Positions 1-64,000 of a DNA stretch of 64,000 nucleotides are shown here, in pieces (position 1 is the stretch's first letter; every line of letters begins with the position of its first letter). Where the stretch lies: positions 1 to 64,000 of the forward strand of contig JAQYVY010000011.1 in assembly GCA_030145195.1 (NCBI GenBank). Direction: 5' to 3'. Source of the stretch: Desulfuromonadales bacterium (GTDB lineage Bacteria; Desulfobacterota; Desulfuromonadia; Desulfuromonadales; BM103). A model generated the notes under the pieces. That model did no database searches, was not told where the DNA came from, and saw only the letters and a program-made list of their open reading frames with translations. Position numbers and translations under genes: made by a program.

Positions 1-18
1 ATCAAAACCAGAGATGCC

Positions 19-177
19 ATGAACCGCCCGATTGCCATATTGATGATAGTCTTCATAATTGCGAGCCTGTCATTCAGCACATTTGCTCTTTTTCAGGGGA
101 AGTTCGCCTTAGCCCTTTCTGTCTACCCGCTACTTATCCTTGCTTATTTCTTTATACGATCCAGCAAAAAGCAGTGA
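19..177 (+). CDS. small membrane protein, possibly the end of a longer gene
   Basis: The frame open from base 1 contains an ATG at 19 and stops at 175-177, giving 52 residues. It has two hydrophobic stretches (about residues 4-22 and 31-46) and a basic tail ending SSKKQ, so a two-helix inner-membrane peptide is likely. The frame has no stop before the ATG, so the gene may begin outside the window. I do not recognise the family. Confidence 0.4.
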   Translation: MNRPIAILMIVFIIASLSFSTFALFQGKFALALSVYPLLILAYFFIRSSKKQ

Positions 178-183
178 AGCGTT

Positions 184-382
184 GGAATTCGGGGACACAT
201 AAGTAATGTGTCCCTGAACTTCTTGCACGCAGCACCGAGCTGGCAGAATGTGCAATCGGTGGCAAGAACACCGCATATGCGCAAAAACAAATGCCCAGCG
301 CAGATCGTTTCTTTGGTGATTTTCTTTGATATCAGCCAAAGAAATTCACTCGACTACCGGGCGAGTCCGGTGGTTGTAACGC
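184..382. repeat. mosaic repeat, upstream module, copy 1
   Basis: It begins with a palindrome at 191-215 (GGGGACAC, 9-base loop, GTGTCCC). About 165 bases follow that recur almost base for base at 3050-3246, including the stretch ACTTCTTGCACGCAGCACC. Both strands carry short open frames that recur with the repeat, so they are not evidence of genes. A half copy of another palindrome family (AATGAGGTTACTGTCA) follows at 387-402. Confidence 0.85.
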
Positions 383-424
383 TTGGAATGAGGTTACTGT
401 CAGCGGATTCGATCAGTTTTACTT

Positions 425-716
425 ATGGTCAATCTATAAACCGGCAGTTCTCGCACTGCCAGGCGACGTACTTTTTTTGCAAGCGCCAAAAAAAAGTAAG
501 CAAAAAATGGCTTTCTCCTAGCGGAGGGCATGTGTACTCGAATAGCTCAGGATTTTAAGCGTTTGTGGTAGGGTCGTGAGTCTCTGCTGGTCTGCACTCA
601 ATGGCGGGGGGCCTGTTCTTAAAGGCCCCCTGTGTGTTCTTGAAGTATTTGTTGATGGCTGCATTCTCTCTGGAGTTAACTTCGGAGTCGGGGACACGAT
701 ACTAATGTGTCCCCAA
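425..716. repeat. mosaic repeat, downstream modules, copy 1
   Basis: Two modules are present. The first has CCGGCAGTTCTCGCACTGCC, a potential hairpin TACTTTTTTT..AAAAAAAGTA, and a GGAGGGCATGTGTACTC box. The second has TTCTGCTGGTCTGCA and GGCCCCCTGTGTGTTC. The same order occurs at 4786-5093, 7130-7372 and 15358-15560. The copy ends with a palindrome at 690-714 (GGGGACAC/GTGTCCCC). Bases 717-869 hold one more half site (GAGGACACCACACTCAATTC, near 738) and nothing else I can name. Confidence 0.8.
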
Positions 717-869
717 TCTTGAAGATAACCGGGAGTTCTGAGGACACCACACTCAATTCAGCAAAAGATATCGAATAATTCAATCAATAAAAAATCTTTC
801 CGAATTCGATCGAAAGACAAATAATTAAGTAAGTTGCCCCCCGAATTCCTTCCGGAATCGGGGCTCCGT

Positions 870-1616
870 TCAGACATGCGCCTCGCCGAAGGTCAACTCT
901 CCTTCGTTGGTCCGGTGCCGGATCATGACGTAGAACAACCAGCCATAGAAGGTCAACACGCCCACCAGAACGACCTCTCCCGGGATGTAACCGATCGCTG
1001 TGTTGCGCAGGAACTCATCGACCGAGTGGATGAACTCCGCCTCGCCCGTTCGGGGTTGCAGCACCGCGGTGGAGACCTTCAGCAACCACGCCGCCAGCAG
1101 AATCAGGAAAATCCAGCTATAGTTCCTTGCCAGGCGGCGCGCCATGGCTTGACGGCGCCCGATGGTGAACCTCGGATGCCGCAGCGTTTCAGCAAGTTCA
1201 GCGGACCAATCGCGCTGCTCTGGCGACTTCTCGGAGTCGAAAAAATGGCTGTAGTAGTTTCTCTCCAACAGGCGTACGCGGGTCCGAAACAGGTGGAAGA
1301 ATCGATATCGTCGCGACTCAATTTGGAGGAGAAGGCAGACCATTACCATTGAGAAGATGAGTACGACGTGGTGCGCACTGGTCGTGCCCAGGGAGATGGA
1401 GAGCATGGCGGCTACCGCGCCAATCGCCCAGTTGGTCGTGCGGTCGAGCCGGTCACGCCAGCTCATCATGCGTGCCATTTCCCCGCGGTAGTAGTGGGAC
1501 AGGGTGGTGATGTCGTCCTTGCCCAACACCGGAAACCGGAACGAAGAACTTCTCTCCATTTTCTCGACAAGGCCGGTCGGCGAATCATTACTCATGGTTT
1601 CATGTTTTTCAGCCAT
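870..1616 (-). CDS. DUF2270 integral membrane protein
   Basis: The product has 248 residues. A hydrophilic N-terminus leads into YYRGEMARMMSWRDRLDRTTNW, two adjacent membrane segments (about 65-105), a basic linker RRYRFFHLFRTRVRLLERNYYS, and two more helices (about 165-185 and 213-232). This arrangement matches the predicted membrane family DUF2270, whose function is unknown. AAGG lies six bases before the ATG at 1616. It is a single gene between repeat blocks, facing the CNNM gene divergently. The family call rests on the RMMSWRDRLDRTTNWA-like signature and the topology. Confidence 0.75.
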   Translation of the reverse strand: MAEKHETMSNDSPTGLVEKMERSSSFRFPVLGKDDITTLSHYYRGEMARMMSWRDRLDRTTNWAIGAVAAMLSISLGTTSAHHVVLIFSMVMVCLLLQIESRRYRFFHLFRTRVRLLERNYYSHFFDSEKSPEQRDWSAELAETLRHPRFTIGRRQAMARRLARNYSWIFLILLAAWLLKVSTAVLQPRTGEAEFIHSVDEFLRNTAIGYIPGEVVLVGVLTFYGWLFYVMIRHRTNEGELTFGEAHV

Positions 1617-1860
1617 AATCGCCTTGTTGTTTTCTGAGATATCGTTGAGAGATCATCGCTTTTCGCGGATTGCACCTGCCATGTTGAGAGCCGTTTCCCA
1701 ACATTAACCCTTGTTCTATACTTCTATCAGAGGCTATTAAAAGATCAAGCGCGTGGGAATCGGGGACACTCATACTCACCGCCCGGAGGACCTCTTGTGC
1801 TACACTGTTCGAAATGGAAACTTGCTGTGCCATCTCGACTTCATGCCAAGGTCACGACTC

Positions 1861-2913
1861 ATGTTACTACTGATCACCTATATCTTGATTGCCCTCGTCT
1901 TTTCCTTTCTCTGTTCGATCGCCGAAGCGGTGTTATTGAGCGTGACCTTCCCACACATTGCTCTGCTTGAAACCAGCAAGAAACCCTCTGCTAAACTGCT
2001 GCGGCAGCTCAAAGAAAACATCAACAGCCCGCTGGCAGCCATTTTAACCTTGAACACCGTTGCCCACACTATCGGCGCGGCAGGGGCTGGTGCCCAGGCT
2101 GCTGAGGTCTTTGGCAGGACCTCCGTCGGAATCGCCTCGGCGATTCTGACCCTCTTGATCCTGGTTTTTTCAGAAATTATTCCTAAGACGCTTGGCGCAC
2201 ACTACTGGCGGCAACTGGCCCCGGCAACGGCGTACGGTCTGCGTTTTCTCATTGTGGCGCTCTATCCGTTCGTCAAGCTGACTGAGTTTCTTACGCGCAC
2301 CCTGACCGAAGGGCCGACACTACGCGGTATCAACCGTCAGGAACTGGTCGCCCTGGCCCAACTTGGCGGCAAAGAGGGGACGCTCGCACTGAAGGAATCG
2401 AAGATTATGCAGAACCTTCTGCTGTTGCGCGAAACGCCGGTCAAGGCAGCGATGACACCGCGCACCGTGATCTTCTCATTGCCGGAATCTCTGAGCGTCG
2501 GTGACTTTTTCTCGCAGTTCGGTGAAAAGCCTTTCTCGAGGATTCCACTCTACCGAAGCGAACCCGAGGATGTCAGCGGCTTCGCGCTGCGCAGCGACCT
2601 GCTGCTCGCCCAAGCATACAACCAGACGGAGCGGCCAATCGGCGGTTTCGTGCGGAGCATGGAACGGGTCCCCGCATCAATGAACCTGTCGCAAGCCTTT
2701 GACCTCTTTCTGAAGCAGCGCGCCCACATGATGCTGGTGCTCGATGAGTATGGTGGCGTGGCCGGCATCCTCACCTTGGAAGATGTGCTGGAAACCCTGC
2801 TCGGGCTGGAAATCATCGACGAATTCGACACCGCTGAAGACATGCAGGAGCTTGCCCGCAAACTCTGGAGTCACCGCGCGAAAGAGCTCGGTATTGATGT
2901 TGACCAAAAGTAA
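1861..2913 (+). CDS. CNNM/CorB-type membrane protein with paired CBS domains
   Basis: The 350-residue product starts with a DUF21 (CNNM transmembrane) domain: helices near 1-22, 60-85, 95-120 and 130-150, with SIAEAVLLSV in the first and EIIPKTLGAHYW between helices. A CBS pair follows (about 190-330): MTPRTVIFSLPESLSVGDF, then MMLVLDEYGGVAGILTLEDVLETLLG. The family includes divalent-cation (Mg/Co) exporters and haemolysin-like proteins. The C-terminal CorC/HlyC domain is absent and the protein ends soon after the second CBS. The ATG at 1861 is preferred to upstream in-frame starts because the signal-anchor helix begins there. The ribosome binding site is weak (AAGG). Confidence 0.85.
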   Translation: MLLLITYILIALVFSFLCSIAEAVLLSVTFPHIALLETSKKPSAKLLRQLKENINSPLAAILTLNTVAHTIGAAGAGAQAAEVFGRTSVGIASAILTLLILVFSEIIPKTLGAHYWRQLAPATAYGLRFLIVALYPFVKLTEFLTRTLTEGPTLRGINRQELVALAQLGGKEGTLALKESKIMQNLLLLRETPVKAAMTPRTVIFSLPESLSVGDFFSQFGEKPFSRIPLYRSEPEDVSGFALRSDLLLAQAYNQTERPIGGFVRSMERVPASMNLSQAFDLFLKQRAHMMLVLDEYGGVAGILTLEDVLETLLGLEIIDEFDTAEDMQELARKLWSHRAKELGIDVDQK

Positions 2914-3049
2914 GTTTCTCTCGGAGTTCCGGGGACACCTCACTTAATTCACAGGGCATGGATTCGGAGGGATGTTCTCTAAAATAATAATTATATCAGT
3001 TGTTTGCAGAACATTTAACGAACCATAAGGGTGGACGTTGGTAAGTTAT
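2914..3049. repeat. half-site repeat, GGAGTTCCGGGGACACCTC type
   Basis: The stretch at about 2925-2952 (GGAGTTCCGGGGACACCTCA, then CTTAATTCA) is one-sided and lacks the matching right arm. A related stretch with the same continuation, including GGGTGGAC(C/G)TTGGTAAGTTATG, lies at 19880-19945. Weaker relatives occur near 738, 33940 and 40335. No gene is visible. Confidence 0.6.
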
Positions 3050-3246
3050 GGAATTCGGGGACACATAAGTAATGTGTCCCCGAACTTCTTGCACGCAGCA
3101 CCGAGCTGGCAGAATGTGCAATCGGTGGCAAGAGCACCGCATATGCGCAAAAACAAATGCCCAGCGCAGATCGTTTCTTTGGTGATTTTCTTTGATATCA
3201 GCCAAAGAAATTCACTCGGCTACCGGGCGAGTCCGGCGGTTATAAA
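3050..3246. repeat. mosaic repeat, upstream module, copy 2
   Basis: It is nearly identical to 184-382 at a constant offset of 2866 bases, in direct orientation, with the palindrome at 3057-3081. The two copies bracket the DUF2270 and CNNM genes. Bases 3247-3411 form the leader of the ammonium transporter gene. They carry a GTTGCTGTCACCG stretch resembling the GGTGACAGTAACC family, and no riboswitch I recognise. Confidence 0.85.
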
Positions 3247-3411
3247 GCATGTAGAAGGGTTGCTGTCACCGAAAAACACTCCCCTGCCGGTTTGATCTTA
3301 CCGAATTCACAGTATACTCATAAAGTTGGGGCTCCTCGCAAGGGATGGCCTGAATGGCTGGTTGCTCTCCAGAAGCGTTGGCACTACCGCCAAAGATGAA
3401 TCGGAGGATCA

Positions 3412-4686
3412 ATGATGACCCGACTGCTAAAACAGCTCTCCTTGCTCTTGGCATTTTTTCTGATGACCACAACCGTGCTAGCGGCCGAAGGCCCAGACAG
3501 CGGAGATACCGCCTGGATGTTGGTCTCCTCGGCCCTGGTGCTGGTCATGCTCCCCGGGCTCGCACTCTTCTATGGCGGGATGGTTCGCTCAAAGAATGTT
3601 CTTTCCACCAGTATGCACACCTTTGCGGCCATGGCGATCATCGGTGTGCAGTGGGTTGCCTTTGGTTACAGCCTGGCCTTCGGCGGTTCCGGCCCCTTAA
3701 TCGGCGGACTCGACAACCTGTTCCTTAATGGCATCACCCCGGACAGCTTGACCGGGACCATCCCCACCTACGTGTTTGTGATGTTCCAGGGCATGTTCGC
3801 TATCATCACTCCGGCTCTGATCTCTGGTGCGGTTGCCGAACGGATGAAGTTCTCAACCTACTGTGTCTTCATCCTGCTCTGGTCAACCCTGGTCTATGAC
3901 CCTCTTTGTCACTGGGTCTGGGGTGAGGGTGGCTGGTTGGCCGCCCTGGGTGCGCTCGACTTTGCCGGCGGTACGGTTGTCCACCTGTCTTCGGGCATCA
4001 GCGCCCTGATGATTGCTTTATGGCTGGGCAAGCGGATCGGCTATCCGCAGGAGCGCATGACTCCGCATAACCTGCCGATGACCCTGTTGGGTGCCGGTCT
4101 GCTCTGGTTCGGTTGGTTTGGCTTTAATGCGGGAAGTGCCCTGAGTTCAGGCGCAAGTGCTGCCCTGGCTTTTACTAACACCCAGGCTGCGGCGGCTGCC
4201 GGGGCCCTGGCGTGGATTCTGATCGAGTGGTTTCATGCAGGTAAGCCCAGTGCTCTGGGTGCCGCCTCGGGGATCGTTGCCGGACTCGTGGTCATCACTC
4301 CGGCTGCCGGTTTTGTCACGCCCGGCTGGGCGCTGTTAATGGGACTTTCGGCCGGGTTGGTCTGCTACGGCGGCGTCATGATGAAGCATCGTTTCGGTTA
4401 CGACGACTCCCTGGACGCTTTTGGTATTCATGGCCTGGGCGGGGCCTGGGGGGCTATCGCCACTGGCATCTTCGCCAGCGTCGGCGCCACCGGACTGATC
4501 GGTGGCAATCTGCATCAGCTTTGGGTGCAGTTGATCGGCGTGGTCGCAGCGGGGGCCTATGCTGTGGTCATCACCTTGCTGTTGCTGTTTGTCCTCAATA
4601 AAACCATGGGCCTTCGGGTGGAAAAAGATGATGAACGCAAAGGCCTCGATCAATCGGCCCATTCGGAAACGGGCTACAATTACTAA
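3412..4686 (+). CDS. amt: ammonium transporter (Amt/MEP/Rh family)
   Basis: The 424-residue precursor has a cleavable signal peptide (MTTTVLAAEG, cleavage near 25) and eleven predicted helices. Visible hallmarks are LALFYGGMVRSKNVLS in helix 1, the periplasmic gate region FVMFQGMFAI, and the pore twin-histidine pair at about H167 (DPLCHWVWG) and H340 (DAFGIHGLGG). It conducts ammonium or ammonia across the inner membrane. GGAGG sits seven bases before the ATG. No glnK/PII gene is adjacent, unlike the usual pairing. Functionally it may serve the same nitrogen economy as the NrfA gene 36 kb away, but they are not linked. Confidence 0.96.
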   Translation: MMTRLLKQLSLLLAFFLMTTTVLAAEGPDSGDTAWMLVSSALVLVMLPGLALFYGGMVRSKNVLSTSMHTFAAMAIIGVQWVAFGYSLAFGGSGPLIGGLDNLFLNGITPDSLTGTIPTYVFVMFQGMFAIITPALISGAVAERMKFSTYCVFILLWSTLVYDPLCHWVWGEGGWLAALGALDFAGGTVVHLSSGISALMIALWLGKRIGYPQERMTPHNLPMTLLGAGLLWFGWFGFNAGSALSSGASAALAFTNTQAAAAAGALAWILIEWFHAGKPSALGAASGIVAGLVVITPAAGFVTPGWALLMGLSAGLVCYGGVMMKHRFGYDDSLDAFGIHGLGGAWGAIATGIFASVGATGLIGGNLHQLWVQLIGVVAAGAYAVVITLLLLFVLNKTMGLRVEKDDERKGLDQSAHSETGYNY

Positions 4687-4750
4687 ACGTAAACGTTGTC
4701 AGTCCTTGATATTGGAAAAAATCATCAGGGGGTTCAAATCTTTGGAATTT

Positions 4751-5093
4751 GGGGACACATAAGTAATGTGTCCCCGAACTTCTTGATGGTCAATCTATAA
4801 ACCGGCAGTTCTCGCACTGCCAGGCGACGTACTTTTTTTGCAAGCGCCAAAAAAAAGTAAGCAAAAAATGGCTTAACTCCTCGCGGAGGGCATGTGTACT
4901 CGAATAGTTCGGGTTTTTAAGCGTTCGTCTACAGGATTATGCGGTTCTGCTGGTCTTCACTCAATGGCGGGGGACCTGTTCTTAAAGGCCCCCTGTGTGT
5001 TCATGTAGTATTTGTTGATGGCTGCATTCTCTCTGGAATCAACTCATTTCTGTTGAGTAAAACACCAAAGACCAGCGCAAGCTCAACGGCAGT
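4751..5093. repeat. mosaic repeat, downstream modules, copy 2
   Basis: A palindrome at 4751-4775 is joined directly to the downstream modules (from 4786), skipping the 165-base middle found in copies 1 and 2 of the upstream module. It is therefore a rearranged version. The tail extends through CTCTCTGGAATCAACTCATTTC and ACCAAAGACCAGCGCAAGC. These tail sequences recur alone near 24630 and 26160. Confidence 0.8.
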
Positions 5094-5267
5094 GCGTGGG
5101 GTCAGTCTCGTGGCTAGCAGGCGGCCACCGGAAGTGGCCCTCTGCTCTTCTGCCTTGTCCGTTAAAGTGACACATCTCTATTAAACCGCACGGAACGTCT
5201 TGCCGGATAACTGATCAACTCCTATAATACTGCCTTTCCTTTTTACTCCAACATCACATTGAGGCTT

Positions 5268-5930
5268 ATGAGTTATTTCTCCAGATTCAGTCAATTTATC
5301 CGACACAAGTTGAAGAACTATTTTTTTACTGGTCTGTTGCTGGTGGTCCCGGTTGCGCTGACTTTTCTGGTGGTTCGCTGGCTTGTCAATTTGATGGACA
5401 ACATGCTGATCTCTGTGTTGCCGGGAACTCTGAACCCTGACTTGCTTATCGGTCTTTCCATCCCCGGGGTCGGCCTGGTGGCAACGCTGCTGCTGATTCT
5501 GGCCATCGGTATGCTGGCGGCGAATATCTTTGGTCGCTCCCTGGTCAATTTTTCTGAACGGATCGTTGATCGCATCCCGGTTGTCAAAGGGATCTACCTG
5601 CTCTTCAAACAGGTCTCCGACACGGTTCTTAACCGTGATCGTGGGGCTTTCCGACAGGTGGTTCTGATCGAATACCCGCGTAAAGAAATCTGGTCCGTGG
5701 CCTTTGTGACCGGGGTCTCTTCGGGAGAAGTGCAGAAGGTTACAGAGAGGAAGCTCGTCAACATCTTTGTGCCGACGACGCCAAATCCGACGTCTGGCTT
5801 TTATATCCTGGTGCCAGAGGAAGACACGATTCCTCTGACGATGACGGTAGAAGAAGCTTTCAAATTGATCATCAGCGGTGGGATGGTGACGCCACCGGAG
5901 CGAGAGACAATCGAGAATCGGGGGGCATAA
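5268..5930 (+). CDS. DUF502 inner-membrane protein
   Basis: The product has about 220 residues. It has two N-terminal helices (about 14-40 and 60-90) with FTGLLLVVPVALTFLVVRW and GLSIPGVGLVATLLLILAIGMLA. A conserved soluble part follows, with GRSLVNFSERIVDRIPVVKGIY and TPNPTSGFYILVPEEDTIPLTMTVEEA. These are the signature blocks of DUF502. The function is unknown. The ATG at 5268 is chosen, although GAGG is only three bases away. A TTG at 5259 is an alternative adding three residues. Confidence 0.85.
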   Translation: MSYFSRFSQFIRHKLKNYFFTGLLLVVPVALTFLVVRWLVNLMDNMLISVLPGTLNPDLLIGLSIPGVGLVATLLLILAIGMLAANIFGRSLVNFSERIVDRIPVVKGIYLLFKQVSDTVLNRDRGAFRQVVLIEYPRKEIWSVAFVTGVSSGEVQKVTERKLVNIFVPTTPNPTSGFYILVPEEDTIPLTMTVEEAFKLIISGGMVTPPERETIENRGA

Positions 5931-6000
5931 GATTCGGGATTCGGGGACACGTCCCGTTGTGTACCATGATGATATGTTCAACTTTTTGAGGAGTCCTACC

Positions 6001-6822
6001 ATGAATTTCATCGAAGTGAACCAGCAAAGCTGCACAAAGGACGGCCTATGCAGTGCGAGCTGCCCGGCTCAACTGATCAGCTTTGCTCCGGGTGAATACC
6101 CGACCCCGATTGCTGAGGCCAAAGAACTTTGCATCCGCTGCGGTCATTGCGTGGCGGTCTGCCCGACCAGCAGTCTGCAACATGCCGAGATCCCCTTGGC
6201 CGATTGCCCGAAAATTCAGCCCGAGCTGCTTTTGTCGATGCAACAGTGTGAGCAGTTTTTGCGCAGCCGACGCTCCATCCGCAACTACCGAGAGGAAACT
6301 GTGCCCCGGGAAACGATGCAAAAACTGATCGAGCTGGCTCGCTATGCACCGACCGGGCATAACACCCAAAGTGTTGAATGGCTGGTGCTGAGTGATCGTG
6401 ATGAATTGAACAAGCTGGCTCAGATTGTTGGACAGTGGATGCGTTGGATGTTGTCGAATATGCAAGCGTTTGCTTTGTCGTTTCATATGGATAAAGCTCT
6501 TGAGAAACTGGAGGCCGGCCAAGACGTGGTCTTGCGCGGGGCACCGGTGCTTGTGGTTGCCCATGCATCCAAAGATGACCATATGGCTCAAAGCAGCTGT
6601 ACGATCGCTTTGGCAACCATGGAGCTGGCGGCAACCGGCATGGAGCTCGGTGGCTGTTGGGCTGGTTACTTTAACGCCGCGGTGAGTACCTTTCCTCCGA
6701 TGCAACAGGCCCTGGGTTTACCTGAAGGGCACCAGTGTTACGGCGCGATGATGATCGGCTATCCGAAGCTGCGTTATCATCGTATGCCTGAGCGCAAGGC
6801 GCCGTCGATTACCTGGCGCTGA
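6001..6822 (+). CDS. nitroreductase with N-terminal 2x[4Fe-4S] ferredoxin domain
   Basis: The 273-residue protein has a bacterial ferredoxin module (about 1-60) with cysteine motifs CTKDGLCSASCP and CIRCGHCVAVCP, enough for two [4Fe-4S] clusters. A nitroreductase-family FMN domain follows (about 85-273): RRSIRNYREETVPRE for FMN phosphate binding and ARYAPTGHNTQSVEW. Such fusions pass electrons from ferredoxin-type clusters to FMN. The substrate is not evident. GAGGAG lies eight bases before the ATG. It stands alone between palindromes. Confidence 0.9.
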   Translation: MNFIEVNQQSCTKDGLCSASCPAQLISFAPGEYPTPIAEAKELCIRCGHCVAVCPTSSLQHAEIPLADCPKIQPELLLSMQQCEQFLRSRRSIRNYREETVPRETMQKLIELARYAPTGHNTQSVEWLVLSDRDELNKLAQIVGQWMRWMLSNMQAFALSFHMDKALEKLEAGQDVVLRGAPVLVVAHASKDDHMAQSSCTIALATMELAATGMELGGCWAGYFNAAVSTFPPMQQALGLPEGHQCYGAMMIGYPKLRYHRMPERKAPSITWR

Positions 6823-6836
6823 ATTTGTTTCGGTTT

Positions 6837-6864
6837 CGGGGACACTCAAAATTGAGTGTTCCCG
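6837..6864. repeat. GGGGACAC palindrome, TCAAAATTGA core
   Basis: This near-perfect palindrome (CGGGGACACTCAAAATTGAG, then the complementary arm) lies 13 bases after the nitroreductase stop. The same core occurs at 33389-33413. It could also act as a transcript-end hairpin. Confidence 0.75.
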
Positions 6865-6924
6865 AAGCCCAAGCCCCGAAACGAAATACTCCCAGAACTC
6901 CAAACTGACGTAAGGAATAAAGCT

Positions 6925-7029
6925 ATGACACAAATCGGTCGTAACGATCCTTGCCTTTGCGGCAGCGGCAAAAAATACAAAAAATGTTGTCTGGGGCAAG
7001 AACAGATTGACCCCGGAACTCGAGGTTAA
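6925..7029 (+). CDS. SEC-C motif mini-protein
   Basis: The 34-residue protein is almost wholly a SEC-C zinc-binding motif: [16 protein letters not shown] at residues 7-22. This is the C-terminal zinc finger of SecA and of many small accessory proteins. AAGGAA lies seven bases before the ATG. The last codons (IDPGTRG) fall within the repeat that recurs at 15236. The present stop and C-terminus may therefore have been supplied by the repeat, and the gene may be a truncated remnant of a longer SEC-C protein. Confidence 0.7.
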
Positions 7030-7372
7030 ATCAGCGTTCATCAGATTTGATCAGCGGCCAATTGCCCTAAAGCTTAGATTTCCACGACCCTCGTCCCGCG
7101 ACCCTCGTCCCTTTCCTTTTAGCTACTGGCAAAACCGGCAGTTCTCGCACTGCCAGGCGACGTACTTTTTTCAACGCTAAAAAAGTAAGCAAAAAAGCTT
7201 AACTCCTGGCGGAGGGCATGTGTACTCCAATAGCTCAGGATTTTATACGTTCTTCGGTAGGGCCGTGAGGTTCTGCTGGTCTGCAGCCAATGGCGGAGGG
7301 GCTGTTCTTAAGGGCCCCTGTGTGTTCTTGATATATTTTTTGTAGTCCGCGCTTTTTGGGGAATTAACTTCA
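7004..7372. repeat. mosaic repeat; left direct repeat of the caspase island
   Basis: From about 7004 to 7150 it matches 15236-15385 with only a few differences, including AAATCAGCGTTCATCAGATT and the tandem TCGTCCC / CCCTCGTCCC. The common downstream modules follow. The internal hairpin here is shortened (TTTTTTCAACGCTAAAAAA) relative to the other copies. Orientation is the same as at 15 kb. Confidence 0.85.
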
Positions 7373-7614
7373 TCACGACTCGGATAACAAAACGCTAAAA
7401 TATGCCCTGTTTTCGTGCTATGGGACTGTTTTTGGGGCCGAAATTAGCCCTATACGCGGTGGTTATCGTGGTCCGACCCCGTCCACCTGGTGAGTGGTGC
7501 TTTCGAGGTGTCAGATCCGACGCCGATTATTATGCGTTTTGTGGATCGGTGTTTAGCTGACAAAGGGTATCAGTCGCTTGGTTGGCGGTGAGGGCCCCTC
7601 CGCATCATGCTAAA
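7373..7614. other. intergenic region without an assignable gene
   Basis: No open frame with a plausible start and family is visible. A short A/T-G/C alternating stretch (CTAAAATATGCCCTGTTTTC, GGCCGAAATTAGCCC) loosely resembles the sequence at 14800-14850 on the other side of the caspase cluster. It may be an old repeat. Confidence 0.4.
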
Positions 7615-7646
7615 AAGGCCCTGTTTCGGAGATGAAACAGGGCCTT
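7615..7646 (-). terminator. Rho-independent terminator of the CHAT gene
   Basis: Perfect 13-base arms (AAGGCCCTGTTTC / GAAACAGGGCCTT) enclose a six-base loop. Read on the minus strand, they are followed by a run of Ts. It lies 27 bases past the CHAT stop codon. Confidence 0.9.
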
Positions 7647-7673
7647 CTTGATGTCTGCTTTTTAGAGGTTTTC

Positions 7674-10373
7674 TTATCCCTCAGCCGAGATCACGATGAA
7701 GGGTGACCAGAAAAAGGGGTTGCCGCGTTGTTTGAAACGCTTCGGGATTTCGCCTGAAGTCTTTACTTTCTTGCGTCCAATCCCTCTGGCCGATTGAACC
7801 TCTATCTGCTGCTTTTTAGTCATATAGTATTCCCGCTTTGCCGCGGCAAGCGCTGTGGGGGCATCCAATCCTCTGGCCATTTGCTGGTAAAAGCTGACCA
7901 TCAACTCCTTGGTTGCCATGGAGTCAACTGGCCACAGCGAAACGACGACCTGTTTGGAACCGGCCACCATGAAGGCGCGACCGATTCCCATCAGACCCTC
8001 GCCGCGGAAATATTCGCCATTGCCGGTGTTGCAGGCTGAGAGTACGGTCATGTCGGCGTTCAGGTTGAGCTTGGAGACTTCGCTGGCAGTTAAGAAACCA
8101 TCTTCTCCGTCCTCATACGAAAGCACCAGCGCCGGTTCTGTGAGCGTTGGGATCTCGCCGCCGATGACGCCATGGGTGGCAAAGTGGACGTGGGAGTAGG
8201 GGGAGAGATCCATGGTTTTTATGGTGCTCTCTTTGGCCTTGTCACCGAGCAGCATTGAGCCCTTGTTGGTGAAACCGGTCAGGATCTCCTGAACCTCGTC
8301 GCGGGTTTCCGGCAGGGCTTGGAACATGCTCAGATCGCTGCTTCCTCTGGTGGCTTGCATCACCCCTCGCCCGATATGACGGTCGATGGTCTCCTCGGCG
8401 TTGTAAACCGGGTCTGCCACGGCAAATAGTTGTTTGTTCTGGTTGCTTGCCGAACTCTGTCCGAGCAGGGCAAGTGATGGCAGGTAGGAGACCGTGGTCA
8501 GATCGGCGAGAATCGAGCTGCTCCAGATCGGGAAGATCTCCAGCGGCAGGGCCGACAGGGCACCGTCCGACAGAACGTAGAGCCGGTCCGTTTCGCCCAA
8601 CTGCTCCTCGATCCCGGTGAACACCTGGCGGGAGATCTCGCGCAACCCGGCGTAGTCGAACTGCTGGTTTTCGGCCAGACGGTTGCGTAGTTTGAAGATA
8701 TTTTTATCCCATGCTGCGTCTTTGGCGAAGAGCTGGGCTGAGTGGGTCTTGCCGTCGAAGAAGGCCACCAGGCAGGATTCGACCATGTCGACGATCAGCA
8801 GCGCGCCACTTTTTTGCGGCAGTTGCGTGCGGAGGGAGGTCAAGTTGATATTCTGAATGTCGGTGGCGTCATCGCTCTGTAACATTTCTCGAAGCTGCCG
8901 GGACCGGAAGTTCTCTGCCGCAGCGATAACTTGTGAAAAGGACGTATCGTTGGGCGAACTTTTATATTGTGCCGTCGCACAACGGAGCAGGCCGAAGTAG
9001 CTCTCACGGGCCGTGGAGCGGAAGAAGTGATTGCGCTCCTCGACTGGCAGGCTCTGGCGGACTTTTTCAGAAAATATAACATGCTCTTGGTAGAGAGAGC
9101 TCGCCTCTCGATAGCGATTTAACTTCTCCAGCGTCATAGCTTCGAGCAGTTTCAACTCCAGAGCATCATAATCGATTCCGTGCGTCTGCCGATACCGGGT
9201 CGGGAGCTGGTCAAAAAGATCCTCAACTTTCGCAAATTCGACCTTGGCCTGTTGCAGCGATTCCAGTGCTTTTGGGTACTCGCCAAGGGTGAAGCGGATT
9301 TCGGCGTCTTTTGAGTGTAGCCAACTGCGGCTACGAAACGGTCGGCGGCGTTGCTCCATCTTCTCTAGCTCGAGATATTCTCTTTTCAGAAAACCCAGTT
9401 GTGTTCTTTTATAAGAATCCACCGCATAGTTCTGCGAGGCGATCTGATCTGTTATCGTCAAGCGCCTGACATTGAGTCGATAACAGTCCTTGGCTCTCTC
9501 GAGGGCCTCCAGGGCTTTTTCGGTTTCTCCTTGCTCGGCAAACAGCTTGGCGTAAGGAACAAATAGAGCATCTTCCAGGCGGTTCAGGTAACTATCTGAG
9601 TTTTCATCTTTCGCTACGGTCACATAACGAAAGTCGTCAATGCTGCTGATTGGAGCGAAGTATCTTATTTCAGGGAAGGCCTCAATGGAGGCCTTCAGAA
9701 ACTCGTATCGGCGCTCCCATTCGGTGATGTTGATTTGTCGTTTGCGATCAAGCTCGAACTCGAGGCGGACTCTGTGCGCCGTTGCCTGGAAAAAGACCGT
9801 TTGCGCATCATATTGACCCGGATCTTGTTTGATGTCACAGGCGAAAAGATCCTTTGCAGTTTTTTCCAGTTCAATAATTCCTTTTTCGGCCAAATCGTAT
9901 TGACCCAGCCTGATATAAGAGTCAATCAGCTTCGCCTGGTATTCGAGGTGTCCGCCAATGATGAGGTTCTCCAGCGTTTCTTCGCTCGCCAACTTCAGGT
10001 AGGGTATGGCCAGGCCCGGTCGCCCGCTTCCTTCGAAATATGTGATGATTGCGCTGTAAAGGCTACCCACGTTGCCGTAAAAGACATTCGCAGTGCCCAT
10101 GTATTTTGCCGCATATGATGACTTCCATGCGCGGTATCCCTGTTCAAAGGAGGAGGTGACAATTTCATCCTTTTGTTGCAGGGAAAGTGGGCTCGAATTT
10201 TCTGAAGCTTTCGCGGGGTCATTGATCTTCCATATGGTGTCGGCCAGTCGGTGCATCTCGGCCAATTGTGGATTCGCCGCGACTTCGGCTGCTGTTCTCT
10301 TGTCAACGCATGCGCATAGTGCAAGGCCGATTAATGCAACAGCCAGAAGTCTGTATAGTTTGAGTCTTGTCAC
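7674..10373 (-). CDS. CHAT-domain lipoprotein with TPR-like helical repeats
   Basis: The product has about 899 residues. A lipoprotein signal peptide ends LALCAC (cysteine near 22). A long alpha-helical TPR-like region follows (about 60-480; for example AEKGIIELEKTAKDL, GETEKALEALERAKDC, GEYPKALESLQQAK). A C-terminal CHAT caspase-fold peptidase (about 600-899) carries the dyad in VHFATHG (about H734) and LSACNTG (about C781), plus GEGLMGIGRAFMVAGSKQVV and a terminal WSPFIVI. CHAT proteases cleave partner proteins. The lipobox places this one in the cell envelope. The GTG at 10373 (GGAG nine bases upstream) fits the signal peptide better than the GTG at 10388. It is the last gene of a three-gene minus-strand set. 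Confidence 0.9.
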   Translation of the reverse strand: MTRLKLYRLLAVALIGLALCACVDKRTAAEVAANPQLAEMHRLADTIWKINDPAKASENSSPLSLQQKDEIVTSSFEQGYRAWKSSYAAKYMGTANVFYGNVGSLYSAIITYFEGSGRPGLAIPYLKLASEETLENLIIGGHLEYQAKLIDSYIRLGQYDLAEKGIIELEKTAKDLFACDIKQDPGQYDAQTVFFQATAHRVRLEFELDRKRQINITEWERRYEFLKASIEAFPEIRYFAPISSIDDFRYVTVAKDENSDSYLNRLEDALFVPYAKLFAEQGETEKALEALERAKDCYRLNVRRLTITDQIASQNYAVDSYKRTQLGFLKREYLELEKMEQRRRPFRSRSWLHSKDAEIRFTLGEYPKALESLQQAKVEFAKVEDLFDQLPTRYRQTHGIDYDALELKLLEAMTLEKLNRYREASSLYQEHVIFSEKVRQSLPVEERNHFFRSTARESYFGLLRCATAQYKSSPNDTSFSQVIAAAENFRSRQLREMLQSDDATDIQNINLTSLRTQLPQKSGALLIVDMVESCLVAFFDGKTHSAQLFAKDAAWDKNIFKLRNRLAENQQFDYAGLREISRQVFTGIEEQLGETDRLYVLSDGALSALPLEIFPIWSSSILADLTTVSYLPSLALLGQSSASNQNKQLFAVADPVYNAEETIDRHIGRGVMQATRGSSDLSMFQALPETRDEVQEILTGFTNKGSMLLGDKAKESTIKTMDLSPYSHVHFATHGVIGGEIPTLTEPALVLSYEDGEDGFLTASEVSKLNLNADMTVLSACNTGNGEYFRGEGLMGIGRAFMVAGSKQVVVSLWPVDSMATKELMVSFYQQMARGLDAPTALAAAKREYYMTKKQQIEVQSARGIGRKKVKTSGEIPKRFKQRGNPFFWSPFIVISAEG

Positions 10374-10411
10374 GTTGAAGGTCTCCACTCTGGCAATTTA
10401 ATCATAATAAG

Positions 10412-10453
10412 AAACAAAGCCTCTTTAAATGGTGTCGTAAAGAGGCTTTGTTT
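10412..10453. terminator. hairpin between the lipoprotein and CHAT genes
   Basis: Perfect 16-base arms (AAACAAAGCCTCTTTA / TAAAGAGGCTTTGTTT) with a ten-base loop have T-rich flanks on both sides. It lies just after the stop of the 10473 gene and upstream of the CHAT gene. It is therefore a terminator or attenuator inside the cluster, making CHAT expression separable from the two upstream genes. Confidence 0.8.
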
Positions 10454-10472
10454 CGTTTAGTTCCATTTGGGT

Positions 10473-11276
10473 TTACTGATATTCTTTGTTGATGATTACC
10501 TGAGCTATGACAACAGCAGCTGGGGCGAATTCCTTGTTCCCCTTGATGACTGAAAACATGAGCACGAGCTGGTCTGTTTTTGCGGTATTTTTGTTATTCT
10601 TGTCCTTGTAGGGGCTTGACCACCAATACTTGTAATCTTTGGGCCAGTCCATTTCAGGGAGGGGTTGCCCGTAACCATTCAGGGAAATGTCCGTAATAGT
10701 CCAGTCTGCATTGGCAAAGCCCAAGGCCCCTATTTTTTCGAACAATTCCCTGCGCAGTTGGTTTGCCTCTTCATCTGTTTCGGTCGGATAGTAAAAGATA
10801 GCATAGGCCTTGTCGAAGATGGCCCCAATCGACGGCACTGCTGCCTCGGTTTTTGTAAGGACTCTGCCCCAAGCAGCACCCTTGGGTAGGGTCTGGGGGA
10901 TGAAGGTGTTATCAAAATTGTCCTTGGTTTGTTTGACCTGGTCCTTGATGATCCGGATTGCTGACATTCGGTCCATTTCGAGTTTCTTGGACGAAGCGAC
11001 CATCTGTTCAGTAGCGGCCTCTATCCTCTTGATATCCTCCTCTCTCTCCGCGGCGTTCAGCGGCCTGCCAGCGAGGCCGGAGAAGTAGTTTTCATAGTCC
11101 AGAAGGACGTTGTAATAAAAGCTGAGGTCTGCATCGGTACTTTGTCCCGGGCCAATTTTCGACAGATCTGGTTTGGTTAGGTGCCGGTTCATTTGCGCGT
11201 TGACCATTGCCTCAACGCAGCCGGTGAGAAGGGCTGCTGCCACCATCAGAAGTAAAAGTAGTTTTCTTTGTCGCAT
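10473..11276 (-). CDS. lipoprotein of unknown function in the caspase/CHAT cluster
   Basis: The 267-residue product has a clear lipobox (MVAAALLTGCVEA, cysteine near 20). The rest looks mainly helical, with a charged segment EEDIKRIEAATEQMVASSKKLEMDR. The C-terminal half has GYGQPLPEMDWPKDYKYWWSS and a closing beta-like stretch QLVLMFSVIKGNKEFAPAAVVIAQVII. I do not recognise a family. AGGAG lies five bases from the ATG. It sits 61 bases after the caspase gene, in the same direction. By position it could be a substrate, inhibitor or scaffold of the flanking proteases, but nothing in the sequence shows which. Confidence 0.85.
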   Translation of the reverse strand: MRQRKLLLLLMVAAALLTGCVEAMVNAQMNRHLTKPDLSKIGPGQSTDADLSFYYNVLLDYENYFSGLAGRPLNAAEREEDIKRIEAATEQMVASSKKLEMDRMSAIRIIKDQVKQTKDNFDNTFIPQTLPKGAAWGRVLTKTEAAVPSIGAIFDKAYAIFYYPTETDEEANQLRRELFEKIGALGFANADWTITDISLNGYGQPLPEMDWPKDYKYWWSSPYKDKNNKNTAKTDQLVLMFSVIKGNKEFAPAAVVIAQVIINKEYQ

Positions 11277-11337
11277 GTTTTCTCCTTAGTTTTGATTTCA
11301 ATATGTCTAAGCTGCTCTTCCATACTGCACTATAAAA

Positions 11338-14300
11338 TTATTTCACAACCCCGATCGGAAACTGCCGTCCATGCAGGTTAACCTGTGGAACCTGCTCATA
11401 GCCCCATTTTTTATAAGTGATGTCGGGAACTGCTTCGTCGACATATGAGGCGATCTCGGCTGTACTTACCACCCCGTCCCGATTTCCATATTTCTGGTCG
11501 GCTTGTTTCAGCGCTTGCAGCAGCGCGTAGGTGAAGACGCCGTGTCCTTTATGTCCCTCGTAAGCTACCTGGGTATCGCTGGATGCGGCGATGGTGGCAC
11601 GGCCAGTGGCCCGGGTCAGCTTGTCGATCGCGGTCTTCTCGGAGATCCCACGGGTGATGGCCTGGGCCTGAACGTAGGAGCCGCTGTTGCAGGTATCGAG
11701 CAGCACCAGGCTCTTGCGGGCGCTGACCTGACTGAGCCACCCCTGCAGGTGGTCCTGATTAATGGCCTTCTTTCGCACTGAGTCTGCGTTGCGGTAACGG
11801 AAGTCTGCCGGTAAGAAATGGTAGCGCCCGTCCTGGGTGATGCCGTGTCCGGCCAGGTAGAGGATGAAGACATCGTGGCTCTTCGCTTTCTGCCCAATCT
11901 CCTGGAAGGCCTTTTCAAGGCCAGCGAAGGTCACTTCCTGATCGAGCAACTCCTTGACGTGAATCTGGGTAAAGATGCCTTTGCCAGAGGTTCTCAACTC
12001 TTTAGCTAACGCTTTGCCGTCAGGAACTGCATGTTTGAGCCACAGGGTTTTGTCCCGGTACTTGTTGATGCCGACCGCCAATACGTGCAAGGCTGGCTTC
12101 TCGGAGATGGAATCTTCCAGAAGCAATTTCTGTTGTACCGGGTTTGAGGCAACATCACCTTGGGCATTGTAGGCGACCAGTTCAACGAGATTCTCTCCCG
12201 GCGATAGCGTCAGGAGCTTTTCTACTTTGATATCTCCTGCGGCCTGCTTCTCTTTCACGGCGATCCCGCGACCGGGTTCATCCACCCCGAGGACGATGCC
12301 GTTGATGCGCCATTCGAGCTTGCCGATGCCGCCGCCCTGGTCAGCCAGAGAGGCGATAATCTTGATGTCACGCTGGTTGGTGACCTGCTCCTTGGGGGAG
12401 AGGATGGTAACCTTGGGCGGTCCGCCCTGACCGACCATCTGCGCCAGATTGACGGTTGGGAGTGTCAGTTCCTCCGGTTGGTCACCGCTCAAGAGCGCCG
12501 TGACTAGGTCCGGGCGGTACAGACGATCATAGAATTGATCCATACTGTAGACATTCAGACCTTCACCGATGCGCACATTGAGATATTTGGCGCCATTCTC
12601 AGAGGCGTTGAAGAAGCCTTCTGGGGTGACCATGACCCATTCGCCGCCGTCGAAGACTGCCAGTTGGGCGAGTTCTCGTCCAGAATCAATCTCCCAGATG
12701 CGAACAGTTCCATCCATGCCCGCAGTAACGAAGTTTTTCTTGTTCGGAACCTCAGCCACTGAAGCAACGAATCCAGAATGACCTTGAAAGGTCTGAAGAG
12801 GGGCGCCTGTCTTGGCGTCATGCATCTCCATTTTCCCGCCTGACTCAGCAAGAAGAAGGTGTTTATCGTCACTGGTGAAGTAGGAATGTATATAAACCCC
12901 ATCGTTTTGCAGCAATTGTGTTCGGCCGCTTTCTAGATGCCAGAGTTGTACACCCTCTATCCCGATCCCTGAGATAACCAACCGCTTGCCATCTGCCGAC
13001 TGTGATAAATTGTGTACGGGGCTGTCTTTCGCATATTCAAAAGAGCTTGAAAGGATTCCGGATGGGTACCTCCAACTTTTTAATTTCTTGCCATGTGCAA
13101 TGTCAAAAAGTGCAACACCAGACTCATTTGCTATGAGGTAGCTGTTTCCGTCAGAACCGAGCGGTACGCTCCAAAAAGATTTTTTTTCTATGGAACGAAC
13201 CTCTCGCCCGGAGGGAAGTTCCAGAAAATGACTCTTGCTGACACTCTGCGCTATGTCTTCATGGTTTTGGTGCAGAGCTGTAACTCTCAGGTAACGACTG
13301 TTTGAGGTGAAGTGCTGGTAACTGATAACTCCTTCAAAGGCCCTCTCAAAGAGCAGGTTGCCGGTTTCGGCGTCGAAGACCTTGATCCCATTGTAGTTGC
13401 CAGATCCATCACTCTGCCAAGAAGATATGTAGCGCTGGTTCGGTGATGGGAGCATCATCATTTCGTTCTCGTCGAGGCGTTGCCATTTCTTTGTGGGATT
13501 CCAGTGCTCAAGGTCCCAAGACATGACCCCGCCGCCCGCTGCAAGGACGAGATTGCTGCTGTTATTTGAACTGATTGCCGGCAAGACGGCCTGAATATAT
13601 TTGTTCGTTAGCTCCCCGGAGTTTAGGTCCAGTTGCAGCAGTAGCCCCGGGATGGCTCCGACCATGGCTTGGTCACTTCCCGGCATGAACGCCAGGGAGA
13701 AGATGCCGGATGTCTCCGGGACGGTAAATTCCTTAATGATTCGACCGTTGATGGTGTCCCAAAGGGTTATCCTGTTTCCCTGCTTGGCTGTAAGGGCTCT
13801 TCTCCCGTCGGGTGAAAGAGCTTTCGCCAGAATAAACCCTTTCGTCCCCGCAAAGGTTGACTGGATTTGCCCCGTCTCCAAATTCCAGAGCCGATACTTA
13901 TTGTTTACTGTGTCGATTTCCAGTAGTGACTTGTTGTCTTGAGAGATCATGCGTTCAGGAGCTAAGAAGCCTTCACCCTTGTTTATGGAATGAAGTACTC
14001 TACCGCTTGCTGTATCCCATATCTTCAGATTCCGATAGTCACTGTCCACATAAAGACTGCCGTCAGTCGAAAAGACTCCGATAATGCCAAGGCTCTTTTC
14101 AAGTTCACAGTCTGCCAGTTGTTTTCCAGTCTTTGTCTCTAATACTGTCACGGATGGTTTGGCATCACTTTGGGTAAGCTTCCCGCTAACCAAGATGCGA
14201 GACCCGTTATCTACAAAACTTACGTTTGCAAGCATGGCGTTGAACTTGACGGGGTAACTGCGTAGTTCTCTGAAATCCTGACGATCGAGGAGTTTGAGGT

Positions 14301-14583
14301 CTGTTCCACTCTGGAACAGGATGTGCTCCCCGTCTTCTGATGCATTGATGTTTGTAGGCATGAAACCGCCCAATTGGACGAAGGTCTCAACCTGGTCAGA
14401 TTGACCGAGTTGGGTGTCAGGGGTGTTTAGTGCACTGCTGACACAGCTCAACATCTCGTTTTTAGAGACTTGCCTCTGTTCAGTAGTGCCGATACGAGAC
14501 ATTGTATCCAGATAACTTTGTGTATTCGGGGGCGGAACACAACCGCAAAGGATTACGATAAAGAGCACAAAACTTTTTTTCAC
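11338..14583 (-). CDS. caspase-family (C14) lipoprotein with WD40 beta-propeller
   Basis: The product has about 1081 residues. A short lipoprotein signal peptide ends VILCGC. A WD40-type propeller spans about 50-640 (LKIWDTASGRVLHS, ITLWDTINGRIIKEF, GHSGFVASVAEVPNKKNFVT, GTVRIWEIDSGREL). A linker WVMVTPEGFFNAS follows, then an Ig-like segment (about 710-810, TILSPKEQVTNQRDIK). The C-terminal caspase domain has the dyad in LYLAGHG (about H913) and LLDTCNSGS (about C965). The GTG at 14583 follows GGAGGG by seven bases and puts KK directly before the hydrophobic core. The upstream ATG at 14601 lies within that ribosome binding site and is less likely. The propeller presumably senses or binds a partner and the caspase cleaves it (inference). 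Confidence 0.92.
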   Translation of the reverse strand: MKKSFVLFIVILCGCVPPPNTQSYLDTMSRIGTTEQRQVSKNEMLSCVSSALNTPDTQLGQSDQVETFVQLGGFMPTNINASEDGEHILFQSGTDLKLLDRQDFRELRSYPVKFNAMLANVSFVDNGSRILVSGKLTQSDAKPSVTVLETKTGKQLADCELEKSLGIIGVFSTDGSLYVDSDYRNLKIWDTASGRVLHSINKGEGFLAPERMISQDNKSLLEIDTVNNKYRLWNLETGQIQSTFAGTKGFILAKALSPDGRRALTAKQGNRITLWDTINGRIIKEFTVPETSGIFSLAFMPGSDQAMVGAIPGLLLQLDLNSGELTNKYIQAVLPAISSNNSSNLVLAAGGGVMSWDLEHWNPTKKWQRLDENEMMMLPSPNQRYISSWQSDGSGNYNGIKVFDAETGNLLFERAFEGVISYQHFTSNSRYLRVTALHQNHEDIAQSVSKSHFLELPSGREVRSIEKKSFWSVPLGSDGNSYLIANESGVALFDIAHGKKLKSWRYPSGILSSSFEYAKDSPVHNLSQSADGKRLVISGIGIEGVQLWHLESGRTQLLQNDGVYIHSYFTSDDKHLLLAESGGKMEMHDAKTGAPLQTFQGHSGFVASVAEVPNKKNFVTAGMDGTVRIWEIDSGRELAQLAVFDGGEWVMVTPEGFFNASENGAKYLNVRIGEGLNVYSMDQFYDRLYRPDLVTALLSGDQPEELTLPTVNLAQMVGQGGPPKVTILSPKEQVTNQRDIKIIASLADQGGGIGKLEWRINGIVLGVDEPGRGIAVKEKQAAGDIKVEKLLTLSPGENLVELVAYNAQGDVASNPVQQKLLLEDSISEKPALHVLAVGINKYRDKTLWLKHAVPDGKALAKELRTSGKGIFTQIHVKELLDQEVTFAGLEKAFQEIGQKAKSHDVFILYLAGHGITQDGRYHFLPADFRYRNADSVRKKAINQDHLQGWLSQVSARKSLVLLDTCNSGSYVQAQAITRGISEKTAIDKLTRATGRATIAASSDTQVAYEGHKGHGVFTYALLQALKQADQKYGNRDGVVSTAEIASYVDEAVPDITYKKWGYEQVPQVNLHGRQFPIGVVK

Positions 14584-14911
14584 AGGATTCCCTCCATTCA
14601 TTGAAAATTACTTTATATTCTATCTATAATGTAGCTTGTACTTTAGAACAGCTTTTGATGAAAAAAAAGGATTAATTTCTACCTGAATCTAAGGAATGTG
14701 GCTACCCTTGATTTTGCACAAGTTTCTTTGGCAGCCTTAGGGTCGGACCAAGTTGACTGCCTGAGATCACAGTAAATCAATGCCTAAATAACCAGCAATG
14801 TTGTGCTATAGGCCCATTTTTGAAGCTAAAAACAGCCCTTCAGCCGCTTAATCCTGGGAAAAACTGCCACATCTCAACTCCGTTCAATTTGACAATCAAA
14901 AAGGGAACAGC
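14584..14911. other. divergent intergenic region upstream of the caspase gene
   Basis: AT-rich sequence near 14605-14650 (TTATATTCTATCTATAAT) is the likely promoter region for the minus-strand caspase gene, but I cannot fix a -35/-10 pair. The plus-strand half leads to the small lipoprotein at 14912. A degraded repeat-like stretch (GGCCCATTTTTGAAGCTAAA) lies near 14812. Confidence 0.4.
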
Positions 14912-15136
14912 ATGAAAAAATACATCTGGATACTGCTCTTCATTTGTTGCATGGCCTTGACTGCCTGTACCGGCGACCAGGGGGAACAACAGCTTGAAAT
15001 TGCGCAGTTCGAGGAGAAACAGAACAACAGAGAGCATGCGATACAACTGTACGAAGAGGTGGTTCGTAAGTATGCGGGCTCGCCAAATGCAAAGATCGCG
15101 CAGGAACGTTTGAATGCGCTGAGAGAGGACAAGTGA
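14912..15136 (+). CDS. small TPR-like lipoprotein
   Basis: The 74-residue product has a lipobox ending MALTAC (cysteine at 19). One TPR-like helical hairpin follows: EIAQFEEKQNNREHAIQLYEEVV, then KYAGSPNAKIAQERLNALRE. This resembles the repeat unit of YbgF/BamD-type envelope proteins, but only one unit is present. GGGAA precedes the ATG. It faces away from the caspase cluster but lies inside the same repeat-bounded interval. Confidence 0.75.
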   Translation: MKKYIWILLFICCMALTACTGDQGEQQLEIAQFEEKQNNREHAIQLYEEVVRKYAGSPNAKIAQERLNALREDK

Positions 15137-15148
15137 GTCAATAGCTGT

Positions 15149-15194
15149 GGTCAGGTCTTGAATGGTGCGTAAATGAACCACTCAAGACCTGACC
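15149..15194. repeat. GGTCAGGTCTTGA palindrome (REP-like)
   Basis: Perfect 13-base arms GGTCAGGTCTTGA / TCAAGACCTGACC enclose a 20-base loop (AATGGTGCGT, then AAATGAACC). Sequences of this type commonly flank RAYT transposase genes in related genomes (family knowledge). None lies here. A degraded relative is at 45638-45684. Confidence 0.8.
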
Positions 15195-15208
15195 CCGAAG
15201 CATAAGAT

Positions 15209-15585
15209 GGGGACACTCAATTAGAGCGTCCCTTTTGATTGATCCCGGAACTCGATGTTAAATCAGCGTTCATCAGATTTGATCAGCGGCCAATTGCCCT
15301 AAAGCTTAGATTTCCACGACCCTCGTCCCGCGACCCTCGTCCCTTTCCTTTTAGCTACTGACAAAACCGGCAGTTCTCGCACTGCCAGGCGACGTACTTT
15401 TTTTGCAAGCGCCAAAAAAAGTAAGCAAAAAATGGCTTAACTCCTCGCGGAGGGCATGTGTACTCCTATAGCTCGGGTTTTTACGCGTTTGTCGACAGGA
15501 TTATGCAATTCTGCTGGTCTGCAGCAACAGCTGCAGTTGTATTGGCTGGCGCAGGGAGCCGGGGACACTCCTGGTGGTGTCCCCC
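15209..15585. repeat. mosaic repeat; right direct repeat of the caspase island
   Basis: A degraded palindrome at 15209-15232 is followed by a direct copy (from 15236) of the 7004-7372 block, then the downstream modules. It ends in a palindrome at 15561-15585 (GGGGACAC, loop, GTGTCCCC). The frame at 15458 that opens GTG TAC TCC is the same repeat-encoded frame that is fused to mtfA at 23738. Bases 15586-15730 hold no visible gene. Confidence 0.85.
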
Positions 15586-15730
15586 GACTCCTGTGATAAA
15601 CTCTTATAAAGTGACCTGCACGACTTTGGTCGAACCTTCATACCCCTTCATACCAAAGCCAAGGTGACTTCGATCCTGAGGCTGCAGCAGGAGCTGTTGT
15701 TGCCGGTTTGAAAGGCACAAGGAGACGCAG

Positions 15731-16858
15731 ATGCCGAGAGTCGTTGTTTTGGGAGGCGGTTACGCAGGGCTGGCCAGTCTGATTGAATTAAGCAAAAAGG
15801 ACAAGAACCTGGAGCTTCATCTGTTGGATGGAGATGCGGACCACTGTAAAATAACCAACCTGCACAAAACCTTCCAGCATCCGCTGGAAAAGTTCACGGT
15901 CAGCTACGCTGAATTGGCGGAGAAATTTCATTTCACCTTTCATCAGCACAGGCTTGATTTTTCTGAACAGGATCTGGCTCGCTGGCAGCAGCAGCAGAAA
16001 CTACCATTACCTCAAGCAGAGCTGCCGTTCGACTGGCTGGTTGTCGCAACCGGTGCTTCGCCGATACAGCTTCACGCCGGACCTGGAAGCTTCGGCCAAA
16101 ACGAGCTTCGCCTTGGACAAGGCAAGGCCCTGCTGGAAAGTTTACTGGAACCCGGGGAGGTTGAACCGCTGCAGCTTTCTCTGGTCGGTGGCGGCGCCAC
16201 CGGGGTCCAGGTGTTGTTCGAACTGCACGAACAGTTGCGAAGAAATCGGCTCCCCCTCAAGCTACGGCTGATCGATCAGAACCATCGTCTGGTACCAAAT
16301 CTTCCCGAAGGGGCCCATAAGTACATTACAAAAAAACTGCGGCGGGCGGGGATTGACTATCTTCCAGGCACAAACTACCTCGGTCAAACAGAGGCACAGA
16401 TCCAACTGGCGGAACTGGCGACAGGGCATGAGTTTTCGTTGCCTTCCCAGCTGACGTTACAGTTTCCCGGGGTCTCTGCGGCCCCCTCCAAACTGAAAAC
16501 CAATGCTCACGGGCAGGTCATGAGCAACGGGAAAACGCTGGAGAATATTTTATCAGCCGGGGATTGCTCCACGTACGACTCTTCGGGACTGAATTCCTTG
16601 ACCGCTCAGGCCGCGGTCAGAAAAGGCAAGTTAGTCGCGCGCAATATTGTTCGGTTGAGTGGTGGGGAAAAACCGCAAACTTACCGTTACCAGGAAAAAG
16701 GCTACCTGGTGAGTTTGGGCGCAGTCGATGCCATTGGCTGGATTGGGCTGCGCTGCAATCTGGCCAAAGGCTTTTTGGCCAGTGTGATCAAGGATGGGAT
16801 GGAGACCCAGTACGACTTGTTTCTTGATGGTGTCGATACTTACCTTGATTTCCCATAG
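15731..16858 (+). CDS. FAD/NAD(P)-dependent oxidoreductase, type II NADH dehydrogenase-like
   Basis: The 375-residue product starts with an FAD dinucleotide-binding motif VVVLGGGYAGLASL, then LVVATGAS. A second Rossmann motif LSLVGGGATGVQVLFEL (about 155-170) would bind NAD(P)H. The FAD-contact region ILSAGDCSTYD and LTAQAAVRKGKLVARNI match the NDH-2/FAD-dependent pyridine nucleotide-disulphide reductase family. There is no redox CXXXXC motif. It most likely transfers electrons from NADH to quinone or a sulphur compound at the membrane surface. AAGGAGA lies seven bases upstream of the ATG. Confidence 0.85.
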   Translation: MPRVVVLGGGYAGLASLIELSKKDKNLELHLLDGDADHCKITNLHKTFQHPLEKFTVSYAELAEKFHFTFHQHRLDFSEQDLARWQQQQKLPLPQAELPFDWLVVATGASPIQLHAGPGSFGQNELRLGQGKALLESLLEPGEVEPLQLSLVGGGATGVQVLFELHEQLRRNRLPLKLRLIDQNHRLVPNLPEGAHKYITKKLRRAGIDYLPGTNYLGQTEAQIQLAELATGHEFSLPSQLTLQFPGVSAAPSKLKTNAHGQVMSNGKTLENILSAGDCSTYDSSGLNSLTAQAAVRKGKLVARNIVRLSGGEKPQTYRYQEKGYLVSLGAVDAIGWIGLRCNLAKGFLASVIKDGMETQYDLFLDGVDTYLDFP

Positions 16859-17007
16859 CAAAGCCTGGAATCGGGGATACTACCGAGGCACTTCAAAGAG
16901 AGTGTCCCGGCGCCGTTTTTATTGCCTATCCATCTTGCCCTAAAATGAGAACGGATGCATGAGGCGTCGCGCATGATCACCGCCAGGGTTTTGGCCCCTA
17001 AACAGTG

Positions 17008-17035
17008 GAAGGCCCGCACTTGTCGCCGGGCCTTC
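17008..17035 (-). terminator. hairpin after a possible small gene
   Basis: Nine-base arms GAAGGCCCG / CGGGCCTTC enclose a ten-base loop. The T-run is weak on either strand. It sits just past the stop of the candidate 31-residue frame on the minus strand. The preceding 16859-17007 holds a decayed GGGGAC..GTGTCCC palindrome near 16873-16907. Confidence 0.5.
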
Positions 17036-17038
17036 TCT

Positions 17039-17134
17039 CTACATATTCTTTTTGTGCCCTTTCACGGGCTTGGCAGGCAACCTCGGGCTGCCCACAAATG
17101 GTGAAAACTGCGCAATAATCTGAGTCTGTTTCAA
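17039..17134 (-). CDS. candidate small ORF with strong ribosome binding site
   Basis: AAAGGAGG at 17142-17149 is followed seven bases later by TTG and a 31-codon frame (KQTQIIAQFSPFVGSPRLPA, then basic) ending right before the hairpin. A TATAAT-like box lies at 17187-17192. A second overlapping frame (ending at 16998, with four cysteines: DYCAVFTICGQPEVAC) also runs past the same Shine-Dalgarno but lacks a normal start near it. Either frame, or a non-coding RNA, is possible. Confidence 0.35.
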   Translation of the reverse strand: MKQTQIIAQFSPFVGSPRLPAKPVKGHKKNM

Positions 17135-17244
17135 TAGGCAACCTCCTTTGTGTGGTCAGCAATCCAGCCGCTTCCTCCACACTTGTATTATACCCCAATT
17201 TAAGGGGGGATATCTGCATTTGGGGATATTTAAGAGGTGATCCT

Positions 17245-17355
17245 CTATTTTTTCGCCTTAATCCCCATCAACTCGGGAACTTTTTCGACCTTGCTGAAGC
17301 CAGCCAGTTTGAGCCGTTTGGCGGCCTGATCGACAAAGCCGCTGCCGCGTTGTCC
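17245..17355 (-). pseudogene. 3' remnant of a methyltransferase gene
   Basis: Read on the minus strand, the last 36 codons give RGSGFVDQAAKRLKLAGFSK, then VEKVPELMGIKAKK and a stop. This aligns with the C-terminus of the intact methyltransferase at 22683-23528 (RGTSFIENAAQRLRTAGFTK, then VVKITGLMGVTAQK). An in-frame TAG lies directly upstream and nothing of the rest remains. It is a decayed paralogue or partial duplicate. Confidence 0.7.
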
Positions 17356-17456
17356 CTAATTATCAGTCAAGTTGCTATCGGGGGGCCGTTTCGATAAACT
17401 GAGAAGCTTATACGATTTCTGGGTTTGTAACTTTAACGGCTACAGGGAAAACGACA

Positions 17457-17831
17457 ATGAAACTCTTCATCCTCATCGGAAGTATTAACGCTCTGATCGG
17501 CGTCGCCCTCGGTGCCTTCGGTGCCCACGGCCTCAAAACCAAAGTCGCTCCAGAGATGCTCACCGTTTGGAACACCGCTGTTCAATACCACCTGATCCAC
17601 GCTCTCGGCCTGCTGCTGATCGGCATCCTCTGTCAGTTGATGCCCGGCGCGCCGCTGATCAAAACCGGCGGTTGGGCGATCCTGCTCGGGATTCTCCTCT
17701 TCTCCGGCTCACTCTACGCGCTGGTCCTGACCGGCACCAAATCACTCGGGATCATCACCCCGTTCGGTGGCGTCGCCTTTCTGGTTGGCTGGTTGCTGAT
17801 CGCTATCGCCGCCGGGCGGCACAGCTCCTGA
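17457..17831 (+). CDS. DUF423 small membrane protein (YgdD-like)
   Basis: The 124-residue product has four membrane helices. The family signature LIGSINALIGVALGAFGAHGLK is at the N-terminus, with VWNTAVQYHLIHALGLL and ITPFGGVAFLVGWL further on. This matches DUF423/YgdD. The function is unknown. AGGGAA lies about ten bases before the ATG. Confidence 0.88.
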   Translation: MKLFILIGSINALIGVALGAFGAHGLKTKVAPEMLTVWNTAVQYHLIHALGLLLIGILCQLMPGAPLIKTGGWAILLGILLFSGSLYALVLTGTKSLGIITPFGGVAFLVGWLLIAIAAGRHSS

Positions 17832-17897
17832 AGAGGCCAATCCGTTTCCTGCTCTCTTCTTCGTCAAAATCAACAGCACCCGCTCAAACTTAACCTG

Positions 17898-19694
17898 TCA
17901 GCCTGCCTGCGGAACAAGGCTGACAACCGACCAGCCCGCGGTGGGTTTTACGACCTCATCGGCGCTGAAGACGTGGATATGCTCGCGTCCGTCGACGGCA
18001 AAGAGGGGGAGGAACCCCTCGCCATGGGTCTGTAACAGCTCGCTCATGCCGAAGGCTTCGGTCAGGGCGGTGATTTTGATGGTGGCGCCCGCTGCCAGAG
18101 CCGTCTGTAGGGTCTCGTAGGTGGTTTCGGCGTTGAACAGATTTTTACCGCGCCGCAGCGCCGAGACCTGGCGTGACTTGGCGCTGCCGTTGTCTGGTTT
18201 GGTCTGCAGGGTGTAGACGTTGTTCTTGCCGAGCTCCATGCGGTAGTGCAGGGCGGTTGACAGATTGACGCTGTCGTGGGGTGACAGCGCCAGCATGCGG
18301 CCGATGCCGATCAGGTCGAGGTGGCGCTCGGCGTGCTCAGACACCGGGTTGCCCAGGTAGGTCGGCAGCCCGTCCATTTTGGCTTTGGCAACCTTCTCCC
18401 AACTGGTATCAACCAGCTGGACCCGCAGCCCAGCCTTGAGCAGGGCCTGGGCGATGGCGCGGGCCACCTCGTTGGCGCCGATGATCAAAAAACCCTTAGG
18501 TTCGGGCTCGGCGACACCCAGCCAAATTGCCACCATCCGGGCTGTGGTGCTCTGCAGCAAAACCGTGCCGATGATCACCATGAAGGTCAGCGGCACCAGA
18601 ACCTTGGCGCCTTCGAAGCCGTGATTGACAAGCTGCAAGGCAAAGAGCGCGGAAATGGCGGCAGCGATAATCCCACGCGGAGCGATCCAGGCCAGCAAGT
18701 GGCGTTCCGGCCATTTAAGCGGTGAACCAAAGGTGGAGATGACAATGTTGAGAGGGCGGGCGAGGAACTGGATCGCGACAAACACCCAGATCGCAGGCCA
18801 GCCGAGTTGGACAAACGAGGCCACTTCAAGACGTGCTGCGAGCATGATAAAGAGGATGGAGATCAGAATGATGCTCAAGCTCTCTTTGAAATCGAGGATC
18901 TCCTCGGTGTCAACCCCCTTCATGTTGGCCAGCCAGATGCCCATCACCGTGACAGTGATCAGCCCCGATTCCTCCTGCAAAACGTTGGACAAAGCGAAGG
19001 TGCCGATGACCAACGCCAGAGTCGAGACGTTGTGCAGGAACTCCGGCAGCCAGTGGCGGCGCAGCAACAGGCCAAAGAGGTAGCCGCCGCCGGCACCGAT
19101 GATCGCCCCTACGACGACGATCTGGGCGAAGGTCAGCAGGGTGTGGCCGAGGGCGCCCTGGCCGCCGCCGGAAATAATGAACTCGTAAACCAGAACCGCG
19201 AGCGAGGCGCCGATCGGGTCGATGACGATCCCTTCCCAGCGCAGGATGTTCGACACCGCCGCCGTCGGCCTGACGGTGCGCAGCATTGGTACAATGACAG
19301 TCGGGCCGGTCACCACCGTGATCGCACCAAAGAGGAAAGAGATCTGCCAGGAGAGGTCGAGGGCAAAGCGCGTCGCCAGGGCGGTGATGACCCAGGTGAC
19401 CAGCATGCCGATGGAGACCATGTTGCGCACGACCTTCTGCAGGCCGAGAATGTCACTGAACTTGAGCGTCAGGCTCCCCTCAAACAGGATAATCGCGACC
19501 GAGAGCGAGACAAACGGAAAGAACAGATCACCGAGCAGCGCCTGCGGATCGAAGACGCCGAAGACCGGCCCCGAGAGGAGGCCGGCCAGCAACAGAAAGA
19601 TGATGGCCGGCAGTTTGACTCGCCAGGCAACCCACTGGCAGAGGGCGCAGACCACGAGCAGGATAGCGATCGCGGGCAGAATGTGTTCAACCAT
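17898..19694 (-). CDS. CPA1-type cation:proton antiporter with RCK/TrkA-N domain
   Basis: The 598-residue product has about twelve membrane helices (1-395), including LAGLLSGPVFGVFDP, SVAIILFEGSLTL, VVTGPTVIVPMLRTVRP and IDPIGASLAVLVYE (the DP pair of electroneutral CPA1 exchangers). A C-terminal Rossmann TrkA-N regulatory domain follows (about 405-520): GFLIIGANEVARAIAQALLKAG. It probably exchanges Na+ or K+ for protons, with nucleotide control. GGAG lies eight bases before the ATG. It converges with the DUF423 gene. Confidence 0.9.
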   Translation of the reverse strand: MVEHILPAIAILLVVCALCQWVAWRVKLPAIIFLLLAGLLSGPVFGVFDPQALLGDLFFPFVSLSVAIILFEGSLTLKFSDILGLQKVVRNMVSIGMLVTWVITALATRFALDLSWQISFLFGAITVVTGPTVIVPMLRTVRPTAAVSNILRWEGIVIDPIGASLAVLVYEFIISGGGQGALGHTLLTFAQIVVVGAIIGAGGGYLFGLLLRRHWLPEFLHNVSTLALVIGTFALSNVLQEESGLITVTVMGIWLANMKGVDTEEILDFKESLSIILISILFIMLAARLEVASFVQLGWPAIWVFVAIQFLARPLNIVISTFGSPLKWPERHLLAWIAPRGIIAAAISALFALQLVNHGFEGAKVLVPLTFMVIIGTVLLQSTTARMVAIWLGVAEPEPKGFLIIGANEVARAIAQALLKAGLRVQLVDTSWEKVAKAKMDGLPTYLGNPVSEHAERHLDLIGIGRMLALSPHDSVNLSTALHYRMELGKNNVYTLQTKPDNGSAKSRQVSALRRGKNLFNAETTYETLQTALAAGATIKITALTEAFGMSELLQTHGEGFLPLFAVDGREHIHVFSADEVVKPTAGWSVVSLVPQAG

Positions 19695-20055
19695 AAAAAG
19701 AACTCCGAAGCGTCAGTTTAAAAGTTAGATTTTCATTATAGTCATATTTTGAATCTCGGCACATAGAATCAAAAATGTCCCTCAAAATAGCGTGTCCCTT
19801 GATATCAACCCCCAAAGGTTCCCAGCGCCGTTATTATTGCCTATTCGTACGTAACCCCGTATAAATGTTGTCCATGACTTCTTTCGGAGTTCCGGATACA
19901 GCTCACTTAATTCAGAGCTGTAAGGGTGGACCTTGGTAAGTTATGTAACTGTTGCAAGAAAAGTCGAAATCGCGTTTTCAGCAGCAGGTTGTATCAACAC
20001 GTCTTTGCGATAAAATTACTTTGTAGCTTTCAAAAAAAGCAGGAGAAATATTCAA
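19695..20055. repeat. decayed half-site repeats
   Basis: The stretch holds GGAGTTCCGGATACAGCTCA plus GGGTGGACCTTGGTAAGTTATG (19880-19945), which mirror 2925-3050. It also holds a fragment GGCGCCGT..TTATTGCCTATTC shared with about 16910-16930. The leader of the next gene follows. No gene is visible. Confidence 0.5.
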
Positions 20056-20460
20056 ATGAAAGGACTTTTACTCCGATGGCTTATTCTTACTTTTGCCATT
20101 ATGACGGCGGCCTATCTCTTCTCTGGAATCCAGGTGAGTGGCTTTGGCTCCGCTCTTTTTGCCGCCCTGGTTCTGGGGATTCTTAATGCGTTTTTCCGAC
20201 CGATTCTGCTCATTCTAACTCTGCCGATTAATGTCTTGTCCTTAGGCTTGTTTACCTTTGTGATCAATGCGCTGCTGTTGATGATGACTTCGGGCATCAT
20301 TGGCGGTCTCGTGGTGGACGGCTTCGGCGCTGCCTTGTTTGGTTCGCTGATCATCAGCCTGGTCAGCTTGCTGCTCAGTTCGTTTATCAGCGACCGGGGT
20401 CGGGTCGAATCGCTCGACATTGAGCTGCGTCGGCGGCGTGGCGGTCACTGGGGACGTTAA
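20056..20460 (+). CDS. phage holin family 4-type membrane protein
   Basis: The 134-residue product has four hydrophobic helices and the family blocks LFAALVLGILNAFFRPILLILTLP and GLFTFVINALLLMM (Phage_holin_4_2/YvlD-like). In bacteria these are ordinary housekeeping membrane proteins, so this does not indicate a prophage. AGGAG lies about ten bases before the ATG. The C-terminus is arginine-rich (RRRRGGHWGR). Confidence 0.85.
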   Translation: MKGLLLRWLILTFAIMTAAYLFSGIQVSGFGSALFAALVLGILNAFFRPILLILTLPINVLSLGLFTFVINALLLMMTSGIIGGLVVDGFGAALFGSLIISLVSLLLSSFISDRGRVESLDIELRRRRGGHWGR

Positions 20461-20540
20461 ATCGACTGCCTCTTTGAATGGCTCAGCCGGTGCAACATGC
20501 TACTCTTTAGCAGAACAACACCAGAATGAGGAGAGACCTT

Positions 20541-20828
20541 ATGGATAAGAAACTCGAGCAATTTTTTTTCGCCGCCCTCGGTGGTGCCCTGGCCGTAAAA
20601 GATAAACTGGAAGCCAACAGCGATGAAATCAAGGCCTGGCAGGAAAAGAGCGAGGAGCATGCGCGGTCATTTTTCGACGAGCTGGCAAAACGCGGCGAAA
20701 AAGAGAAAGATCAATTCAAGGGGATGGTCAAGGACATTGTCAAAGAGGTGGTCACTGAGCTCAACTTGGCCACCAAAGACGACCTGAAAAAGTTAAAAAA
20801 AGAGCTGAGCAAGAAAGTTGCTTCGTAG
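20541..20828 (+). CDS. phasin-like coiled-coil protein
   Basis: The 95-residue product is highly charged and helical: MDKKLEQFFFAALGGALAVK, then a lysine/glutamate coiled coil to KKLKKELSKKVAS. It resembles the PhaF/PhaI-type granule-associated proteins encoded beside UbiB-family kinases. GAGGAGAG lies about six bases before the ATG. Its last bases overlap the start of the UbiB gene, so translation is probably coupled. Confidence 0.75.
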   Translation: MDKKLEQFFFAALGGALAVKDKLEANSDEIKAWQEKSEEHARSFFDELAKRGEKEKDQFKGMVKDIVKEVVTELNLATKDDLKKLKKELSKKVAS

Positions 20829-22389
20829 CTTCTGGCTCGTTCTCTACCTGTGCCGCCCGCAACGCAGTTACGCGATCTTCCGCTTTTTGTTGACCGTGTT
20901 CCTGCTCTTTCGTCGCCGTCGCCGCTGGTGGCTGTGGCGTCCGCTGCCACCGGCGGCGTTGGTGGAGAATATCCGTTCGCTTGGCGCCAGCTTCCTCAAG
21001 CTGGCCCAGGTGCTGGCGACCCGGGCTGATTATTTCGACTCGGACTATCTGCAGGCCCTTCGCCATCTGCATGATCGCATGCCGTCAATGAGTGACAAGG
21101 ATCGCCTGCGGGCGTTCCACCGCGCGTTCCCCGACCCTGAAGTCTTCAGCAATTTTGACCATCAACCGCTCGCCAGCGCCTCTATCGGTCAGGTGCATAA
21201 AGCCGTGTTGCGCGAGACCCACAGCGTTGTCGCCGTTAAGCTGCTGCGCGAAAACATCCAGTTGCAGGTGCGCGTTGATATCCGGCTGCTGAACCTGTTC
21301 CTGAAAATCTTCCGGCCACTCTTCACCGATCAGACCCGTCACTCCATCGAATCGCTATTAAAGGCTTTCTCGCGGGTGATCCTGCAAGAAGTGAGTATGT
21401 CGCAGGAGCTGGCCAACCTGGAACATTTCAGCCAGGTTTACGCTGATTCTGGAGTGCGCTTCCCGGTGCCTTATCCCGGCTATTGCTCGGACCATGCCCT
21501 GGTCATGAGCTTTGAGGAAGGCATCCGGATTGATGATGTGGCTTCGATCAAGCAAATGGATATCACCTTCCCCGAACTGATGCAGCAGTTGGTGGTGTTC
21601 TACGTTGAGCAGATGCTGGTTAAAGGTTTTTTTCATGCCGATCCGCATCCCGGCAACCTGCTGATCAGCCCCAAAGGGGAGCTGATCCTGCTCGATTTTG
21701 GTATGGTGAGCCGGATCCCCCAGAGCATGCGGCAGGCGATGATTTACGCGGTAAAAGCCGCTTATGAGCGGGACTTCGAACTGTTGGTCAGCGCCACCCG
21801 CAAAATGGGTGTCCTGACTGAGGATTCTGATTTTCGCGACCTGAGCAGTGTCGCCGAGAACTTGTTCGAGATCTTCGACAGCGACCATCTCAAAGCCTCG
21901 AGTATGCAGGAACTCGCCTTTGGCATACTCAACGTCATGCACGACCAGCCATTCAAACTGCCGCAGGATGTCATTTACGTGATGCGGGTCAGTTCGCTGG
22001 TCGAAGGCATTGGCACCCAGTACGTTGAAAATTTCAACGGCATCAAGGACATTCTGCCGATCCTCAGGCAAAATCTGCCGCGGGCGCTGGGGGAGGGGGG
22101 CTTTTCATTCGAGAGTCTGCAGTATGAGCTGATGCAGCTGCCGTTAACGGCGAGCAAAGCGCGCAAGGTTGTTGAGCTGGCGGAGCAGGGGGAGTTGGTG
22201 GTGCGTATGGCGAGCGCCGACCGGCACTATCTGCTTGAGCGACTTGGCAAACATCTGCATGGCCTCGGTCGGTTGATCTTCTTTCTGGCCCTGGCCTTCT
22301 ATTTTCAACAACTGCAGCAGGGCTGGACTATTTATCTATCTGTCGCCTGCCTGGCCGCCGCAGCCGTTTCGCTCTTCAGGAGCAGGTGA
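20818..22389 (+). CDS. ubiB: UbiB/ABC1 atypical protein kinase-like ATPase
   Basis: The product has about 523 residues. It carries the family N-terminal motif LGASFLKLAQVLATRADYF (the KxGQ-type helix), an alanine-rich loop ASASIGQVHKAV in place of the P-loop, the lysine VAVKLL, HADPHPGNLLI and LLDFGMVSRI (the DFG equivalent), plus a C-terminal membrane hairpin. UbiB proteins support quinone biosynthesis or lipid handling. The start is a TTG overlapping the phasin-like gene by 11 bases. No other start nearby preserves the basic hydrophobic N-terminus (RRRRRWWLWRPL). Confidence 0.9.
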   Translation: MLRSFWLVLYLCRPQRSYAIFRFLLTVFLLFRRRRRWWLWRPLPPAALVENIRSLGASFLKLAQVLATRADYFDSDYLQALRHLHDRMPSMSDKDRLRAFHRAFPDPEVFSNFDHQPLASASIGQVHKAVLRETHSVVAVKLLRENIQLQVRVDIRLLNLFLKIFRPLFTDQTRHSIESLLKAFSRVILQEVSMSQELANLEHFSQVYADSGVRFPVPYPGYCSDHALVMSFEEGIRIDDVASIKQMDITFPELMQQLVVFYVEQMLVKGFFHADPHPGNLLISPKGELILLDFGMVSRIPQSMRQAMIYAVKAAYERDFELLVSATRKMGVLTEDSDFRDLSSVAENLFEIFDSDHLKASSMQELAFGILNVMHDQPFKLPQDVIYVMRVSSLVEGIGTQYVENFNGIKDILPILRQNLPRALGEGGFSFESLQYELMQLPLTASKARKVVELAEQGELVVRMASADRHYLLERLGKHLHGLGRLIFFLALAFYFQQLQQGWTIYLSVACLAAAAVSLFRSR

Positions 22390-22403
22390 GTAAGCGGCGG
22401 ACA

Positions 22404-22490
22404 AAAAAAGGGGTCAAAAAAGGGGTCAGCCCTCGACATTGGACAAAAAAAAAAGGGGTCAGCCCTCGACATTGGACAAAATCAAACCAA
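22404..22490. repeat. GGGGTCAGCCCTCGACATTG repeat, two tandem units
   Basis: Two direct units of GGGGTCAGCCCTCGACATTG plus GACAAAA are preceded by an extra bare GGGGTCA. The second unit continues into CCAATAATAGCCCTTTAACC, the degraded opposite arm. Bases 22491-22682 are the leader of the methyltransferase gene with no other feature seen. Confidence 0.75.
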
Positions 22491-22682
22491 TAATAGCCCT
22501 TTAACCACTTAATCAGACTTAACTCCTTGCAGTCATCAGGTGAGGTGCGCAGCTTCTTCTGCAATTGCGACGTAAAAAGGTTATAGTCATCTTCGAGTTC
22601 AGGTCACAATCACTGAAATTAACGGTTTAAATCCTTCCCCTCGCCAGAAGCAGCAGGGCTAACTTCCGGCACGCAGGTACTC

Positions 22683-23528
22683 ATGAATAAACACGGTTAT
22701 TGGTTTTCTGCGGCAACGGCCCGTCAAGTACTCGATGCGCTCGACAAGGGGGAGCCGTGCGTCGAGATCTCAGTCGATCTGAACCTCTCCCTGGGAACCT
22801 TTTTATTCTGTGGTGATGAGCTGATGCTGGACGCCGACAATCGTCTTGGCCGAGCGGATCTGCAGCAGATTGCGGGGAAAGAAAGCCGCATCTTCTATCT
22901 CGAAGACGGCCAGCTCGAGGTGCTTGAGAACAGAGACTTCGGCTATTACAAGCTCGTCCCCACTGACCAGGCGCCGCTGCTGGAAATCAGCGGGGTGAAA
23001 ATGCACATCTCGAAGGGGATCAACCCCTTTGCGAGCGCCGGGCAGATGGCCGCGCAAGTGGTCAGAAAAGGGGCCCGGGTGCTCGACACCTGCAGCGGCC
23101 TCGGTTATGCGGCCACAGCAGCACTACGACTCGGTGCGCGCGAAGTTGTTTCCGTAGAAAAGAGTGCAACGGTGATGGCCTTGCGCAAAAAAAATCCGTG
23201 GTCTCAGGCAATCTACGACTCAAACATCCAGCTGGTGCAAGCCGATGTCAATGTCTACATTCAGGAGCTGGCCGCTGAATCTTTCGATGCGATCATTCAC
23301 GATCCACCCAGGTTTTCCCTGGCCGGTGAGCTTTACGGCGAAAAGTTCTATCGAGAGATGCACCGTGTGCTGAAACGTCGCGGCACCCTGTTCCATTATA
23401 CGGGTAACCCGCACCTGTTGAAGCGCGGCACCAGTTTTATCGAGAATGCCGCGCAGCGGCTCAGAACGGCCGGTTTCACCAAGGTGGTAAAAATCACCGG
23501 GCTCATGGGCGTGACCGCACAGAAATAG
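22683..23528 (+). CDS. class I SAM-dependent methyltransferase (COG2521-like)
   Basis: The 281-residue product has an N-terminal beta-rich part (1-105) and a Rossmann methyltransferase fold: motif I VLDTCSGLGYAATAALRLGA, acidic loop VVSVEKSATVM, and motif IV IIHDPPRF. It ends in RGTSFIENAAQRLRTAGFTK. The DPPR motif and layout match the predicted methyltransferases of COG2521, related to spermidine synthase. The substrate is unknown. A 3' remnant of a relative lies at 17245-17355. Confidence 0.8.
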   Translation: MNKHGYWFSAATARQVLDALDKGEPCVEISVDLNLSLGTFLFCGDELMLDADNRLGRADLQQIAGKESRIFYLEDGQLEVLENRDFGYYKLVPTDQAPLLEISGVKMHISKGINPFASAGQMAAQVVRKGARVLDTCSGLGYAATAALRLGAREVVSVEKSATVMALRKKNPWSQAIYDSNIQLVQADVNVYIQELAAESFDAIIHDPPRFSLAGELYGEKFYREMHRVLKRRGTLFHYTGNPHLLKRGTSFIENAAQRLRTAGFTKVVKITGLMGVTAQK

Positions 23529-23552
23529 ACCGTTTAGTCAGACAGAGCCGGA

Positions 23553-23626
23553 GTCAGAGGGGCAGCCCTCGACATTGGACAAAACCAAACCAATCAATGT
23601 CCAAGGTTAAGGGCTGACTGTTTCCT
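23553..23626. repeat. GGGGCAGCCCTCGACATTGG palindromic repeat
   Basis: The left arm GGCAGCCCTCGACATTGGAC is followed about 20 bases later by the right arm AATGTCCAAGGTTAAGGGCT. This is the complete inverted form of the family seen at 22404, 27592 and 34034. Confidence 0.75.
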
Positions 23627-23631
23627 TTTAG

Positions 23632-23776
23632 CTAATGGCAAAACCGGCGGGTTGCGTCCCGCCAGACGCCTTACTTTTTTTTGCAAGCGCCAAAAAAAAA
23701 GTAAGCAAAAAATGGCTTAACTCCTCGCGGAGGGCATGTGTACTCCAATAGTTCAGGATTTTATACGTTCATTTTG
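23632..23776 (+). repeat. mosaic repeat module overlapping the mtfA start
   Basis: It matches the downstream module of the copies at 425, 4786, 7130 and 15358: AAACCGGC, the TACTTTTTTT..AAAAAAAAGTA hairpin, TGGCTTAACTCCTCGCGGAG and the GTGTACTCC frame. The match ends inside the first codons of mtfA. Confidence 0.85.
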
Positions 23777-24550
23777 ATGCTCGTTGTCACCCCCTTGGTG
23801 ATAGCCGCAGTTCTGCTGCGCAAGCGTCAGCGCCGTCGGCAGGCACTGGCACAACCTTTTCCCGCCGCGTGGCAGACGATCATCCAGCAAAACCTTCCTC
23901 CTTACAATAAACTCTCGCCCGATCTGCAGAAGCAGATCCAGGGCTATACTCAGGAATTCCTCTACGATAAATCGTTCGAAGGCTACGGTGGCCTGGAACT
24001 TAACGACGAGATCACGGTGACGATAGCTGCCCAGGCCAGCCTGTTGCTGCTCAACCGCAAAGTGCGCACTTACCCGAAGCTCTTTTCGGTGCTCGTTTAT
24101 CCCAGTACCTATGTGGTGAAAAGCGAGAGGGAAGAGGATTCGGTCCGACTGGGCGAGTCGTGGCGGACCGGGGCAGTGGTGTTGGCGTGGGATAGTGTGA
24201 AACATGGCGCAGCAAATTTTGCTGACGGCCATAACCTGGTGATCCACGAGTTTGCTCATCAGCTCGATCAGGAAGACGGTGCTGGTGACGGCGCACCGGT
24301 TCTTGCTGGACATTCCAGTTATGCGGTGTGGGCACAGGTGCTCTCAAAGGAGTATGAGCGGCTGTGTACGCGGGTCGATAAAGGCAAGAAAACTGTGATG
24401 GATGCTTACGGGGCCACTCATCCCGCTGAGTTTTTTGCGGTGGCTTCTGAGACTTTTTTCGAGAAGCCAGAGCAATTGCGTTTAAAACATCCCGAGTTGT
24501 TTGATGAGTTGCGGAAGTTTTATCAAGTTGATCCGGGGGAGTGGGTTTAG
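23738..24550 (+). CDS. mtfA: MtfA-family zinc peptidase (M90)
   Basis: The 270-residue product, if begun at the GTG, has a membrane anchor (about 14-28) then RKRQRRRQ. The peptidase domain carries the gluzincin motif HEFAHQLDQ (H170, E171, H174) and a downstream glutamate in AEFFAVASETFF. E. coli MtfA binds the Mlc repressor and has peptidase activity. The first 13 codons (VYSNSSGFYTFIL) come from the upstream repeat, which also supplies GGAGG four bases before the GTG. An ATG at 23777 without a good ribosome binding site is the alternative native start. Confidence 0.88.
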   Translation: MYSNSSGFYTFILMLVVTPLVIAAVLLRKRQRRRQALAQPFPAAWQTIIQQNLPPYNKLSPDLQKQIQGYTQEFLYDKSFEGYGGLELNDEITVTIAAQASLLLLNRKVRTYPKLFSVLVYPSTYVVKSEREEDSVRLGESWRTGAVVLAWDSVKHGAANFADGHNLVIHEFAHQLDQEDGAGDGAPVLAGHSSYAVWAQVLSKEYERLCTRVDKGKKTVMDAYGATHPAEFFAVASETFFEKPEQLRLKHPELFDELRKFYQVDPGEWV

Positions 24551-24556
24551 AGAAAG

Positions 24557-24611
24557 CGGTGACAGTAACCTCATTTAACTGGGCAAGCTTGGAATGAGGT
24601 TACTGTCACCG
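24557..24611. repeat. GGTGACAGTAACCTCATT palindrome
   Basis: Perfect 19-base arms CGGTGACAGTAACCTCATT / AATGAGGTTACTGTCACCG enclose a 17-base spacer. It lies seven bases after the mtfA stop. A second copy is at 33241-33292 and a single arm at 387-402. Confidence 0.9.
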
Positions 24612-24720
24612 AATTCGATCTCTCTGAAATTAACTCATTTCTGTCGAGTAAACAGCATTAAAGACCAGCGCAAAGCTCAACGGCAGAGAAGATCATCGTT
24701 TATATGGCGGATTGTAGAAA
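24612..24720. repeat. mosaic repeat tail module
   Basis: CTCTCTGAAATTAACTCATTTC, AAAGACCAGCGCAAAGCTCAA and GAAGATCATCGTTTATA match the tail at 5030-5093 and 26160-26260. Bases 24721-24818 are the leader of the next gene. No clear ribosome binding site is seen. Confidence 0.7.
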
Positions 24721-24818
24721 CGGGGGGCCTACTGCCTATTCTCATGTCAGCTAAGTCTCCTTCTCGATAAGCGCTGAAGTTGCTTGAACCTCTATCAACA
24801 TTAAGGCATCATTAGTCC

Positions 24819-26105
24819 ATGCCGAAAACAGCCTTTTATGCCATCGAAAATAGTATCAGCTCCTTCCTCGGCGGGGCCGGAGTCTCTCTGGTCGAAGTCA
24901 AGAAGGACGAAGATGTCCCTGAAGCGAATGACCGCCGCGAGATTCTTGTCCGGTTGAAGTTCGACGATGCCCCCTTTCTGTTCAGGGCCAGCCGCGACGA
25001 ACTGGCCTTCACCACCACCGAGATTTGTTTCATCCAGGAGCTTCTTGCTGCTTTCGAGGGGCTTTACGGCGGTTTTTCTGCGGAGGGCTACGCTGCACAC
25101 TTTCGCACCGCCTTACTGACTTCTCTCACGGACATCGCTGTGGCCCGCTATTTGCGTGGTGATCGTAAGGGGGTGTTCTGGCCGGTGGAAAGCCTGCTCC
25201 AGTTGCTAAAAAACCTTTCTTATCAGCGCTATGAGGGGACCCCGGCGACGACCGGCTTTCTGGTTTATCGCTCTCAGCTCGATGATTTCATCGATTCGAT
25301 CAAGACTTCTCATTACAACTGGTTCGATCTGGGTAAGGAACGTCAACGCATCAATGCCGATTTTTTCCGTAATCCGCTGACCTACCGTTTTGTCGACGGT
25401 CTGCGGGCACTCTTTGTGTGCGATATCCGCATGAACGTTAAGGGAACCATTCAAACCGGCTCGCCGCGTCCGCGCAAATCGGTTGAACGGTTGGAATGGA
25501 GCGACACTCAAGCCCTGCTCGGCAAGGCCGGCGAGGCGGCTTTTGCCATCTTTGTCAACGAGGTTTCGGAAGTCGAGGTCTTGCTTGATGGTGGACGAAT
25601 CCTGGTCTGGCGGAAGGGGGCCTGGGGGGTCTACGACCCTGATATCTTCCGCGAGTTTTTAGCTGGCAAGCTGGACAAACGCTCGGTAAATTCCCTGATC
25701 GGAGCTGTCTATGCCTTGTCGAAGTCGCGGCACGGCACGGTGGTGCTGGTGGCCGATGACAGAACCGATCTTGATGCCTTGCGTATGGGCTCGGTCGGCG
25801 GTCGGGGATCTTTGAGCCGGGCTCTGGTAGAACACGTGCGCGGCAGAAAGCTCAGTGTTCTGGAACGCTCCGGCGAGTTGAGACGGATCCTCTCTTCGGA
25901 CGGGCTGACGGTGATCAACCGCAAGGGGGAACTGCTTGATACCGGGGTGATCGTCGATACCTCGCAGGTCAAAGGTCTGGTCACCGGCGGCGGCCGCACC
26001 ACCGCCGCAAGCGCGGCTTCACACTTCGGTCTGGTGGTTAAGGTCTCTGAAGACGGACCGGTGGAACTTTATCGCGCCGGAAAACGGCTTTATCATTTCG
26101 GTTAA
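24819..26105 (+). CDS. divergent diadenylate cyclase (DisA-N/DAC-like) with N-terminal sensor region
   Basis: The product has 428 residues. The C-terminal third reads like a DAC domain. It has a strand RHGTVVLVADD (303-313), a DGA-like block DGLTVINRKGELLDTGVIVD (361-380), a glycine-rich turn GGGRTTAASAAS (391-402) where the canonical RHR motif sits, and GLVVKVSEDGPVELYRAGK. DAC domains make c-di-AMP from two ATP. Here DGA is DGL and RHR is RTT, so activity is uncertain. The N-terminal 280 residues have no recognised motif and may correspond to one of the DACN-type sensor domains. No c-di-AMP phosphodiesterase or receptor lies nearby. Confidence 0.65.
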   Translation: MPKTAFYAIENSISSFLGGAGVSLVEVKKDEDVPEANDRREILVRLKFDDAPFLFRASRDELAFTTTEICFIQELLAAFEGLYGGFSAEGYAAHFRTALLTSLTDIAVARYLRGDRKGVFWPVESLLQLLKNLSYQRYEGTPATTGFLVYRSQLDDFIDSIKTSHYNWFDLGKERQRINADFFRNPLTYRFVDGLRALFVCDIRMNVKGTIQTGSPRPRKSVERLEWSDTQALLGKAGEAAFAIFVNEVSEVEVLLDGGRILVWRKGAWGVYDPDIFREFLAGKLDKRSVNSLIGAVYALSKSRHGTVVLVADDRTDLDALRMGSVGGRGSLSRALVEHVRGRKLSVLERSGELRRILSSDGLTVINRKGELLDTGVIVDTSQVKGLVTGGGRTTAASAASHFGLVVKVSEDGPVELYRAGKRLYHFG

Positions 26106-26114
26106 GTAGTAAAT

Positions 26115-26260
26115 CTAAGGCCCCCTGTGTGTTTATGAGGTTTGTTGATGACTGCATGCTCTCTGGAAGTAACTCATTTCAGCCGAGTAAAACGCCAAAG
26201 GCCAGAGCAAAACGCCAAAGACCAGCGCAAAGCACAACTGCAGAGAAGATTATCGTTTAT
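26115..26260. repeat. mosaic repeat tail module
   Basis: GGCCCCCTGTGTGTTTATGA, GCATGCTCTCTGGAAGTAAC and a duplicated AAAACGCCAAAG(G/A)CCAG(A/C)GC unit form the module. Bases 26261-26382 are the rhlE leader. Confidence 0.7.
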
Positions 26261-26382
26261 ACTGATTCAAAGAATTCCAATCGCCTCTCATCATGAAAAC
26301 AGAGGGGAGTATCCCTGTTCTTATTAAAGACATATACTGTCTCAGGAATTGAGATCATAAACCGTTACTGAGAAACCTTTCT

Positions 26383-27579
26383 ATGTCCTTTTCATCTCTT
26401 GGCCTTGCTGAACCGTTCCTTCGTACCCTCGATGAAATCGGTTATGTCACGCCGACTCCGATCCAGATTCAGGCGATCCCGGCAGTTCTCTCTGGCAAGG
26501 ATGTTATGGCCGCTGCGCAGACAGGTACCGGCAAGACCGCCAGCTTTATCTTGCCGCTTTTACAACGGCTGGCTGCTGGCCCCAAGGTGCGATCGAATCA
26601 TATCCGTGCTTTAGTGCTGGTACCGACCCGCGAGCTTGCGGTGCAGGTTGCCGGGAGCGTTGCCACCTATGGCCAAGCCCTTTCGCTTAAATCCTTGGTT
26701 GTCTACGGTGGGGTCAAGATCAATCCCCAAATGATGAAGTTGCGGGGTGGGGTCGACCTGCTGGTGGCGACACCGGGTCGTCTGCTCGACCTTTTCAGTT
26801 CGAACGCCGTGAAATTTTCACAAGTCGAGACGGTGGTGCTTGATGAAGCCGACCGGATGCTTGATATGGGGTTTCTCGGAGATATTCGCAAGATTTTGTC
26901 GCTCCTGCCAAACCAGCGTCAGAACCTCCTTTTCTCGGCGACTTTTTCTGATGATATCCGCAATCTCACCGGTAGCCTGCTCAATAATCCAGTACAGATC
27001 AAGGTCAGCCCTCGTAACTCGGCGGCGCAGGGTGTCAAGCAGTACGTCTATGAAGTTGACAAAGGGGATAAATCGAAGCTGCTCAGCCACCTGGTTCGCA
27101 ACAATAAGTGGCAACAGTTGCTGGTCTTTACCCGCACCAAAAACGGCGCAGATCGCTTGGTCAAGAAACTTTTGAGTGACGGTGTCTCGGCGGTGGCGAT
27201 TCATGGTGACAAAAAGCAGAACCAGAGAAGCCGCGCCTTAGCCGATTTCAAAGCGCACCAGATCCGGGTGCTGGTTGCGACCGACCTTGCCGCCCGTGGA
27301 CTTGATATCAGCGAACTGCCGTATGTAATTAATTTCGATCTGCCTAAGGTTCCCAAAGACTACGTGCATCGCATTGGTCGTACTGGTCGAGCCGGTCTGC
27401 AGGGGGAGGGGATCTCGCTGGTCAGTGCCGATGAAGTCAAGCTCCTCGCAGCCATTGAAACTTTGCTCCGACAGACGTTGGCTCGTGAGGTGGTGAAAGG
27501 TTTTATACCAACCCACAAGGTGCCTTTGACCCGTGATCTCAGGGTGCGGCCAAAAAAGCCGAAAAAGCCGAAGTTGTGA
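26383..27579 (+). CDS. rhlE: DEAD-box RNA helicase, RhlE subfamily
   Basis: The 398-residue product has all core motifs: Q motif ([14 protein letters not shown]), Walker A AQTGTGKT (45-52), PTRELA (81-86), DEAD (154-157), SAT (185-187) and [10 protein letters not shown] near 330. The tail is short and lysine-rich ([10 protein letters not shown]), as in the RhlE group. It unwinds RNA duplexes in ribosome maturation or mRNA turnover. It is monocistronic, with repeats on both sides. Confidence 0.93.
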
Positions 27580-27591
27580 AGAAAAGGAGAA

Positions 27592-27757
27592 AAGGGGTCA
27601 GCCCTTGACATCGGACAAGAAAAGGGGTCAGCCCTTGACATCGGACAAATCAGGCCGTTAAATGTCCCAAGTCGAGGGCTGACCCCTTCCCTTAAGGGCC
27701 CCCTGTGTGTTTATGAGGTTTGTTGATGGCTTCATGCTCTCTGGAATTAACGACAAC
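27592..27757. repeat. GGGGTCAGCCCTTGACATCG repeat plus mosaic tail
   Basis: Two tandem left arms (GGGGTCAGCCCTTGACATCG, GACAA) are followed by one right arm (AAATGTCCCAAGTCGAGGGC, TGACCCC), so either left arm can pair. A short mosaic tail (GGGCCCCCTGTGTGTTTATG to CTCTCTGGAATTAAC) follows to 27757. Bases 27758-27903 are the PiT leader. Confidence 0.75.
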
Positions 27758-27903
27758 TCTACTTGGAAAACAAATGCAGGATCAGGCAGCGTCGTGCCAG
27801 ACCCCTTCTACAATTTTTCAATTAACTGGTTATACTTATTCCAGTGGGGCATAAGACCCACCAATTTTTTTCAATTTAACAGTTCCTCAAGAGGGTGTTT
27901 CTT

Positions 27904-30156
27904 ATGAGCACAGAGATTCTCCTGTTCGGAGTTGGCATCCTGATCATTGTTGCCATCATGGACATCATGGTCGGCGTCAGCAACGACGCGGTCAACTTCC
28001 TTAATTCATCAATTGGTTCCCAGGTCGCGTCACGTCGGGTCATCATGGCCATTGCCAGTTTGGGTATCATGGCCGGGGTCACCTTCTCCAGCGGCATGAT
28101 GGAGGTCGCTCGTAAGGGGATTTTCCATCCCCAGTTCTTCACTATGCCGGAGCTTCTGACCATTTTTCTGGCGGTCATGATCACCGATATCATCCTGCTT
28201 GACCTGTTCAACACCTACGGGTTGCCAACTTCAACGACCGTCTCCATCGTCTTTGAATTACTCGGCGCGGCCGTTGCAATCTCACTCCTCAAAATCATTC
28301 AGGCCGGAGACGGTCTGTCCACAATTGTTCAGTATATCAACTCAGCCAAAGCATTCTCTATCATCATGGGCATCCTGCTCTCGGTTGGAATCTCCTTCGT
28401 CTGCGGCGCCCTGGTGCAGTTCTTGACTCGACTGCTATTCACCTTTGACTACCAGGCACGCATTCAACGCTACGGTGCCTTGTGGGGGGGGCTGGCGCTC
28501 TCCTCGATAACCTACTTCATCCTGGTTAAAGGCGCCAAGGGTGCCTCTTTCATGTCCAAGCAGAATGTCGACTGGATCAAGTCCAACACTGTCTTACTCC
28601 TGCTGGTCATCTTTGTTCTCTCGGCAATTCTCCTGCAGGTTCTGCAGATGATGAAATTCAACATCCTCAAGCCGATTGTGTTGATCGGCACCTTCGCTTT
28701 GGCCATGGCCTTTGCCGCCAACGATCTGGTGAACTTCATCGGCGTGCCTCTGGCCGGTTTTCACGCCTATACCGCCGCCATGGCGGACGCCAATCCTTTG
28801 ACTGTGACCATGGGGATGCTCAGCCAGAAAGTGCAGACCGAGACCTTTTTCCTACTGGGGGCCGGCGGCATCATGGTCGTCACCTTGTGGTTCTCGAAAA
28901 AAGCCCGCACGGTTACCGAAACGGAACTCAGCCTCAGTCAGCAGGAAGAAGGGCACGAACGTTTCGAGTCGATCTTTCTGTCCCGGTCAATTGTCCGTCT
29001 GGTGCTGCATGTTTTCGACGCTGTCCGGTTCATTTTCCCCAAGGGGCTTCGCAGCTGGATCAGCCACCGGCTAGACACCAGTGCCGCTCAGAGTTCTATT
29101 GTCGATGGGCAAAAGCCTTCTTTCGATCTGCTCCGCGCCTCGGTCAACCTGATGGTTGCCAGTGCTGTCGTTTCGGTTGCAACGTCCAACAAACTCCCGC
29201 TCTCGACCACCTACGTGACCTTCATGGTCGCCATGGGCACTTCCTTTGCCGATCAGGCTTGGGGCCGCGAGAGTGCTGTCTATCGCATTACCGGCGTTCT
29301 GACTGTCATTGGCGGCTGGTTCATGACGGCGGTCATTGCCTCAAGCTCTGCCGCGCTGTTTGCTACAGTCATTTTCTATGGAGAAGTTTATGGCGTTCTT
29401 TTTCTGCTGCTTCTTGCCGTGGCGTTGATCTGGAATGCTCACCGCAGACATCGGGCTATGGAAGAAGAAGCGAGCCACGATAAGGTGTTTAACCTCAAGT
29501 CGGTCGAAAGCCCACAGGAGACTGTTGAAACGACCTTCGAGCACATGGGTTTTTTACTGCAAAAGATTCGCATCTCTCTCGACAACACCCTGGATGCCCT
29601 CTTTAAACTGGATTTTGATCGTTTGGGCGTAGAACGGAAAAAACTCATAAGAACTCAGCAATGGTCGAACATCATCAGCGCCAACGTCTTCAAGGCAATG
29701 CGCTTGCTCGGCCAGCAAGGGCAAGAGATCTCGCACCAGTACCCGCAGACGATCCGTCGTCTGCAGAAGCTTGCGGATGGTCATCGTGATATCGTTCTGC
29801 GCGCTTATACACACATCGGCAATCATCACAAAGGCTTGCTTCCGGTGCAGATCGAAGAGCTCGAACTGGTTCGCCAAAAATTAAATGACATCCTCCTCGA
29901 GGTAGAGTCAAGCCTCAGGCTCAAACAGACGGCTGATCTGGAGCGTCTCAGGAAAAAAGACGCTGAATTGCGTGCTCTCGCCAATGAGCTTAACGTGCGA
30001 CAGGTTGCCAGGATCGGGGATAACTCCTCTAAGACCCGTTTGAGCATCCTTTACTACGGTATTGTTGGTAATGCGATGATGCTTTCAAAGCAAAACCTGG
30101 AACTCATGGAGATTTTCAACCTCTCTTTTGGCAAAGTTGAGGATGAGAACGAGTAA
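27904..30156 (+). CDS. pit: PiT-family inorganic phosphate transporter with C-terminal PhoU-like domain
   Basis: The 750-residue product has duplicated PiT membrane domains. The signature GVSNDAVNFLNSSIGS and the second half-site AANDLVNFIGVPLAGF both carry the phosphate-site asparagine/aspartate. NTYGLPTSTTVSIVFELLGA and SNKLPLSTTYVTFMVAMGTS are the matching re-entrant loops. From about 530 a soluble helical region begins (HMGFLLQKIRISLDNTLDAL) resembling PhoU/DUF47 proteins, which usually are separate partners of PiT. GAGGG lies six bases before the ATG at 27904, preferred to the GTG at 27895. Confidence 0.9.
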   Translation: MSTEILLFGVGILIIVAIMDIMVGVSNDAVNFLNSSIGSQVASRRVIMAIASLGIMAGVTFSSGMMEVARKGIFHPQFFTMPELLTIFLAVMITDIILLDLFNTYGLPTSTTVSIVFELLGAAVAISLLKIIQAGDGLSTIVQYINSAKAFSIIMGILLSVGISFVCGALVQFLTRLLFTFDYQARIQRYGALWGGLALSSITYFILVKGAKGASFMSKQNVDWIKSNTVLLLLVIFVLSAILLQVLQMMKFNILKPIVLIGTFALAMAFAANDLVNFIGVPLAGFHAYTAAMADANPLTVTMGMLSQKVQTETFFLLGAGGIMVVTLWFSKKARTVTETELSLSQQEEGHERFESIFLSRSIVRLVLHVFDAVRFIFPKGLRSWISHRLDTSAAQSSIVDGQKPSFDLLRASVNLMVASAVVSVATSNKLPLSTTYVTFMVAMGTSFADQAWGRESAVYRITGVLTVIGGWFMTAVIASSSAALFATVIFYGEVYGVLFLLLLAVALIWNAHRRHRAMEEEASHDKVFNLKSVESPQETVETTFEHMGFLLQKIRISLDNTLDALFKLDFDRLGVERKKLIRTQQWSNIISANVFKAMRLLGQQGQEISHQYPQTIRRLQKLADGHRDIVLRAYTHIGNHHKGLLPVQIEELELVRQKLNDILLEVESSLRLKQTADLERLRKKDAELRALANELNVRQVARIGDNSSKTRLSILYYGIVGNAMMLSKQNLELMEIFNLSFGKVEDENE

Positions 30157-30215
30157 AAGGGGTCTACCATCGGACAAACCAAGCCTTCTGATGCCCTAAG
30201 ATTAAGGGGCGGGCA
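30157..30215. repeat. decayed GGGGTC..GGACAA repeat
   Basis: AAAGGGGTCTACCATCGGAC, AAACCAAGCC and then TAAGGGGCGGGCAG form a worn copy of the GGGGTCAGCCC..GGACAA family directly after the PiT stop. Confidence 0.55.
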
Positions 30216-30245
30216 GTTGACACTTTCACTGGCCTTGACCTGGAA

Positions 30246-30431
30246 TCAACCCACGGCATTAACCACAGAATATCCGACATCGAAGACGGCATGACATGAT
30301 GGGCAGACAAAAAGCCACTTGGTGGTTTCCTGCTCCTTTTTAAATGCGGAATGAAAACCGTCTTTGTAACCACATAACGGGCAAATTTTAAACTCATCCG
30401 TCACCGTTATTTTATGAATTTTTTCGTCCAT
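30246..30431 (-). CDS. small zinc-ribbon protein
   Basis: The 61-residue product has two cysteine knuckles, ICPLCGYKDG and FVCPSCHAVFDVG, a typical C4 zinc ribbon. AAAGGA lies eight bases before the ATG at 30431. It is convergent with the PiT gene. No partner is evident. Bases 30432-30684 between it and the DUF3750 gene hold a weak GGGGGACACA half site near 30507 and a run of nine Cs near 30590. Confidence 0.75.
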   Translation of the reverse strand: MDEKIHKITVTDEFKICPLCGYKDGFHSAFKKEQETTKWLFVCPSCHAVFDVGYSVVNAVG

Positions 30432-30684
30432 AGGTGAGTCCTTTCGACAGAAGTTACGGCGGCACCTCATTAAACCCTTGTTTAAATATACACAAATTCA
30501 GGAATTGGGGGACACAACTCCTGTTCAAACTTAGGCTTGAAATCGGGGTCATACCATATTGATTGCCCCTGGCGTGTCCCCCTAATCGTCCCCCCCCCAC
30601 CTGATAATTAATCCCCAGCTCTTCTTATCTGACTCCACTTTGAGCTATAATAAGCGGTTGGAACCTTCCATTGGTGGTAATCGA

Positions 30685-31239
30685 TTGAAACGCATATTTA
30701 TAAAAATCATCAAGCTTCTGGCCGTTTTCGTCCTCCTCGGGGCCGTCTTGTTAAACTGCTCTTCCTCTAAGGACTGGCGTACAGCGAGCCGTGACTCTTC
30801 TGGCATAGCCCCCAACCCTGCTGTCACAAAAGAAGCTGTCATCCAGGTTTACGGTGCCAGGGCTTGGGGCTGGCGTGGTTGGTTTGCCATTCATACCTGG
30901 ATCGCTGTAAAAAAATCCGGTGAAGCGTCTTACACTGTGTATGATGTGGTTGGCTGGCGTGGAAATCGCGGTGATCCGGTCATGAGGATTGCCGAGGATA
31001 TTCCGGATCGATACTGGTTTGGTGAGAAGCCCCAGATTCTTAAGGCGCACATGGGGGCCGGGGTTGACAATCTTATTGATGACGTCGACAAGGCCGCAAA
31101 CGCCTATCCGTGGAAAACGTCCTACAGTGTTTTTCCTGGCCCCAACAGCAACACCTTTATTGCCTGGGTTGCCAAGCAGGTTCCCGCACTGGAGTTGGAT
31201 CTTCCTTTTGCCGCCATCGGCAGTGGTTACGTGAATTAA
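30685..31239 (+). CDS. DUF3750 lipoprotein
   Basis: The product has about 184 residues. The signal region MKRIFIKIIKLLAVFVLLGA ends at LLNC (likely lipidated). The body matches DUF3750: VYGARAWGWRGWFAIHTWIA, VVGWRGNRGDPVMRI and SNTFIAWVAKQVPALELDLP. The function is unknown. The start is the TTG at 30685, which places KR directly before the hydrophobic core and follows GGTGG. Upstream in-frame starts would bury the signal peptide. Confidence 0.78.
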   Translation: MKRIFIKIIKLLAVFVLLGAVLLNCSSSKDWRTASRDSSGIAPNPAVTKEAVIQVYGARAWGWRGWFAIHTWIAVKKSGEASYTVYDVVGWRGNRGDPVMRIAEDIPDRYWFGEKPQILKAHMGAGVDNLIDDVDKAANAYPWKTSYSVFPGPNSNTFIAWVAKQVPALELDLPFAAIGSGYVN

Positions 31240-31351
31240 GGGCACGGCGTCATTCGATAAGACTCCACCGTTGAAGATGCCTGCTGCGTAATAATGAAAA
31301 TGCATGCTCGACATCTTTGGGTGTGCATCTCTGCAATCGACAGGATCTAAT

Positions 31352-33193
31352 TTGAAACACCCACCCCTGGATACAGACATCAACCCTCCACCCAAGAGTT
31401 TGTTTGACGTGTTTATTTACAGCCGTCGCGCCCTTGAACTGGTCTGGACGACCAGCTCACGGTTGGCCCTGGTCTTTGCTGCTTTAACACTGGTGGCCGG
31501 GGTGTTGCCCGCTGCCGTAGCCTGGGTCGGCCAGTTGATCGTCGATGGTGTGGTGACTGCGATGGGTCAGCAGCAACAGAGCGGCAGCGCTGAGACCACC
31601 TTTGTGCTCCTGTTCGTCGCTGCTGAAGCAGGACTGGTGGCTTTGATTGCCGGGGCGCAACGTGGTATCTCGACGTGTCAGGCGTTGTTGCGTGCGCTGA
31701 TGGGGCAGCGCATCAATCTGATGATTCTGGAAAAAGCCTTAACCCTCAAACTGGCGAACTTCGAAGATTCGGAGTTCTATGACAAGCTGACCCGGGCCCG
31801 ACGAGAGGCTTCGACCAGGCCCTTAAGTTTGGTAACACGAACCTTTGGCCTGGTACAGAATGCAATATCACTGACCAGTTACGCCTTCCTTCTGGTGCAA
31901 TTCTCACCATGGGCGGTTCTTATCCTGGTGGCTGGCGGCATCCCGGAGTTTATCGCCGAGGCAAAATTCTCCGGTGACAAGTTCCGCCTGTTCCGTTGGC
32001 GTTCGCCAGAGACGCGGATGCAGATGTATTTGGAAACAGTGCTGGCCCGGGAGGACTACGCCAAAGAGGTCAAGCTGTTCCGTTTGGGTCCAAAGTTGTT
32101 GGAGCGCTATCGAGCGATCTTTAAGAAGCTGTTTGCCGAGGATCGCAAACTGACCCTGCGCCGCGATAGCTGGGGATTCGTGCTCGGACTGATCGGTACC
32201 ACCGCCTTTTACAGTGCTTACGCCTGGATTGCCCTTGCGGCCATCGGGGGCACGATCAGTCTGGGTCAGATGACGATGTACCTGCTGCTTTTCAAACAGG
32301 GGCAATCAGCGGTTTCGGCCAGCCTTTCGGCGATCAGTGGTATGTACGAAGACAACCTCTACTTGTCGAACCTCTATGAGTACCTGGAGCAACCGACGCC
32401 AGCGGTGGAGGGCCAGCTGCTGGAGGGTCCGCAGCCAGGCGACGGGGTGCGTTTTGAGGATGTCAGCTTCTCCTATCCCGGCAGCGAAGAACCGGCCTTG
32501 AATCAGGTGTCTCTGCATCTCAAGCCGGGCGATAGCCTAGCCTTGGTCGGCGAGAACGGTTCCGGAAAAACTACCCTGATCAAGTTACTGACCCGCCTCT
32601 ATCAACCTGATACCGGACGCATCCTGCTCGATGGTCTCGATTTGCAGTTATGGGATACTGATTCTCTGCGACAGCGGATCGGGGTCATCTTCCAGGATTT
32701 TGGTCGTTACCAGTTTCTGGTCGGGGAAAATATTGGCGCCGGCGATATGGGGCACTTTGAAGATCGGCAACGCTGGCATAAAGCCGCTGAGATGGGGATG
32801 GCGAGTGAGTTCATAGACAAACTGCCGCAGCAATACGACACCCAACTCGGCAAATGGTTCAAAGACGGACGCGAGCTCTCTGGCGGACAGTGGCAGAAGA
32901 TTGCTCTGGCCCGCGCCTTTATGCGCACCAAGGCAGACTTGCTGGTGCTCGATGAACCGACTGCCACTATGGACGCCGCAGCTGAAGCGGCCATCTTTGA
33001 GCATTTTCGGGAGTTAAGCCGCGGCAAGATGACGGTTCTGATCTCACATCGTTTCTCCACAGTGCGCATGGCTGACCAGATCCTCGTCATCGATAATGGC
33101 CGCGTTATCGAACAGGGCAGCCACGAACAGTTGATGGAGCAGGGCGGCCAGTATGCTTATCTTTTCTCGCTGCAGGCTCAGGGATATCGCTGA
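31352..33193 (+). CDS. ABC transporter, fused permease and ATPase
   Basis: The product has about 613 residues. A six-helix exporter membrane domain (about 30-335) leads to a nucleotide-binding domain with Walker A LVGENGSGKTTLIKLL, Q-loop VIFQDFGRYQF, signature ELSGGQWQKIALARAF, Walker B DLLVLDEPTATMD and H-loop LISHRFSTVRMADQI. It fits the lipid/peptide exporter group. The substrate is unknown. A TTG at 31352 with AGGA seven bases upstream is chosen. The ATG at 31304 lacks a ribosome binding site. Confidence 0.9.
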   Translation: MKHPPLDTDINPPPKSLFDVFIYSRRALELVWTTSSRLALVFAALTLVAGVLPAAVAWVGQLIVDGVVTAMGQQQQSGSAETTFVLLFVAAEAGLVALIAGAQRGISTCQALLRALMGQRINLMILEKALTLKLANFEDSEFYDKLTRARREASTRPLSLVTRTFGLVQNAISLTSYAFLLVQFSPWAVLILVAGGIPEFIAEAKFSGDKFRLFRWRSPETRMQMYLETVLAREDYAKEVKLFRLGPKLLERYRAIFKKLFAEDRKLTLRRDSWGFVLGLIGTTAFYSAYAWIALAAIGGTISLGQMTMYLLLFKQGQSAVSASLSAISGMYEDNLYLSNLYEYLEQPTPAVEGQLLEGPQPGDGVRFEDVSFSYPGSEEPALNQVSLHLKPGDSLALVGENGSGKTTLIKLLTRLYQPDTGRILLDGLDLQLWDTDSLRQRIGVIFQDFGRYQFLVGENIGAGDMGHFEDRQRWHKAAEMGMASEFIDKLPQQYDTQLGKWFKDGRELSGGQWQKIALARAFMRTKADLLVLDEPTATMDAAAEAAIFEHFRELSRGKMTVLISHRFSTVRMADQILVIDNGRVIEQGSHEQLMEQGGQYAYLFSLQAQGYR

Positions 33194-33240
33194 GGGATTC
33201 CTGAGGTCGAGTTCTGGGGACACCTCTTCTCTCGGGAAAT

Positions 33241-33292
33241 CGGTGACAGTAACCTCATTTAGCTGGTCTAGCTTGCAATGAGGTTACTGTCA
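33241..33292. repeat. GGTGACAGTAACCTCATT palindrome, copy 2
   Basis: The same arms as at 24557-24611 are present, with a 17-base spacer of different sequence (TAGCTGGTCTAGCTTGC) and a slightly shortened right arm. A GGGGACACCTC half site precedes it at 33217. Confidence 0.85.
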
Positions 33293-33388
33293 ACTCATTC
33301 CTACCGGGTAAAGTCCTAACATCCAGAGCAAAACCCACACTCCAAAGGCAGACTCTTTCCCGTGTGCCACAGCCAGGAGTTGGAGCCA

Positions 33389-33413
33389 GGGACACTCAAA
33401 ATTGAGTGTCCCC
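33389..33413. repeat. GGGACACTCAAAATTGAGTG palindrome
   Basis: This perfect palindrome has the same core as 6837-6864. It lies 13 bases from the stop of the minus-strand glycine-rich gene, where it may also serve as its transcript end. Confidence 0.8.
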
Positions 33414-33425
33414 AAATCCAAATCA

Positions 33426-33818
33426 TCATCGTTTCCCACCGCCCATGCCACCGCCCATACCACTGCCACCGCCCATGCTACCGCCCATGCCACTGCCACT
33501 GCCCATCGGATTCTTTCTGACGCCTTGCTCTGGGGGCTCCTCGGGCAGAGTCAACCCTTGCTCTTCGGCCCGGACCCTCATGCGCTCGTGGTGTTCCAAG
33601 CGAATCTGCTCCTGAGCTTCAACCGACTTTGCCGCACGCATCCGTTCTTGATATTCCAGACGTTCCTGTTCCGTCATCATTTGACTGCCATAGACATGAT
33701 CTTGTGTTTGATCCTGAATCCGGTCCTGAGCCTTTATCTGGTCAGCAGCCACAGCGAATGCCGCCGAAAACAACAAGGTACAAACAAGTGCAACTCCAAT
33801 CGTGAATAGTTTTTTCAT
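33426..33818 (-). CDS. secreted protein with Gly/Met-rich tail
   Basis: The 130-residue product has a signal peptide (MKKLFTIGVALVCTLLFSAA, then FAVAA). A Gln/Arg/Glu-rich helical middle follows (MMTEQERLEYQERMRAAK). The tail is built of MGGG/GSG repeats ending MGGGMGGGKR. Methionine-glycine tails can bind metals or be flexible, but nothing here is specific. AGGAG lies seven bases before the ATG. The tail-encoding DNA is a (CCGCCCATG/CC)n short-period repeat, prone to length change. Confidence 0.75.
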   Translation of the reverse strand: MKKLFTIGVALVCTLLFSAAFAVAADQIKAQDRIQDQTQDHVYGSQMMTEQERLEYQERMRAAKSVEAQEQIRLEHHERMRVRAEEQGLTLPEEPPEQGVRKNPMGSGSGMGGSMGGGSGMGGGMGGGKR

Positions 33819-33956
33819 TGTCTTCTCCTTTGTTGAATACGTGATAAGTGTTTTGCATGAACAATTAGACGGTACCAATACGAAGAAGTTTACACTTTTT
33901 TGGATCATTAGTTGTTGATTCTAAAAATTAATTTTCTGGGAGTTCTGAAGACACCT

Positions 33957-34275
33957 CACTTGTTGAAAAAGGTGAAAAGCAAAAAGGGCTCAGGCCTGGA
34001 TGTCGCCTGCAACAAAAAGGGGTCAGAAAAAGGGGTCAGCCCCTGACATCGGACAACCCCAGCCGTTAAATGTCCCAAGTCGAGGGCTGACCCCTGCCCA
34101 CTGACATCGAGAAAAAGGGGTCAGCCCCTGACATCGGACAACCCAAGCCGTTAAATGTCCCAAGTCGAGGGCTGACCCCTGCCCACCAAGTCGAGGGCTG
34201 ACCCCTGCCCATGGATGTCGCTTGTTGAAAAAGGTGAAAAGCAAAAAGGGCTCAGGTCTGGATCTCGCCATTTTG
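33957..34275. repeat. GGGGTCAGCCCCTGACATCG array flanked by direct repeats
   Basis: Two full inverted units (left arms at about 34034 and 34117; right arms AAATGTCCCAAGTCGAGGGC at about 34067 and 34153) plus an extra right-arm fragment near 34187. The array is bracketed by direct repeats of about 45 bases (TTGTTGAAAAAGGTGAAAAG, then CAAAAAGGGCTCAGG) at 33961-34005 and 34222-34266. Confidence 0.8.
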
Positions 34276-34307
34276 CAAAGTTGCTCCCTTTCGATTGATC
34301 CAGAGTT

Positions 34308-34332
34308 GGGCCACTCAATATTGAGTGGCCCC
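34308..34332. repeat. GGGCCACTCAATATTGAGTG palindrome
   Basis: This perfect palindrome is a variant of the GGGGACACTC family with GGCC replacing GGAC and compensating change in the other arm (GGCCCC). It lies 30 bases upstream of the transglycosylase start. Confidence 0.8.
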
Positions 34333-34362
34333 AATTCAAATATCCGGTGTTATAGTTTGCCT

Positions 34363-35355
34363 ATGAAACAATTAAGACGATGGTGTTTACTGCTGATATC
34401 TCTCTTCCTGTTGCTGGCGCAAGGTGCGCTGGCGCAAGGTGCGCTGGCGCAAGGGGGCTCACAAGATTTTGCATCCTGGCTCGAGTTGTTACGTAAGGAC
34501 GCTCTATCCGCAGGGATTTCGCAAAAGATTCTGGATCAGGCTCTGGCCGAGCTTAGAGCCCCGGAGCCGCGGGTGATCGAGCTCGATCAAACACAACCGG
34601 AAAAGACGGCGTCGCTAGAAGATTATGTTGCGACCCGGGTCAGCGACGAGCGTATCGCCGAAGGACGTTTGATGCTACGCCGCTACTCCACCTGGCTGAA
34701 CCGGGTCGAGCGGCAGTACCGGGTGCAAAAACGTTTCATCGTAGCCCTTTGGGGGATTGAAAGCAGCTACGGTAGGCACGCCGGGGAACATCCTGTTATC
34801 CCGGCACTCGTAACTCTGGCTTACGATGGGCGGCGCGGGGATTACTTTCGCAAGGAGTTGCTCGAGGGGCTGAAAATCCTCGATGACGGACATGTCTCTT
34901 TGGCGCGTATGCAAGGTTCTTGGGCGGGGGCAATGGGGCCTTTCCAGTTTATGCCATCTTCTTATCGCCACTATGCAGTCGATGCTGATGGCGACGGTCG
35001 CATCAATATCTGGGGGTCGGTTCCCGATGCGCTGGCCTCGGCGGCCAATTACCTTGCAAAAAATGGTTGGAAAAACGATCAAACCTGGGGGCGGCTCGTC
35101 AAGCTGCCCCGAAAGTTTGATGCTTCACTGAGCGGCCTGGACACCAGTTTGCCGCTGTCACGCTGGCAGGCCCTCGGTGTACGGCGCAGCAACGGCCGTG
35201 CGCTGCCCAGACGTCATTTGCAGTCTTCATTGATTATCCCCGACGGCCCAGACGGACCTGCTTACCTGGTCTATGACAATTTCCGGACGCTGCGTCGCTG
35301 GAACCGCTCGAATTCCTTTGCCGTTGCGGTCGGAACCCTTGCCGACAGTTTTTGA
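34363..35355 (+). CDS. mltB: MltB-type lytic murein transglycosylase
   Basis: The 330-residue product has a signal peptide ending in a tripled GALAQ unit (three direct 15-base repeats in the DNA). The catalytic domain follows, with the general-acid glutamate in LWGIESSYGRHAG (about E133) and the MltB signatures LARMQGSWAGAMGPFQFMPS, YRHYAVDADGDGRINIW and ALASAANYLAKNGW. It cleaves peptidoglycan with 1,6-anhydro product. The peptidoglycan-binding domain seen in some relatives is absent. It is adjacent to other wall-related genes. Confidence 0.9.
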   Translation: MKQLRRWCLLLISLFLLLAQGALAQGALAQGGSQDFASWLELLRKDALSAGISQKILDQALAELRAPEPRVIELDQTQPEKTASLEDYVATRVSDERIAEGRLMLRRYSTWLNRVERQYRVQKRFIVALWGIESSYGRHAGEHPVIPALVTLAYDGRRGDYFRKELLEGLKILDDGHVSLARMQGSWAGAMGPFQFMPSSYRHYAVDADGDGRINIWGSVPDALASAANYLAKNGWKNDQTWGRLVKLPRKFDASLSGLDTSLPLSRWQALGVRRSNGRALPRRHLQSSLIIPDGPDGPAYLVYDNFRTLRRWNRSNSFAVAVGTLADSF

Positions 35356-35386
35356 CTCCGTGGTCACACCTTGCGCGGCACCAGCC

Positions 35387-36100
35387 TCAGCTAACCTCAC
35401 CCAACTCAATCGTCAGGAATTCTTCCTTCGCCATCATCTCCCAGCACAAGTTTTTATCGAGGGGCTCAGAGGAGATAAAACAGGAGTTTTGCGCATAGGC
35501 TTTGTAGAGAGAGTAGTAGTCCGGTTCTCTGGCGAAATCACGATAGACGAAAAATTTCACGCCATCACTGAAGAGGCAATTGAGTGCCGAATATTTGTGT
35601 TTCTCTTTGATCACGGCAACTGAATCAAGAAACGCCTGGCCAAAATCTAAAACCTGGCCACTCATGACGTGATAAAAGAAAACTTCGGTATCACGGGCAT
35701 CGGCACCAAGCCCCGGTAGCGCTATGTCGGGAATCAGACTCTGATAGTCGTAGACCACGCCGTTATGAAAAAACACGTTGTTGCCAAGGTGAAAAGGGTG
35801 GGCGTGGCGGGTGCTGGAGGTGTTTGCCCATGCGGATTTACGCAGGTGCAAAATCATCAGCGGGGAGGTCTGCATCGCGCTTAAGAGGCCATTGACCCTG
35901 TCGAGCTCTTCCTGCAGGTTGACGCCACTTTTATGGACAACCAGCTCCCCTTGTTGATAGAAGGCTAACCCCCAGCCATCTTCGTGTCCGGGAGGATCTT
36001 CAGCCATGACCATGCCGCTGCGCGTGAGCTCACAGAAGTGGGCCACGATTTTCTTATGCCTGGCATAGTCGAAATTGGTGATGCCGAGAACTCTGCACAT
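35387..36100 (-). CDS. class II glutamine amidotransferase (YafJ-like)
   Basis: The 237-residue product begins MCRVLGI, putting the Ntn nucleophile at Cys2. The family blocks EDGWGLAFYQ, LHLRKSAWAN, HAHPFHLGNNVFFHNGVVYDY and FISSEPL follow. There is no synthase domain, as in YafJ/EgtC-type proteins whose acceptor is often unknown. AGGAG lies seven bases before the ATG. It is ten bases downstream of spmB and probably co-transcribed. Confidence 0.9.
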   Translation of the reverse strand: MCRVLGITNFDYARHKKIVAHFCELTRSGMVMAEDPPGHEDGWGLAFYQQGELVVHKSGVNLQEELDRVNGLLSAMQTSPLMILHLRKSAWANTSSTRHAHPFHLGNNVFFHNGVVYDYQSLIPDIALPGLGADARDTEVFFYHVMSGQVLDFGQAFLDSVAVIKEKHKYSALNCLFSDGVKFFVYRDFAREPDYYSLYKAYAQNSCFISSEPLDKNLCWEMMAKEEFLTIELGEVS

Positions 36101-36110
36101 AGACAGACTC

Positions 36111-36641
36111 CTAGAAAAACCACTTGGCGACAGTCACTGCCACAAGGATGCCGATAAAATCCGCAATCAGACAGACTGGCACCAGATAACGGGTTTTCTT
36201 GATGCTGACGGCGCCAAGATAGATGGCCAGCACATAGAAAGTCGTTTCAGCGCTTCCCATAATCACGGCCGACATATAGGTGGCCATGGAGTCAACGCCG
36301 GCGGTCTGGACGATGTCGGTAAAGAGCGCGGTCGAAGCGCTGCCGGAGAGGGGCTTGACGATCGCCATGGAGACTGCTTCGATCGGGACACCCAGGAAAG
36401 CGAACACGCGGTAGAAGGCATCCCTGAGATAATCGAAAGCCCCTGATGCCTGGAAACCTTTAATGGCGACGAAGATGGTTAAGAGATAAGGGAAAATCTT
36501 AAGAATAATCGCTGGACCTTCTTTGGCTCCGGCGACGAAGGAATCATAGACCCTGACTTTCTTGAACGTTCCATAGAGAACGGTAAAGAGAATAAAGAGC
36601 GGGATAATCAGCAGCGAGAGGTATTCAATGGTGGAGATCAT
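36111..36641 (-). CDS. spmB: spore maturation protein B-like membrane protein
   Basis: The 176-residue product has several helices and the nucleoside-recognition (Gate) pattern: YDSFVAGAKEGPAIILKIFPYL, MAIVKPLSGSASTALFTDIV and SAVIMGSAETTFYVLAIY. It matches SpmB. Homologues are common in non-spore-formers, where the SpmA/SpmB pair is a membrane complex of unclear transport role. GGAGG precedes the ATG, which overlaps the spmA stop by four bases. Confidence 0.9.
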   Translation of the reverse strand: MISTIEYLSLLIIPLFILFTVLYGTFKKVRVYDSFVAGAKEGPAIILKIFPYLLTIFVAIKGFQASGAFDYLRDAFYRVFAFLGVPIEAVSMAIVKPLSGSASTALFTDIVQTAGVDSMATYMSAVIMGSAETTFYVLAIYLGAVSIKKTRYLVPVCLIADFIGILVAVTVAKWFF

Positions 36642-37213
36642 CGAAATATCCTCCTGAACGCAGCCAGAACCAGCAGCGCGGTCATGGTTGAGATCGCGGT
36701 AGCGATCAGCACCGGAAGAACGACCGCAGCCGGATTGCTGTGCCCGTAGCTGGCCAGAATGCCAATCACGGAGAAGGGAATCAGCTGGATACTGGCGGTG
36801 TTGATGACGATGAACGTCATCATCTCAGGGGTGATGGTGCCTTTATCCTCATTGAGGGCATCGAGATCTTGCATCGCCTGGATCCCCAGCGGGGTGGCTG
36901 CGTTGCCGAGTCCGAACAAGTTGGCCAAAACATTTAGAGTGATCGCTGTAATCGAAGGATGATCGCCGGGAATGTTTTTAAACAAACGGCAGATGAGCGG
37001 TTTGAACAGGTGCGCGATGCGATAGATCAGGCCGGAGTCTTCGAGGATTTTCGTGATCCCCATCCACACCGAGATGATGCCCAGGAGATAGAGTGAAACT
37101 TCCACGGCCGATTTGGCGCCGTCGAAGATCGATTTGGTAAACGCCTCAAGATTGCCGGTGAAGATGGCGAAAACGATACTGACGCAAATCATGATCAGCC
37201 AGAGGACATTCAT
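36638..37213 (-). CDS. spmA: spore maturation protein A-like membrane protein
   Basis: The 191-residue membrane protein has FDGAKSAVEVSLYLLGIISVWMG and NVLANLFGLGNAATPLGIQAMQ, the Gate-domain motif of SpmA. GGAGG lies six bases before the ATG, which overlaps the LD-carboxypeptidase stop by four bases. It is the middle gene of the operon. Confidence 0.9.
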   Translation of the reverse strand: MNVLWLIMICVSIVFAIFTGNLEAFTKSIFDGAKSAVEVSLYLLGIISVWMGITKILEDSGLIYRIAHLFKPLICRLFKNIPGDHPSITAITLNVLANLFGLGNAATPLGIQAMQDLDALNEDKGTITPEMMTFIVINTASIQLIPFSVIGILASYGHSNPAAVVLPVLIATAISTMTALLVLAAFRRIFR

Positions 37214-38076
37214 GCTTTTCCTCCGGGGAACGACATTTTTCTGATCAAAAGCTGCTTGCGTCCGGTATTCAACTCAACTTCGGCACCGATCGGTAAGGTG
37301 ATCTTGTTGGCGACATGGCCGATGTTGGGACAATGCAGCACCGGAAAGTTGAGCTCCATTTGTGAGGCCAGAATATCATAAACCTGCTTGCTTCTGAGGC
37401 CGCGAAAATCGCCGAGAATGAGCGCCTTGATCCCGGCGAATTTACCGGCAAGCAGCCACTGGGTCAGATAGCGATCGACCTCATGCAGCTTTTCATCGAC
37501 ATCTTCGAAAAACAGAATCGATCCTTGCGTCTCGATCTCCCAGTCGGTCTTGATCAGGGCGGTTAAGGTAATCAGGTTGCCCCCTTTCAGAATCCCTGTG
37601 GCCGAACCAGGGTGATAGACTTTGCAGCGGGCTCCTTTGAGGAGGTTTTGTTCCGGATAGCCTGTGACGGCGTTGGTAAACGACTTCAGTGTGAATGACG
37701 TTGGCGTGTCCAGGTTGATCAGCATGGGGGCATGCAGGGCAACCATCCCGGTGCGCTCAAAGATCGGATTGAGCAGGGCGCTTAAGTCGCTGAAGCCGGC
37801 GATAATTTTAGGGTGTCTTTTAATCAGGTCGAAGTCGATGAACGGCAGGGTTTTCATAGCACTGTAGCCGCCGCGCAAGGCCAGGATAATATCGACTCCG
37901 GGATTTGCGAAGGCGTCATGGAGCTGGGCCGCCTTCTCTTGCGGCGAGAGGGGCCGTTGCGGGAATTCGGGGTTGATCACGTTGAAACCAAGCTTGGTGA
38001 GCTGCTTGATGCCCGCGCTGAAGTCACGCTTCTTCTTGATCAAATAGCTGGGCGCGATAATAAAGACGTTGTTCAA
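37210..38076 (-). CDS. ldcA: LD-carboxypeptidase (S66, LdcA/MccF family)
   Basis: The product has about 288 residues. ALRGGYSAMKTLPFIDF and IAGFSDLSALLNPIF hold the S66 core, the latter with the presumed nucleophilic serine. LFFEDVDEKLHEVDRYL and CPNIGHVANKITLPIGAEV supply the glutamate and histidine. Family members trim the terminal D-alanine of murein tetrapeptides in the cytoplasm. The start is a TTG at 38076 (GGAG seven bases upstream). It leads the ldcA-spmA-spmB-amidotransferase operon. Confidence 0.87.
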   Translation of the reverse strand: MNNVFIIAPSYLIKKKRDFSAGIKQLTKLGFNVINPEFPQRPLSPQEKAAQLHDAFANPGVDIILALRGGYSAMKTLPFIDFDLIKRHPKIIAGFSDLSALLNPIFERTGMVALHAPMLINLDTPTSFTLKSFTNAVTGYPEQNLLKGARCKVYHPGSATGILKGGNLITLTALIKTDWEIETQGSILFFEDVDEKLHEVDRYLTQWLLAGKFAGIKALILGDFRGLRSKQVYDILASQMELNFPVLHCPNIGHVANKITLPIGAEVELNTGRKQLLIRKMSFPGGKA

Positions 38077-38130
38077 GGGAAATCTCCACAATACGAACCT
38101 TATAAAGAGGCTTTAATTTATCTCCAATCA

Positions 38131-38154
38131 GCTCCAATTACAACCGGATTGGAG
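38131..38154. promoter_or_regulatory. inverted repeat in the divergent intergenic region
   Basis: Perfect eight-base arms GCTCCAAT / ATTGGAGC enclose an eight-base spacer between the divergent ldcA and DUF1460 genes. A third TCTCCAAT lies at 38121. It could be an operator for the two wall-related transcripts. The role is inferred from position only. Confidence 0.4.
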
Positions 38155-38262
38155 CGGTGGCTTTTGTGCATTATTCTTGCCAAACAGGTTGCACACTTTT
38201 ATAACTTGAATCAGTGAGTTCATCATCGCCGGAGTTGATCCTCTTATACCTGGATACCTTTG

Positions 38263-39057
38263 ATGCCTTTTAAACTAACGCTATTGTCACTCTGCCTCTT
38301 TTGCCTGATCTCCTGTGCTGCGCTTGGTGCAGAGCAGACTCTGGTCAATCTCGGTCGCTGGAGCAACCCGGAGCTCGCGCAAATCATCGCCACGGCACAC
38401 CAGCTTGACGCTGCTGGCGAACAGATTGTTGAGCTCTCCTCTCACTTCATTTCGACCCCTTATGTCGCAGACACTCTGATCGGCGATTCACAAAAAGCGG
38501 AAAAACTGGTCATCAATCTGGCCGGGTTCGACTGTTTTACCTTGCTTGATACGATCGAAGCCTTGCGTCGCGCATCAGAACTTGACGATTTTTCTAAACA
38601 ACTAAGACAAGTTCGCTATCGCGATGGCAAGGTGACCTATCCCAACCGTAGACACTTTTTCAGCGACTGGGTTACAGGCGATAGTGCCAGGATCGCAGAT
38701 GTGACCGCAGCCGTGGGGCAGGGCAGAGCTCAAGTTGTCGTCAAGCAACTCAATCTTAAAAACGACGGCAGCCATTGGTTGCCAGGCGTCAAGGTTGCGC
38801 GGCGTGAAATGAGCTACATTCCCACCAACAAAATTGACATGGAATTGTTGTCCGCTCTGCAGACGGGCGATTATCTTGGCATATACAGTGATCATGCCGG
38901 TCTCGACGTCAGTCATACCGGGGTGCTTGTTAAAGCAGAAGATCGTTTCATCCTGCGCCATGCTTCATCACGCAAGGGCGTGCGACGGGTCGTTGACATC
39001 GATCTGCTGGAGTATTTGCAGGGCAAACCGGGGTTGGTGGTCTATCGTGCCAGGTAG
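38263..39057 (+). CDS. DUF1460 envelope protein (NlpC/P60-like fold)
   Basis: The 264-residue product has a hydrophobic signal region with a lipobox-like LISCAALG. The DUF1460 signatures are present: STPYVADTLIG, INLAGFDCFTLLDTIEALRRA (the cysteine as likely nucleophile) and HAGLDVSHTGVLV with the histidine. RFILRHASSRKGVRRVVDIDL follows. Structural work on the family shows an NlpC/P60-like amidase fold, so peptidoglycan-peptide cleavage is plausible. Its place next to ldcA and mltB fits a wall role. Confidence 0.85.
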   Translation: MPFKLTLLSLCLFCLISCAALGAEQTLVNLGRWSNPELAQIIATAHQLDAAGEQIVELSSHFISTPYVADTLIGDSQKAEKLVINLAGFDCFTLLDTIEALRRASELDDFSKQLRQVRYRDGKVTYPNRRHFFSDWVTGDSARIADVTAAVGQGRAQVVVKQLNLKNDGSHWLPGVKVARREMSYIPTNKIDMELLSALQTGDYLGIYSDHAGLDVSHTGVLVKAEDRFILRHASSRKGVRRVVDIDLLEYLQGKPGLVVYRAR

Positions 39058-39320
39058 AGTGAATTTGGGGTGTTAGGGTCGGACCAGTGTTGGACACTCC
39101 CTCTTGAGTGCCTCAAAGAGTCCATTGCTGGCAATGTTTTAATCCTCCAGAAATTGACAATCACCGTCCTTCTGGCGTATACAAGATCGCCGTTCCTCAG
39201 TGGAAGATGGTTGTCGCCGGTTGTCGCCCGCTGTGGCTTTACTTTCTGCAGTTGCCGCCTGATTAAAACCATACATTAACACTCTGTGTGTTCAAATTTC
39301 CCTAAAAGAGAGTTTATCTA
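39058..39320. other. intergenic region with a worn repeat
   Basis: GGGTCGGACCAGTGTTGGAC, then ACTCCCTCTTGAGTGCC (39075-39115), is a worn palindrome. The phrase AGGGTCGGACCA also occurs at 14740. The rest shows only a short low-quality frame. A GAGAG ribosome binding site for the next gene lies at its end. Confidence 0.4.
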
Positions 39321-40202
39321 ATGTTCAACCTGAAACCCGAATCCGTCGCTCAGTTCGAGCGCCTGATGAGTTCCGTCGAGATGCTATTGCCGAAAGCGGT
39401 CAAACCGGTCGACTGGTCTTCCTGTTGCGCCGCCAACTGGCGCCGGCACTCCTTCTCCGGCTACCTTGAGCCGGTCAAGATGACCGACAGCACCCGACTT
39501 GATCAACTGCTCGGCGTCGAAGAACAGAAGCAGATCATGGTCAACAACACCAAGCAGTTCCTGCAGGGGCTGCCGGCCAACAACGCACTGTTGTGGGGTT
39601 CCCGTGGGACCGGCAAATCGTCGATCATCAAGGCAATTCTCAACGAGTTCGGTGACCAGGGGCTTCGGATCATCCAGGTGGAGAAAGAAGACCTGATTTA
39701 CATCTCGGAGATTTTTGCCGCCGTTGAGGACCAGCCGTACCGCTTCATCATGCTCTGCGACGACCTGACCTTCGAAACCGGCGAACTGGCTTATAAGATG
39801 CTCAAGAGCGCGCTCGACGGCTCAGTCTATTCCGCCCCGGACAACGTGCTGATCTATGTGACCTCCAACCGACGTTTCCTGCTGCCCGAATACGACGGCG
39901 ACCACCTCGGCGGCAAGTACGTGAAGGGCGAACTGCAGCAGAGCGAGATCATGGAAGAGAAAAGCTCGCTCTCTGACCGCTTCGGCATCTGGGTCCCTTT
40001 TCATGTCTTCTCGCAAGAGCGCTACCTCGAAGCGGTCAAACTCTGTGTCGCAGGCTGGTGCGAAAAACTCGATCGAGAGATCCCCTGGGACGTCGATCTA
40101 GAGCGGGCCGCGATCAAATGGTCGCATGACAAGAGCAAACGCTGTGGTCGGACCGCCTTCCAGTTCTCAAAGAACTGGGTCGGCAAGTACCTGCTGAAAT
40201 AA
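39321..40202 (+). CDS. DUF815 AAA-type ATPase
   Basis: The 293-residue product has Walker A WGSRGTGKSSIIKAIL (about 92-107), Walker B RFIMLCDDLTFE and sensor-like LIYVTSNRRFLLPE. Together with ADNRFGIW-type text LSDRFGIWVPFHVFSQERYLEAV these match DUF815. The function is unknown; family members resemble AAA+ loaders. The 40203-40404 gap holds a GGGGGACACCTC half site near 40336. Confidence 0.88.
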   Translation: MFNLKPESVAQFERLMSSVEMLLPKAVKPVDWSSCCAANWRRHSFSGYLEPVKMTDSTRLDQLLGVEEQKQIMVNNTKQFLQGLPANNALLWGSRGTGKSSIIKAILNEFGDQGLRIIQVEKEDLIYISEIFAAVEDQPYRFIMLCDDLTFETGELAYKMLKSALDGSVYSAPDNVLIYVTSNRRFLLPEYDGDHLGGKYVKGELQQSEIMEEKSSLSDRFGIWVPFHVFSQERYLEAVKLCVAGWCEKLDREIPWDVDLERAAIKWSHDKSKRCGRTAFQFSKNWVGKYLLK

Positions 40203-40404
40203 TTTCGACGCGCCGGTATCCTCGATTGCCACCCGGGCGCCAAAGCCTTCTCAAGGACCATGAATCTTAATCGGCAGCGCTTGTTTGATTAGCCAATGGT
40301 TTTGTCGCAAAAGAGTACTTCCTTATAACGTTGCTGGGGGACACCTCTCTTAATTGTTGAGCCAAACTTCGGGGATGCAGGCATAAGTCTGAAGTCTTAA
40401 AACG

Positions 40405-40436
40405 AAAGCGCCCGGTCTGTGTAGACCGGGCGCTTT
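40405..40436 (-). terminator. Rho-independent terminator after nrfA
   Basis: Fourteen-base GC-rich arms AAAGCGCCCGGTCT / AGACCGGGCGCTTT with a four-base loop are flanked by T-rich tracts on both strands. It is the end of the nrfA transcript and could stop DUF815 read-through as well. Confidence 0.93.
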
Positions 40437-40479
40437 GTTTTGTTGTGCAACCGCACTTTGCGGTTAAGGGCAGGGCGGG

Positions 40480-41952
40480 TTATTTCTTATAGGCCGTATT
40501 GTCGCTCATCCCTTGGCGAATCTCCGGGTCGAGGATGCCACGCTTGATTGCGTCCTTTTCCCATTCTTTAAGCAGTCCCTTCTTAAAGACCAACTTCTCA
40601 TCCACGAGCTTCTGGAAGGGAACCCCGGCCAAAGCCTGAGCTTTCTCTTTGGTAGAGAAGTCCGGGGTGACATAGTTTGTCGCATCATACTTGGTCAAAA
40701 CTTTTGTCAGTTTGAGTCTGGCTGTCTGGGCAGCCTCGTTGGCGACACTGAGAATTCTCAGGGTCTCTTCCGGGGCATGATAGAAAGAACCGTGGCTGGC
40801 GATAGCATAATCCCAACGCCACTGGCCGTGACGGATGTCCAACAAAATTCCAGCCATCTCTGCTTCGGTTGCACCGAGCCGCCAGGCTTCGCCCGCTTCA
40901 AGGTGGGCTTTGGCCAGATTGTTCATGGCGATTTCCATTAATTGTTCTTTTCGCTCCAGTTTGCGAGCGACGATTGCTTCGAGCAGTTCCGGACTTTCAT
41001 CGTGACAGTTGGCGCAGGTGTCCAGCATCTGGGAGAGGCGGCCTTTGATCTGGTGGTCCGTAACGGTTTCGCCGTCAATCTTAATGTCAGGCATGTGACA
41101 GTCGGCACAGGTGACACCGTTTTGCGCGTGAATGCCGCTCTTGAAGATTTCGTAGCCAGGATGCTGTGCTTTCAGCATTGGAGTCTTGCTGATCTTGTGG
41201 GTCCAATCTTTAAACTCAAGCGCGTCGTAATATTCCTCCATGCCCTCAACAGTCAAACCGTTGGCCCAGGGCAGGGTGACGACTTTTGCGACTTTTTCGT
41301 TGCCAGCGGCATCGGTCCAAGCCGTCGATTTGAAATAGTACTCGACGTGGCATTGGGCGCAGACGAGTGAGCGCATCTCGGTTTCACTGACTTTCGCCAT
41401 GTCAAGGCCAGCACTCTCAAACCCTCTTTCCAGCGAAGGCCTACCAACAGTCAGTTCGGCTGTCTTGCTGTCGTGACAATCAGCACAACCGACGGAGTTG
41501 ACGATTTCATTTCCGTACTTGGCCCACTTGCCGGTAAAGAATTCAAGCTCACCGTCCTCTTGAATCATCCGCGGAACGTCAGGAGATTTACAGGTCCAGC
41601 AAGCAGTCGGCATGGGACCGGTCTTGGCGTCAACGGGTGCACCGGTCCGCAGTGAGTTCTGATTGCTCTGCAGGGCGTAAAAGTGACCTCTGGGGGCATT
41701 GTAGTCCTTGGCAAAACCGTAACCGGCCCACAGCACCGCGAGCTGAGGTTTTTTCTCCAACAGGTCAGTGATCTCAGCGCTTTCGGAAGTTTTTTTCCAG
41801 GTACTGTATTGGTGAGGGTAAAAGGATGCCCAGTCCCGGTTATTGCTCTTGACCTCATCTTTACTAGTCATGGGTGCAGCCTGAAGAGTGGCTGTGCCGA
41901 TAAAGACCAGAGCAGCAAGGATGCCGACGGAACGGATGAATACTTTGTACAT
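40480..41952 (-). CDS. nrfA: ammonia-forming cytochrome c nitrite reductase, pentahaem
   Basis: The 490-residue precursor has a Sec signal peptide (cleavage near 26). The active-site haem motif is CWTCK (118-122), the lysine-ligated form diagnostic of NrfA. Four CXXCH motifs follow: CADCH (156), CAQCH (198), CADCH (282) and CANCH (313). The catalytic region includes LRTGAPV before the first haem, VEYYF after the third and AQHPGYEIF (distal histidine). It reduces nitrite to ammonium with six electrons in the periplasm. GGAGG lies five bases before the ATG at 41952. No nrfH-type quinol-oxidising partner gene is adjacent, which is unusual. Confidence 0.97.
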   Translation of the reverse strand: MYKVFIRSVGILAALVFIGTATLQAAPMTSKDEVKSNNRDWASFYPHQYSTWKKTSESAEITDLLEKKPQLAVLWAGYGFAKDYNAPRGHFYALQSNQNSLRTGAPVDAKTGPMPTACWTCKSPDVPRMIQEDGELEFFTGKWAKYGNEIVNSVGCADCHDSKTAELTVGRPSLERGFESAGLDMAKVSETEMRSLVCAQCHVEYYFKSTAWTDAAGNEKVAKVVTLPWANGLTVEGMEEYYDALEFKDWTHKISKTPMLKAQHPGYEIFKSGIHAQNGVTCADCHMPDIKIDGETVTDHQIKGRLSQMLDTCANCHDESPELLEAIVARKLERKEQLMEIAMNNLAKAHLEAGEAWRLGATEAEMAGILLDIRHGQWRWDYAIASHGSFYHAPEETLRILSVANEAAQTARLKLTKVLTKYDATNYVTPDFSTKEKAQALAGVPFQKLVDEKLVFKKGLLKEWEKDAIKRGILDPEIRQGMSDNTAYKK

Positions 41953-42012
41953 GTTTCCTCCTGTGATGATACGCAAGTTTTCGCTACCATAGCCGAATCA
42001 ATTATTTCAGAG

Positions 42013-42030
42013 ATTTGACGCAAGTCAAAT
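42013..42030. promoter_or_regulatory. HcpR/FNR-type operator upstream of nrfA
   Basis: ATTTGACGCAAGTCAAAT is a perfect palindrome (TTGAC, four bases, GTCAA), 60 bases before the nrfA start. This is the Crp/Fnr-superfamily site class reported for HcpR regulators of nitrogen-oxide stress in anaerobes, and differs from the FNR consensus TTGAT..ATCAA. Position and gene content support nitrite/NO control. It could also serve the divergent gene at 42162. Confidence 0.7.
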
Positions 42031-42161
42031 TTGCTTAAAAAGATATGCTTCGTTTGTGCATTCCAAAGAGTGGCCAGTCAGTGCGTCTGTTTACATGGTA
42101 TGATGTGAGAGAAGTAAATTTTTGAAGCCTTACCCCTAAATTTAAAGAGTGGAGGAACAAG

Positions 42162-42518
42162 ATGCCCCATGTTGTTTTGGAAAACATCAATTCAGTCACT
42201 GAGGTTTTGGATAGTATTGTTGCGTTTACAACGAAGATAGAAGGTGGTTTTCTCAAGGTGACCGACACATACATAAATTCAGGTCAAAACAAAGCGCTTG
42301 TTGAATCTCTGGCCATTGAAAACAACAAAAATCAAAGTTTTTTTGTCGAACTGTCGCAGAAAAAAACCAGTCTGACGGTCAGGTTGCTGCCACTCACCGA
42401 TCCAGCTAAAACCCCCGGGGTGAAAATGATCATGGCGATGCTTGCCAAGCAGATCAAAGATTCCAATCCACAAGTTTGTTATGGGAAGACTAACTTGCAG
42501 GACTTTTTACTGGAATAG
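42162..42518 (+). CDS. uncharacterised small protein divergent from nrfA
   Basis: The 118-residue soluble product has no signal peptide. Its sequence (NINSVTEVLDSIVAFTTKIE, FVELSQKKTSLTVRLLPLTD, MIMAMLAKQIKDSN) suggests an alpha/beta fold. I do not recognise the family. GGAGG lies seven bases before the ATG. It shares the intergenic region with nrfA, including the TTGAC palindrome. Confidence 0.8.
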   Translation: MPHVVLENINSVTEVLDSIVAFTTKIEGGFLKVTDTYINSGQNKALVESLAIENNKNQSFFVELSQKKTSLTVRLLPLTDPAKTPGVKMIMAMLAKQIKDSNPQVCYGKTNLQDFLLE

Positions 42519-42566
42519 GGTGGCACTCCATGGCTGACTTTCTTAACGCACGGAGAACCGAATACT

Positions 42567-43034
42567 ATGCCGAGTCTTAGACTCCTCTATCTCTTCGTTA
42601 TCATGCTTTGCTGCGGCCTTGTCTCTGCCTCCTGTGCAGCGGAAAAGTCGTTGAACCCAGGGTTGGTCGAGGGCGAGCTGGTTGCTTGCCCGGACTCGCC
42701 CAACTGTGTCTCCAGTGATGCTCTAGACGAGAAACACCAGATCGCACCACTGATGTTTTCGATTCCCGCTGCTGAGGCTTGGCAATTATTGAAAGTGCAG
42801 CTTGCAACGCTTCCACGCACGGTCGTCGTCACTGACCAGCCCGGCTATCTTCACGTGGAGTGTCGGAGTGCGGTGTTTGGTTTTGTCGATGACCTGGAGT
42901 TTCAGCTGCGGGCTGCGCAAGGGCATATTGCCGTTCGTTCCGCTGCGCGCAGCGGCTATTATGATTTCGGTGCCAATCGACGGCGCGTCGAAGCATTGCG
43001 CTCGGCACTCCTCCATGTGGGTGTCGCCCCATAG
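42567..43034 (+). CDS. DUF1499 lipoprotein
   Basis: The 155-residue product has a lipoprotein-like signal (GLVSASCAAE, cysteine near 23). The DUF1499 signature ACPDSPNCVSSDA is present, then VTDQPGYLHVECRSAVFGFVDDLEF and SAARSGYYDFGANRRRVEALR. The function is unknown. It is 48 bases downstream of the 42162 gene and probably in the same transcript. Confidence 0.88.
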   Translation: MPSLRLLYLFVIMLCCGLVSASCAAEKSLNPGLVEGELVACPDSPNCVSSDALDEKHQIAPLMFSIPAAEAWQLLKVQLATLPRTVVVTDQPGYLHVECRSAVFGFVDDLEFQLRAAQGHIAVRSAARSGYYDFGANRRRVEALRSALLHVGVAP

Positions 43035-43107
43035 CCTCTTACCGTGGCCAAGAGTTGCTCTCTAGTCGACCCCGATTACGGGACTCAAGGGCTTGCAGGG
43101 TTTTTGA

Positions 43108-43138
43108 TTGACAGTTCTTTATTGCTTGCCATTAAAAT
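43108..43138 (+). promoter_or_regulatory. possible promoter for the GNAT-kinase gene
   Basis: A perfect TTGACA (43108-43113) is followed by TAAAAT (43133-43138) with a longer-than-ideal spacer of 19 bases, 139 bases upstream of the start at 43277. A palindromic GGTCGATTTTAGGCTTAAAA stretch lies downstream. Confidence 0.35.
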
Positions 43139-43276
43139 GGCATTCCAGGGTAAGGCGCAGCTGGAAAGTTGCATTAAAATCAGGTCGATTTTAGGCTTAA
43201 AATCAGCAGGTAGGGATGATGCGCTGCGGTTTTGGTGCAGTCTTTGGCAAACGCTTTCAGAAATATAAGGCACGCT

Positions 43277-45250
43277 ATGGAATGGGATCCCAATCAATAT
43301 CCATATATTCAACAGCTGACCCCTGAATACGAAAAAGCGATTCGACAATCGCCCCTCCTCAATATCGATTCTCTGCTGATTCCTTCTCCCTATATCCTCG
43401 ATAAAACCATCGATATCGACTACGAGCACAGCTTCGTGTGGGACGAAAAGGGGGAGTTGCTCGGCTATTTGCTGGTCTATGCCACGCCGGATCAGAAAAC
43501 CTTCCACATCTACAAACTGGTGACCAACCCGTTCGGTCGAGGGAAAGGCATCGGCACGACATTCCTTCGCTTTCTTGCTCAAACGGTAACCCCTGATTCC
43601 CATATCTATCTCTATGTCTGGGAGAAGCTCTTAAGCTCGATTGACTTCTTCAAGACCAGAGGATTCAGCATCACCGATCTGGTTGTCTTCCGCAAAATGA
43701 AGTTTCACTTGATGTCGGTTACAGCAGAGACGCTCAGGGGAAAGTTGGCTGCAGAGAAACACCAGGATGTTTCTGTAGTCGAAGAGCTGAGCAAGGTGCG
43801 CCACGATGTGAAAAAATCTCTCAAGGTTCTCTTCGATATGACCGCCATGCTATCGGTCGGCAACTTCAACAAGGTTTCTGAGGATATTAACCGGGAAACC
43901 ACAGCCCTTCTTAACACCTTGAATATGTACGAAGACAAGATTCACCTTTCACATAAAGTCTCTCTCAAGGAGCTGATCACAGAGCGAGTCATCCCCTTCA
44001 TCGAAGCGGTGGATAGTTCTTGTGAGGTGAAGCTGATCCTTAAGTCGAAGATTGAGCCGGTGAACGGCAGTTACATCAGTTATAGCCGGGCACTGATCAA
44101 TATTGTCTCCAACGCTCTGGATGCGATCAAGTCTGCGGGAAGACGTGGCGTACTCGAGTTTGTGCTGGAACAACAGGAAGACACCGTGACTCTGGCCATA
44201 ACCGATAATGGTGCCGGGATCGCCGAGAAAAGCCTGAAAAAAGGGCCTGATCAGGTGCCGCTTTTTGTCGGCAAGTCAACCAAAGGAACCCATCCCGGTA
44301 AGGGGATCGGGACGCTGCAAACCTACGCCACCTTTGGTGCCGACCACATTGAGGTCACCAGCAAAGAAGGGGAGTTCACCAGGTGGACCATCAACCTGAA
44401 GAGAAGCAGTACCAGGGACACGGCGCTGCTGGCGGATCTGAGTACCCGATATGTCAGGTTGATCAAAACCACCCAAAAAGCCAAACTGACCAAAGAGACC
44501 AGCCGGAACGACATTACCATCTTCATCTGGCAACTCCGGCAAATGGAGCTGTTCAGTTTCGATCTGATTTACCATTTCAGCCGCTACAACAATATCCGCG
44601 ACATTTTCCAGAACATCTGTCTCTATCGCTTTGGCGGTAAATCGTTCGATTTCCTGAAGGAAGAGTTGGGTAAGTGCCGTATCGATAACCACTCGATCAG
44701 ATCGTGGCTGCTGGGCATAACCCGGCGTATCAACAAGTTCGATACCTGCATCATGCGGAATGTGCCGTTCCAGGAGTACAAAGACGTCCTGTTCCAAAGT
44801 TATGGCCAGGTCACCGACCGCACCATGATATTCACTCTTGATCCTGACACCGGGAATTTTTTTACGACTGACCGGAAACTTGCTGAACACCTCGACTTTG
44901 TGCCGTACCTCGGTCGCGAGAAGGACGACCTGCTCCGGGGCGAACTGGTTGGAGACATCAGAAACGTCCACAGTCCCATATACCTTGGGGTATGGACGGT
45001 CAAAAACCTTGACGACCTGCACCAAAAAATGAAGTTGATCCAGCGAGGTGCTCAACAGTTATTGTTGATGGGGCTTGAAAAAGAAAAGCGCATCGCCTTC
45101 TACAACACCACCTACAACAGATGTGAAAACGAGATTGATACCTTGCAGACAGTCACCCTTGGCGAAATGGCAACACTTGACGAGGCGGACTTCGGTCGGT
45201 TCATCAGGCCCGCAGACAGCGCGATGAGCGGACTGGTATCTTTTGAATGA
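43277..45250 (+). CDS. GNAT acetyltransferase fused to a histidine kinase-like ATPase
   Basis: The product has 657 residues. Residues 40-145 form a GNAT domain with the acetyl-CoA loop VTNPFGRGKGIGTTFLRFL. Residues 165-220 form a helical hairpin with a phospho-acceptor-like SKVRHDVKK (H176). Residues 255-390 are a HATPase_c domain: N-box INIVSNALDAIKSAG, G1 ITDNGAGI and G2 GKGIGTLQTYATFGADHIEV. Residues 395-657 have no recognised motif. There is no membrane segment or REC domain, and no adjacent response regulator. AAGG lies six bases before the ATG. It may link an acetylation or small-molecule signal to kinase activity (inference). Confidence 0.82.
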   Translation: MEWDPNQYPYIQQLTPEYEKAIRQSPLLNIDSLLIPSPYILDKTIDIDYEHSFVWDEKGELLGYLLVYATPDQKTFHIYKLVTNPFGRGKGIGTTFLRFLAQTVTPDSHIYLYVWEKLLSSIDFFKTRGFSITDLVVFRKMKFHLMSVTAETLRGKLAAEKHQDVSVVEELSKVRHDVKKSLKVLFDMTAMLSVGNFNKVSEDINRETTALLNTLNMYEDKIHLSHKVSLKELITERVIPFIEAVDSSCEVKLILKSKIEPVNGSYISYSRALINIVSNALDAIKSAGRRGVLEFVLEQQEDTVTLAITDNGAGIAEKSLKKGPDQVPLFVGKSTKGTHPGKGIGTLQTYATFGADHIEVTSKEGEFTRWTINLKRSSTRDTALLADLSTRYVRLIKTTQKAKLTKETSRNDITIFIWQLRQMELFSFDLIYHFSRYNNIRDIFQNICLYRFGGKSFDFLKEELGKCRIDNHSIRSWLLGITRRINKFDTCIMRNVPFQEYKDVLFQSYGQVTDRTMIFTLDPDTGNFFTTDRKLAEHLDFVPYLGREKDDLLRGELVGDIRNVHSPIYLGVWTVKNLDDLHQKMKLIQRGAQQLLLMGLEKEKRIAFYNTTYNRCENEIDTLQTVTLGEMATLDEADFGRFIRPADSAMSGLVSFE

Positions 45251-45745
45251 GCCAAGGCTTTCTTGAAACCTGCTGCTTTAGCCTCATGACTATCTCGTGT
45301 TTTCCCTGAGTTACAAGGACCTAAACACCTTTAATAGCTAAACAATATAGAGGCTAATGGTGTTTGGTTTGGAGGGTTTTTCTGCCAACAGAAATCACCA
45401 AAAGATCAACGAACAACAGAAGACACGCAGTGACACTCAACCTTGAGCGTCACTTTTTCATGCCCCGAAAAAACAGCTGTTTCTAAATCGTCTTCACTCG
45501 CATATACTTTGCCCATGTTCGGGCGACTGTACGGACATGACAACCCGGGATGACTGGATGTTTTCCCTGGCGGTTCGCATGAATCCTTTTAACCCGGACG
45601 CGTCCGCCGTCATCCACTAACTTTCGGGAGAGTAGCGGGGTCAGGGCTTGAGCGGTGCATCGCTTGTGACAATCAAGATCAGCCCTTTCGTTGGTTTTTC
45701 TTCTATCTGGCCAGCAGATAGGTCTATTAAACAGGGGAATATCTT
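45251..45745. other. long intergenic region with worn palindromes
   Basis: A hairpin GTGACACTCAACCTTGAGCG with its TCAC end (45429-45452) is related to the GGGGACAC family. A worn GGGGTCAGGGCTTGAG..TCAAGATCAGCCC pair (45638-45684) is related to 15149-15194. A 27-codon frame at 45537-45620 (MTTRDDWMFSLAVRMNPFNP) is open but lacks a ribosome binding site. Confidence 0.5.
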
Positions 45746-45835
45746 ATGCAGAAAAAACTTGTGTTTGTACTCTTGGTTGTCGCAATTATCGTTGCGGGGA
45801 TCTTGGCTTATGCGCAGACGCAGTTGTTGCTGTAG
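45746..45835 (+). CDS. 29-residue single-helix membrane peptide
   Basis: MQKKLVFVLLVVAIIVAGIL, then AYAQTQLLL and a stop. A basic start precedes one hydrophobic helix. AGGGGA lies eight bases before the ATG. It looks like a genuine small membrane protein or a bare signal peptide. No family is recognised, and it is too short to assign. Confidence 0.5.
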   Translation: MQKKLVFVLLVVAIIVAGILAYAQTQLLL

Positions 45836-45915
45836 TGAGCGAGTTCAGGTCACATCACTCTATCCGGGGCATGCAAATTCTGTGGCCCCAACATCTTTAG
45901 GAGCTTTAAACCGAA

Positions 45916-46179
45916 ATGGCCGATGCAAAAATTAAGGTACAGGTAGAGGGCAATCAGATCCTGGAGGTTGTGGTTTCTGACAAAGCAGTCGATGCGATCT
46001 GGATTATCCTCGGTGAAGGTCTCAATAATGTTAAGTGTAAACTAACACCCACGCGCAACAGCCTGGCCTTTGCTGGCAGTATTATGGGTCGTGAAATCAT
46101 CTACCAGCGGAGTGTTGCAGAGGTAAAAGCAGATATCGCCCAAGAGGAACATGATAGCTTTCAGTTTAGAACGCGGTAA
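45916..46179 (+). CDS. uncharacterised 87-residue protein
   Basis: This small soluble protein (MADAKIKVQVEGNQILEVVV, then SDKAVDAIWIILGEGLNNVK) probably has a compact alpha/beta fold with a charged tail. GGAG lies about twelve bases before the ATG, which is weak. I do not recognise the family. A GGGGGACATAACACC..GGAGTGTCCC worn palindrome follows at 46188-46222. Confidence 0.6.
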   Translation: MADAKIKVQVEGNQILEVVVSDKAVDAIWIILGEGLNNVKCKLTPTRNSLAFAGSIMGREIIYQRSVAEVKADIAQEEHDSFQFRTR

Positions 46180-46382
46180 GTGAATTGGGGGACATAACAC
46201 CTCCGATATGGGGAGTGTCCCGGTTTCTCCTCTGACGCCCGTGATACCGGTGGCGTAGGAGCTGACTGGAACAAGGTCACGCCATGGTGATTTGCCGGGC
46301 AGATACGGTATTCCTGAAAAATTCCCGTAGAGGGTAGAATATGTGATGGAACTATTACTTCTGTGACGAAGCGAGAGGATCT

Positions 46383-47468
46383 ATGCGTCAATGGCTGCTC
46401 GGGATACTACTCCTTCTTTTTTTGACGTCACTGGCGAGGGCTGAACCGATTGAGATGGGGGAAGCCTTCCCACGGGTGCCACTGCCAGCCCCGCTCGAAG
46501 CCGGGCAACGTAGTTACCTCGGCCTTACTGACGATCAGCCCTTTACCCTCGACCAGATTGAAGGCCGCCTGGTGCTGGTCGAGATGCTCAATGTCCTCTG
46601 TCCTCACTGCCGAAAGCAAACTGTGCCGTACAACCACCTTTACGATCTTCTGGAAAAGGATCCCGTAACCCGCGGACAGGTCAAAATGCTCGGTGTCGCG
46701 GTGGCCAACAGCGATGAACAGATCGATAATTTCGTCGTCATTTACGGCGTTCGCTTCCCGGTAGTTCCCGACCGCCGCTTCGACCTGCACCGAGCCTTGC
46801 GCGGTGGGCAGACACCCTTTTCCATCTATGTCTTGCGCGATGCTCCGGGCGAGGTTGGCGTGGTCGCCGACACCCATCTCGGCGAAGACCCTGACATGGA
46901 TGAGCTCTTCGACTATTTAAAGTTTTTGCTGAACAGTCAGGTCGCCGAGTTCGCCGCCCTGGCCCCGAAAAAGCCGCTGACCCGGACAACCCTCGTTCCG
47001 CCGCAATCGGAGGCGGAAATTTCTCTGCGAATCAAAACCGCATTTGCAGCTCAAGGGGAGGGGGTGCAGAACTTCCACCAACTGGATCTGCCCAGCGGTC
47101 GTCGGGTCTATACTGCCAGCCTTATCCGCAACGACCGACGCGAGCCACTCTTTGCTGAAGTCACCAGTCGCTCCGCCATCTGTGACATCTGCCACAATGT
47201 CCATTTCTTCTACTTGTTTGACCGCAAAGGGATGGTGCTGGCTTTTGAACCGCTGCACCTGACCAAGTATGGCAATGTCGAGTGGAGCGAGACCGAACTC
47301 ACATCCTTTCGCAAACGCGTGGTCGGTAAGCCGCTGATAGGCACCTGGAACTTCGATCCCAAGCTGGATGCCGTGACCAGCGCTACCATGACCTCGGCGA
47401 TCATATTCAACAGCCTTGATGAAAGTCAGAAGTTGCTGGAGGAGCTCAGGGCTCTAGGTCTGCTTTAG
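46383..47468 (+). CDS. periplasmic thioredoxin-fold protein with CXXCH and FMN-binding domain
   Basis: The 361-residue product has a Sec signal peptide (cleavage near 20). Residues 25-185 form a TlpA/AhpC-like thioredoxin fold with CPHC at 73-76. Residues 205-361 resemble an FMN_bind domain, ending FDPKLDAVTSATMTSAIIF, the DxxTxATxTS pattern whose threonine can carry flavin. Between them ICDICH (267-271) is a CXXCH that could bind haem c, or be redox cysteines. Three redox motifs in one chain suggest electron transfer between thiols and a flavin/haem centre in the periplasm. GAGG lies close before the ATG. Confidence 0.8.
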   Translation: MRQWLLGILLLLFLTSLARAEPIEMGEAFPRVPLPAPLEAGQRSYLGLTDDQPFTLDQIEGRLVLVEMLNVLCPHCRKQTVPYNHLYDLLEKDPVTRGQVKMLGVAVANSDEQIDNFVVIYGVRFPVVPDRRFDLHRALRGGQTPFSIYVLRDAPGEVGVVADTHLGEDPDMDELFDYLKFLLNSQVAEFAALAPKKPLTRTTLVPPQSEAEISLRIKTAFAAQGEGVQNFHQLDLPSGRRVYTASLIRNDRREPLFAEVTSRSAICDICHNVHFFYLFDRKGMVLAFEPLHLTKYGNVEWSETELTSFRKRVVGKPLIGTWNFDPKLDAVTSATMTSAIIFNSLDESQKLLEELRALGLL

Positions 47469-47511
47469 ACAACGTTCGCCAGCTTGAACAACCTCAAAAG
47501 CAGAACAAATT

Positions 47512-47540
47512 ATGGGGACACACTCTTTGTGTGACCCCAT
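47512..47540 (+). terminator. palindrome acting as probable terminator
   Basis: ATGGGGACACACTCTTTGTG with the complement TGACCCCAT pairs over about 12 bases, followed by TTTCT, 44 bases past the FMN-protein stop. It also belongs to the GGGGACAC family. Confidence 0.6.
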
Positions 47541-48113
47541 TTCTCTGCCCTGCTTGTGGTGAACAGGTACGCACGACAGCCCTTCAGTGGACTTTCTTCC
47601 GCTCAATCCTGCGCGACTGACTCCGGACACCTTTAGATTAACGTAAGAATATTGATAAATTATAATTTAATCCTGATCCTCCTCATTTTTAAATTCAAGA
47701 TAGTATTAAAACCCATAGAGTTCAGTCTGTTGTCTCTTTACATAAAGAATCTAACGATAAACCTTCTACATACACCGGCTACCATAGGTCCATTATTCTT
47801 ACAGGTTGTGATTGTGCGGCATTGAAATTGCTAAATTACGTTTTATGCATATTTGCCTTATTGGATTGGTCAGTGTAGGGCACTTAATGCTTTAGAGCAT
47901 ACTTAAGTGCGTTGGATAAACGTTGACAGCGTGATGGGTTTTGGTTGAGGCGTTCTGGTTGCGCTAAAACACGTAAAAAGAACGTTATATTGAGAAATTA
48001 TTGTCCCGGCGCCTCTGTACCAACCAACGGGTTCATGGTTTGAGTTTGCTTCAGCACCCGCACCTTGGTTGATGTCTTTATCACCGCCTGCTTCGTGACG
48101 TGGATACAACATT
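47541..48113. other. AT-rich intergenic region with an inverted repeat
   Basis: No credible gene is present. An inverted repeat at 47880-47910 (GCACTTAATGCT / AGCATACTTAAGTGC) could be an operator or hairpin for the radical SAM gene downstream. The stretch 47640-47780 is notably AT-rich. No riboswitch class was recognised. Confidence 0.45.
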
Positions 48114-49118
48114 ATGCTGCGATTTCTTTCGTCTGGAAAGATTGGCCTGACTCCAGAGGTCCTTAAAAAAGTACTGCTATCTCGCGAGGCAGAGCAAGAG
48201 AAGCTGTTTGCTATTGCTCGCAAGGTGAGAGATGAACAATTCCCTTCTCTTGAGGTTGAAATTCGGAGTGTTGTTGAGATCGGTAACTGTTGTCGTCAGA
48301 GGTGTCAGTTCTGTGAAAATGGCACCATTCCTTATCGTAGCAACTTCAGGCTTGATACCACCAAATTGACAGAAGCCGCAGTTCATGCCTACCAGCTTGG
48401 CCGCCGGGTTATTGTGATCCAGTCCGGTGAAACTGCAAGTCAGGCCTTTGTTGAACCTCTTTGTCGCAGTGTTGAATCGATCAAGTTGCTCTGTCCTGAC
48501 ATGCAGGTCATTCTCTCTCAGGGCAGTCTTAAACCTCATCAACTGCATCAGTTAAAAAAGGCCGGAACTGATCGCTATATCCTCAAGTTTGAGACCTCCA
48601 ACTCGGAACTGTACCGAAAGCTCAAGCCGCGCGACAGTCTCTTGAGGCGACTTGAACGGATATCTCTGTTGACCTCGCTCAGTTTTGTTGTCGGATCAGG
48701 CAATATCGTGGGGCTTCCGGGACAATCTCTGGATGATATTATCGACGATCTGTTGTTTGTGGCACACAGCCAATGGCCTATGGTCAGTGCCAGCGTTTTT
48801 GTCCCCGGTCGTGGCACTGCTCTTGCCGAAGAGCCCGCTGGCAGCGTAGAGCTTACCCTTAATGTTATGGCTCTGTTGCGTATCTTGGTGCCAAAAGCCT
48901 ATATCCCAACACCTAGTTCTCTTGAGCACTTGCAGCCCGGGGGACAACTGCGTGGCTTGATGGCTGGAGCGAATACAGTTAATGTCCAAGATGATGCTCT
49001 GAGGATGAATCGTGAGAATCGCCCTCTGGACTCATCTGGACGTTTTACTCCAGATCAAAAGCATCTGGTTGAAATCGTCAGTGCCGCCGGTCTGCTTTTG
49101 CCGGAATTGGTTTCCTGA
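48114..49118 (+). CDS. radical SAM protein, HydE/BioB-like
   Basis: The 334-residue product has the [4Fe-4S]-SAM motif CRQRCQFC (C60, C64, C67), then a TIM-barrel pattern with VIVIQSGETAS, YILKFETSNSELYRKLKP and SGNIVGLPGQSLDDIIDDLLF. It ends with a BATS-like region. This layout is that of HydE/PylB/biotin synthase relatives. HydF, HydG and hydrogenase genes are not in the window, so its role may lie outside H-cluster assembly. The ATG has no strong ribosome binding site. Confidence 0.85.
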   Translation: MLRFLSSGKIGLTPEVLKKVLLSREAEQEKLFAIARKVRDEQFPSLEVEIRSVVEIGNCCRQRCQFCENGTIPYRSNFRLDTTKLTEAAVHAYQLGRRVIVIQSGETASQAFVEPLCRSVESIKLLCPDMQVILSQGSLKPHQLHQLKKAGTDRYILKFETSNSELYRKLKPRDSLLRRLERISLLTSLSFVVGSGNIVGLPGQSLDDIIDDLLFVAHSQWPMVSASVFVPGRGTALAEEPAGSVELTLNVMALLRILVPKAYIPTPSSLEHLQPGGQLRGLMAGANTVNVQDDALRMNRENRPLDSSGRFTPDQKHLVEIVSAAGLLLPELVS

Positions 49119-49347
49119 CGTTTCCTTTCTCCCTTCTCCTTTTTCCTGAAGAAATATTGTTGCCTGTTCGTTCTTAATGGTCGTTATTCGTTCCTCTCTG
49201 TCCGGCCTGATTTTGAGCAGTCAAGACTGCTTGCGCCGTTTTTGGCGAAAAAAGAAGACAAATGATATGCGTAGGATTGGTGTGTTATTGTTTTATTCAG
49301 GAGACGGCTCTCTTGTATTATATCTACATATTAAAGCCCCCTAAAAG

Positions 49348-49575
49348 TTGATAACTTATAACGACTATCGCCACGTCATTTCTACCGAGAAAGGTGGTTA
49401 CGACTGGTCTTTGATCGTCCGTGGCGGCTATTGGTATGTCTATTCTGGCGCATCAAGATATTCCACCGGCATTGGGGCTGTTTTAGACGACTGGCAGCAT
49501 GTCGCTGTCACCGTCTGCCCGGATAGCGACAACACCCTCAAACCCGGTTACCACGCCAGCATGGGCCGATGGTGA
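49348..49575 (+). pseudogene. LamG-like domain fragment
   Basis: The frame (ISTEKGGYDWSLIVRGGYWY, then VYSGASRYSTGIGAVLDDWQ and HVAVTVCPDSDN) reads like the middle of a LamG/concanavalin-like jellyroll, usually found in long secreted proteins. There is no signal peptide, no ribosome binding site and an early stop, so this is a remnant. The upstream 49119-49347 holds hairpin-like GCAGTCAAGACTGC and no gene. Confidence 0.6.
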
Positions 49576-49647
49576 TAGCACCTGCGCCCCGTAGCCCTGA
49601 CGAAAAATGTAGCTTCCAGTAAGATTGTTTTATAGACTCTTGCACAT

Positions 49648-51273
49648 ATGTTACGTGAATTTTTCAGATACCTGTTGTTCCTGATCCTGATGTTGCCCCT
49701 CTTTGGCACCGGGATTTTACGTGCTGAGGTTATCGACACAGACACTGTCTGGTCTGGTGAAATCTTTGTCGCTGACAAGATCATCGTCGACAAAGGGGCC
49801 ACCTTGCTGATTGCCCCAGGTAGCCGGGTGACCTTCCGTCCGATGCCTGAGGGCGCTAAAAAAGGTGGTGGTCGCCTGATAATCTTCGGCCGCCTGATCG
49901 CCCAGGGCACAGAGGAGGCACCGATCTTCTTTACCTCGGCTGCCACAGCTCCTCAAGCCGGTGACTGGGAAGGCATCCGTTTTGAAAAAGCTGACCAACG
50001 GGTCAGCCGTGTTGACTTTTGCATCATTGAATACGCCCGGACTGGCATCAGTGGTCGCTATTCCGCCCTCCAGGTCGCAAAAACTCATTTCAGAAACAAC
50101 CTGATCGGACTTGCCGCACGCAACGGACTCAAGGGTAGCCTTTTCGACTGCCTTGCCACAACCAATACTGTCGGTGTGCGTTTCGAGCAGAACAACCTAC
50201 TGAGAGTGGTGAACTGCCGAATTGAAAATAATCAGGGCAGCGGTATCGTCTGCTCCAACAGTTCGCCGATCATTCAGAACTCTTCAGTCATTTCTAACGG
50301 CGAGCACGGTGTCTTCTGTCTGCGCGGTTCTTCCCCTTTAATCGAAGACAACCTGATCCGCGGCAATCAGTACGGTGTTTGGGCTGAGATGAATTCCAGC
50401 CCGACCATTCTGCTCAACGAGATCGTCAATAACGACACGGCGATCGGTCTGGAGCGTCTTTCCTTTGCTGTTATTGAGGCCAATCTTATTCATCAGAACA
50501 GGATCGGCCTCTTCTGTAACCTTGGCGGTTACCCGCATATTCACAAGAACAATATTTTTGACAACCGCGAACTCGCCATCGACCTCGGCAGTAATCAATC
50601 AATTGTTGTCGCCAGAGAGACGCCTTTCGACCGCAGGGCTGCGATGAACCTGCCGGTGCCAGGTCAAACCAAAGGTCAGCCTGACGAGGATCTTGACGTT
50701 GACTCTTCATTCCCCACCGAAGGCTTGATTGATGCTTATGGTAACTGGTGGGGCCGGGGAGCGCTTAAAGAATTACGGTCTGGGGAAGCCAACGTCAGCT
50801 TCTTTGAAGATGGTTACGATACGGCCAATTTATCCTACATGAACAAGACCTATCCGCGCGATCGGGTCGGCTATGCCGGTTGGTTTGAGCGGCGGATTGA
50901 ACAGTCTACGCGTCGAACTGTTCAATACTCGGGAGTTAAGGGCCGGGTTCTTCTCGATGAAAGCCCTGTCGTTGGTGCCAGGGTTCATGTCTACAGTGTC
51001 AATGACACGACATTTGAAAACGAGGGGATGACTTTCTCCGCACCGACTGGCTCTGATGGTCAGTTTCTCCTGCCTCTTAAGTCGGGCAGTTACCGTCTGA
51101 TCGCGATAAAATCTGTGCCACCCACCATTAAGCCGTCCTTTGCTTCCGAAGTCATTGAGAGGCTTTCCTCGATCAAGCCTGTTGTCGTCACTACAGAAGA
51201 ATTCATCAGTGTGAATATCCCCCTTAAACCTTCCTTTAATCCTGAGGTTGAGCCTCAACAGTGGACACCATAA
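49648..51273 (+). CDS. secreted right-handed beta-helix protein with carboxypeptidase-like C-terminal domain
   Basis: The 541-residue product has a signal peptide ending near GILRAE (26). A beta-helix of about 22-residue coils follows (about 90-330; for example VVNCRIENNQGSGIVCSNSS, PIIQNSSVISNGEHGVFCLR, SPTILLNEIVNNDTAIGL) of the NosD/pectate-lyase-like type. A C-terminal beta-sandwich (about 435-520: VKGRVLLDESPVVGARVHVY, GSDGQFLLPLKSGSYRLIAI) resembles carboxypeptidase regulatory domains. It is likely a periplasmic or surface binding protein. The substrate is unknown. Confidence 0.83.
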   Translation: MLREFFRYLLFLILMLPLFGTGILRAEVIDTDTVWSGEIFVADKIIVDKGATLLIAPGSRVTFRPMPEGAKKGGGRLIIFGRLIAQGTEEAPIFFTSAATAPQAGDWEGIRFEKADQRVSRVDFCIIEYARTGISGRYSALQVAKTHFRNNLIGLAARNGLKGSLFDCLATTNTVGVRFEQNNLLRVVNCRIENNQGSGIVCSNSSPIIQNSSVISNGEHGVFCLRGSSPLIEDNLIRGNQYGVWAEMNSSPTILLNEIVNNDTAIGLERLSFAVIEANLIHQNRIGLFCNLGGYPHIHKNNIFDNRELAIDLGSNQSIVVARETPFDRRAAMNLPVPGQTKGQPDEDLDVDSSFPTEGLIDAYGNWWGRGALKELRSGEANVSFFEDGYDTANLSYMNKTYPRDRVGYAGWFERRIEQSTRRTVQYSGVKGRVLLDESPVVGARVHVYSVNDTTFENEGMTFSAPTGSDGQFLLPLKSGSYRLIAIKSVPPTIKPSFASEVIERLSSIKPVVVTTEEFISVNIPLKPSFNPEVEPQQWTP

Positions 51274-51359
51274 GTCAGTTCAGACATGGTCTTTGTCTGC
51301 TTTCAGACCCGTTTCGTCTGGACTTTCTTCATGTCGATGGCTACTCTTTGTAAGGCAAC

Positions 51360-51926
51360 TTGATTGATCCCAACGAAACGAATATGCAAATGTTTGATCT
51401 CCTTGTAAATATATCCCCCAAGCAAAAAGTCTTCCTCTCCGCAGTGCGTGCGGCCATGGAGCAATGTTTTGGCGCGGATCAAAGACGCATTGATCATGCC
51501 CTGCAAGTGTCCAGATATGCTGGAAAGTTGTTGCCCTACATCGAAGCGGACCCGGTACTGACTTTAACCTCTGCGTACTTGCACGATATCGGTATCCATG
51601 AGGCAGAACGCAAACACGGCTCCAACGCTGGCAACTGGCAGGAGCTTGAGGGCCCGCCCATTGCCAGCGCAATCCTTGCTGAGCTTGGAGCCGAGTGCAG
51701 ATTCATCGAACTGGTTGCCGAGATCGTCGGCAATCATCACACCTCATGTGCCGTTGATTCTGCGGAGTTTCGTATTATCTGGGATGCTGATGCTCTGGTG
51801 AACTTTGCCGAAGTGTTGCCCGCGAAAAGTGCGGAGCAGGTTGAAGCCCTGCTGCGGCGACATATGGTCACTGAAGCCGGGTTTCAGATAGCCCGCAAAC
51901 TTTTTCTTGAAGAGGGGAAATCCTAG
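51360..51926 (+). CDS. HD-domain phosphohydrolase
   Basis: The 188-residue product has the HD motif order: RIDHALQVSRYAG, AYLHDIGIHE, VAEIVGNHHTS and IIWDADALVNFAE. It therefore binds metal and hydrolyses a nucleotide or phosphoester. The substrate is unknown. The TTG at 51360 follows AAGG. An ATG at 51384 is the alternative. It forms a tight set with ybgC (3 bases) and cobO. Confidence 0.85.
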   Translation: MIDPNETNMQMFDLLVNISPKQKVFLSAVRAAMEQCFGADQRRIDHALQVSRYAGKLLPYIEADPVLTLTSAYLHDIGIHEAERKHGSNAGNWQELEGPPIASAILAELGAECRFIELVAEIVGNHHTSCAVDSAEFRIIWDADALVNFAEVLPAKSAEQVEALLRRHMVTEAGFQIARKLFLEEGKS

Positions 51927-51929
51927 CCA

Positions 51930-52346
51930 ATGGCCGCAATGACCCTGACCCGAAGCTTTACTCTGACCGTACGCTACGCCGAAACGGACGCTCAAGGCGT
52001 TGTTCATCACGCTAACTACCTGGTCTGGTTTGAAGAGGGGCGCTCGGAATTCTTGCGTCAACAAGGTTGCTTTTACAGTGACATGGAACGAGACGGTTTT
52101 TTCGTGATTGTTGCCAAGGCTGAAGTCGATTACCGTGCGCCGTCTTATTACGAAGATCGCATCACCATTGCGACTACGCTGGAACAGGGTAAGGGGCGCA
52201 TGATGGTGTTCTCGTATCGAGCAACCAATCAAGAGGGTGTTCTGGTTGCTGAAGGACGAACCCGCCATCTGGTGCTTGATGCCGAACGTCGCATGGTGTC
52301 TGTCCCGGATAGATATGTAGAGATTTTATATAGGAAGGACTCATGA
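51930..52346 (+). CDS. ybgC: YbgC/FadM-type acyl-CoA thioesterase
   Basis: The 138-residue hot-dog protein carries the 4-hydroxybenzoyl-CoA thioesterase-like signature VRYAETDAQGVVHHANYLVWFEEGR, with the catalytic aspartate in ETDAQG. It hydrolyses acyl-CoA. The stop overlaps the next start by four bases. Confidence 0.92.
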   Translation: MAAMTLTRSFTLTVRYAETDAQGVVHHANYLVWFEEGRSEFLRQQGCFYSDMERDGFFVIVAKAEVDYRAPSYYEDRITIATTLEQGKGRMMVFSYRATNQEGVLVAEGRTRHLVLDAERRMVSVPDRYVEILYRKDS

Positions 52347-52885
52347 CGGAATCTAATAAGTTGTCTAAGGGGTTGGTTCAGGTTTACACCGGCAACGGCA
52401 AAGGCAAGACCACGGCATCTTTAGGATTGGTCTTCCGCGCTTTGGGGCACGGCCTGCGTATTCATGTGATGCAGTTTATGAAAGGGCAGACGACTTATGG
52501 TGAGCTTGAAACCGCGAAGATTTTTGCCGACAGGTTGACAATTGAGCAGGTAGGCACGCCAAAATTCATCAAGGCTGGTCAGCAAACCGCAGCGGATCGT
52601 GAACTGGCCCAGTCAGCTTTCGCCCGTGCCCAGATGCTGGTTGCCAGTGGCGATTACGATCTGGTGGTACTCGATGAGCTGAATTGTGCCATTGATTTCA
52701 ATCTGGTAGAACTTGAGGCGGTCAAAGAATTGATTCGCAGCAAACCTGCACACACCGAACTGGTCATCACCGGCCGCAATGTTCACCCTGACATCATCGA
52801 ACTGGCCGATCTGGTCACCGAGATGCGTGAGATCAAGCATTATTTTAATGCCGGGCAGGCAGCAAGGGTAGGGATAGAGTCTTAA
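52343..52885 (+). CDS. cobO: cob(I)alamin adenosyltransferase, CobO/BtuR type
   Basis: The 180-residue product has P-loop YTGNGKGKTTASLGLVFRAL, VMQFMKG, LVVLDELNCAIDFNLV and ITGRNVHPDIIELADLVTEM, all of the CobA/CobO/BtuR family. It adenosylates corrinoids for B12 coenzyme synthesis. AGGAAGGA lies directly before the ATG. No other cobalamin genes or B12 riboswitch are visible. Confidence 0.95.
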   Translation: MTESNKLSKGLVQVYTGNGKGKTTASLGLVFRALGHGLRIHVMQFMKGQTTYGELETAKIFADRLTIEQVGTPKFIKAGQQTAADRELAQSAFARAQMLVASGDYDLVVLDELNCAIDFNLVELEAVKELIRSKPAHTELVITGRNVHPDIIELADLVTEMREIKHYFNAGQAARVGIES

Positions 52886-52980
52886 AACCAGCTTATCGCT
52901 AGTCTTTGATTCTCATTGACAGTCTATAGTGATACTGCTATAAAAATTCTCCGCTTATGGCGGTTCCAATTTACACATAA

Positions 52981-53056
52981 TGCAGGTATAGCTCAGTGGG
53001 AGAGCATCCGCCTCACACGCGGAGGGCCGTTGGTTCAATCCCAACTACCTGCACCA
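52981..53056 (+). tRNA. tRNA-Val(CAC)
   Basis: The 76-base cloverleaf has acceptor arms TGCAGGT/ACCTGCA, D arm GCTCAGTGGGAGAGC, anticodon stem TCCGC/GCGGA with loop CTCACAC (anticodon CAC, valine), T arm GTTGGTTCAATCCCAAC, and an encoded CCA end. Confidence 0.97.
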
Positions 53057-53064
53057 TATAAGAT

Positions 53065-53098
53065 AGAGGATACGGCAATTTACCGTATCCTCTTTTTT
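53065..53098 (+). terminator. Rho-independent terminator of tRNA-Val
   Basis: Eleven-base arms AGAGGATACGG / CCGTATCCTCT with a seven-base loop are followed by TTTTT, eight bases after the tRNA. Confidence 0.95.
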
Positions 53099-53173
53099 AT
53101 GTCCGGGGCCTTAACCTCTGGCGGTTCACGTGAGTAATGACACGACGACCAGCAGAACCAGACAACTCAAATT

Positions 53174-53211
53174 CTAGCAACCTGTCGGACTATCAATGAA
53201 CAGGCTGCTAG
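53174..53211. repeat. CTAGCA..TGCTAG palindrome, copy 1
   Basis: Arms CTAGCAACCTGT / ACAGGCTGCTAG enclose CGGACTATCAATGA. A related copy with the shared AATGAAC.GGCTGCTAG part is at 59402-59439. Confidence 0.65.
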
Positions 53212-53309
53212 CACGACAATCCAAAATGTGAAAATGGCATGTCCTTTGCTGAATCAATAATGTGACAGCTATCCAAGTTAGCAGACCACTGCATACAGAG
53301 GAGACCGTC

Positions 53310-53459
53310 ATGAATCTGATAAATATTGATGTTGCAAAATGTGAACGTGCTGAGAAGGAAGTTATTGAAGGTCTTTGTCTTTCCTACGATATGATGAAAG
53401 GAATCTGCCTTGAGACCATGCAGGAATGCGATGGTCTCGTAAAAGCTGAAGAAAATTAG
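53310..53459 (+). CDS. uncharacterised 49-residue protein with four cysteines
   Basis: MNLINIDVAKCERAEKEVIE is followed by GLCLSYDMMKGICLETMQEC. Cysteines are spaced as C..C..C..C and could bind metal, but there is no standard ribbon spacing. GAGGAG lies seven bases before the ATG. The family is not recognised. Confidence 0.6.
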   Translation: MNLINIDVAKCERAEKEVIEGLCLSYDMMKGICLETMQECDGLVKAEEN

Positions 53460-53757
53460 AGGGATATGGCTTCAAACCCTTTTGATTGAAATGCAGACTT
53501 TCGCTGGTTTTTAGTTTCCATTAGCCTTCTTTGCTGCGCTTGTTTATTATTGGCTATTCCTGGAACCCAGGTTGCCCCGTTCCCCTTGATATTCTCCTTT
53601 TAACCGTATATTGTTACTCTGTTGTCACGCTCAGGTTACATTCTTTGGCGGACCAACAATGCAAGATTTGCGTTATTGTTCTCTTGAATGCTTTGGTTCA
53701 AGTGACAAAATATCGTAACCTGCTGAACTCGTGGAAATGAAGAGAAGTGTACAATTT
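53460..53757. other. intergenic region, nothing assignable
   Basis: A 69-codon frame (53531-53740) has no ribosome binding site and no family likeness, so I do not call it. No repeat of the families above is present. Confidence 0.4.
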
Positions 53758-54024
53758 ATGACGAACTACAGTGATTTATATCAAAAAACAATTCTTAAAT
53801 GGGGAAAGACTGCTCAATATGACCAGGCGATTGAAGAATGCGCTGAATTGATTGCATCTCTACAGCATTTTTCCCGAGGCAAAGTTGACGATCAGGCGGT
53901 TATCGATGAACTTGCCGACGTCACGCTCATGATTGGGCAACTTTCATGGATGTTTGGTCAAGAACGGGTGACGCTTGCGGTAGAGAACAAGATAGAAAAA
54001 TTGAATTTGCTGTTGGACGAGTAG
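53758..54024 (+). CDS. MazG-like nucleotide pyrophosphohydrolase
   Basis: The product has about 88 residues. The all-alpha NTP-pyrophosphohydrolase pattern has EECAELIASLQHFSRG and, one helix later, DELADVTLMIGQL, supplying the acidic metal ligands (E..E and D/E..D). It resembles the short MazG-like/phosphoribosyl-ATP pyrophosphatase relatives. The ATG at 53758 is chosen. A GTG at 53731 in the same frame is possible. Ribosome binding sites are weak for both. Confidence 0.75.
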   Translation: MTNYSDLYQKTILKWGKTAQYDQAIEECAELIASLQHFSRGKVDDQAVIDELADVTLMIGQLSWMFGQERVTLAVENKIEKLNLLLDE

Positions 54025-54169
54025 TCACCCTACAATTCATGTCTAATTTAACTCGATTTTTCCTTTAATTACTCTCTCAATCGATATTGATTTAGCTGTA
54101 TGGCTTTCTGTTTGATCTTTGTGTATACGCTTTCTCATGGATTTGTTCATAGTAAGGAGCCCCCGGTAA

Positions 54170-54874
54170 ATGATTCAGAAAAAGCTCAAAATTCTGTTGG
54201 TCGATGATGTTGACTTTTTTCGTGATGTCATGCGTGATTATTTTAAACGAACACCGGCTGATATATGTATGGCTTCCAGCGGCGAGGAAGCCATTGATTC
54301 CGCCTTGCGTGAGAGACCCGATTTGATCTATATGGATGTTTCCATGCCAGGAATGGACGGTATTGAAACCTGTAAAAAGCTAAAAAAACATCCAAGTCTC
54401 AGTAGAATTCCGGTATTGCTGGTTTTTACTCAAGATCGTGATGCAAAGATTGCTGATGTTGAAAAATCAGGTTGTGATGGTTACCTGACCAAACCCTTCG
54501 GTCGGGAAGAGTTCCTTAACCTGGGTCATCGCCATCTCTTTAATATTGAACGTCGTGAGCGGCGGGTTCCGTGTCAGATGACGGTTGATTTTGAGATCAA
54601 TGGATCTCGTTATAAGGCCCGTGGACTCGACATCAGTCTGCATGGCCTCTATGTTGAATTTCGTGACGAACTGCCGCCGAACAAGCGTGTCGAGGCCTCC
54701 TTCCTACTGCCGACCATTAGCTCAAAACCGGTCAAGCTCAAGGGCCTAATCGCCTGGGTCAATCAAGGTTTTCCGCGGCAAAATCTGACCATACCCCAGG
54801 GTTTTGGGATCGAAATTCAGTCAATCGATATGGAGTCTGTCGACATTATACGCGGTTTTTTGGAGAAGAATTGA
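54170..54874 (+). CDS. response regulator with PilZ domain
   Basis: The 234-residue product has a REC domain (1-120) with acidic LVDDVDFF, phospho-acceptor YMDVSMPG (about D58) and the lysine in YLTKPFG. A PilZ domain follows (about 125-234) with ERRERRVPCQ (the RxxxR c-di-GMP motif) and LDISLHGLYVEF (D/NxSxxG). It links phosphorelay input to c-di-GMP binding. AGGAG lies twelve bases before the ATG. It is close to the nitroreductase gene (four bases apart). Confidence 0.93.
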   Translation: MIQKKLKILLVDDVDFFRDVMRDYFKRTPADICMASSGEEAIDSALRERPDLIYMDVSMPGMDGIETCKKLKKHPSLSRIPVLLVFTQDRDAKIADVEKSGCDGYLTKPFGREEFLNLGHRHLFNIERRERRVPCQMTVDFEINGSRYKARGLDISLHGLYVEFRDELPPNKRVEASFLLPTISSKPVKLKGLIAWVNQGFPRQNLTIPQGFGIEIQSIDMESVDIIRGFLEKN

Positions 54875-54878
54875 GCTT

Positions 54879-55418
54879 ATGATTACTCCCAATATACTGG
54901 AAACACTTCGAAATCGACGTAGCATTCGTAAATTTGAAGATCGCCTTGTTGAAGCAAAAAAGGTTGATGCCCTGATCGAGGCGGCGTTACGTGCGCCCAG
55001 TTCGCGCGGTACATACCCTTGGGAGTTTATCGTTGTCACAGATCCGGTCCTGTTGCGCCGACTCGGGAAAGCTAAAGAACATGGGGCGGCTTTTCTTGCT
55101 GACGCGCCCATGGCTGTCGTGGTTGCTGCAGATCCCGACAAGTGTGATGTCTGGACGGAAGACTGTTCTATTGCCGCGATCCTGTTGCAGCTCGCAGCCG
55201 AAGAGCTTGGTCTGGGCAGCTGCTGGGCACAGATCAGGCTTCGTTCACATGACACGAAAGAGTCCGCCGAGGACTATCTCAAGAAGATGCTCTGTTTGCC
55301 TGATACCTATATCGTGGAATGTGTAATCGGTATTGGTTACCCTGGCGAGCAGAAGAGTGGGCATGCTCGGGAAAGTCTACTTTTTGAGCGTGTTCATTGT
55401 AATCGTTTTTCGGCTTAA
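54879..55418 (+). CDS. nitroreductase family protein
   Basis: The 179-residue product has RRSIRKFEDRLVEAKKVDALIE and ALRAPSSRGTYPWEFIVV for FMN binding, EELGLGSCWAQIRLR, and CVIGIGYPGEQK. It is the short single-domain form. The substrate is unknown. It is translated immediately after the REC-PilZ gene and is probably coupled to it. Confidence 0.9.
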   Translation: MITPNILETLRNRRSIRKFEDRLVEAKKVDALIEAALRAPSSRGTYPWEFIVVTDPVLLRRLGKAKEHGAAFLADAPMAVVVAADPDKCDVWTEDCSIAAILLQLAAEELGLGSCWAQIRLRSHDTKESAEDYLKKMLCLPDTYIVECVIGIGYPGEQKSGHARESLLFERVHCNRFSA

Positions 55419-55499
55419 ACAGAATCAGTGCCTCTGGCACTAGCGAAAGAGCATCTCTTTGTTATCCTCTAATTGAGCTTAACAATTGGAGGTGCAATT

Positions 55500-55718
55500 A
55501 TGACTTATAGTGAATCACGTGTTTACAAAAAGATTGAAGTGGTTGGTACTTCGCCGCTTAGTGTCGAAGGAGCCATTCAGGAAGCCGTAAGCCGCGCGCA
55601 AGGCTCTCTCAAAAGACTCTCCTGGTTTGAGGTTGAGGAAGTTAGAGGCCACATTGATGAAGACGGCAAGGTTTCTGAATATCAGGTGATTTTGAAAATA
55701 GCCTTCGAACTTTCCTGA
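55500..55718 (+). CDS. dodecin-family flavin-binding protein
   Basis: The 72-residue product (VYKKIEVVGTSPLSVEGAIQ, then SLKRLSWFEVEEVRGHIDED and EYQVILKIAFEL) matches dodecin. It assembles as a dodecameric shell that stores flavin or CoA. The key tryptophan is in LSWFEV. GGAGG lies seven bases before the ATG. Confidence 0.93.
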   Translation: MTYSESRVYKKIEVVGTSPLSVEGAIQEAVSRAQGSLKRLSWFEVEEVRGHIDEDGKVSEYQVILKIAFELS

Positions 55719-56065
55719 GCAGGCTCGTCCTTTTTAAATAATTTTATCCGAAAGATTGTGTGTCTTTGAGACAACCCTACCGGTGACATCTTTGTGCCAC
55801 TGGCAGGGTGTTTTGGCGTTATGTCCGTAGATTTAATTTCAACGCGTTGTCCAACGCAATTCCCCAATATTTTTTTAGTTTATCGAAGTCATGTCAGGTG
55901 CTTTTTGTATCCATCCGTAATGATACGTGTTTTTGCACTCCTTGACAGGTAGCCTGAATCTCGCTGTGAGAAATATTTGAGAAATTTTCGAGTTGGAATG
56001 ACTATTGCTCTTATTTACTGTAAATGCGATTCTAACAGCTATTTTTTAGAAGGAATAATTCGTTT
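55719..56065. other. intergenic region with a hairpin
   Basis: A hairpin near 55773-55811 (ACCCTACCGGTG / CACTGGCAGGGT) followed by GTTTT may end the dodecin transcript. The rest is AT-rich leader for the DUF882 gene. No gene or known RNA is recognised. Confidence 0.45.
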
Positions 56066-56644
56066 ATGCTACAAGATAAATCAACAACGTTCAACGGTAC
56101 GATGAATCGTCGCCAATTACTCAAAACTGGTCTGCTGGCTTCACTTGTTTGTTTGACTCCGATTCCCGTTTGGGCTCGTTACGACCTGCTCGGTTCCAGC
56201 GAGCGCAGTTTGAGTCTCTTTAATACTCACACCGGCGAAAAATTGAAGCGCGTTGTCTATTGGGAAGGTGGCGATTATCTGCCTGATGCATTGCACTCAA
56301 TTAGTTACCTGTTGCGTGACCATCGTGCCGATGAGGTCAAGCAGATAGACCCCCAAACCATTGACATGCTCTTTGCGTTGAAACAAAAGTTTTCGATTGA
56401 GCAGCCCTTTGAGATTATTTCCGGTTACCGCTCACCGCAAACGAACCGTTTGTTGCGGAGTGCCAGTAACGGCGTGGCTAAAAAGAGCTTTCATATGCAA
56501 GGGAAGGCTATTGATCTCCGTCTGCCTGGAGTCCCTTTGCAAACCTTGCGCAAGGCGGCTTTACAATTGAAGTTGGGTGGCGTTGGTTATTATCCAAAAT
56601 CTGATTTCGTTCATGTTGATATTGGGGCGGTACGTTCCTGGTAG
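56066..56644 (+). CDS. DUF882/YcbK-like murein peptidase (M15A), Tat-exported
   Basis: The 192-residue product has a twin-arginine-type signal NRRQLLKTGLLASLVCL. DUF882 blocks follow: ISGYRSPQTNRLL, KKSFHMQGKAIDLRLPGV (zinc His and Asp) and DFVHVDIGAVRSW (second His). It is likely a zinc LD/DD-endopeptidase of the cell wall. AAGGA precedes the ATG at 56066. An ATG at 56102 would start at MNRRQLL and equally keep the Tat motif. Confidence 0.88.
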   Translation: MLQDKSTTFNGTMNRRQLLKTGLLASLVCLTPIPVWARYDLLGSSERSLSLFNTHTGEKLKRVVYWEGGDYLPDALHSISYLLRDHRADEVKQIDPQTIDMLFALKQKFSIEQPFEIISGYRSPQTNRLLRSASNGVAKKSFHMQGKAIDLRLPGVPLQTLRKAALQLKLGGVGYYPKSDFVHVDIGAVRSW

Positions 56645-56753
56645 TAGGTCTCATCTGTGATGATGACGTCTTTATCTGATATGTGATTATTTTGATTTGC
56701 AGAGACATGTGGTTCTCAGAACTTTTGAGAGAATACACTCATTGACCATAACT

Positions 56754-56784
56754 GCCGTCATGCCTGAGCCTTCCGGCATAACGG
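56754..56784 (+). terminator. hairpin downstream of the DUF882 gene
   Basis: CCGTCATGCC / GGCATAACGG arms with an eleven-base loop, followed by TTTATT. Confidence 0.5.
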
Positions 56785-56835
56785 TTTATTGTTTGTGGTT
56801 CCCTGAGTTTTTTCGCTCTTTGGAAGGCTACTGAA

Positions 56836-57075
56836 ATGGCGCAAAAGAAGAAACAGTCCAAGCAACGCTCCTCTCAACAACAACCGCAAAAAAAACAGGA
56901 CAGTATTCTTAAGGAAGCCTGGGACAACATGTCCGAGGATTTCAATAAGTTGATGCCGGAGAAACTTCGGCAGCGTCAGGACAAGAAGAAGTTTGTGCTC
57001 TGGCTGTTTGTTCTGGAATTGCTTGTTTTTGGCGTGATCGGGAAATTCGTTTATGAATGGTGGCTGGGGAATTAA
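56836..57075 (+). CDS. small Lys/Gln-rich single-pass membrane protein
   Basis: The 79-residue product has a charged low-complexity N-terminus (KKKQSKQRSSQQQPQKKQ), a helix around AWDNMSEDFNKLMPEKLRQR, and one membrane segment (about 53-72, FVLWLFVLELLVFGVIG). Its function is unknown. It lies 40 bases before the histidine kinase gene and may be co-transcribed with it. Confidence 0.7.
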   Translation: MAQKKKQSKQRSSQQQPQKKQDSILKEAWDNMSEDFNKLMPEKLRQRQDKKKFVLWLFVLELLVFGVIGKFVYEWWLGN

Positions 57076-57115
57076 ACGATGTCTACTCTTCTATCATTAA
57101 TTAAGGTCCTTAGTC

Positions 57116-59125
57116 ATGCCAAGTGAACCGTTTTCAAAGCAAGCGGATGAATTGATCAACCAGTTGTCGTCTGGTTTGTCAGTTGCGCGCGGCGAAGATT
57201 TTTTTCCGACGATGACCAAGTCTCTGGCTTTGCTGCTTCACGCTGATTATGCCTTGATCGGTGAATTGGTTTCAACCGAGCAGGAACAGATCAGGTCTCT
57301 GGCCTTTGTTGTGGATGGGGCGCTGGCTGAAAATTTTTCTTATACTCGCAAAGATACCCCTTCTGAGCAGGTCATTAACGGTAAAGCTTCTGTTTACGCA
57401 GGGGGTATTCAGAAAAAGTTCCCGAAAGATCCGTTGCTTGTTGAACTGGGTGCTGAGGGCTATCTCGGAATCCCCCTCACCAGTTTTGACGATGAACCCC
57501 TTGGAATCGTTAGTGTCCTCTTCCGACAACCCATTTCGAACCCAACTCAAGTTGAGAAGTTACTGCGGATTTTTGCTGGTCGGGCCAGCAGTGAACTGGA
57601 ACGACGGCGATATCATGCGGTTCTTGACCGGAGGAAGCGTGAATTAAAGTTGCAGAGCCAACAAAACTTCCGCAGGTTTTACGAGAACAGCCCCCTGAGT
57701 TTTCAAACCCTTAATTCTGAAGGCCGGTTAGTCGATGTCAACCCGGCGTGGGTTGACACCTTCGGTTATCGTCGGGAAGAGATTCTCGGGCGGAAGTTCT
57801 CAGCTCTGATGACAGACGAGTCGGCAGCCTTGTTCGCACAGAGGTTTCCTCTTTTTAAAAAGCATGGGGAGGCCCGAGATGCGGCCTTTGAAATCATCTC
57901 CAAGTCTGGTCATACCTTACAAATCCTCTTGCAAGGGGGAGCCAGTTATGATGAGCGCGGAAAGTTTCAGCACTCCAACTGTATCCTCGCTGATGTGACT
58001 CAGTCACGCAGGGCCGAAGCCAGAATTCGGAAAAATGAAGAAAAGAACCGTTTGATGTCTCGGCAGTTTCAGGCCCTGCTGGACTGCATCCCTGACCGCA
58101 TCCTGCTGCTTGATCCCGAATTGCGTATCGTTTGGACGAATCAAAAAGAGGGTTTTCAGCAGACGCCCTTCCCAAAGAACCCGAAAGGGACCTTCTGTTA
58201 TGAGGCGATGTATGGCAATACCATTGCCTGCCCAAAGTGTCCGGGAGCTCAATGTTTTGAGTCAGGTGAAGTTGTGCAATACGAGCGGGTGCACCCGGAC
58301 GGTCGTATCTGGCTACAACGGGCTTTCCCGATCCGCGATGATCAAGGAAAAGTCTTCAATGTGGTCGAAATTGATCAGGACATTACGGAAAAGGTTCAAT
58401 TGCAGAATGAGACCGCCAGGACCGGTCAACTGGCATTACTCGGTGAGTTGGCGGCTGGGGTGGCCCATGAGATCAACAATCCGATTACCGGGGTGATCAA
58501 TTATGCCCAACTCCTGAAAAATCACTCCGACCAGGAAACTAAAGAACACGACTTGGCGAATCGAATCATCAAGGAAGGCGATCGTATTTCACAAATCGTC
58601 AAGCAGCTACTTTTCCTCTCCAAGGATGATCAGGGTGACCTGAAAAAAGTCGATATCACTGAAGTTTTGTCTGAAAGCCTGGCATTGATCGGCAGCCAGC
58701 TTAACAGTGATGGGATCGATATCAGTATCACTTTGTCTGAAAATTTGCCCAAGATCTCTGGTCGTCAGCAACAATTGGAACAACTCTTTATTAATATCCT
58801 CAGCAACGCTCGCTATGCCCTGAATCGTCGTTATCCGCAGAACGATACGGACAAACGGGTCGAGGTGAAGCTCAATTGCGAAAAGACTGACTCAAAATTG
58901 TGTCTGGTCGTGCGTATCCATGATCGTGGAATCGGCATCCCTGCCGATTTACTGAACAAGGTGTTGCAACCGTTTGTTACCAGCAAGTCTTCTTCCGAGG
59001 GCACTGGGCTCGGTTTGAGCATTAGCAATGATATTGTCAACAGCCATGGCGGTTCCCTGAATATTGAGAGCGAGGAGGGTGTTTACACTCAAGTGGTGAT
59101 ACGCTTCCCGGTTCAAGGCGCCTGA
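57116..59125 (+). CDS. GAF-PAS-PAS sensor histidine kinase
   Basis: The 669-residue soluble kinase has a GAF domain (about 25-170), a PAS domain (about 180-300; YENSPLSFQTLNSEGRLVDV), a second PAS (about 320-425; DCIPDRILLLDPELRIVWTN) with four cysteines FCYEAMYGNTIACPKCPGAQ, a HisKA helix with AAGVAHEINNPITGVINYAQ (phospho-His), and a HATPase (LFINILSNARYALN, HDRGIGIP, GTGLGLSIS). The cysteines could bind metal or an iron-sulphur cluster. No response regulator is adjacent. Confidence 0.93.
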   Translation: MPSEPFSKQADELINQLSSGLSVARGEDFFPTMTKSLALLLHADYALIGELVSTEQEQIRSLAFVVDGALAENFSYTRKDTPSEQVINGKASVYAGGIQKKFPKDPLLVELGAEGYLGIPLTSFDDEPLGIVSVLFRQPISNPTQVEKLLRIFAGRASSELERRRYHAVLDRRKRELKLQSQQNFRRFYENSPLSFQTLNSEGRLVDVNPAWVDTFGYRREEILGRKFSALMTDESAALFAQRFPLFKKHGEARDAAFEIISKSGHTLQILLQGGASYDERGKFQHSNCILADVTQSRRAEARIRKNEEKNRLMSRQFQALLDCIPDRILLLDPELRIVWTNQKEGFQQTPFPKNPKGTFCYEAMYGNTIACPKCPGAQCFESGEVVQYERVHPDGRIWLQRAFPIRDDQGKVFNVVEIDQDITEKVQLQNETARTGQLALLGELAAGVAHEINNPITGVINYAQLLKNHSDQETKEHDLANRIIKEGDRISQIVKQLLFLSKDDQGDLKKVDITEVLSESLALIGSQLNSDGIDISITLSENLPKISGRQQQLEQLFINILSNARYALNRRYPQNDTDKRVEVKLNCEKTDSKLCLVVRIHDRGIGIPADLLNKVLQPFVTSKSSSEGTGLGLSISNDIVNSHGGSLNIESEEGVYTQVVIRFPVQGA

Positions 59126-59273
59126 ACACTCACCATGGCGCTGCGTACTCTTCTAAGTGTTTCCGTCGCTAATTGTTAGGATGAGGTAGTCGCTGGGATA
59201 GCGTGGCAGCGGTTGCGCTGTTTTTGGGAGAATCTGCAGCAATAGAACCAGGTGAAAGTTGAACAGAAGCTTT

Positions 59274-59304
59274 GGGGGCACTGTATTTTAAATATGGTGC
59301 CCCC
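59274..59304. repeat. GGGGGCAC..GTGCCCCC palindrome
   Basis: GGGGGCAC / GTGCCCCC arms enclose TGTATTTTAAATATG. It is related in form to the GGGGACAC family with a compensated base change. Confidence 0.6.
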
Positions 59305-59401
59305 GAGTTGTTTGCGACCTTTGTCAAAGGAACAGGCTTGATCCTTTCTCTTCACTATCACGTGCAAATAGCTGCAAGAGCGATAGAATTGTAATCGATG
59401 C

Positions 59402-59439
59402 CTAGCAATATGTCAGCGGAACAATGAACTGGCTGCTAG
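59402..59439. repeat. CTAGCA..TGCTAG palindrome, copy 2
   Basis: CTAGCA / TGCTAG ends and the shared inner part AATGAAC.GGCTGCTAG match 53174-53211. It lies 31 bases before the acyl-CoA dehydrogenase start. Confidence 0.6.
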
Positions 59440-59469
59440 TCCTTTTGTCCCTCAGCCCAGGAACAATCG

Positions 59470-61014
59470 ATGAAACCAGTTGGGAATCAGCACACACCCG
59501 CCAGACCTGAACAGGTCGATAGTGCCACCCCGTTCCCAGAATTTCTGGAAACTTTCAAAGCCAGCCTGAGAAATGTCTTTCGCCGCCGGGAAGATCTTGA
59601 TCAGCTAAGCGTCAATCGTGGCTTGCCGCCGTATGTGCTGCGGGATGTTATGGCTTGCAGCCCGTTCTCGACCTTCATCCCCTCTGAGTATGGTGGCCGG
59701 GGAGGGGGCTTGCAAGAGGGGGTCGCGTTGGTTGAGGCTGCCGCCTATGAATCTCTGCCTCTGGCTCTGATCTTTGGTATCAACTGGGCACTCTTCATCC
59801 AGCCGGTCACAAAGTACGGGCAAGCCTCGGCCCGTCAAGCCGTTTTAACTGATTTTGTCCAGCACCGGAAGATGGGTGGTCTGATGATCACCGAGCCGGA
59901 TTACGGCAGTGATGCCTTGCACATGCAAACAGCCTGGACTCAACAGGGTGACGGTTGTCATCTCCGGGGCACTAAGCACTGGGCGGGGTTGACCGGTTGG
60001 GCCGACTATTGGCTGCTCACGGCACGACACGCCAGCGAAACGAAAGGGCTTGCTCGCGATATCGATTTTTTTATCTGTGATGCCAACGCCCCGGGGCAGC
60101 AGGTTGTTGTCGAGGAAAAATTCCACAACCTCGGCCTCTACATGATCCCTTACGGTCGCAACCGCATCGATGTCGTTGTCCCCGAAACACATCGGCTGCT
60201 TCCCCAGAGTACCGGCATCAAAATGATGCTTGATTTGCTGCACCGTAGCCGCATGCAGTTTCCGGCGATGGCGATGGGGTTCCTCACCCGGATTCTCGAT
60301 GAGGCGACCAGCCATTGTCGTGAGCGCCTGGTCGGGGGCAAGTCGTTGCTCAGCTACGACCAGGTTCAGGCCCGCCTGGCAAAGATTCAGTCGGCTTTTA
60401 CTATCTGTTCAGCAATGTGTGTTAATAGCTGTGAGCGTGCCGGTGTTGAAAACAACCTGGCAACTCACGGCCTGGAAGCCAACGCAATCAAGACCTGCAT
60501 CACCGATTTGATGCAGGAGGCGTCTCAGTCACTCCTCCAGTTGGTGGGGGCAAAAGGGTACCGTCTCGATCATTTCGCTGGCCGTGCCGTGGTCGACTGC
60601 CGGCCGTTCCAGATCTTCGAGGGTTCTAACGACATTCTTTACGCGCAGATCTCTGAAGCTCTTCTCAAGCAGGTAAAGGTCGCCCGCGAGAAGAATCTGT
60701 CCCGTTATTTGAGCCGCTTTGAGTTGACGCAACGTGCCAGCGGCCAGCTCAGAAAATGGCTCGATTTCGAGCTCGATTCTTCGCTGTCGCAGCGCAAGCT
60801 GGTTGAGTTGGGCCAAGTTGTCAGTCGGATTGTGGCTATGGAGCTGGTTCTAAAACTGGGCGACAAGGGATTTAACAAGGCGTTGATCGATGCCAGTCTG
60901 GTCAACCTTCAACAAGAGATTACGGCGATGTTAACCAACTGCACCTTTGATAACCGCACCGAACTGATTGAGTCAGATCAGAGTCATCCCTCCTGGCGAA
61001 ATTTCTGCGACTAA
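59470..61014 (+). CDS. acyl-CoA dehydrogenase family protein
   Basis: The 514-residue product has GGLMITEPDYGSDALHMQTAW (FAD/substrate loop), GTKHWAGLTGWADYWLL and FQIFEGSNDILYAQISE, where the catalytic-base-type glutamate of the family lies. The length and divergent middle set it apart from classic beta-oxidation enzymes. The substrate is unknown. No fatty-acid genes are adjacent. Confidence 0.88.
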   Translation: MKPVGNQHTPARPEQVDSATPFPEFLETFKASLRNVFRRREDLDQLSVNRGLPPYVLRDVMACSPFSTFIPSEYGGRGGGLQEGVALVEAAAYESLPLALIFGINWALFIQPVTKYGQASARQAVLTDFVQHRKMGGLMITEPDYGSDALHMQTAWTQQGDGCHLRGTKHWAGLTGWADYWLLTARHASETKGLARDIDFFICDANAPGQQVVVEEKFHNLGLYMIPYGRNRIDVVVPETHRLLPQSTGIKMMLDLLHRSRMQFPAMAMGFLTRILDEATSHCRERLVGGKSLLSYDQVQARLAKIQSAFTICSAMCVNSCERAGVENNLATHGLEANAIKTCITDLMQEASQSLLQLVGAKGYRLDHFAGRAVVDCRPFQIFEGSNDILYAQISEALLKQVKVAREKNLSRYLSRFELTQRASGQLRKWLDFELDSSLSQRKLVELGQVVSRIVAMELVLKLGDKGFNKALIDASLVNLQQEITAMLTNCTFDNRTELIESDQSHPSWRNFCD

Positions 61015-61206
61015 AATTCATTCTGAACCCTTCGGGGCAGAGATTGCGCGGCTTAAGCGAGAGTGTCTTCGCTTAGGTTGAGGACAAGACTTTTTCTGCC
61101 TTTCATGTTAATCTTCGCCTTCATTGCTGGCTGGACGGGGAGGGCTGATTCTGCTCGTTTTTGAGCCCCTTTCCGCAGAGCTTAAATTCAGAAAGATAAT
61201 TATTGC

Positions 61207-62322
61207 ATGTTCGGCACTGTGCTCACCACCGTTGTAACAGCTCTTCACCTGTACGTCTTTTGTCGCGCTAGTAGCGTCCCTCAACTGACTCGTTTCCTTC
61301 CCAAACGCTTTCTGGTCTCGATCGGTGCATTACTATGGGGCTTTTTTCTGATCGGCCGCCTGTATGGACATGACAACGCCGGTTTCATTGCCGGGTGCTT
61401 GGAACAGCTATCAATGACCTGGATGGCAGCGTTGTTTCTCTGCACGGTGTGTCTTTTGGCTGTTGACCTGGTCACGGGTTTTGGTCGGTGGTCACGCTAT
61501 TCCTCAGTTTTACGCGGCCTGGCGCTGGTTGCAGGGCTGGCCCTTTCGACCATTGCTGTGGTGCAGGGCCTGCGACCGCCAGAGGTTGTGCCCTATGATG
61601 TCACCCTTGAGGGGCTTCCCGGAGCACTTGAGGGCACGGTCATCGTCGCTGTCTCTGATCTGCATTTGGGCTCGCGACTTGATGAACAATGGCTTAATGC
61701 ACGCATTGACCAGATCGAGGCTGAACAACCAGATTTAATTCTTCTGCTTGGGGATATTTACGAGGGACATGGAGAACCAGTTCTTGCACTGAAAGCGGCC
61801 TTGGCGAGACTGCAGGCCCCGTTAGGGGTTTGGGCGGTGCTGGGCAACCACGAGTTCCACCGCGGTGGTGAACCAAAAGCCGCGACCTTTGCTGGCAATG
61901 GTTTCACCGTACTGAGAAACTCCTGGGCAGAGGTGGCAAAGGGTCTGATCGTGGCTGGGGTCGATGACCTGACCAACGGTAAACGCAACGGTCACGGCAG
62001 CAAGGCTCTTCACCAGGCTCTGGCAGGGCGGCCTTCGGGGGCAACTCTTTTGTTGTCACACAGCCCCCTCTATGCGGCTGAGGCCGCCGCCGCAGGGTGC
62101 GGATTGATGCTCTCGGGCCATACCCACGGCGGCCAGCTTTGGCCTTTTGATTATCTTGTTCAACAACGTTATCCGTTGCTTGAAGGGCGCTACCAAGAAG
62201 GTGACATGATCATCGTCGTAAGCCGAGGAACAGGGACATGGGGGCCTCGCATGCGTCTGTGGCCCCCCGGCGAAATATCGCGAGTGACGCTGCATGCGCG
62301 AAAAAAGGTGTCATCCTCATGA
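61207..62322 (+). CDS. membrane-anchored metallophosphoesterase
   Basis: The 371-residue product has four N-terminal helices (about 1-125). A calcineurin-like phosphoesterase domain follows: VSDLHLGSRLD, LLLGDIYEG, LGNHEFHRGGEP, LLSHSPLY and SGHTHGGQLWP carry all metal ligands. It resembles YkuE/LpxH-like membrane phosphoesterases. Its stop overlaps the exonuclease start by four bases. Confidence 0.92.
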   Translation: MFGTVLTTVVTALHLYVFCRASSVPQLTRFLPKRFLVSIGALLWGFFLIGRLYGHDNAGFIAGCLEQLSMTWMAALFLCTVCLLAVDLVTGFGRWSRYSSVLRGLALVAGLALSTIAVVQGLRPPEVVPYDVTLEGLPGALEGTVIVAVSDLHLGSRLDEQWLNARIDQIEAEQPDLILLLGDIYEGHGEPVLALKAALARLQAPLGVWAVLGNHEFHRGGEPKAATFAGNGFTVLRNSWAEVAKGLIVAGVDDLTNGKRNGHGSKALHQALAGRPSGATLLLSHSPLYAAEAAAAGCGLMLSGHTHGGQLWPFDYLVQQRYPLLEGRYQEGDMIIVVSRGTGTWGPRMRLWPPGEISRVTLHARKKVSSS

Positions 62323-62948
62323 CCTCAACCCAACCTGAAACAATCGTCGTCCTTGACTTTGAAACCAGTGGCATCTCTCCAGACTGTGGTGACCGGGCGA
62401 TCGAAATTGGTGCGGTGGTGCTACAGCAGGGTAAGATCGTTGACCGCTTCCAGAGCTTGATGAACCCCGGTATTCGGGTCAACAGTTTTATTGAATCCTT
62501 CACCGGGATCACAAACCAGATGGTACAGAGTGCTCCCGCCGCGTCTGAGGTGATGCAGGAATTTGCCAAGTTTATCGGCAACAAACCACTGGTTGCCCAC
62601 AATGCCTCATTTGATAGTCGGTTTCTGGATGCCGAATTCAGCCGGATTTGTAAACACCGCACCCAGAATTTTGGCTGTTCGATGTTAACCGCACGCCGGG
62701 TCTATCCCGATGCTCCGAATCATAAATTGGAAACTCTGGTCCGTTTTAAAAATCTGCAGACCGATGGCACCTTTCATCGCGCTCTTGCTGATGCCGAAAT
62801 GACCGCATATCTCTGGCTGAAGATGAGCGATGACCTACAAACCCGCTTTGGCTTTCAAGAGGTTTCTTTTGCCTTAATGTGCGGGCTGATGAAAGTGCCG
62901 AAATCCCAGGTCAAAGGCTACCTGACTCGGTGCGCTGAACGCGTTTAA
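62319..62948 (+). CDS. 3'-5' exonuclease, DnaQ/PolC-like
   Basis: The 209-residue product has DEDDh motifs: VVLDFETSGISP (D,E), LVAHNASFDSRFLDAEF (D) and FHRALADAEMTAYLWLKM (H, D). It acts in DNA or RNA trimming or proofreading. The ATG at 62319 overlaps the upstream stop. Confidence 0.92.
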   Translation: MTSTQPETIVVLDFETSGISPDCGDRAIEIGAVVLQQGKIVDRFQSLMNPGIRVNSFIESFTGITNQMVQSAPAASEVMQEFAKFIGNKPLVAHNASFDSRFLDAEFSRICKHRTQNFGCSMLTARRVYPDAPNHKLETLVRFKNLQTDGTFHRALADAEMTAYLWLKMSDDLQTRFGFQEVSFALMCGLMKVPKSQVKGYLTRCAERV

Positions 62949-62969
62949 TTGAATGCGTTAAGGAGATTC

Positions 62970-63215
62970 ATGTCTCAGGAAAAACCAACGGGATATCAAG
63001 AAGAAGGCGTCGAGGTTCCATACGATCAAATTAACCCGGAGACGCTGCGTAATATGATCCATGAGTTCGTGACCAGAGACGGCGCAGATTGGGCTGATGC
63101 TGGTTGCACGCTGGAGGACAAGTATCAGCAGGTTCTTCAGCAGCTGCGAAAAAAGCGGGTTAAAGTCGTTTATGACCTGACATCACAAACCGCGAATATT
63201 GTCGCCAGCCGTTAA
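62970..63215 (+). CDS. UPF0270 (YheU-like) protein
   Basis: The 81-residue product has EVPYDQINPETLRNMIHEFVTRDGADW and QVLQQLRKKRVKVVYDLTSQ, matching the UPF0270 family (E. coli YheU), whose function is unknown. GGAG lies five bases before the ATG. Confidence 0.9.
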   Translation: MSQEKPTGYQEEGVEVPYDQINPETLRNMIHEFVTRDGADWADAGCTLEDKYQQVLQQLRKKRVKVVYDLTSQTANIVASR

Positions 63216-63300
63216 CGCTTTGCCACCCGGAAGTCCCCTCGTCTCGTGAACGTCAAACTTACGCACCAGAGGTTCTTTTAAGTCGCTGTCATCCCTGCCT

Positions 63301-64000
63301 TTAGTTTTTTTCTCTTTTCATCGCTGCCAAAAATGGTTCAAACAGGTCGAGTGGTAGCGGGAAGATGATCGTCGAGTTCTTCTCGGTGGCGATCTCGGTC
63401 AATGTTTGCAGGAAGCGCAGTTGCAGGGCGCCGCTCTCCTGCGAGATGATGCCAGCGGCATCCGCAAGTTTCTGTGAGGCCTGGAATTCACCTTCGGCGT
63501 GGATGACCTTGGCCCGGCGCTCGCGCTCGGCTTCTGCCTGGCGGGCCATGGCGCGTTGCATCTCCTGCGGCAGGTCGACATGCTTGATCTCGACATTGGA
63601 TATCTTGACCCCCCAAGGGTCGGTCTGTCGGTCGAGAATTTCCTGCAGCTGTTGATTGATGCGGTCGCGATGAGAGAGCAGCCCGTCCAGTTCCGCCTGG
63701 CCGAGGACGCTACGCAGCGAGGTCTGGGCCAGTTGGCTGGTGGCGTACAGGTAATCCTCAACTTCGATCAAAGCTTTTTCTGGTTCCACCACCCGGAAGT
63801 AAAGCACAGCGTTAACCTTGACCGAGACGTTGTCCTTGGTGATCACGTCTTGTGGCGGCACATCCATCGCCACGGTACGCAAGCTGACCTTGACGATTTT
63901 ATCGACCACCGGGATGATGAATCGTAGCCCTGGCCCCTTGACCATGGCGAAGCGGCCGAGGCGGAACACGACGCCGCGCTCGTATTCGTAAAGGACGCGA
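63301..64000 (-). CDS. slipin/stomatin-like SPFH protein, cut at the window edge
   Basis: The visible C-terminal part is 233 residues. The frame continues upstream past 64000 ([20 protein letters not shown]). The SPFH/band-7 blocks [41 protein letters not shown] and [20 protein letters not shown] are typical of slipins. They are followed by the [17 protein letters not shown] coiled coil. It is a membrane scaffold protein. The start and any NfeD partner lie outside the window. Confidence 0.93.

Follow-up and report, generated by a model that had tools for sequence, protein, structure and literature searches.

Bacterial caspase-fold proteases are best known as cytoplasmic effectors. The closest described relatives of the locus reported here are the prokaryotic metacaspases and the TPR-CHAT proteases. 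CHAT and caspase domains both serve as effectors in bacterial conflict systems, as described in PMC10907252. WD40 is reported as the commonest partner domain of prokaryotic metacaspases (73/671; PMC3501461). The same source, from 2012, predicts membrane or extracellular metacaspases and proposes extracellular roles for them. Of the 217 metacaspase operons that it predicts, 14 contain OmpA domains and 23 contain proteolysis domains (PMC3501461). These operons with cell-surface genes, and their OmpA and proteolysis companions, are a likeness to the present locus, though the main text of that paper never mentions CHAT. The literature searched on periplasmic or exported caspases yielded no paper.

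The window (the whole 64,000-nucleotide stretch analysed, from a Desulfuromonadales bacterium) contains three minus-strand genes in a row, encoding a WD40–Ig–caspase (C14) protein, a predicted lipoprotein of 267 aa and a protease that combines TPR and CHAT regions. ORF calls and Pfam searches bear out this row as the first-pass annotation had described it. The gene 1 product resembles the WD40 metacaspases or orthocaspases (PF00656) in combining a WD40 region with a C14 domain bearing an HC dyad; unlike the known examples, it has a lipobox export signal and a Big_7 Ig linker. The gene 3 product resembles TPR-CHAT proteases (PF12770) such as Csx29 of Craspase, with a TPR region followed by a CHAT domain with an HC dyad, but differs from the Csx29 type in being predicted to be exported, in bearing a lipobox and in having a lipoprotein gene adjoining its own.

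Domain composition of the cluster

Table 1. Features of the cluster and its surroundings, in window positions.
Feature	Position	Strand	Description
gene 1	14601..11338	-	1087-aa ORF; WD40 propeller region, Big_7 Ig domain, C-terminal C14 caspase domain; lipobox ILCGC
gene 2	11276..10473	-	267-aa predicted lipoprotein of no known family; lipobox LLTGC; sole relative found is the paralogue on contig C81 (32 %)
gene 3	10388..7674	-	904-aa ORF; TPR region and CHAT protease domain; lipobox LCAC; 70 % identity with the C81 paralogue
hairpin between genes 2 and 3	10411..10454	-	17-bp, then T-rich; terminator-like; z -7.8
hairpin past gene 3	7612..7649	-	terminator-like; z -6.1
dispersed repeat, downstream copy	7005..7287		downstream of the cluster
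dispersed repeat, upstream copy	15237..15525		same orientation as downstream copy
small predicted lipoprotein	14912..15136	+	divergent 74-aa ORF with lipobox (MKKYIWILLFICCMALTAC)

Reading frames are open throughout the window copy. The likelier start of gene 1 is the GTG at 14583, which is preceded by GGAGG. Pfam returns WD40-type propeller matches, Big_7 at residues 729-774 (4.2e-5) and Peptidase_C14 at 840-1076 (4.3e-19), the last at 69.5 bits against a curated cut-off of 21.4. H919 and C971 (long numbering) sit in GHG and DTCNSG motifs, the GHG and D-x-C-x-S-G contexts that the C14 family requires. By domain and catalytic motifs gene 1 encodes a member of Peptidase C14, predicted to be an active protease; WD40-Ig-caspases of this kind, with predicted export, are widespread in the phylum. 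The NCBIfam model for EACC1-associated caspases scores 84 bits on it, below the cut-off of 140.

Gene 3 likely starts at the GTG at 10373. Its CHAT domain lies at residues 583-900 (4.7e-56; 190.8 bits against a curated cut-off of 24), while the TPR matches fall under their cut-offs. With this domain and a dyad, H739/C786 (long numbering), in THG and SACNTG motifs, gene 3 encodes a member of the CHAT protease family, again with predicted activity. A sequence comparison with solved structures gave no match at E 0.01. Both dyads are intact: counted from the GTG starts they become H913/C965 and H734/C781, precisely the residues that the first-pass annotation had given as approximate.

Gene 2 has no match above cut-off in Pfam, none in PADLOC or among plasmids, and weak matches only, limited to the signal-peptide end, in NCBIfam. 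An AlphaFold model built from a two-sequence alignment reached a pLDDT of 45 and is uninformative.

Matches to the repeat flanking the cluster number 29 across the genome; most of them are partial and none lies on contig C81. We therefore regard the repeat as a dispersed repeat outside the system, and the idea that the two copies mark a mobile element carrying the cluster was rejected. The divergent 74-aa lipobox ORF at 14912-15136 is absent from the list of the first-pass annotation.

A diverged second copy on contig C81

A second copy of the cluster is present on contig C81. There, genes 2 and 3 are open and the caspase gene is broken: a 76-aa remnant is left, with ~65 residues kept from the start and ~17 from the end. 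The duplicated unit spans from the region upstream of gene 1 to the gene 3 stop, which means that on at least one occasion the three genes were passed on as a block. A further caspase paralogue, on contig C57, has no genes 2 and 3 behind it.

The gene 3 paralogues differ sharply between their two halves. Over residues 20-430 (alignment numbering) synonymous sites are saturated (pS 0.88) and dN is 0.48, whereas over residues 430-898 dS is 0.54 and dN 0.052. The dN/dS of about 0.1 in the CHAT halves indicates purifying selection. The gene 2 paralogues share 27 % identity past residue 45. In this one paralogue pair, gene 2 has thus diverged jointly with the TPR half of gene 3, while the CHAT half is kept; plain gene conversion would also account for the low divergence of the CHAT half at synonymous sites.

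We tentatively favour the reading that the cluster encodes an envelope-anchored protease module, in whose core a variable lipoprotein is combined with a TPR–CHAT protease held by a lipid anchor, the caspase being separable. Its products would be proteolysis machinery at the envelope, facing the periplasm or the cell surface. The TPR region of the gene 3 protein is the most likely binding site of the fast-diverging gene 2 lipoprotein, which would decide when the CHAT protease is active. Gene 1 would supply a separable partner whose propeller probably senses a protein or an envelope signal, and which may process the gene 2–gene 3 pair or share their targets. The gene 2–TPR binding, the activity of the proteases and any succession of cleavages are inferred. 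With two diverged copies present in the same genome, partner specificity is open to direct test.

C14 and CHAT neighbourhoods in related genomes

No other genome searched keeps the three genes together, an outcome that the first-pass annotation had itself named as refuting its reading. Within the order, gene 2 was recovered from 1 of 118 genomes, and within the phylum from 1 of 395, both times the genome of the window itself; a strict-pattern scan of genome contigs for it gave nothing. Among the genomes searched, the trio with gene 2 is found in this one alone and is thus not a conserved three-gene system. Among the 118 genomes of the order, including this one, C14 occurs in 10, CHAT in 15 and both in 3, with a shared contig only here; without this genome, both occur in 2 against 1.1 expected (P 0.29). 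These counts, from searches that were not exhaustive (10 of the 11 known C14 matches of this genome were recovered), speak against a conserved C14–CHAT pairing close to home.

They favour an alternative that we regard as possible though not probable: gene 1 and the CHAT pair are envelope proteases that work independently, duplication and rearrangement brought them together in a genome rich in both families, and their adjacency means little. The richness of this genome in C14 (11 matches) fits such a history, as do the caspase on C57 and the gene 2–gene 3 pair on C81, each of which stands alone. Duplication of the trio as a block argues against it, and so does the phylum sample: C14-bearing genomes hold 34 gene-3-like CHAT matches, and 5 of these have a C14 match no farther than 10 kb away (0.52 expected, P about 1e-4). 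Some of the searches scored no more than two candidates per genome, and their counts are lower bounds. Proximity exceeds chance over 5-20 kb, with 2/34 within 5 kb (P 0.035) and 6/34 within both 15 kb and 20 kb; within 3 kb, however, the count is 0/34, as functional separateness would have it. At the level of whole genomes the two families co-occur in 17 cases against 5.7 expected (hypergeometric P 3e-6, a value that ignores phylogeny). This co-occurrence and the proximity excess also count in favour of the envelope-anchored module. One of the five cases within 10 kb, on contig C3 of genome G192, is weak, since the genes in between look housekeeping-like by eye.

Exported CHAT neighbourhoods elsewhere, which include DUF4384, OmpA or CHASE2-cyclase genes, resemble the cluster in their exported TPR-CHAT protein and, in 8 of 23 cases, a short exported gene directly upstream, but the neighbours compared are unrelated to gene 2 in sequence. 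Directly upstream of CHAT genes lie 208-aa lipoproteins (G192 and G461), a 188-aa lipoprotein (G350) and DUF4384 proteins (G359, and G339, there with OmpA). Homology of gene 2 to the 208-aa or 237-aa CHAT-adjacent lipoproteins was rejected, since profile comparison aligns the signal peptide or nothing, and the label 'FecR-like' for a 265-273-aa gene in G391, G411 and G264 was dropped for want of a Pfam match. In the same stretches, short exported upstream neighbours accompany 18/92 other exported and 34/212 other genes. Several of the eight CHAT genes stem from related genomes and the enrichment is weak; the rule that an exported CHAT protein always has such a partner fails on these numbers, and so small a difference is again what functional separateness would lead one to expect. 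This control lowered our confidence in the envelope-anchored module and in the wider reading given below, and raised that in functional separateness.

In G317 and G339 the row has the same layout as in the window cluster: an exported caspase comes first, then some other protein, then CHAT. This recurrence, the above-chance proximity of the two families, and the succession of three lipobox genes with intact dyads all accord with the cascade put forward in the first-pass annotation, in which a propeller-triggered caspase has either the middle lipoprotein or the CHAT protease as its periplasmic substrate and the three genes form one obligate system. We nevertheless consider that cascade unlikely. 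The C81 copy retains genes 2 and 3 despite the loss of its caspase, the C57 caspase does without both, and gene 2 has no homologue in the other genomes searched. The hairpin between genes 2 and 3 also counts against it. In the C81 copy this place is taken by another hairpin, which lacks a T run (z -3.6), and no strong hairpin lies between genes 1 and 2 (z -0.3). A consensus scan did not list the hairpin at 10411..10454. Because hairpins separate genes 2 and 3 in both copies, with a strong terminator-like one inside the window cluster, a single operon appears doubtful.

Export signals and a predicted envelope location of caspase folds

Each of the three proteins has a positively charged n-region, a hydrophobic stretch and a lipobox cysteine: C21 in gene 1 and C27 in gene 3 (both long numbering), and C20 in gene 2. 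A Cys at position -2, as in LCAC and LCGC, is unusual. The C81 paralogues retain the lipobox, as LLSGC in gene 2 and LQGC in gene 3, even though the first ~20 residues differ between the two gene 3 proteins; mis-called starts are therefore unlikely for genes 2 and 3. Lipidation and a position on the periplasmic side are predicted for the cluster proteins.

Given 308 spurious nested ORFs, our own rule-based detector of export signals flags 18. Ten C14 proteins of this genome have a visible N-terminus, and 9 of them carry an export signal, as do 14/19 C14 and 8/15 CHAT proteins in the relatives searched (partly judged by eye). In the stretches fetched from the phylum, the detector flags 16 of 17 long gene-1-like proteins and 20 of 22 gene-3-like ones, counting those whose N-terminus could be read; under a narrower lipobox pattern the former 16 were classed as ordinary Sec signals. 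Of the first-pass interpretation, the export signals, the dyads and an association of C14 with CHAT are supported. The premise that caspase-fold proteases are usually cytoplasmic fails here, and there is no support for conservation of the trio, for a cascade in which both proteases are needed or for a single operon.

The same signals make it highly improbable that the cluster is a cytoplasmic conflict or abortive-infection system with mis-called signal peptides. Known CHAT and caspase effectors provide a precedent for such a system (PMC10907252), and a PADLOC caspase model matches gene 1 (4.9e-13), but this is the sole PADLOC match, with nothing for genes 2 and 3 and no defence-system component set completed, and lipoboxes are present on all three proteins and retained in two paralogues. 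Decay into a non-functional, lineage-specific cluster, at which the broken C81 caspase and the orphan gene 2 might hint, is scarcely credible against the purifying selection between the CHAT halves and the open frames of the window copy.

Returning to the envelope-anchored module, a wider and rather speculative reading would make the window cluster a locally diversified example of a phylum-wide, periplasm-facing caspase-fold surveillance layer. This layer would comprise exported caspases and lipid-anchored TPR-CHAT proteins with swappable, specificity-setting lipoprotein partners, and one member would couple a caspase to a c-type cytochrome. Caspase and CHAT folds are largely exported in this genome and the relatives examined, and in the phylum sample they occur in proximity more often than expected by chance; if active in the envelope, they would represent a new place for caspase-like signalling.

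The same genome also encodes an exported caspase fused to a Cytochrome_C7 domain. Since c-type haem is attached covalently outside the cytoplasm, this fusion supports periplasmic use of caspases in this genome.

Organisation of the window trio

Genes 1, 2 and 3 follow one another in that order on the minus strand. Genes 1 and 3 are members of known families, and gene 2 is without one. Inspection of the sequence shows better ribosome-binding sites at the GTG codons at 14583 (gene 1) and 10373 (gene 3). Counted from these starts, the catalytic dyads named in the first-pass annotation, H913/C965 and H734/C781, are the same residues as the two His/Cys pairs, both of which lie in canonical contexts by motif check. 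That annotation also predicted a lipobox on each protein, and in all three the N-terminus indeed begins with charge and continues into a hydrophobic stretch and the cysteine of a lipobox.

In the gene 2/gene 3 gap, folding predicts a hairpin of 17 bp with a T-rich stretch behind it (-24.6 kcal/mol, z -7.8) and another hairpin downstream of gene 3 (z -6.1), with nothing comparable in the gene 1/gene 2 gap (z -0.3). Both were missed by a consensus terminator scan, whose loop limit of 8 is exceeded by the first (loop 10). The consensus scan also gave a weak promoter-like site at 10429-10401, of a kind overall no commoner than expected by chance. Genes 1 and 2 may form one predicted transcription unit and gene 3 a second on its own.

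Features of the window and of related loci (contigs without a genome label belong to the window genome; G numbers are other genomes of the phylum sample, L numbers fetched stretches)
Locus	Coordinates	Strand	Features
Gene 1	14601..11338	-	ORF; WD40-type propeller matches, Big_7 Ig, C-terminal C14 caspase (Pfam)
Gene 2	11276..10473	-	ORF; no family match (Pfam)
Gene 3	10388..7674	-	ORF; C-terminal CHAT preceded by weakly recognised TPR region (Pfam)
Small ORF	14912-15136	+	Predicted lipoprotein, 74 aa, divergent from gene 1
Dispersed repeat	7005-7287, 15237-15525		Same orientation, either side of the cluster; 29 matches in genome
C81	L055:13860-15364	-	Adjoins C81 row; HipA-looking ORF (396 aa) and small helix-turn-helix ORF (by eye)
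C57	L056:2849-4240	-	Exported caspase, 463 aa; C-terminal Cytochrome_C7 with three CXXCH motifs
C57	L056:4445-6250	-	Exported caspase; also PEGA and FKBP-type prolyl isomerase domains
G317 C36			Exported caspase (519 aa), YdjM membrane protein, exported CHAT; tight single row
G339 C122			Exported caspase, exported TPR-OmpA-DUF4384 protein, CHAT (N-terminus masked); one row (Pfam)
G192 C11			Caspase lipoprotein divergent from 208-aa lipoprotein and CHAT lipoprotein
G440 C37			Gene-1-like caspases divergent from CHAT lipoprotein
G192 C3			C14-CHAT proximity; weak case
G391	L169:6507-11921		Exported CHAT; upstream 265-273-aa exported protein and ~620-aa protein
G411	L170:6650-12188		As G391
G264	L172:1224-6709		As G391
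G461 C6	L160:3731-8858		Three caspase lipoproteins on one strand; 141-aa ORF between first two
G160 C331	L161		Two adjoining caspase ORFs; first cut at start, second with lipobox

Export and conservation of the two protease families

The premise that caspase-fold proteases of bacterial conflict systems are usually cytoplasmic, from which the first-pass annotation started, does not hold here. The window genome has 11 PF00656 matches, and nine of the ten C14 proteins with a visible N-terminus carry an export signal: a lipobox in gene 1 and on contigs C1, C6 and C10, and a Sec-type signal on C32, C57 (two) and C85 (two), leaving only the protein on contig C14 without one. Across 117 relatives, scored partly by eye, 14 of 19 C14 proteins are exported (four are not, one is ambiguous), as are, or are membrane-anchored, 8 of 15 CHAT loci (six are not, one is cut). 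Around the best phylum matches (20 + 20 fetched stretches; cut or masked proteins left out), a rule-based script flagged for export 16/17 long gene-1-like and 20/22 gene-3-like proteins with readable N-termini, against a background of 18/308 spurious nested ORFs and 150/347 other neighbouring genes. Caspases and CHAT proteases with export signals are thus ordinary in this lineage. A 2012 survey of prokaryotic metacaspases (n=671) assigned 98 to a membrane class, the majority of these having a helix at the N-terminus that might be a signal peptide; it put 30 in the extracellular class, 7 in both and 7 in the intracellular one, with 529 lacking information (PMC3501461). The literature searched yielded no paper on periplasmic or exported caspases, and in it exported caspase and CHAT proteases were nowhere found described as a pair. 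The leading TPR-CHAT papers in it deal with the CRISPR Craspase.

The exact trio is not conserved across genomes. The expectation that it would be kept together elsewhere failed, as gene 2 is confined to its own genome among 118 genomes of the order and 395 of the phylum; neither a pattern scan of genome contigs, reaching close relatives only, nor plasmids gave a match. Within the order (118 genomes), C14 occurs in 10, CHAT in 15 and both in 3, sharing a contig only in the window genome. In the phylum sample (390 genomes, with scoring limited to two candidates in each), 42 genomes have a gene-1-like protein (E 1e-15) and 55 a gene-3-like one. Both occur in 17 genomes besides our own versus 5.7 expected (P 3e-6), a statistic that ignores kinship and genome size in a sample of ~390 genomes from a larger group. 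A gene-3-like match is present in 54 genomes besides the window genome; 25 of these 54 also contain PF00656, and in these 25 a C14 match lies within 10 kb of 5/34 CHAT matches versus 0.52 expected (P about 1e-4), with 2/34 at 5 kb and 0/34 at 3 kb. The five are the table entries G317 C36, G339 C122, G192 C11, G440 C37 and G192 C3. The C14-CHAT theme is conserved to a degree.

Paralogous copies and a proposed gene 2-gene 3 partnership

The window genome, a draft of 100 contigs, contains a row on contig C81 (stretch L055) paralogous to the trio, with DNA similarity in blocks that starts ~130 bases before gene 1 and reaches as far as the gene 3 end. Its gene 1 is only a 76-aa ORF in which the first ~65 residues are fused to the last ~17. 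As propeller and caspase are absent and the lipobox is out of frame with the usual start codon, this remnant looks like a pseudogene. Genes 2 and 3 are present, encoding proteins of 305 aa (32 % identity, lipobox LLSGC) and 884 aa (70 % identity, lipobox LQGC), respectively, and a different hairpin (z -3.6, without a T run) occupies the same place between them. The adjoining HipA-like and helix-turn-helix ORFs are possibly a toxin-antitoxin pair. A third gene-1-like caspase, on C57, matches over its last 370 residues (64 %) and has lost its 5' end at the contig end; genes 2 and 3 do not lie downstream.

Divergence between the copies is uneven. In gene 3, synonymous sites are saturated over residues 20-430 of the alignment (pS 0.88), versus dS 0.54 and dN 0.052 over residues 430-898, which points to purifying selection on the CHAT half and to its more recent sharing between copies, via recombination or gene conversion. 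The gene 2 proteins share 56 % identity in their first 45 residues and 27 % thereafter. The gene 2 body and the TPR half of gene 3 thus make up a single diverged block with conserved blocks on both sides, as seen in one paralogue pair.

The unit present in both copies is gene 2 with gene 3, whose variable parts have changed together. The simplest account is one of partner recognition. Gene 3 would be a lipid-anchored CHAT protease that uses its TPR region to recognise a lipoprotein partner of its own, gene 2, and gene 2 would carry or sense a signal. The gene 1 caspase and propeller would be a separable module that shares this compartment and possibly acts upstream. The proteolytic cascade first suggested, with gene 2 as substrate or scaffold, is possible in the window copy; the C81 copy does not need a caspase cascade. 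The sequence features and the evolutionary pattern are observed; lipidation, sidedness, binding, activity and the order of steps are proposed.

Neighbours of CHAT genes and caspase fusions

Within the fetched stretches, a short exported gene lies directly upstream, on the same strand, of 8/23 CHAT genes resembling gene 3 (in G461, G192, G339, G359, G391, G411, G350 and G264), versus 18/92 other exported genes and 34/212 of all other genes in the same stretches. Such a partner holds only weakly as a rule for CHAT genes. In G160 a short exported gene, for a DUF4384 lipoprotein, is downstream. The neighbours are of several kinds. Direct comparison ruled out homology of gene 2 with two CHAT-neighbour proteins. 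The ~620-aa protein in the G391 row is a CHASE2-guanylate cyclase, to which those of G411 and G264 are similar by position and length only.

The caspase-cytochrome fusion on C57 matches PF14522 (1.5e-16) and PF00656 (4e-14). Among the matches listed for 116 genomes, those from other genomes span one part or the other and never both; c7 cytochromes are abundant among relatives. Across the caspase part, the fusion shares 76 % identity with the PEGA/FKBP caspase on the same contig.
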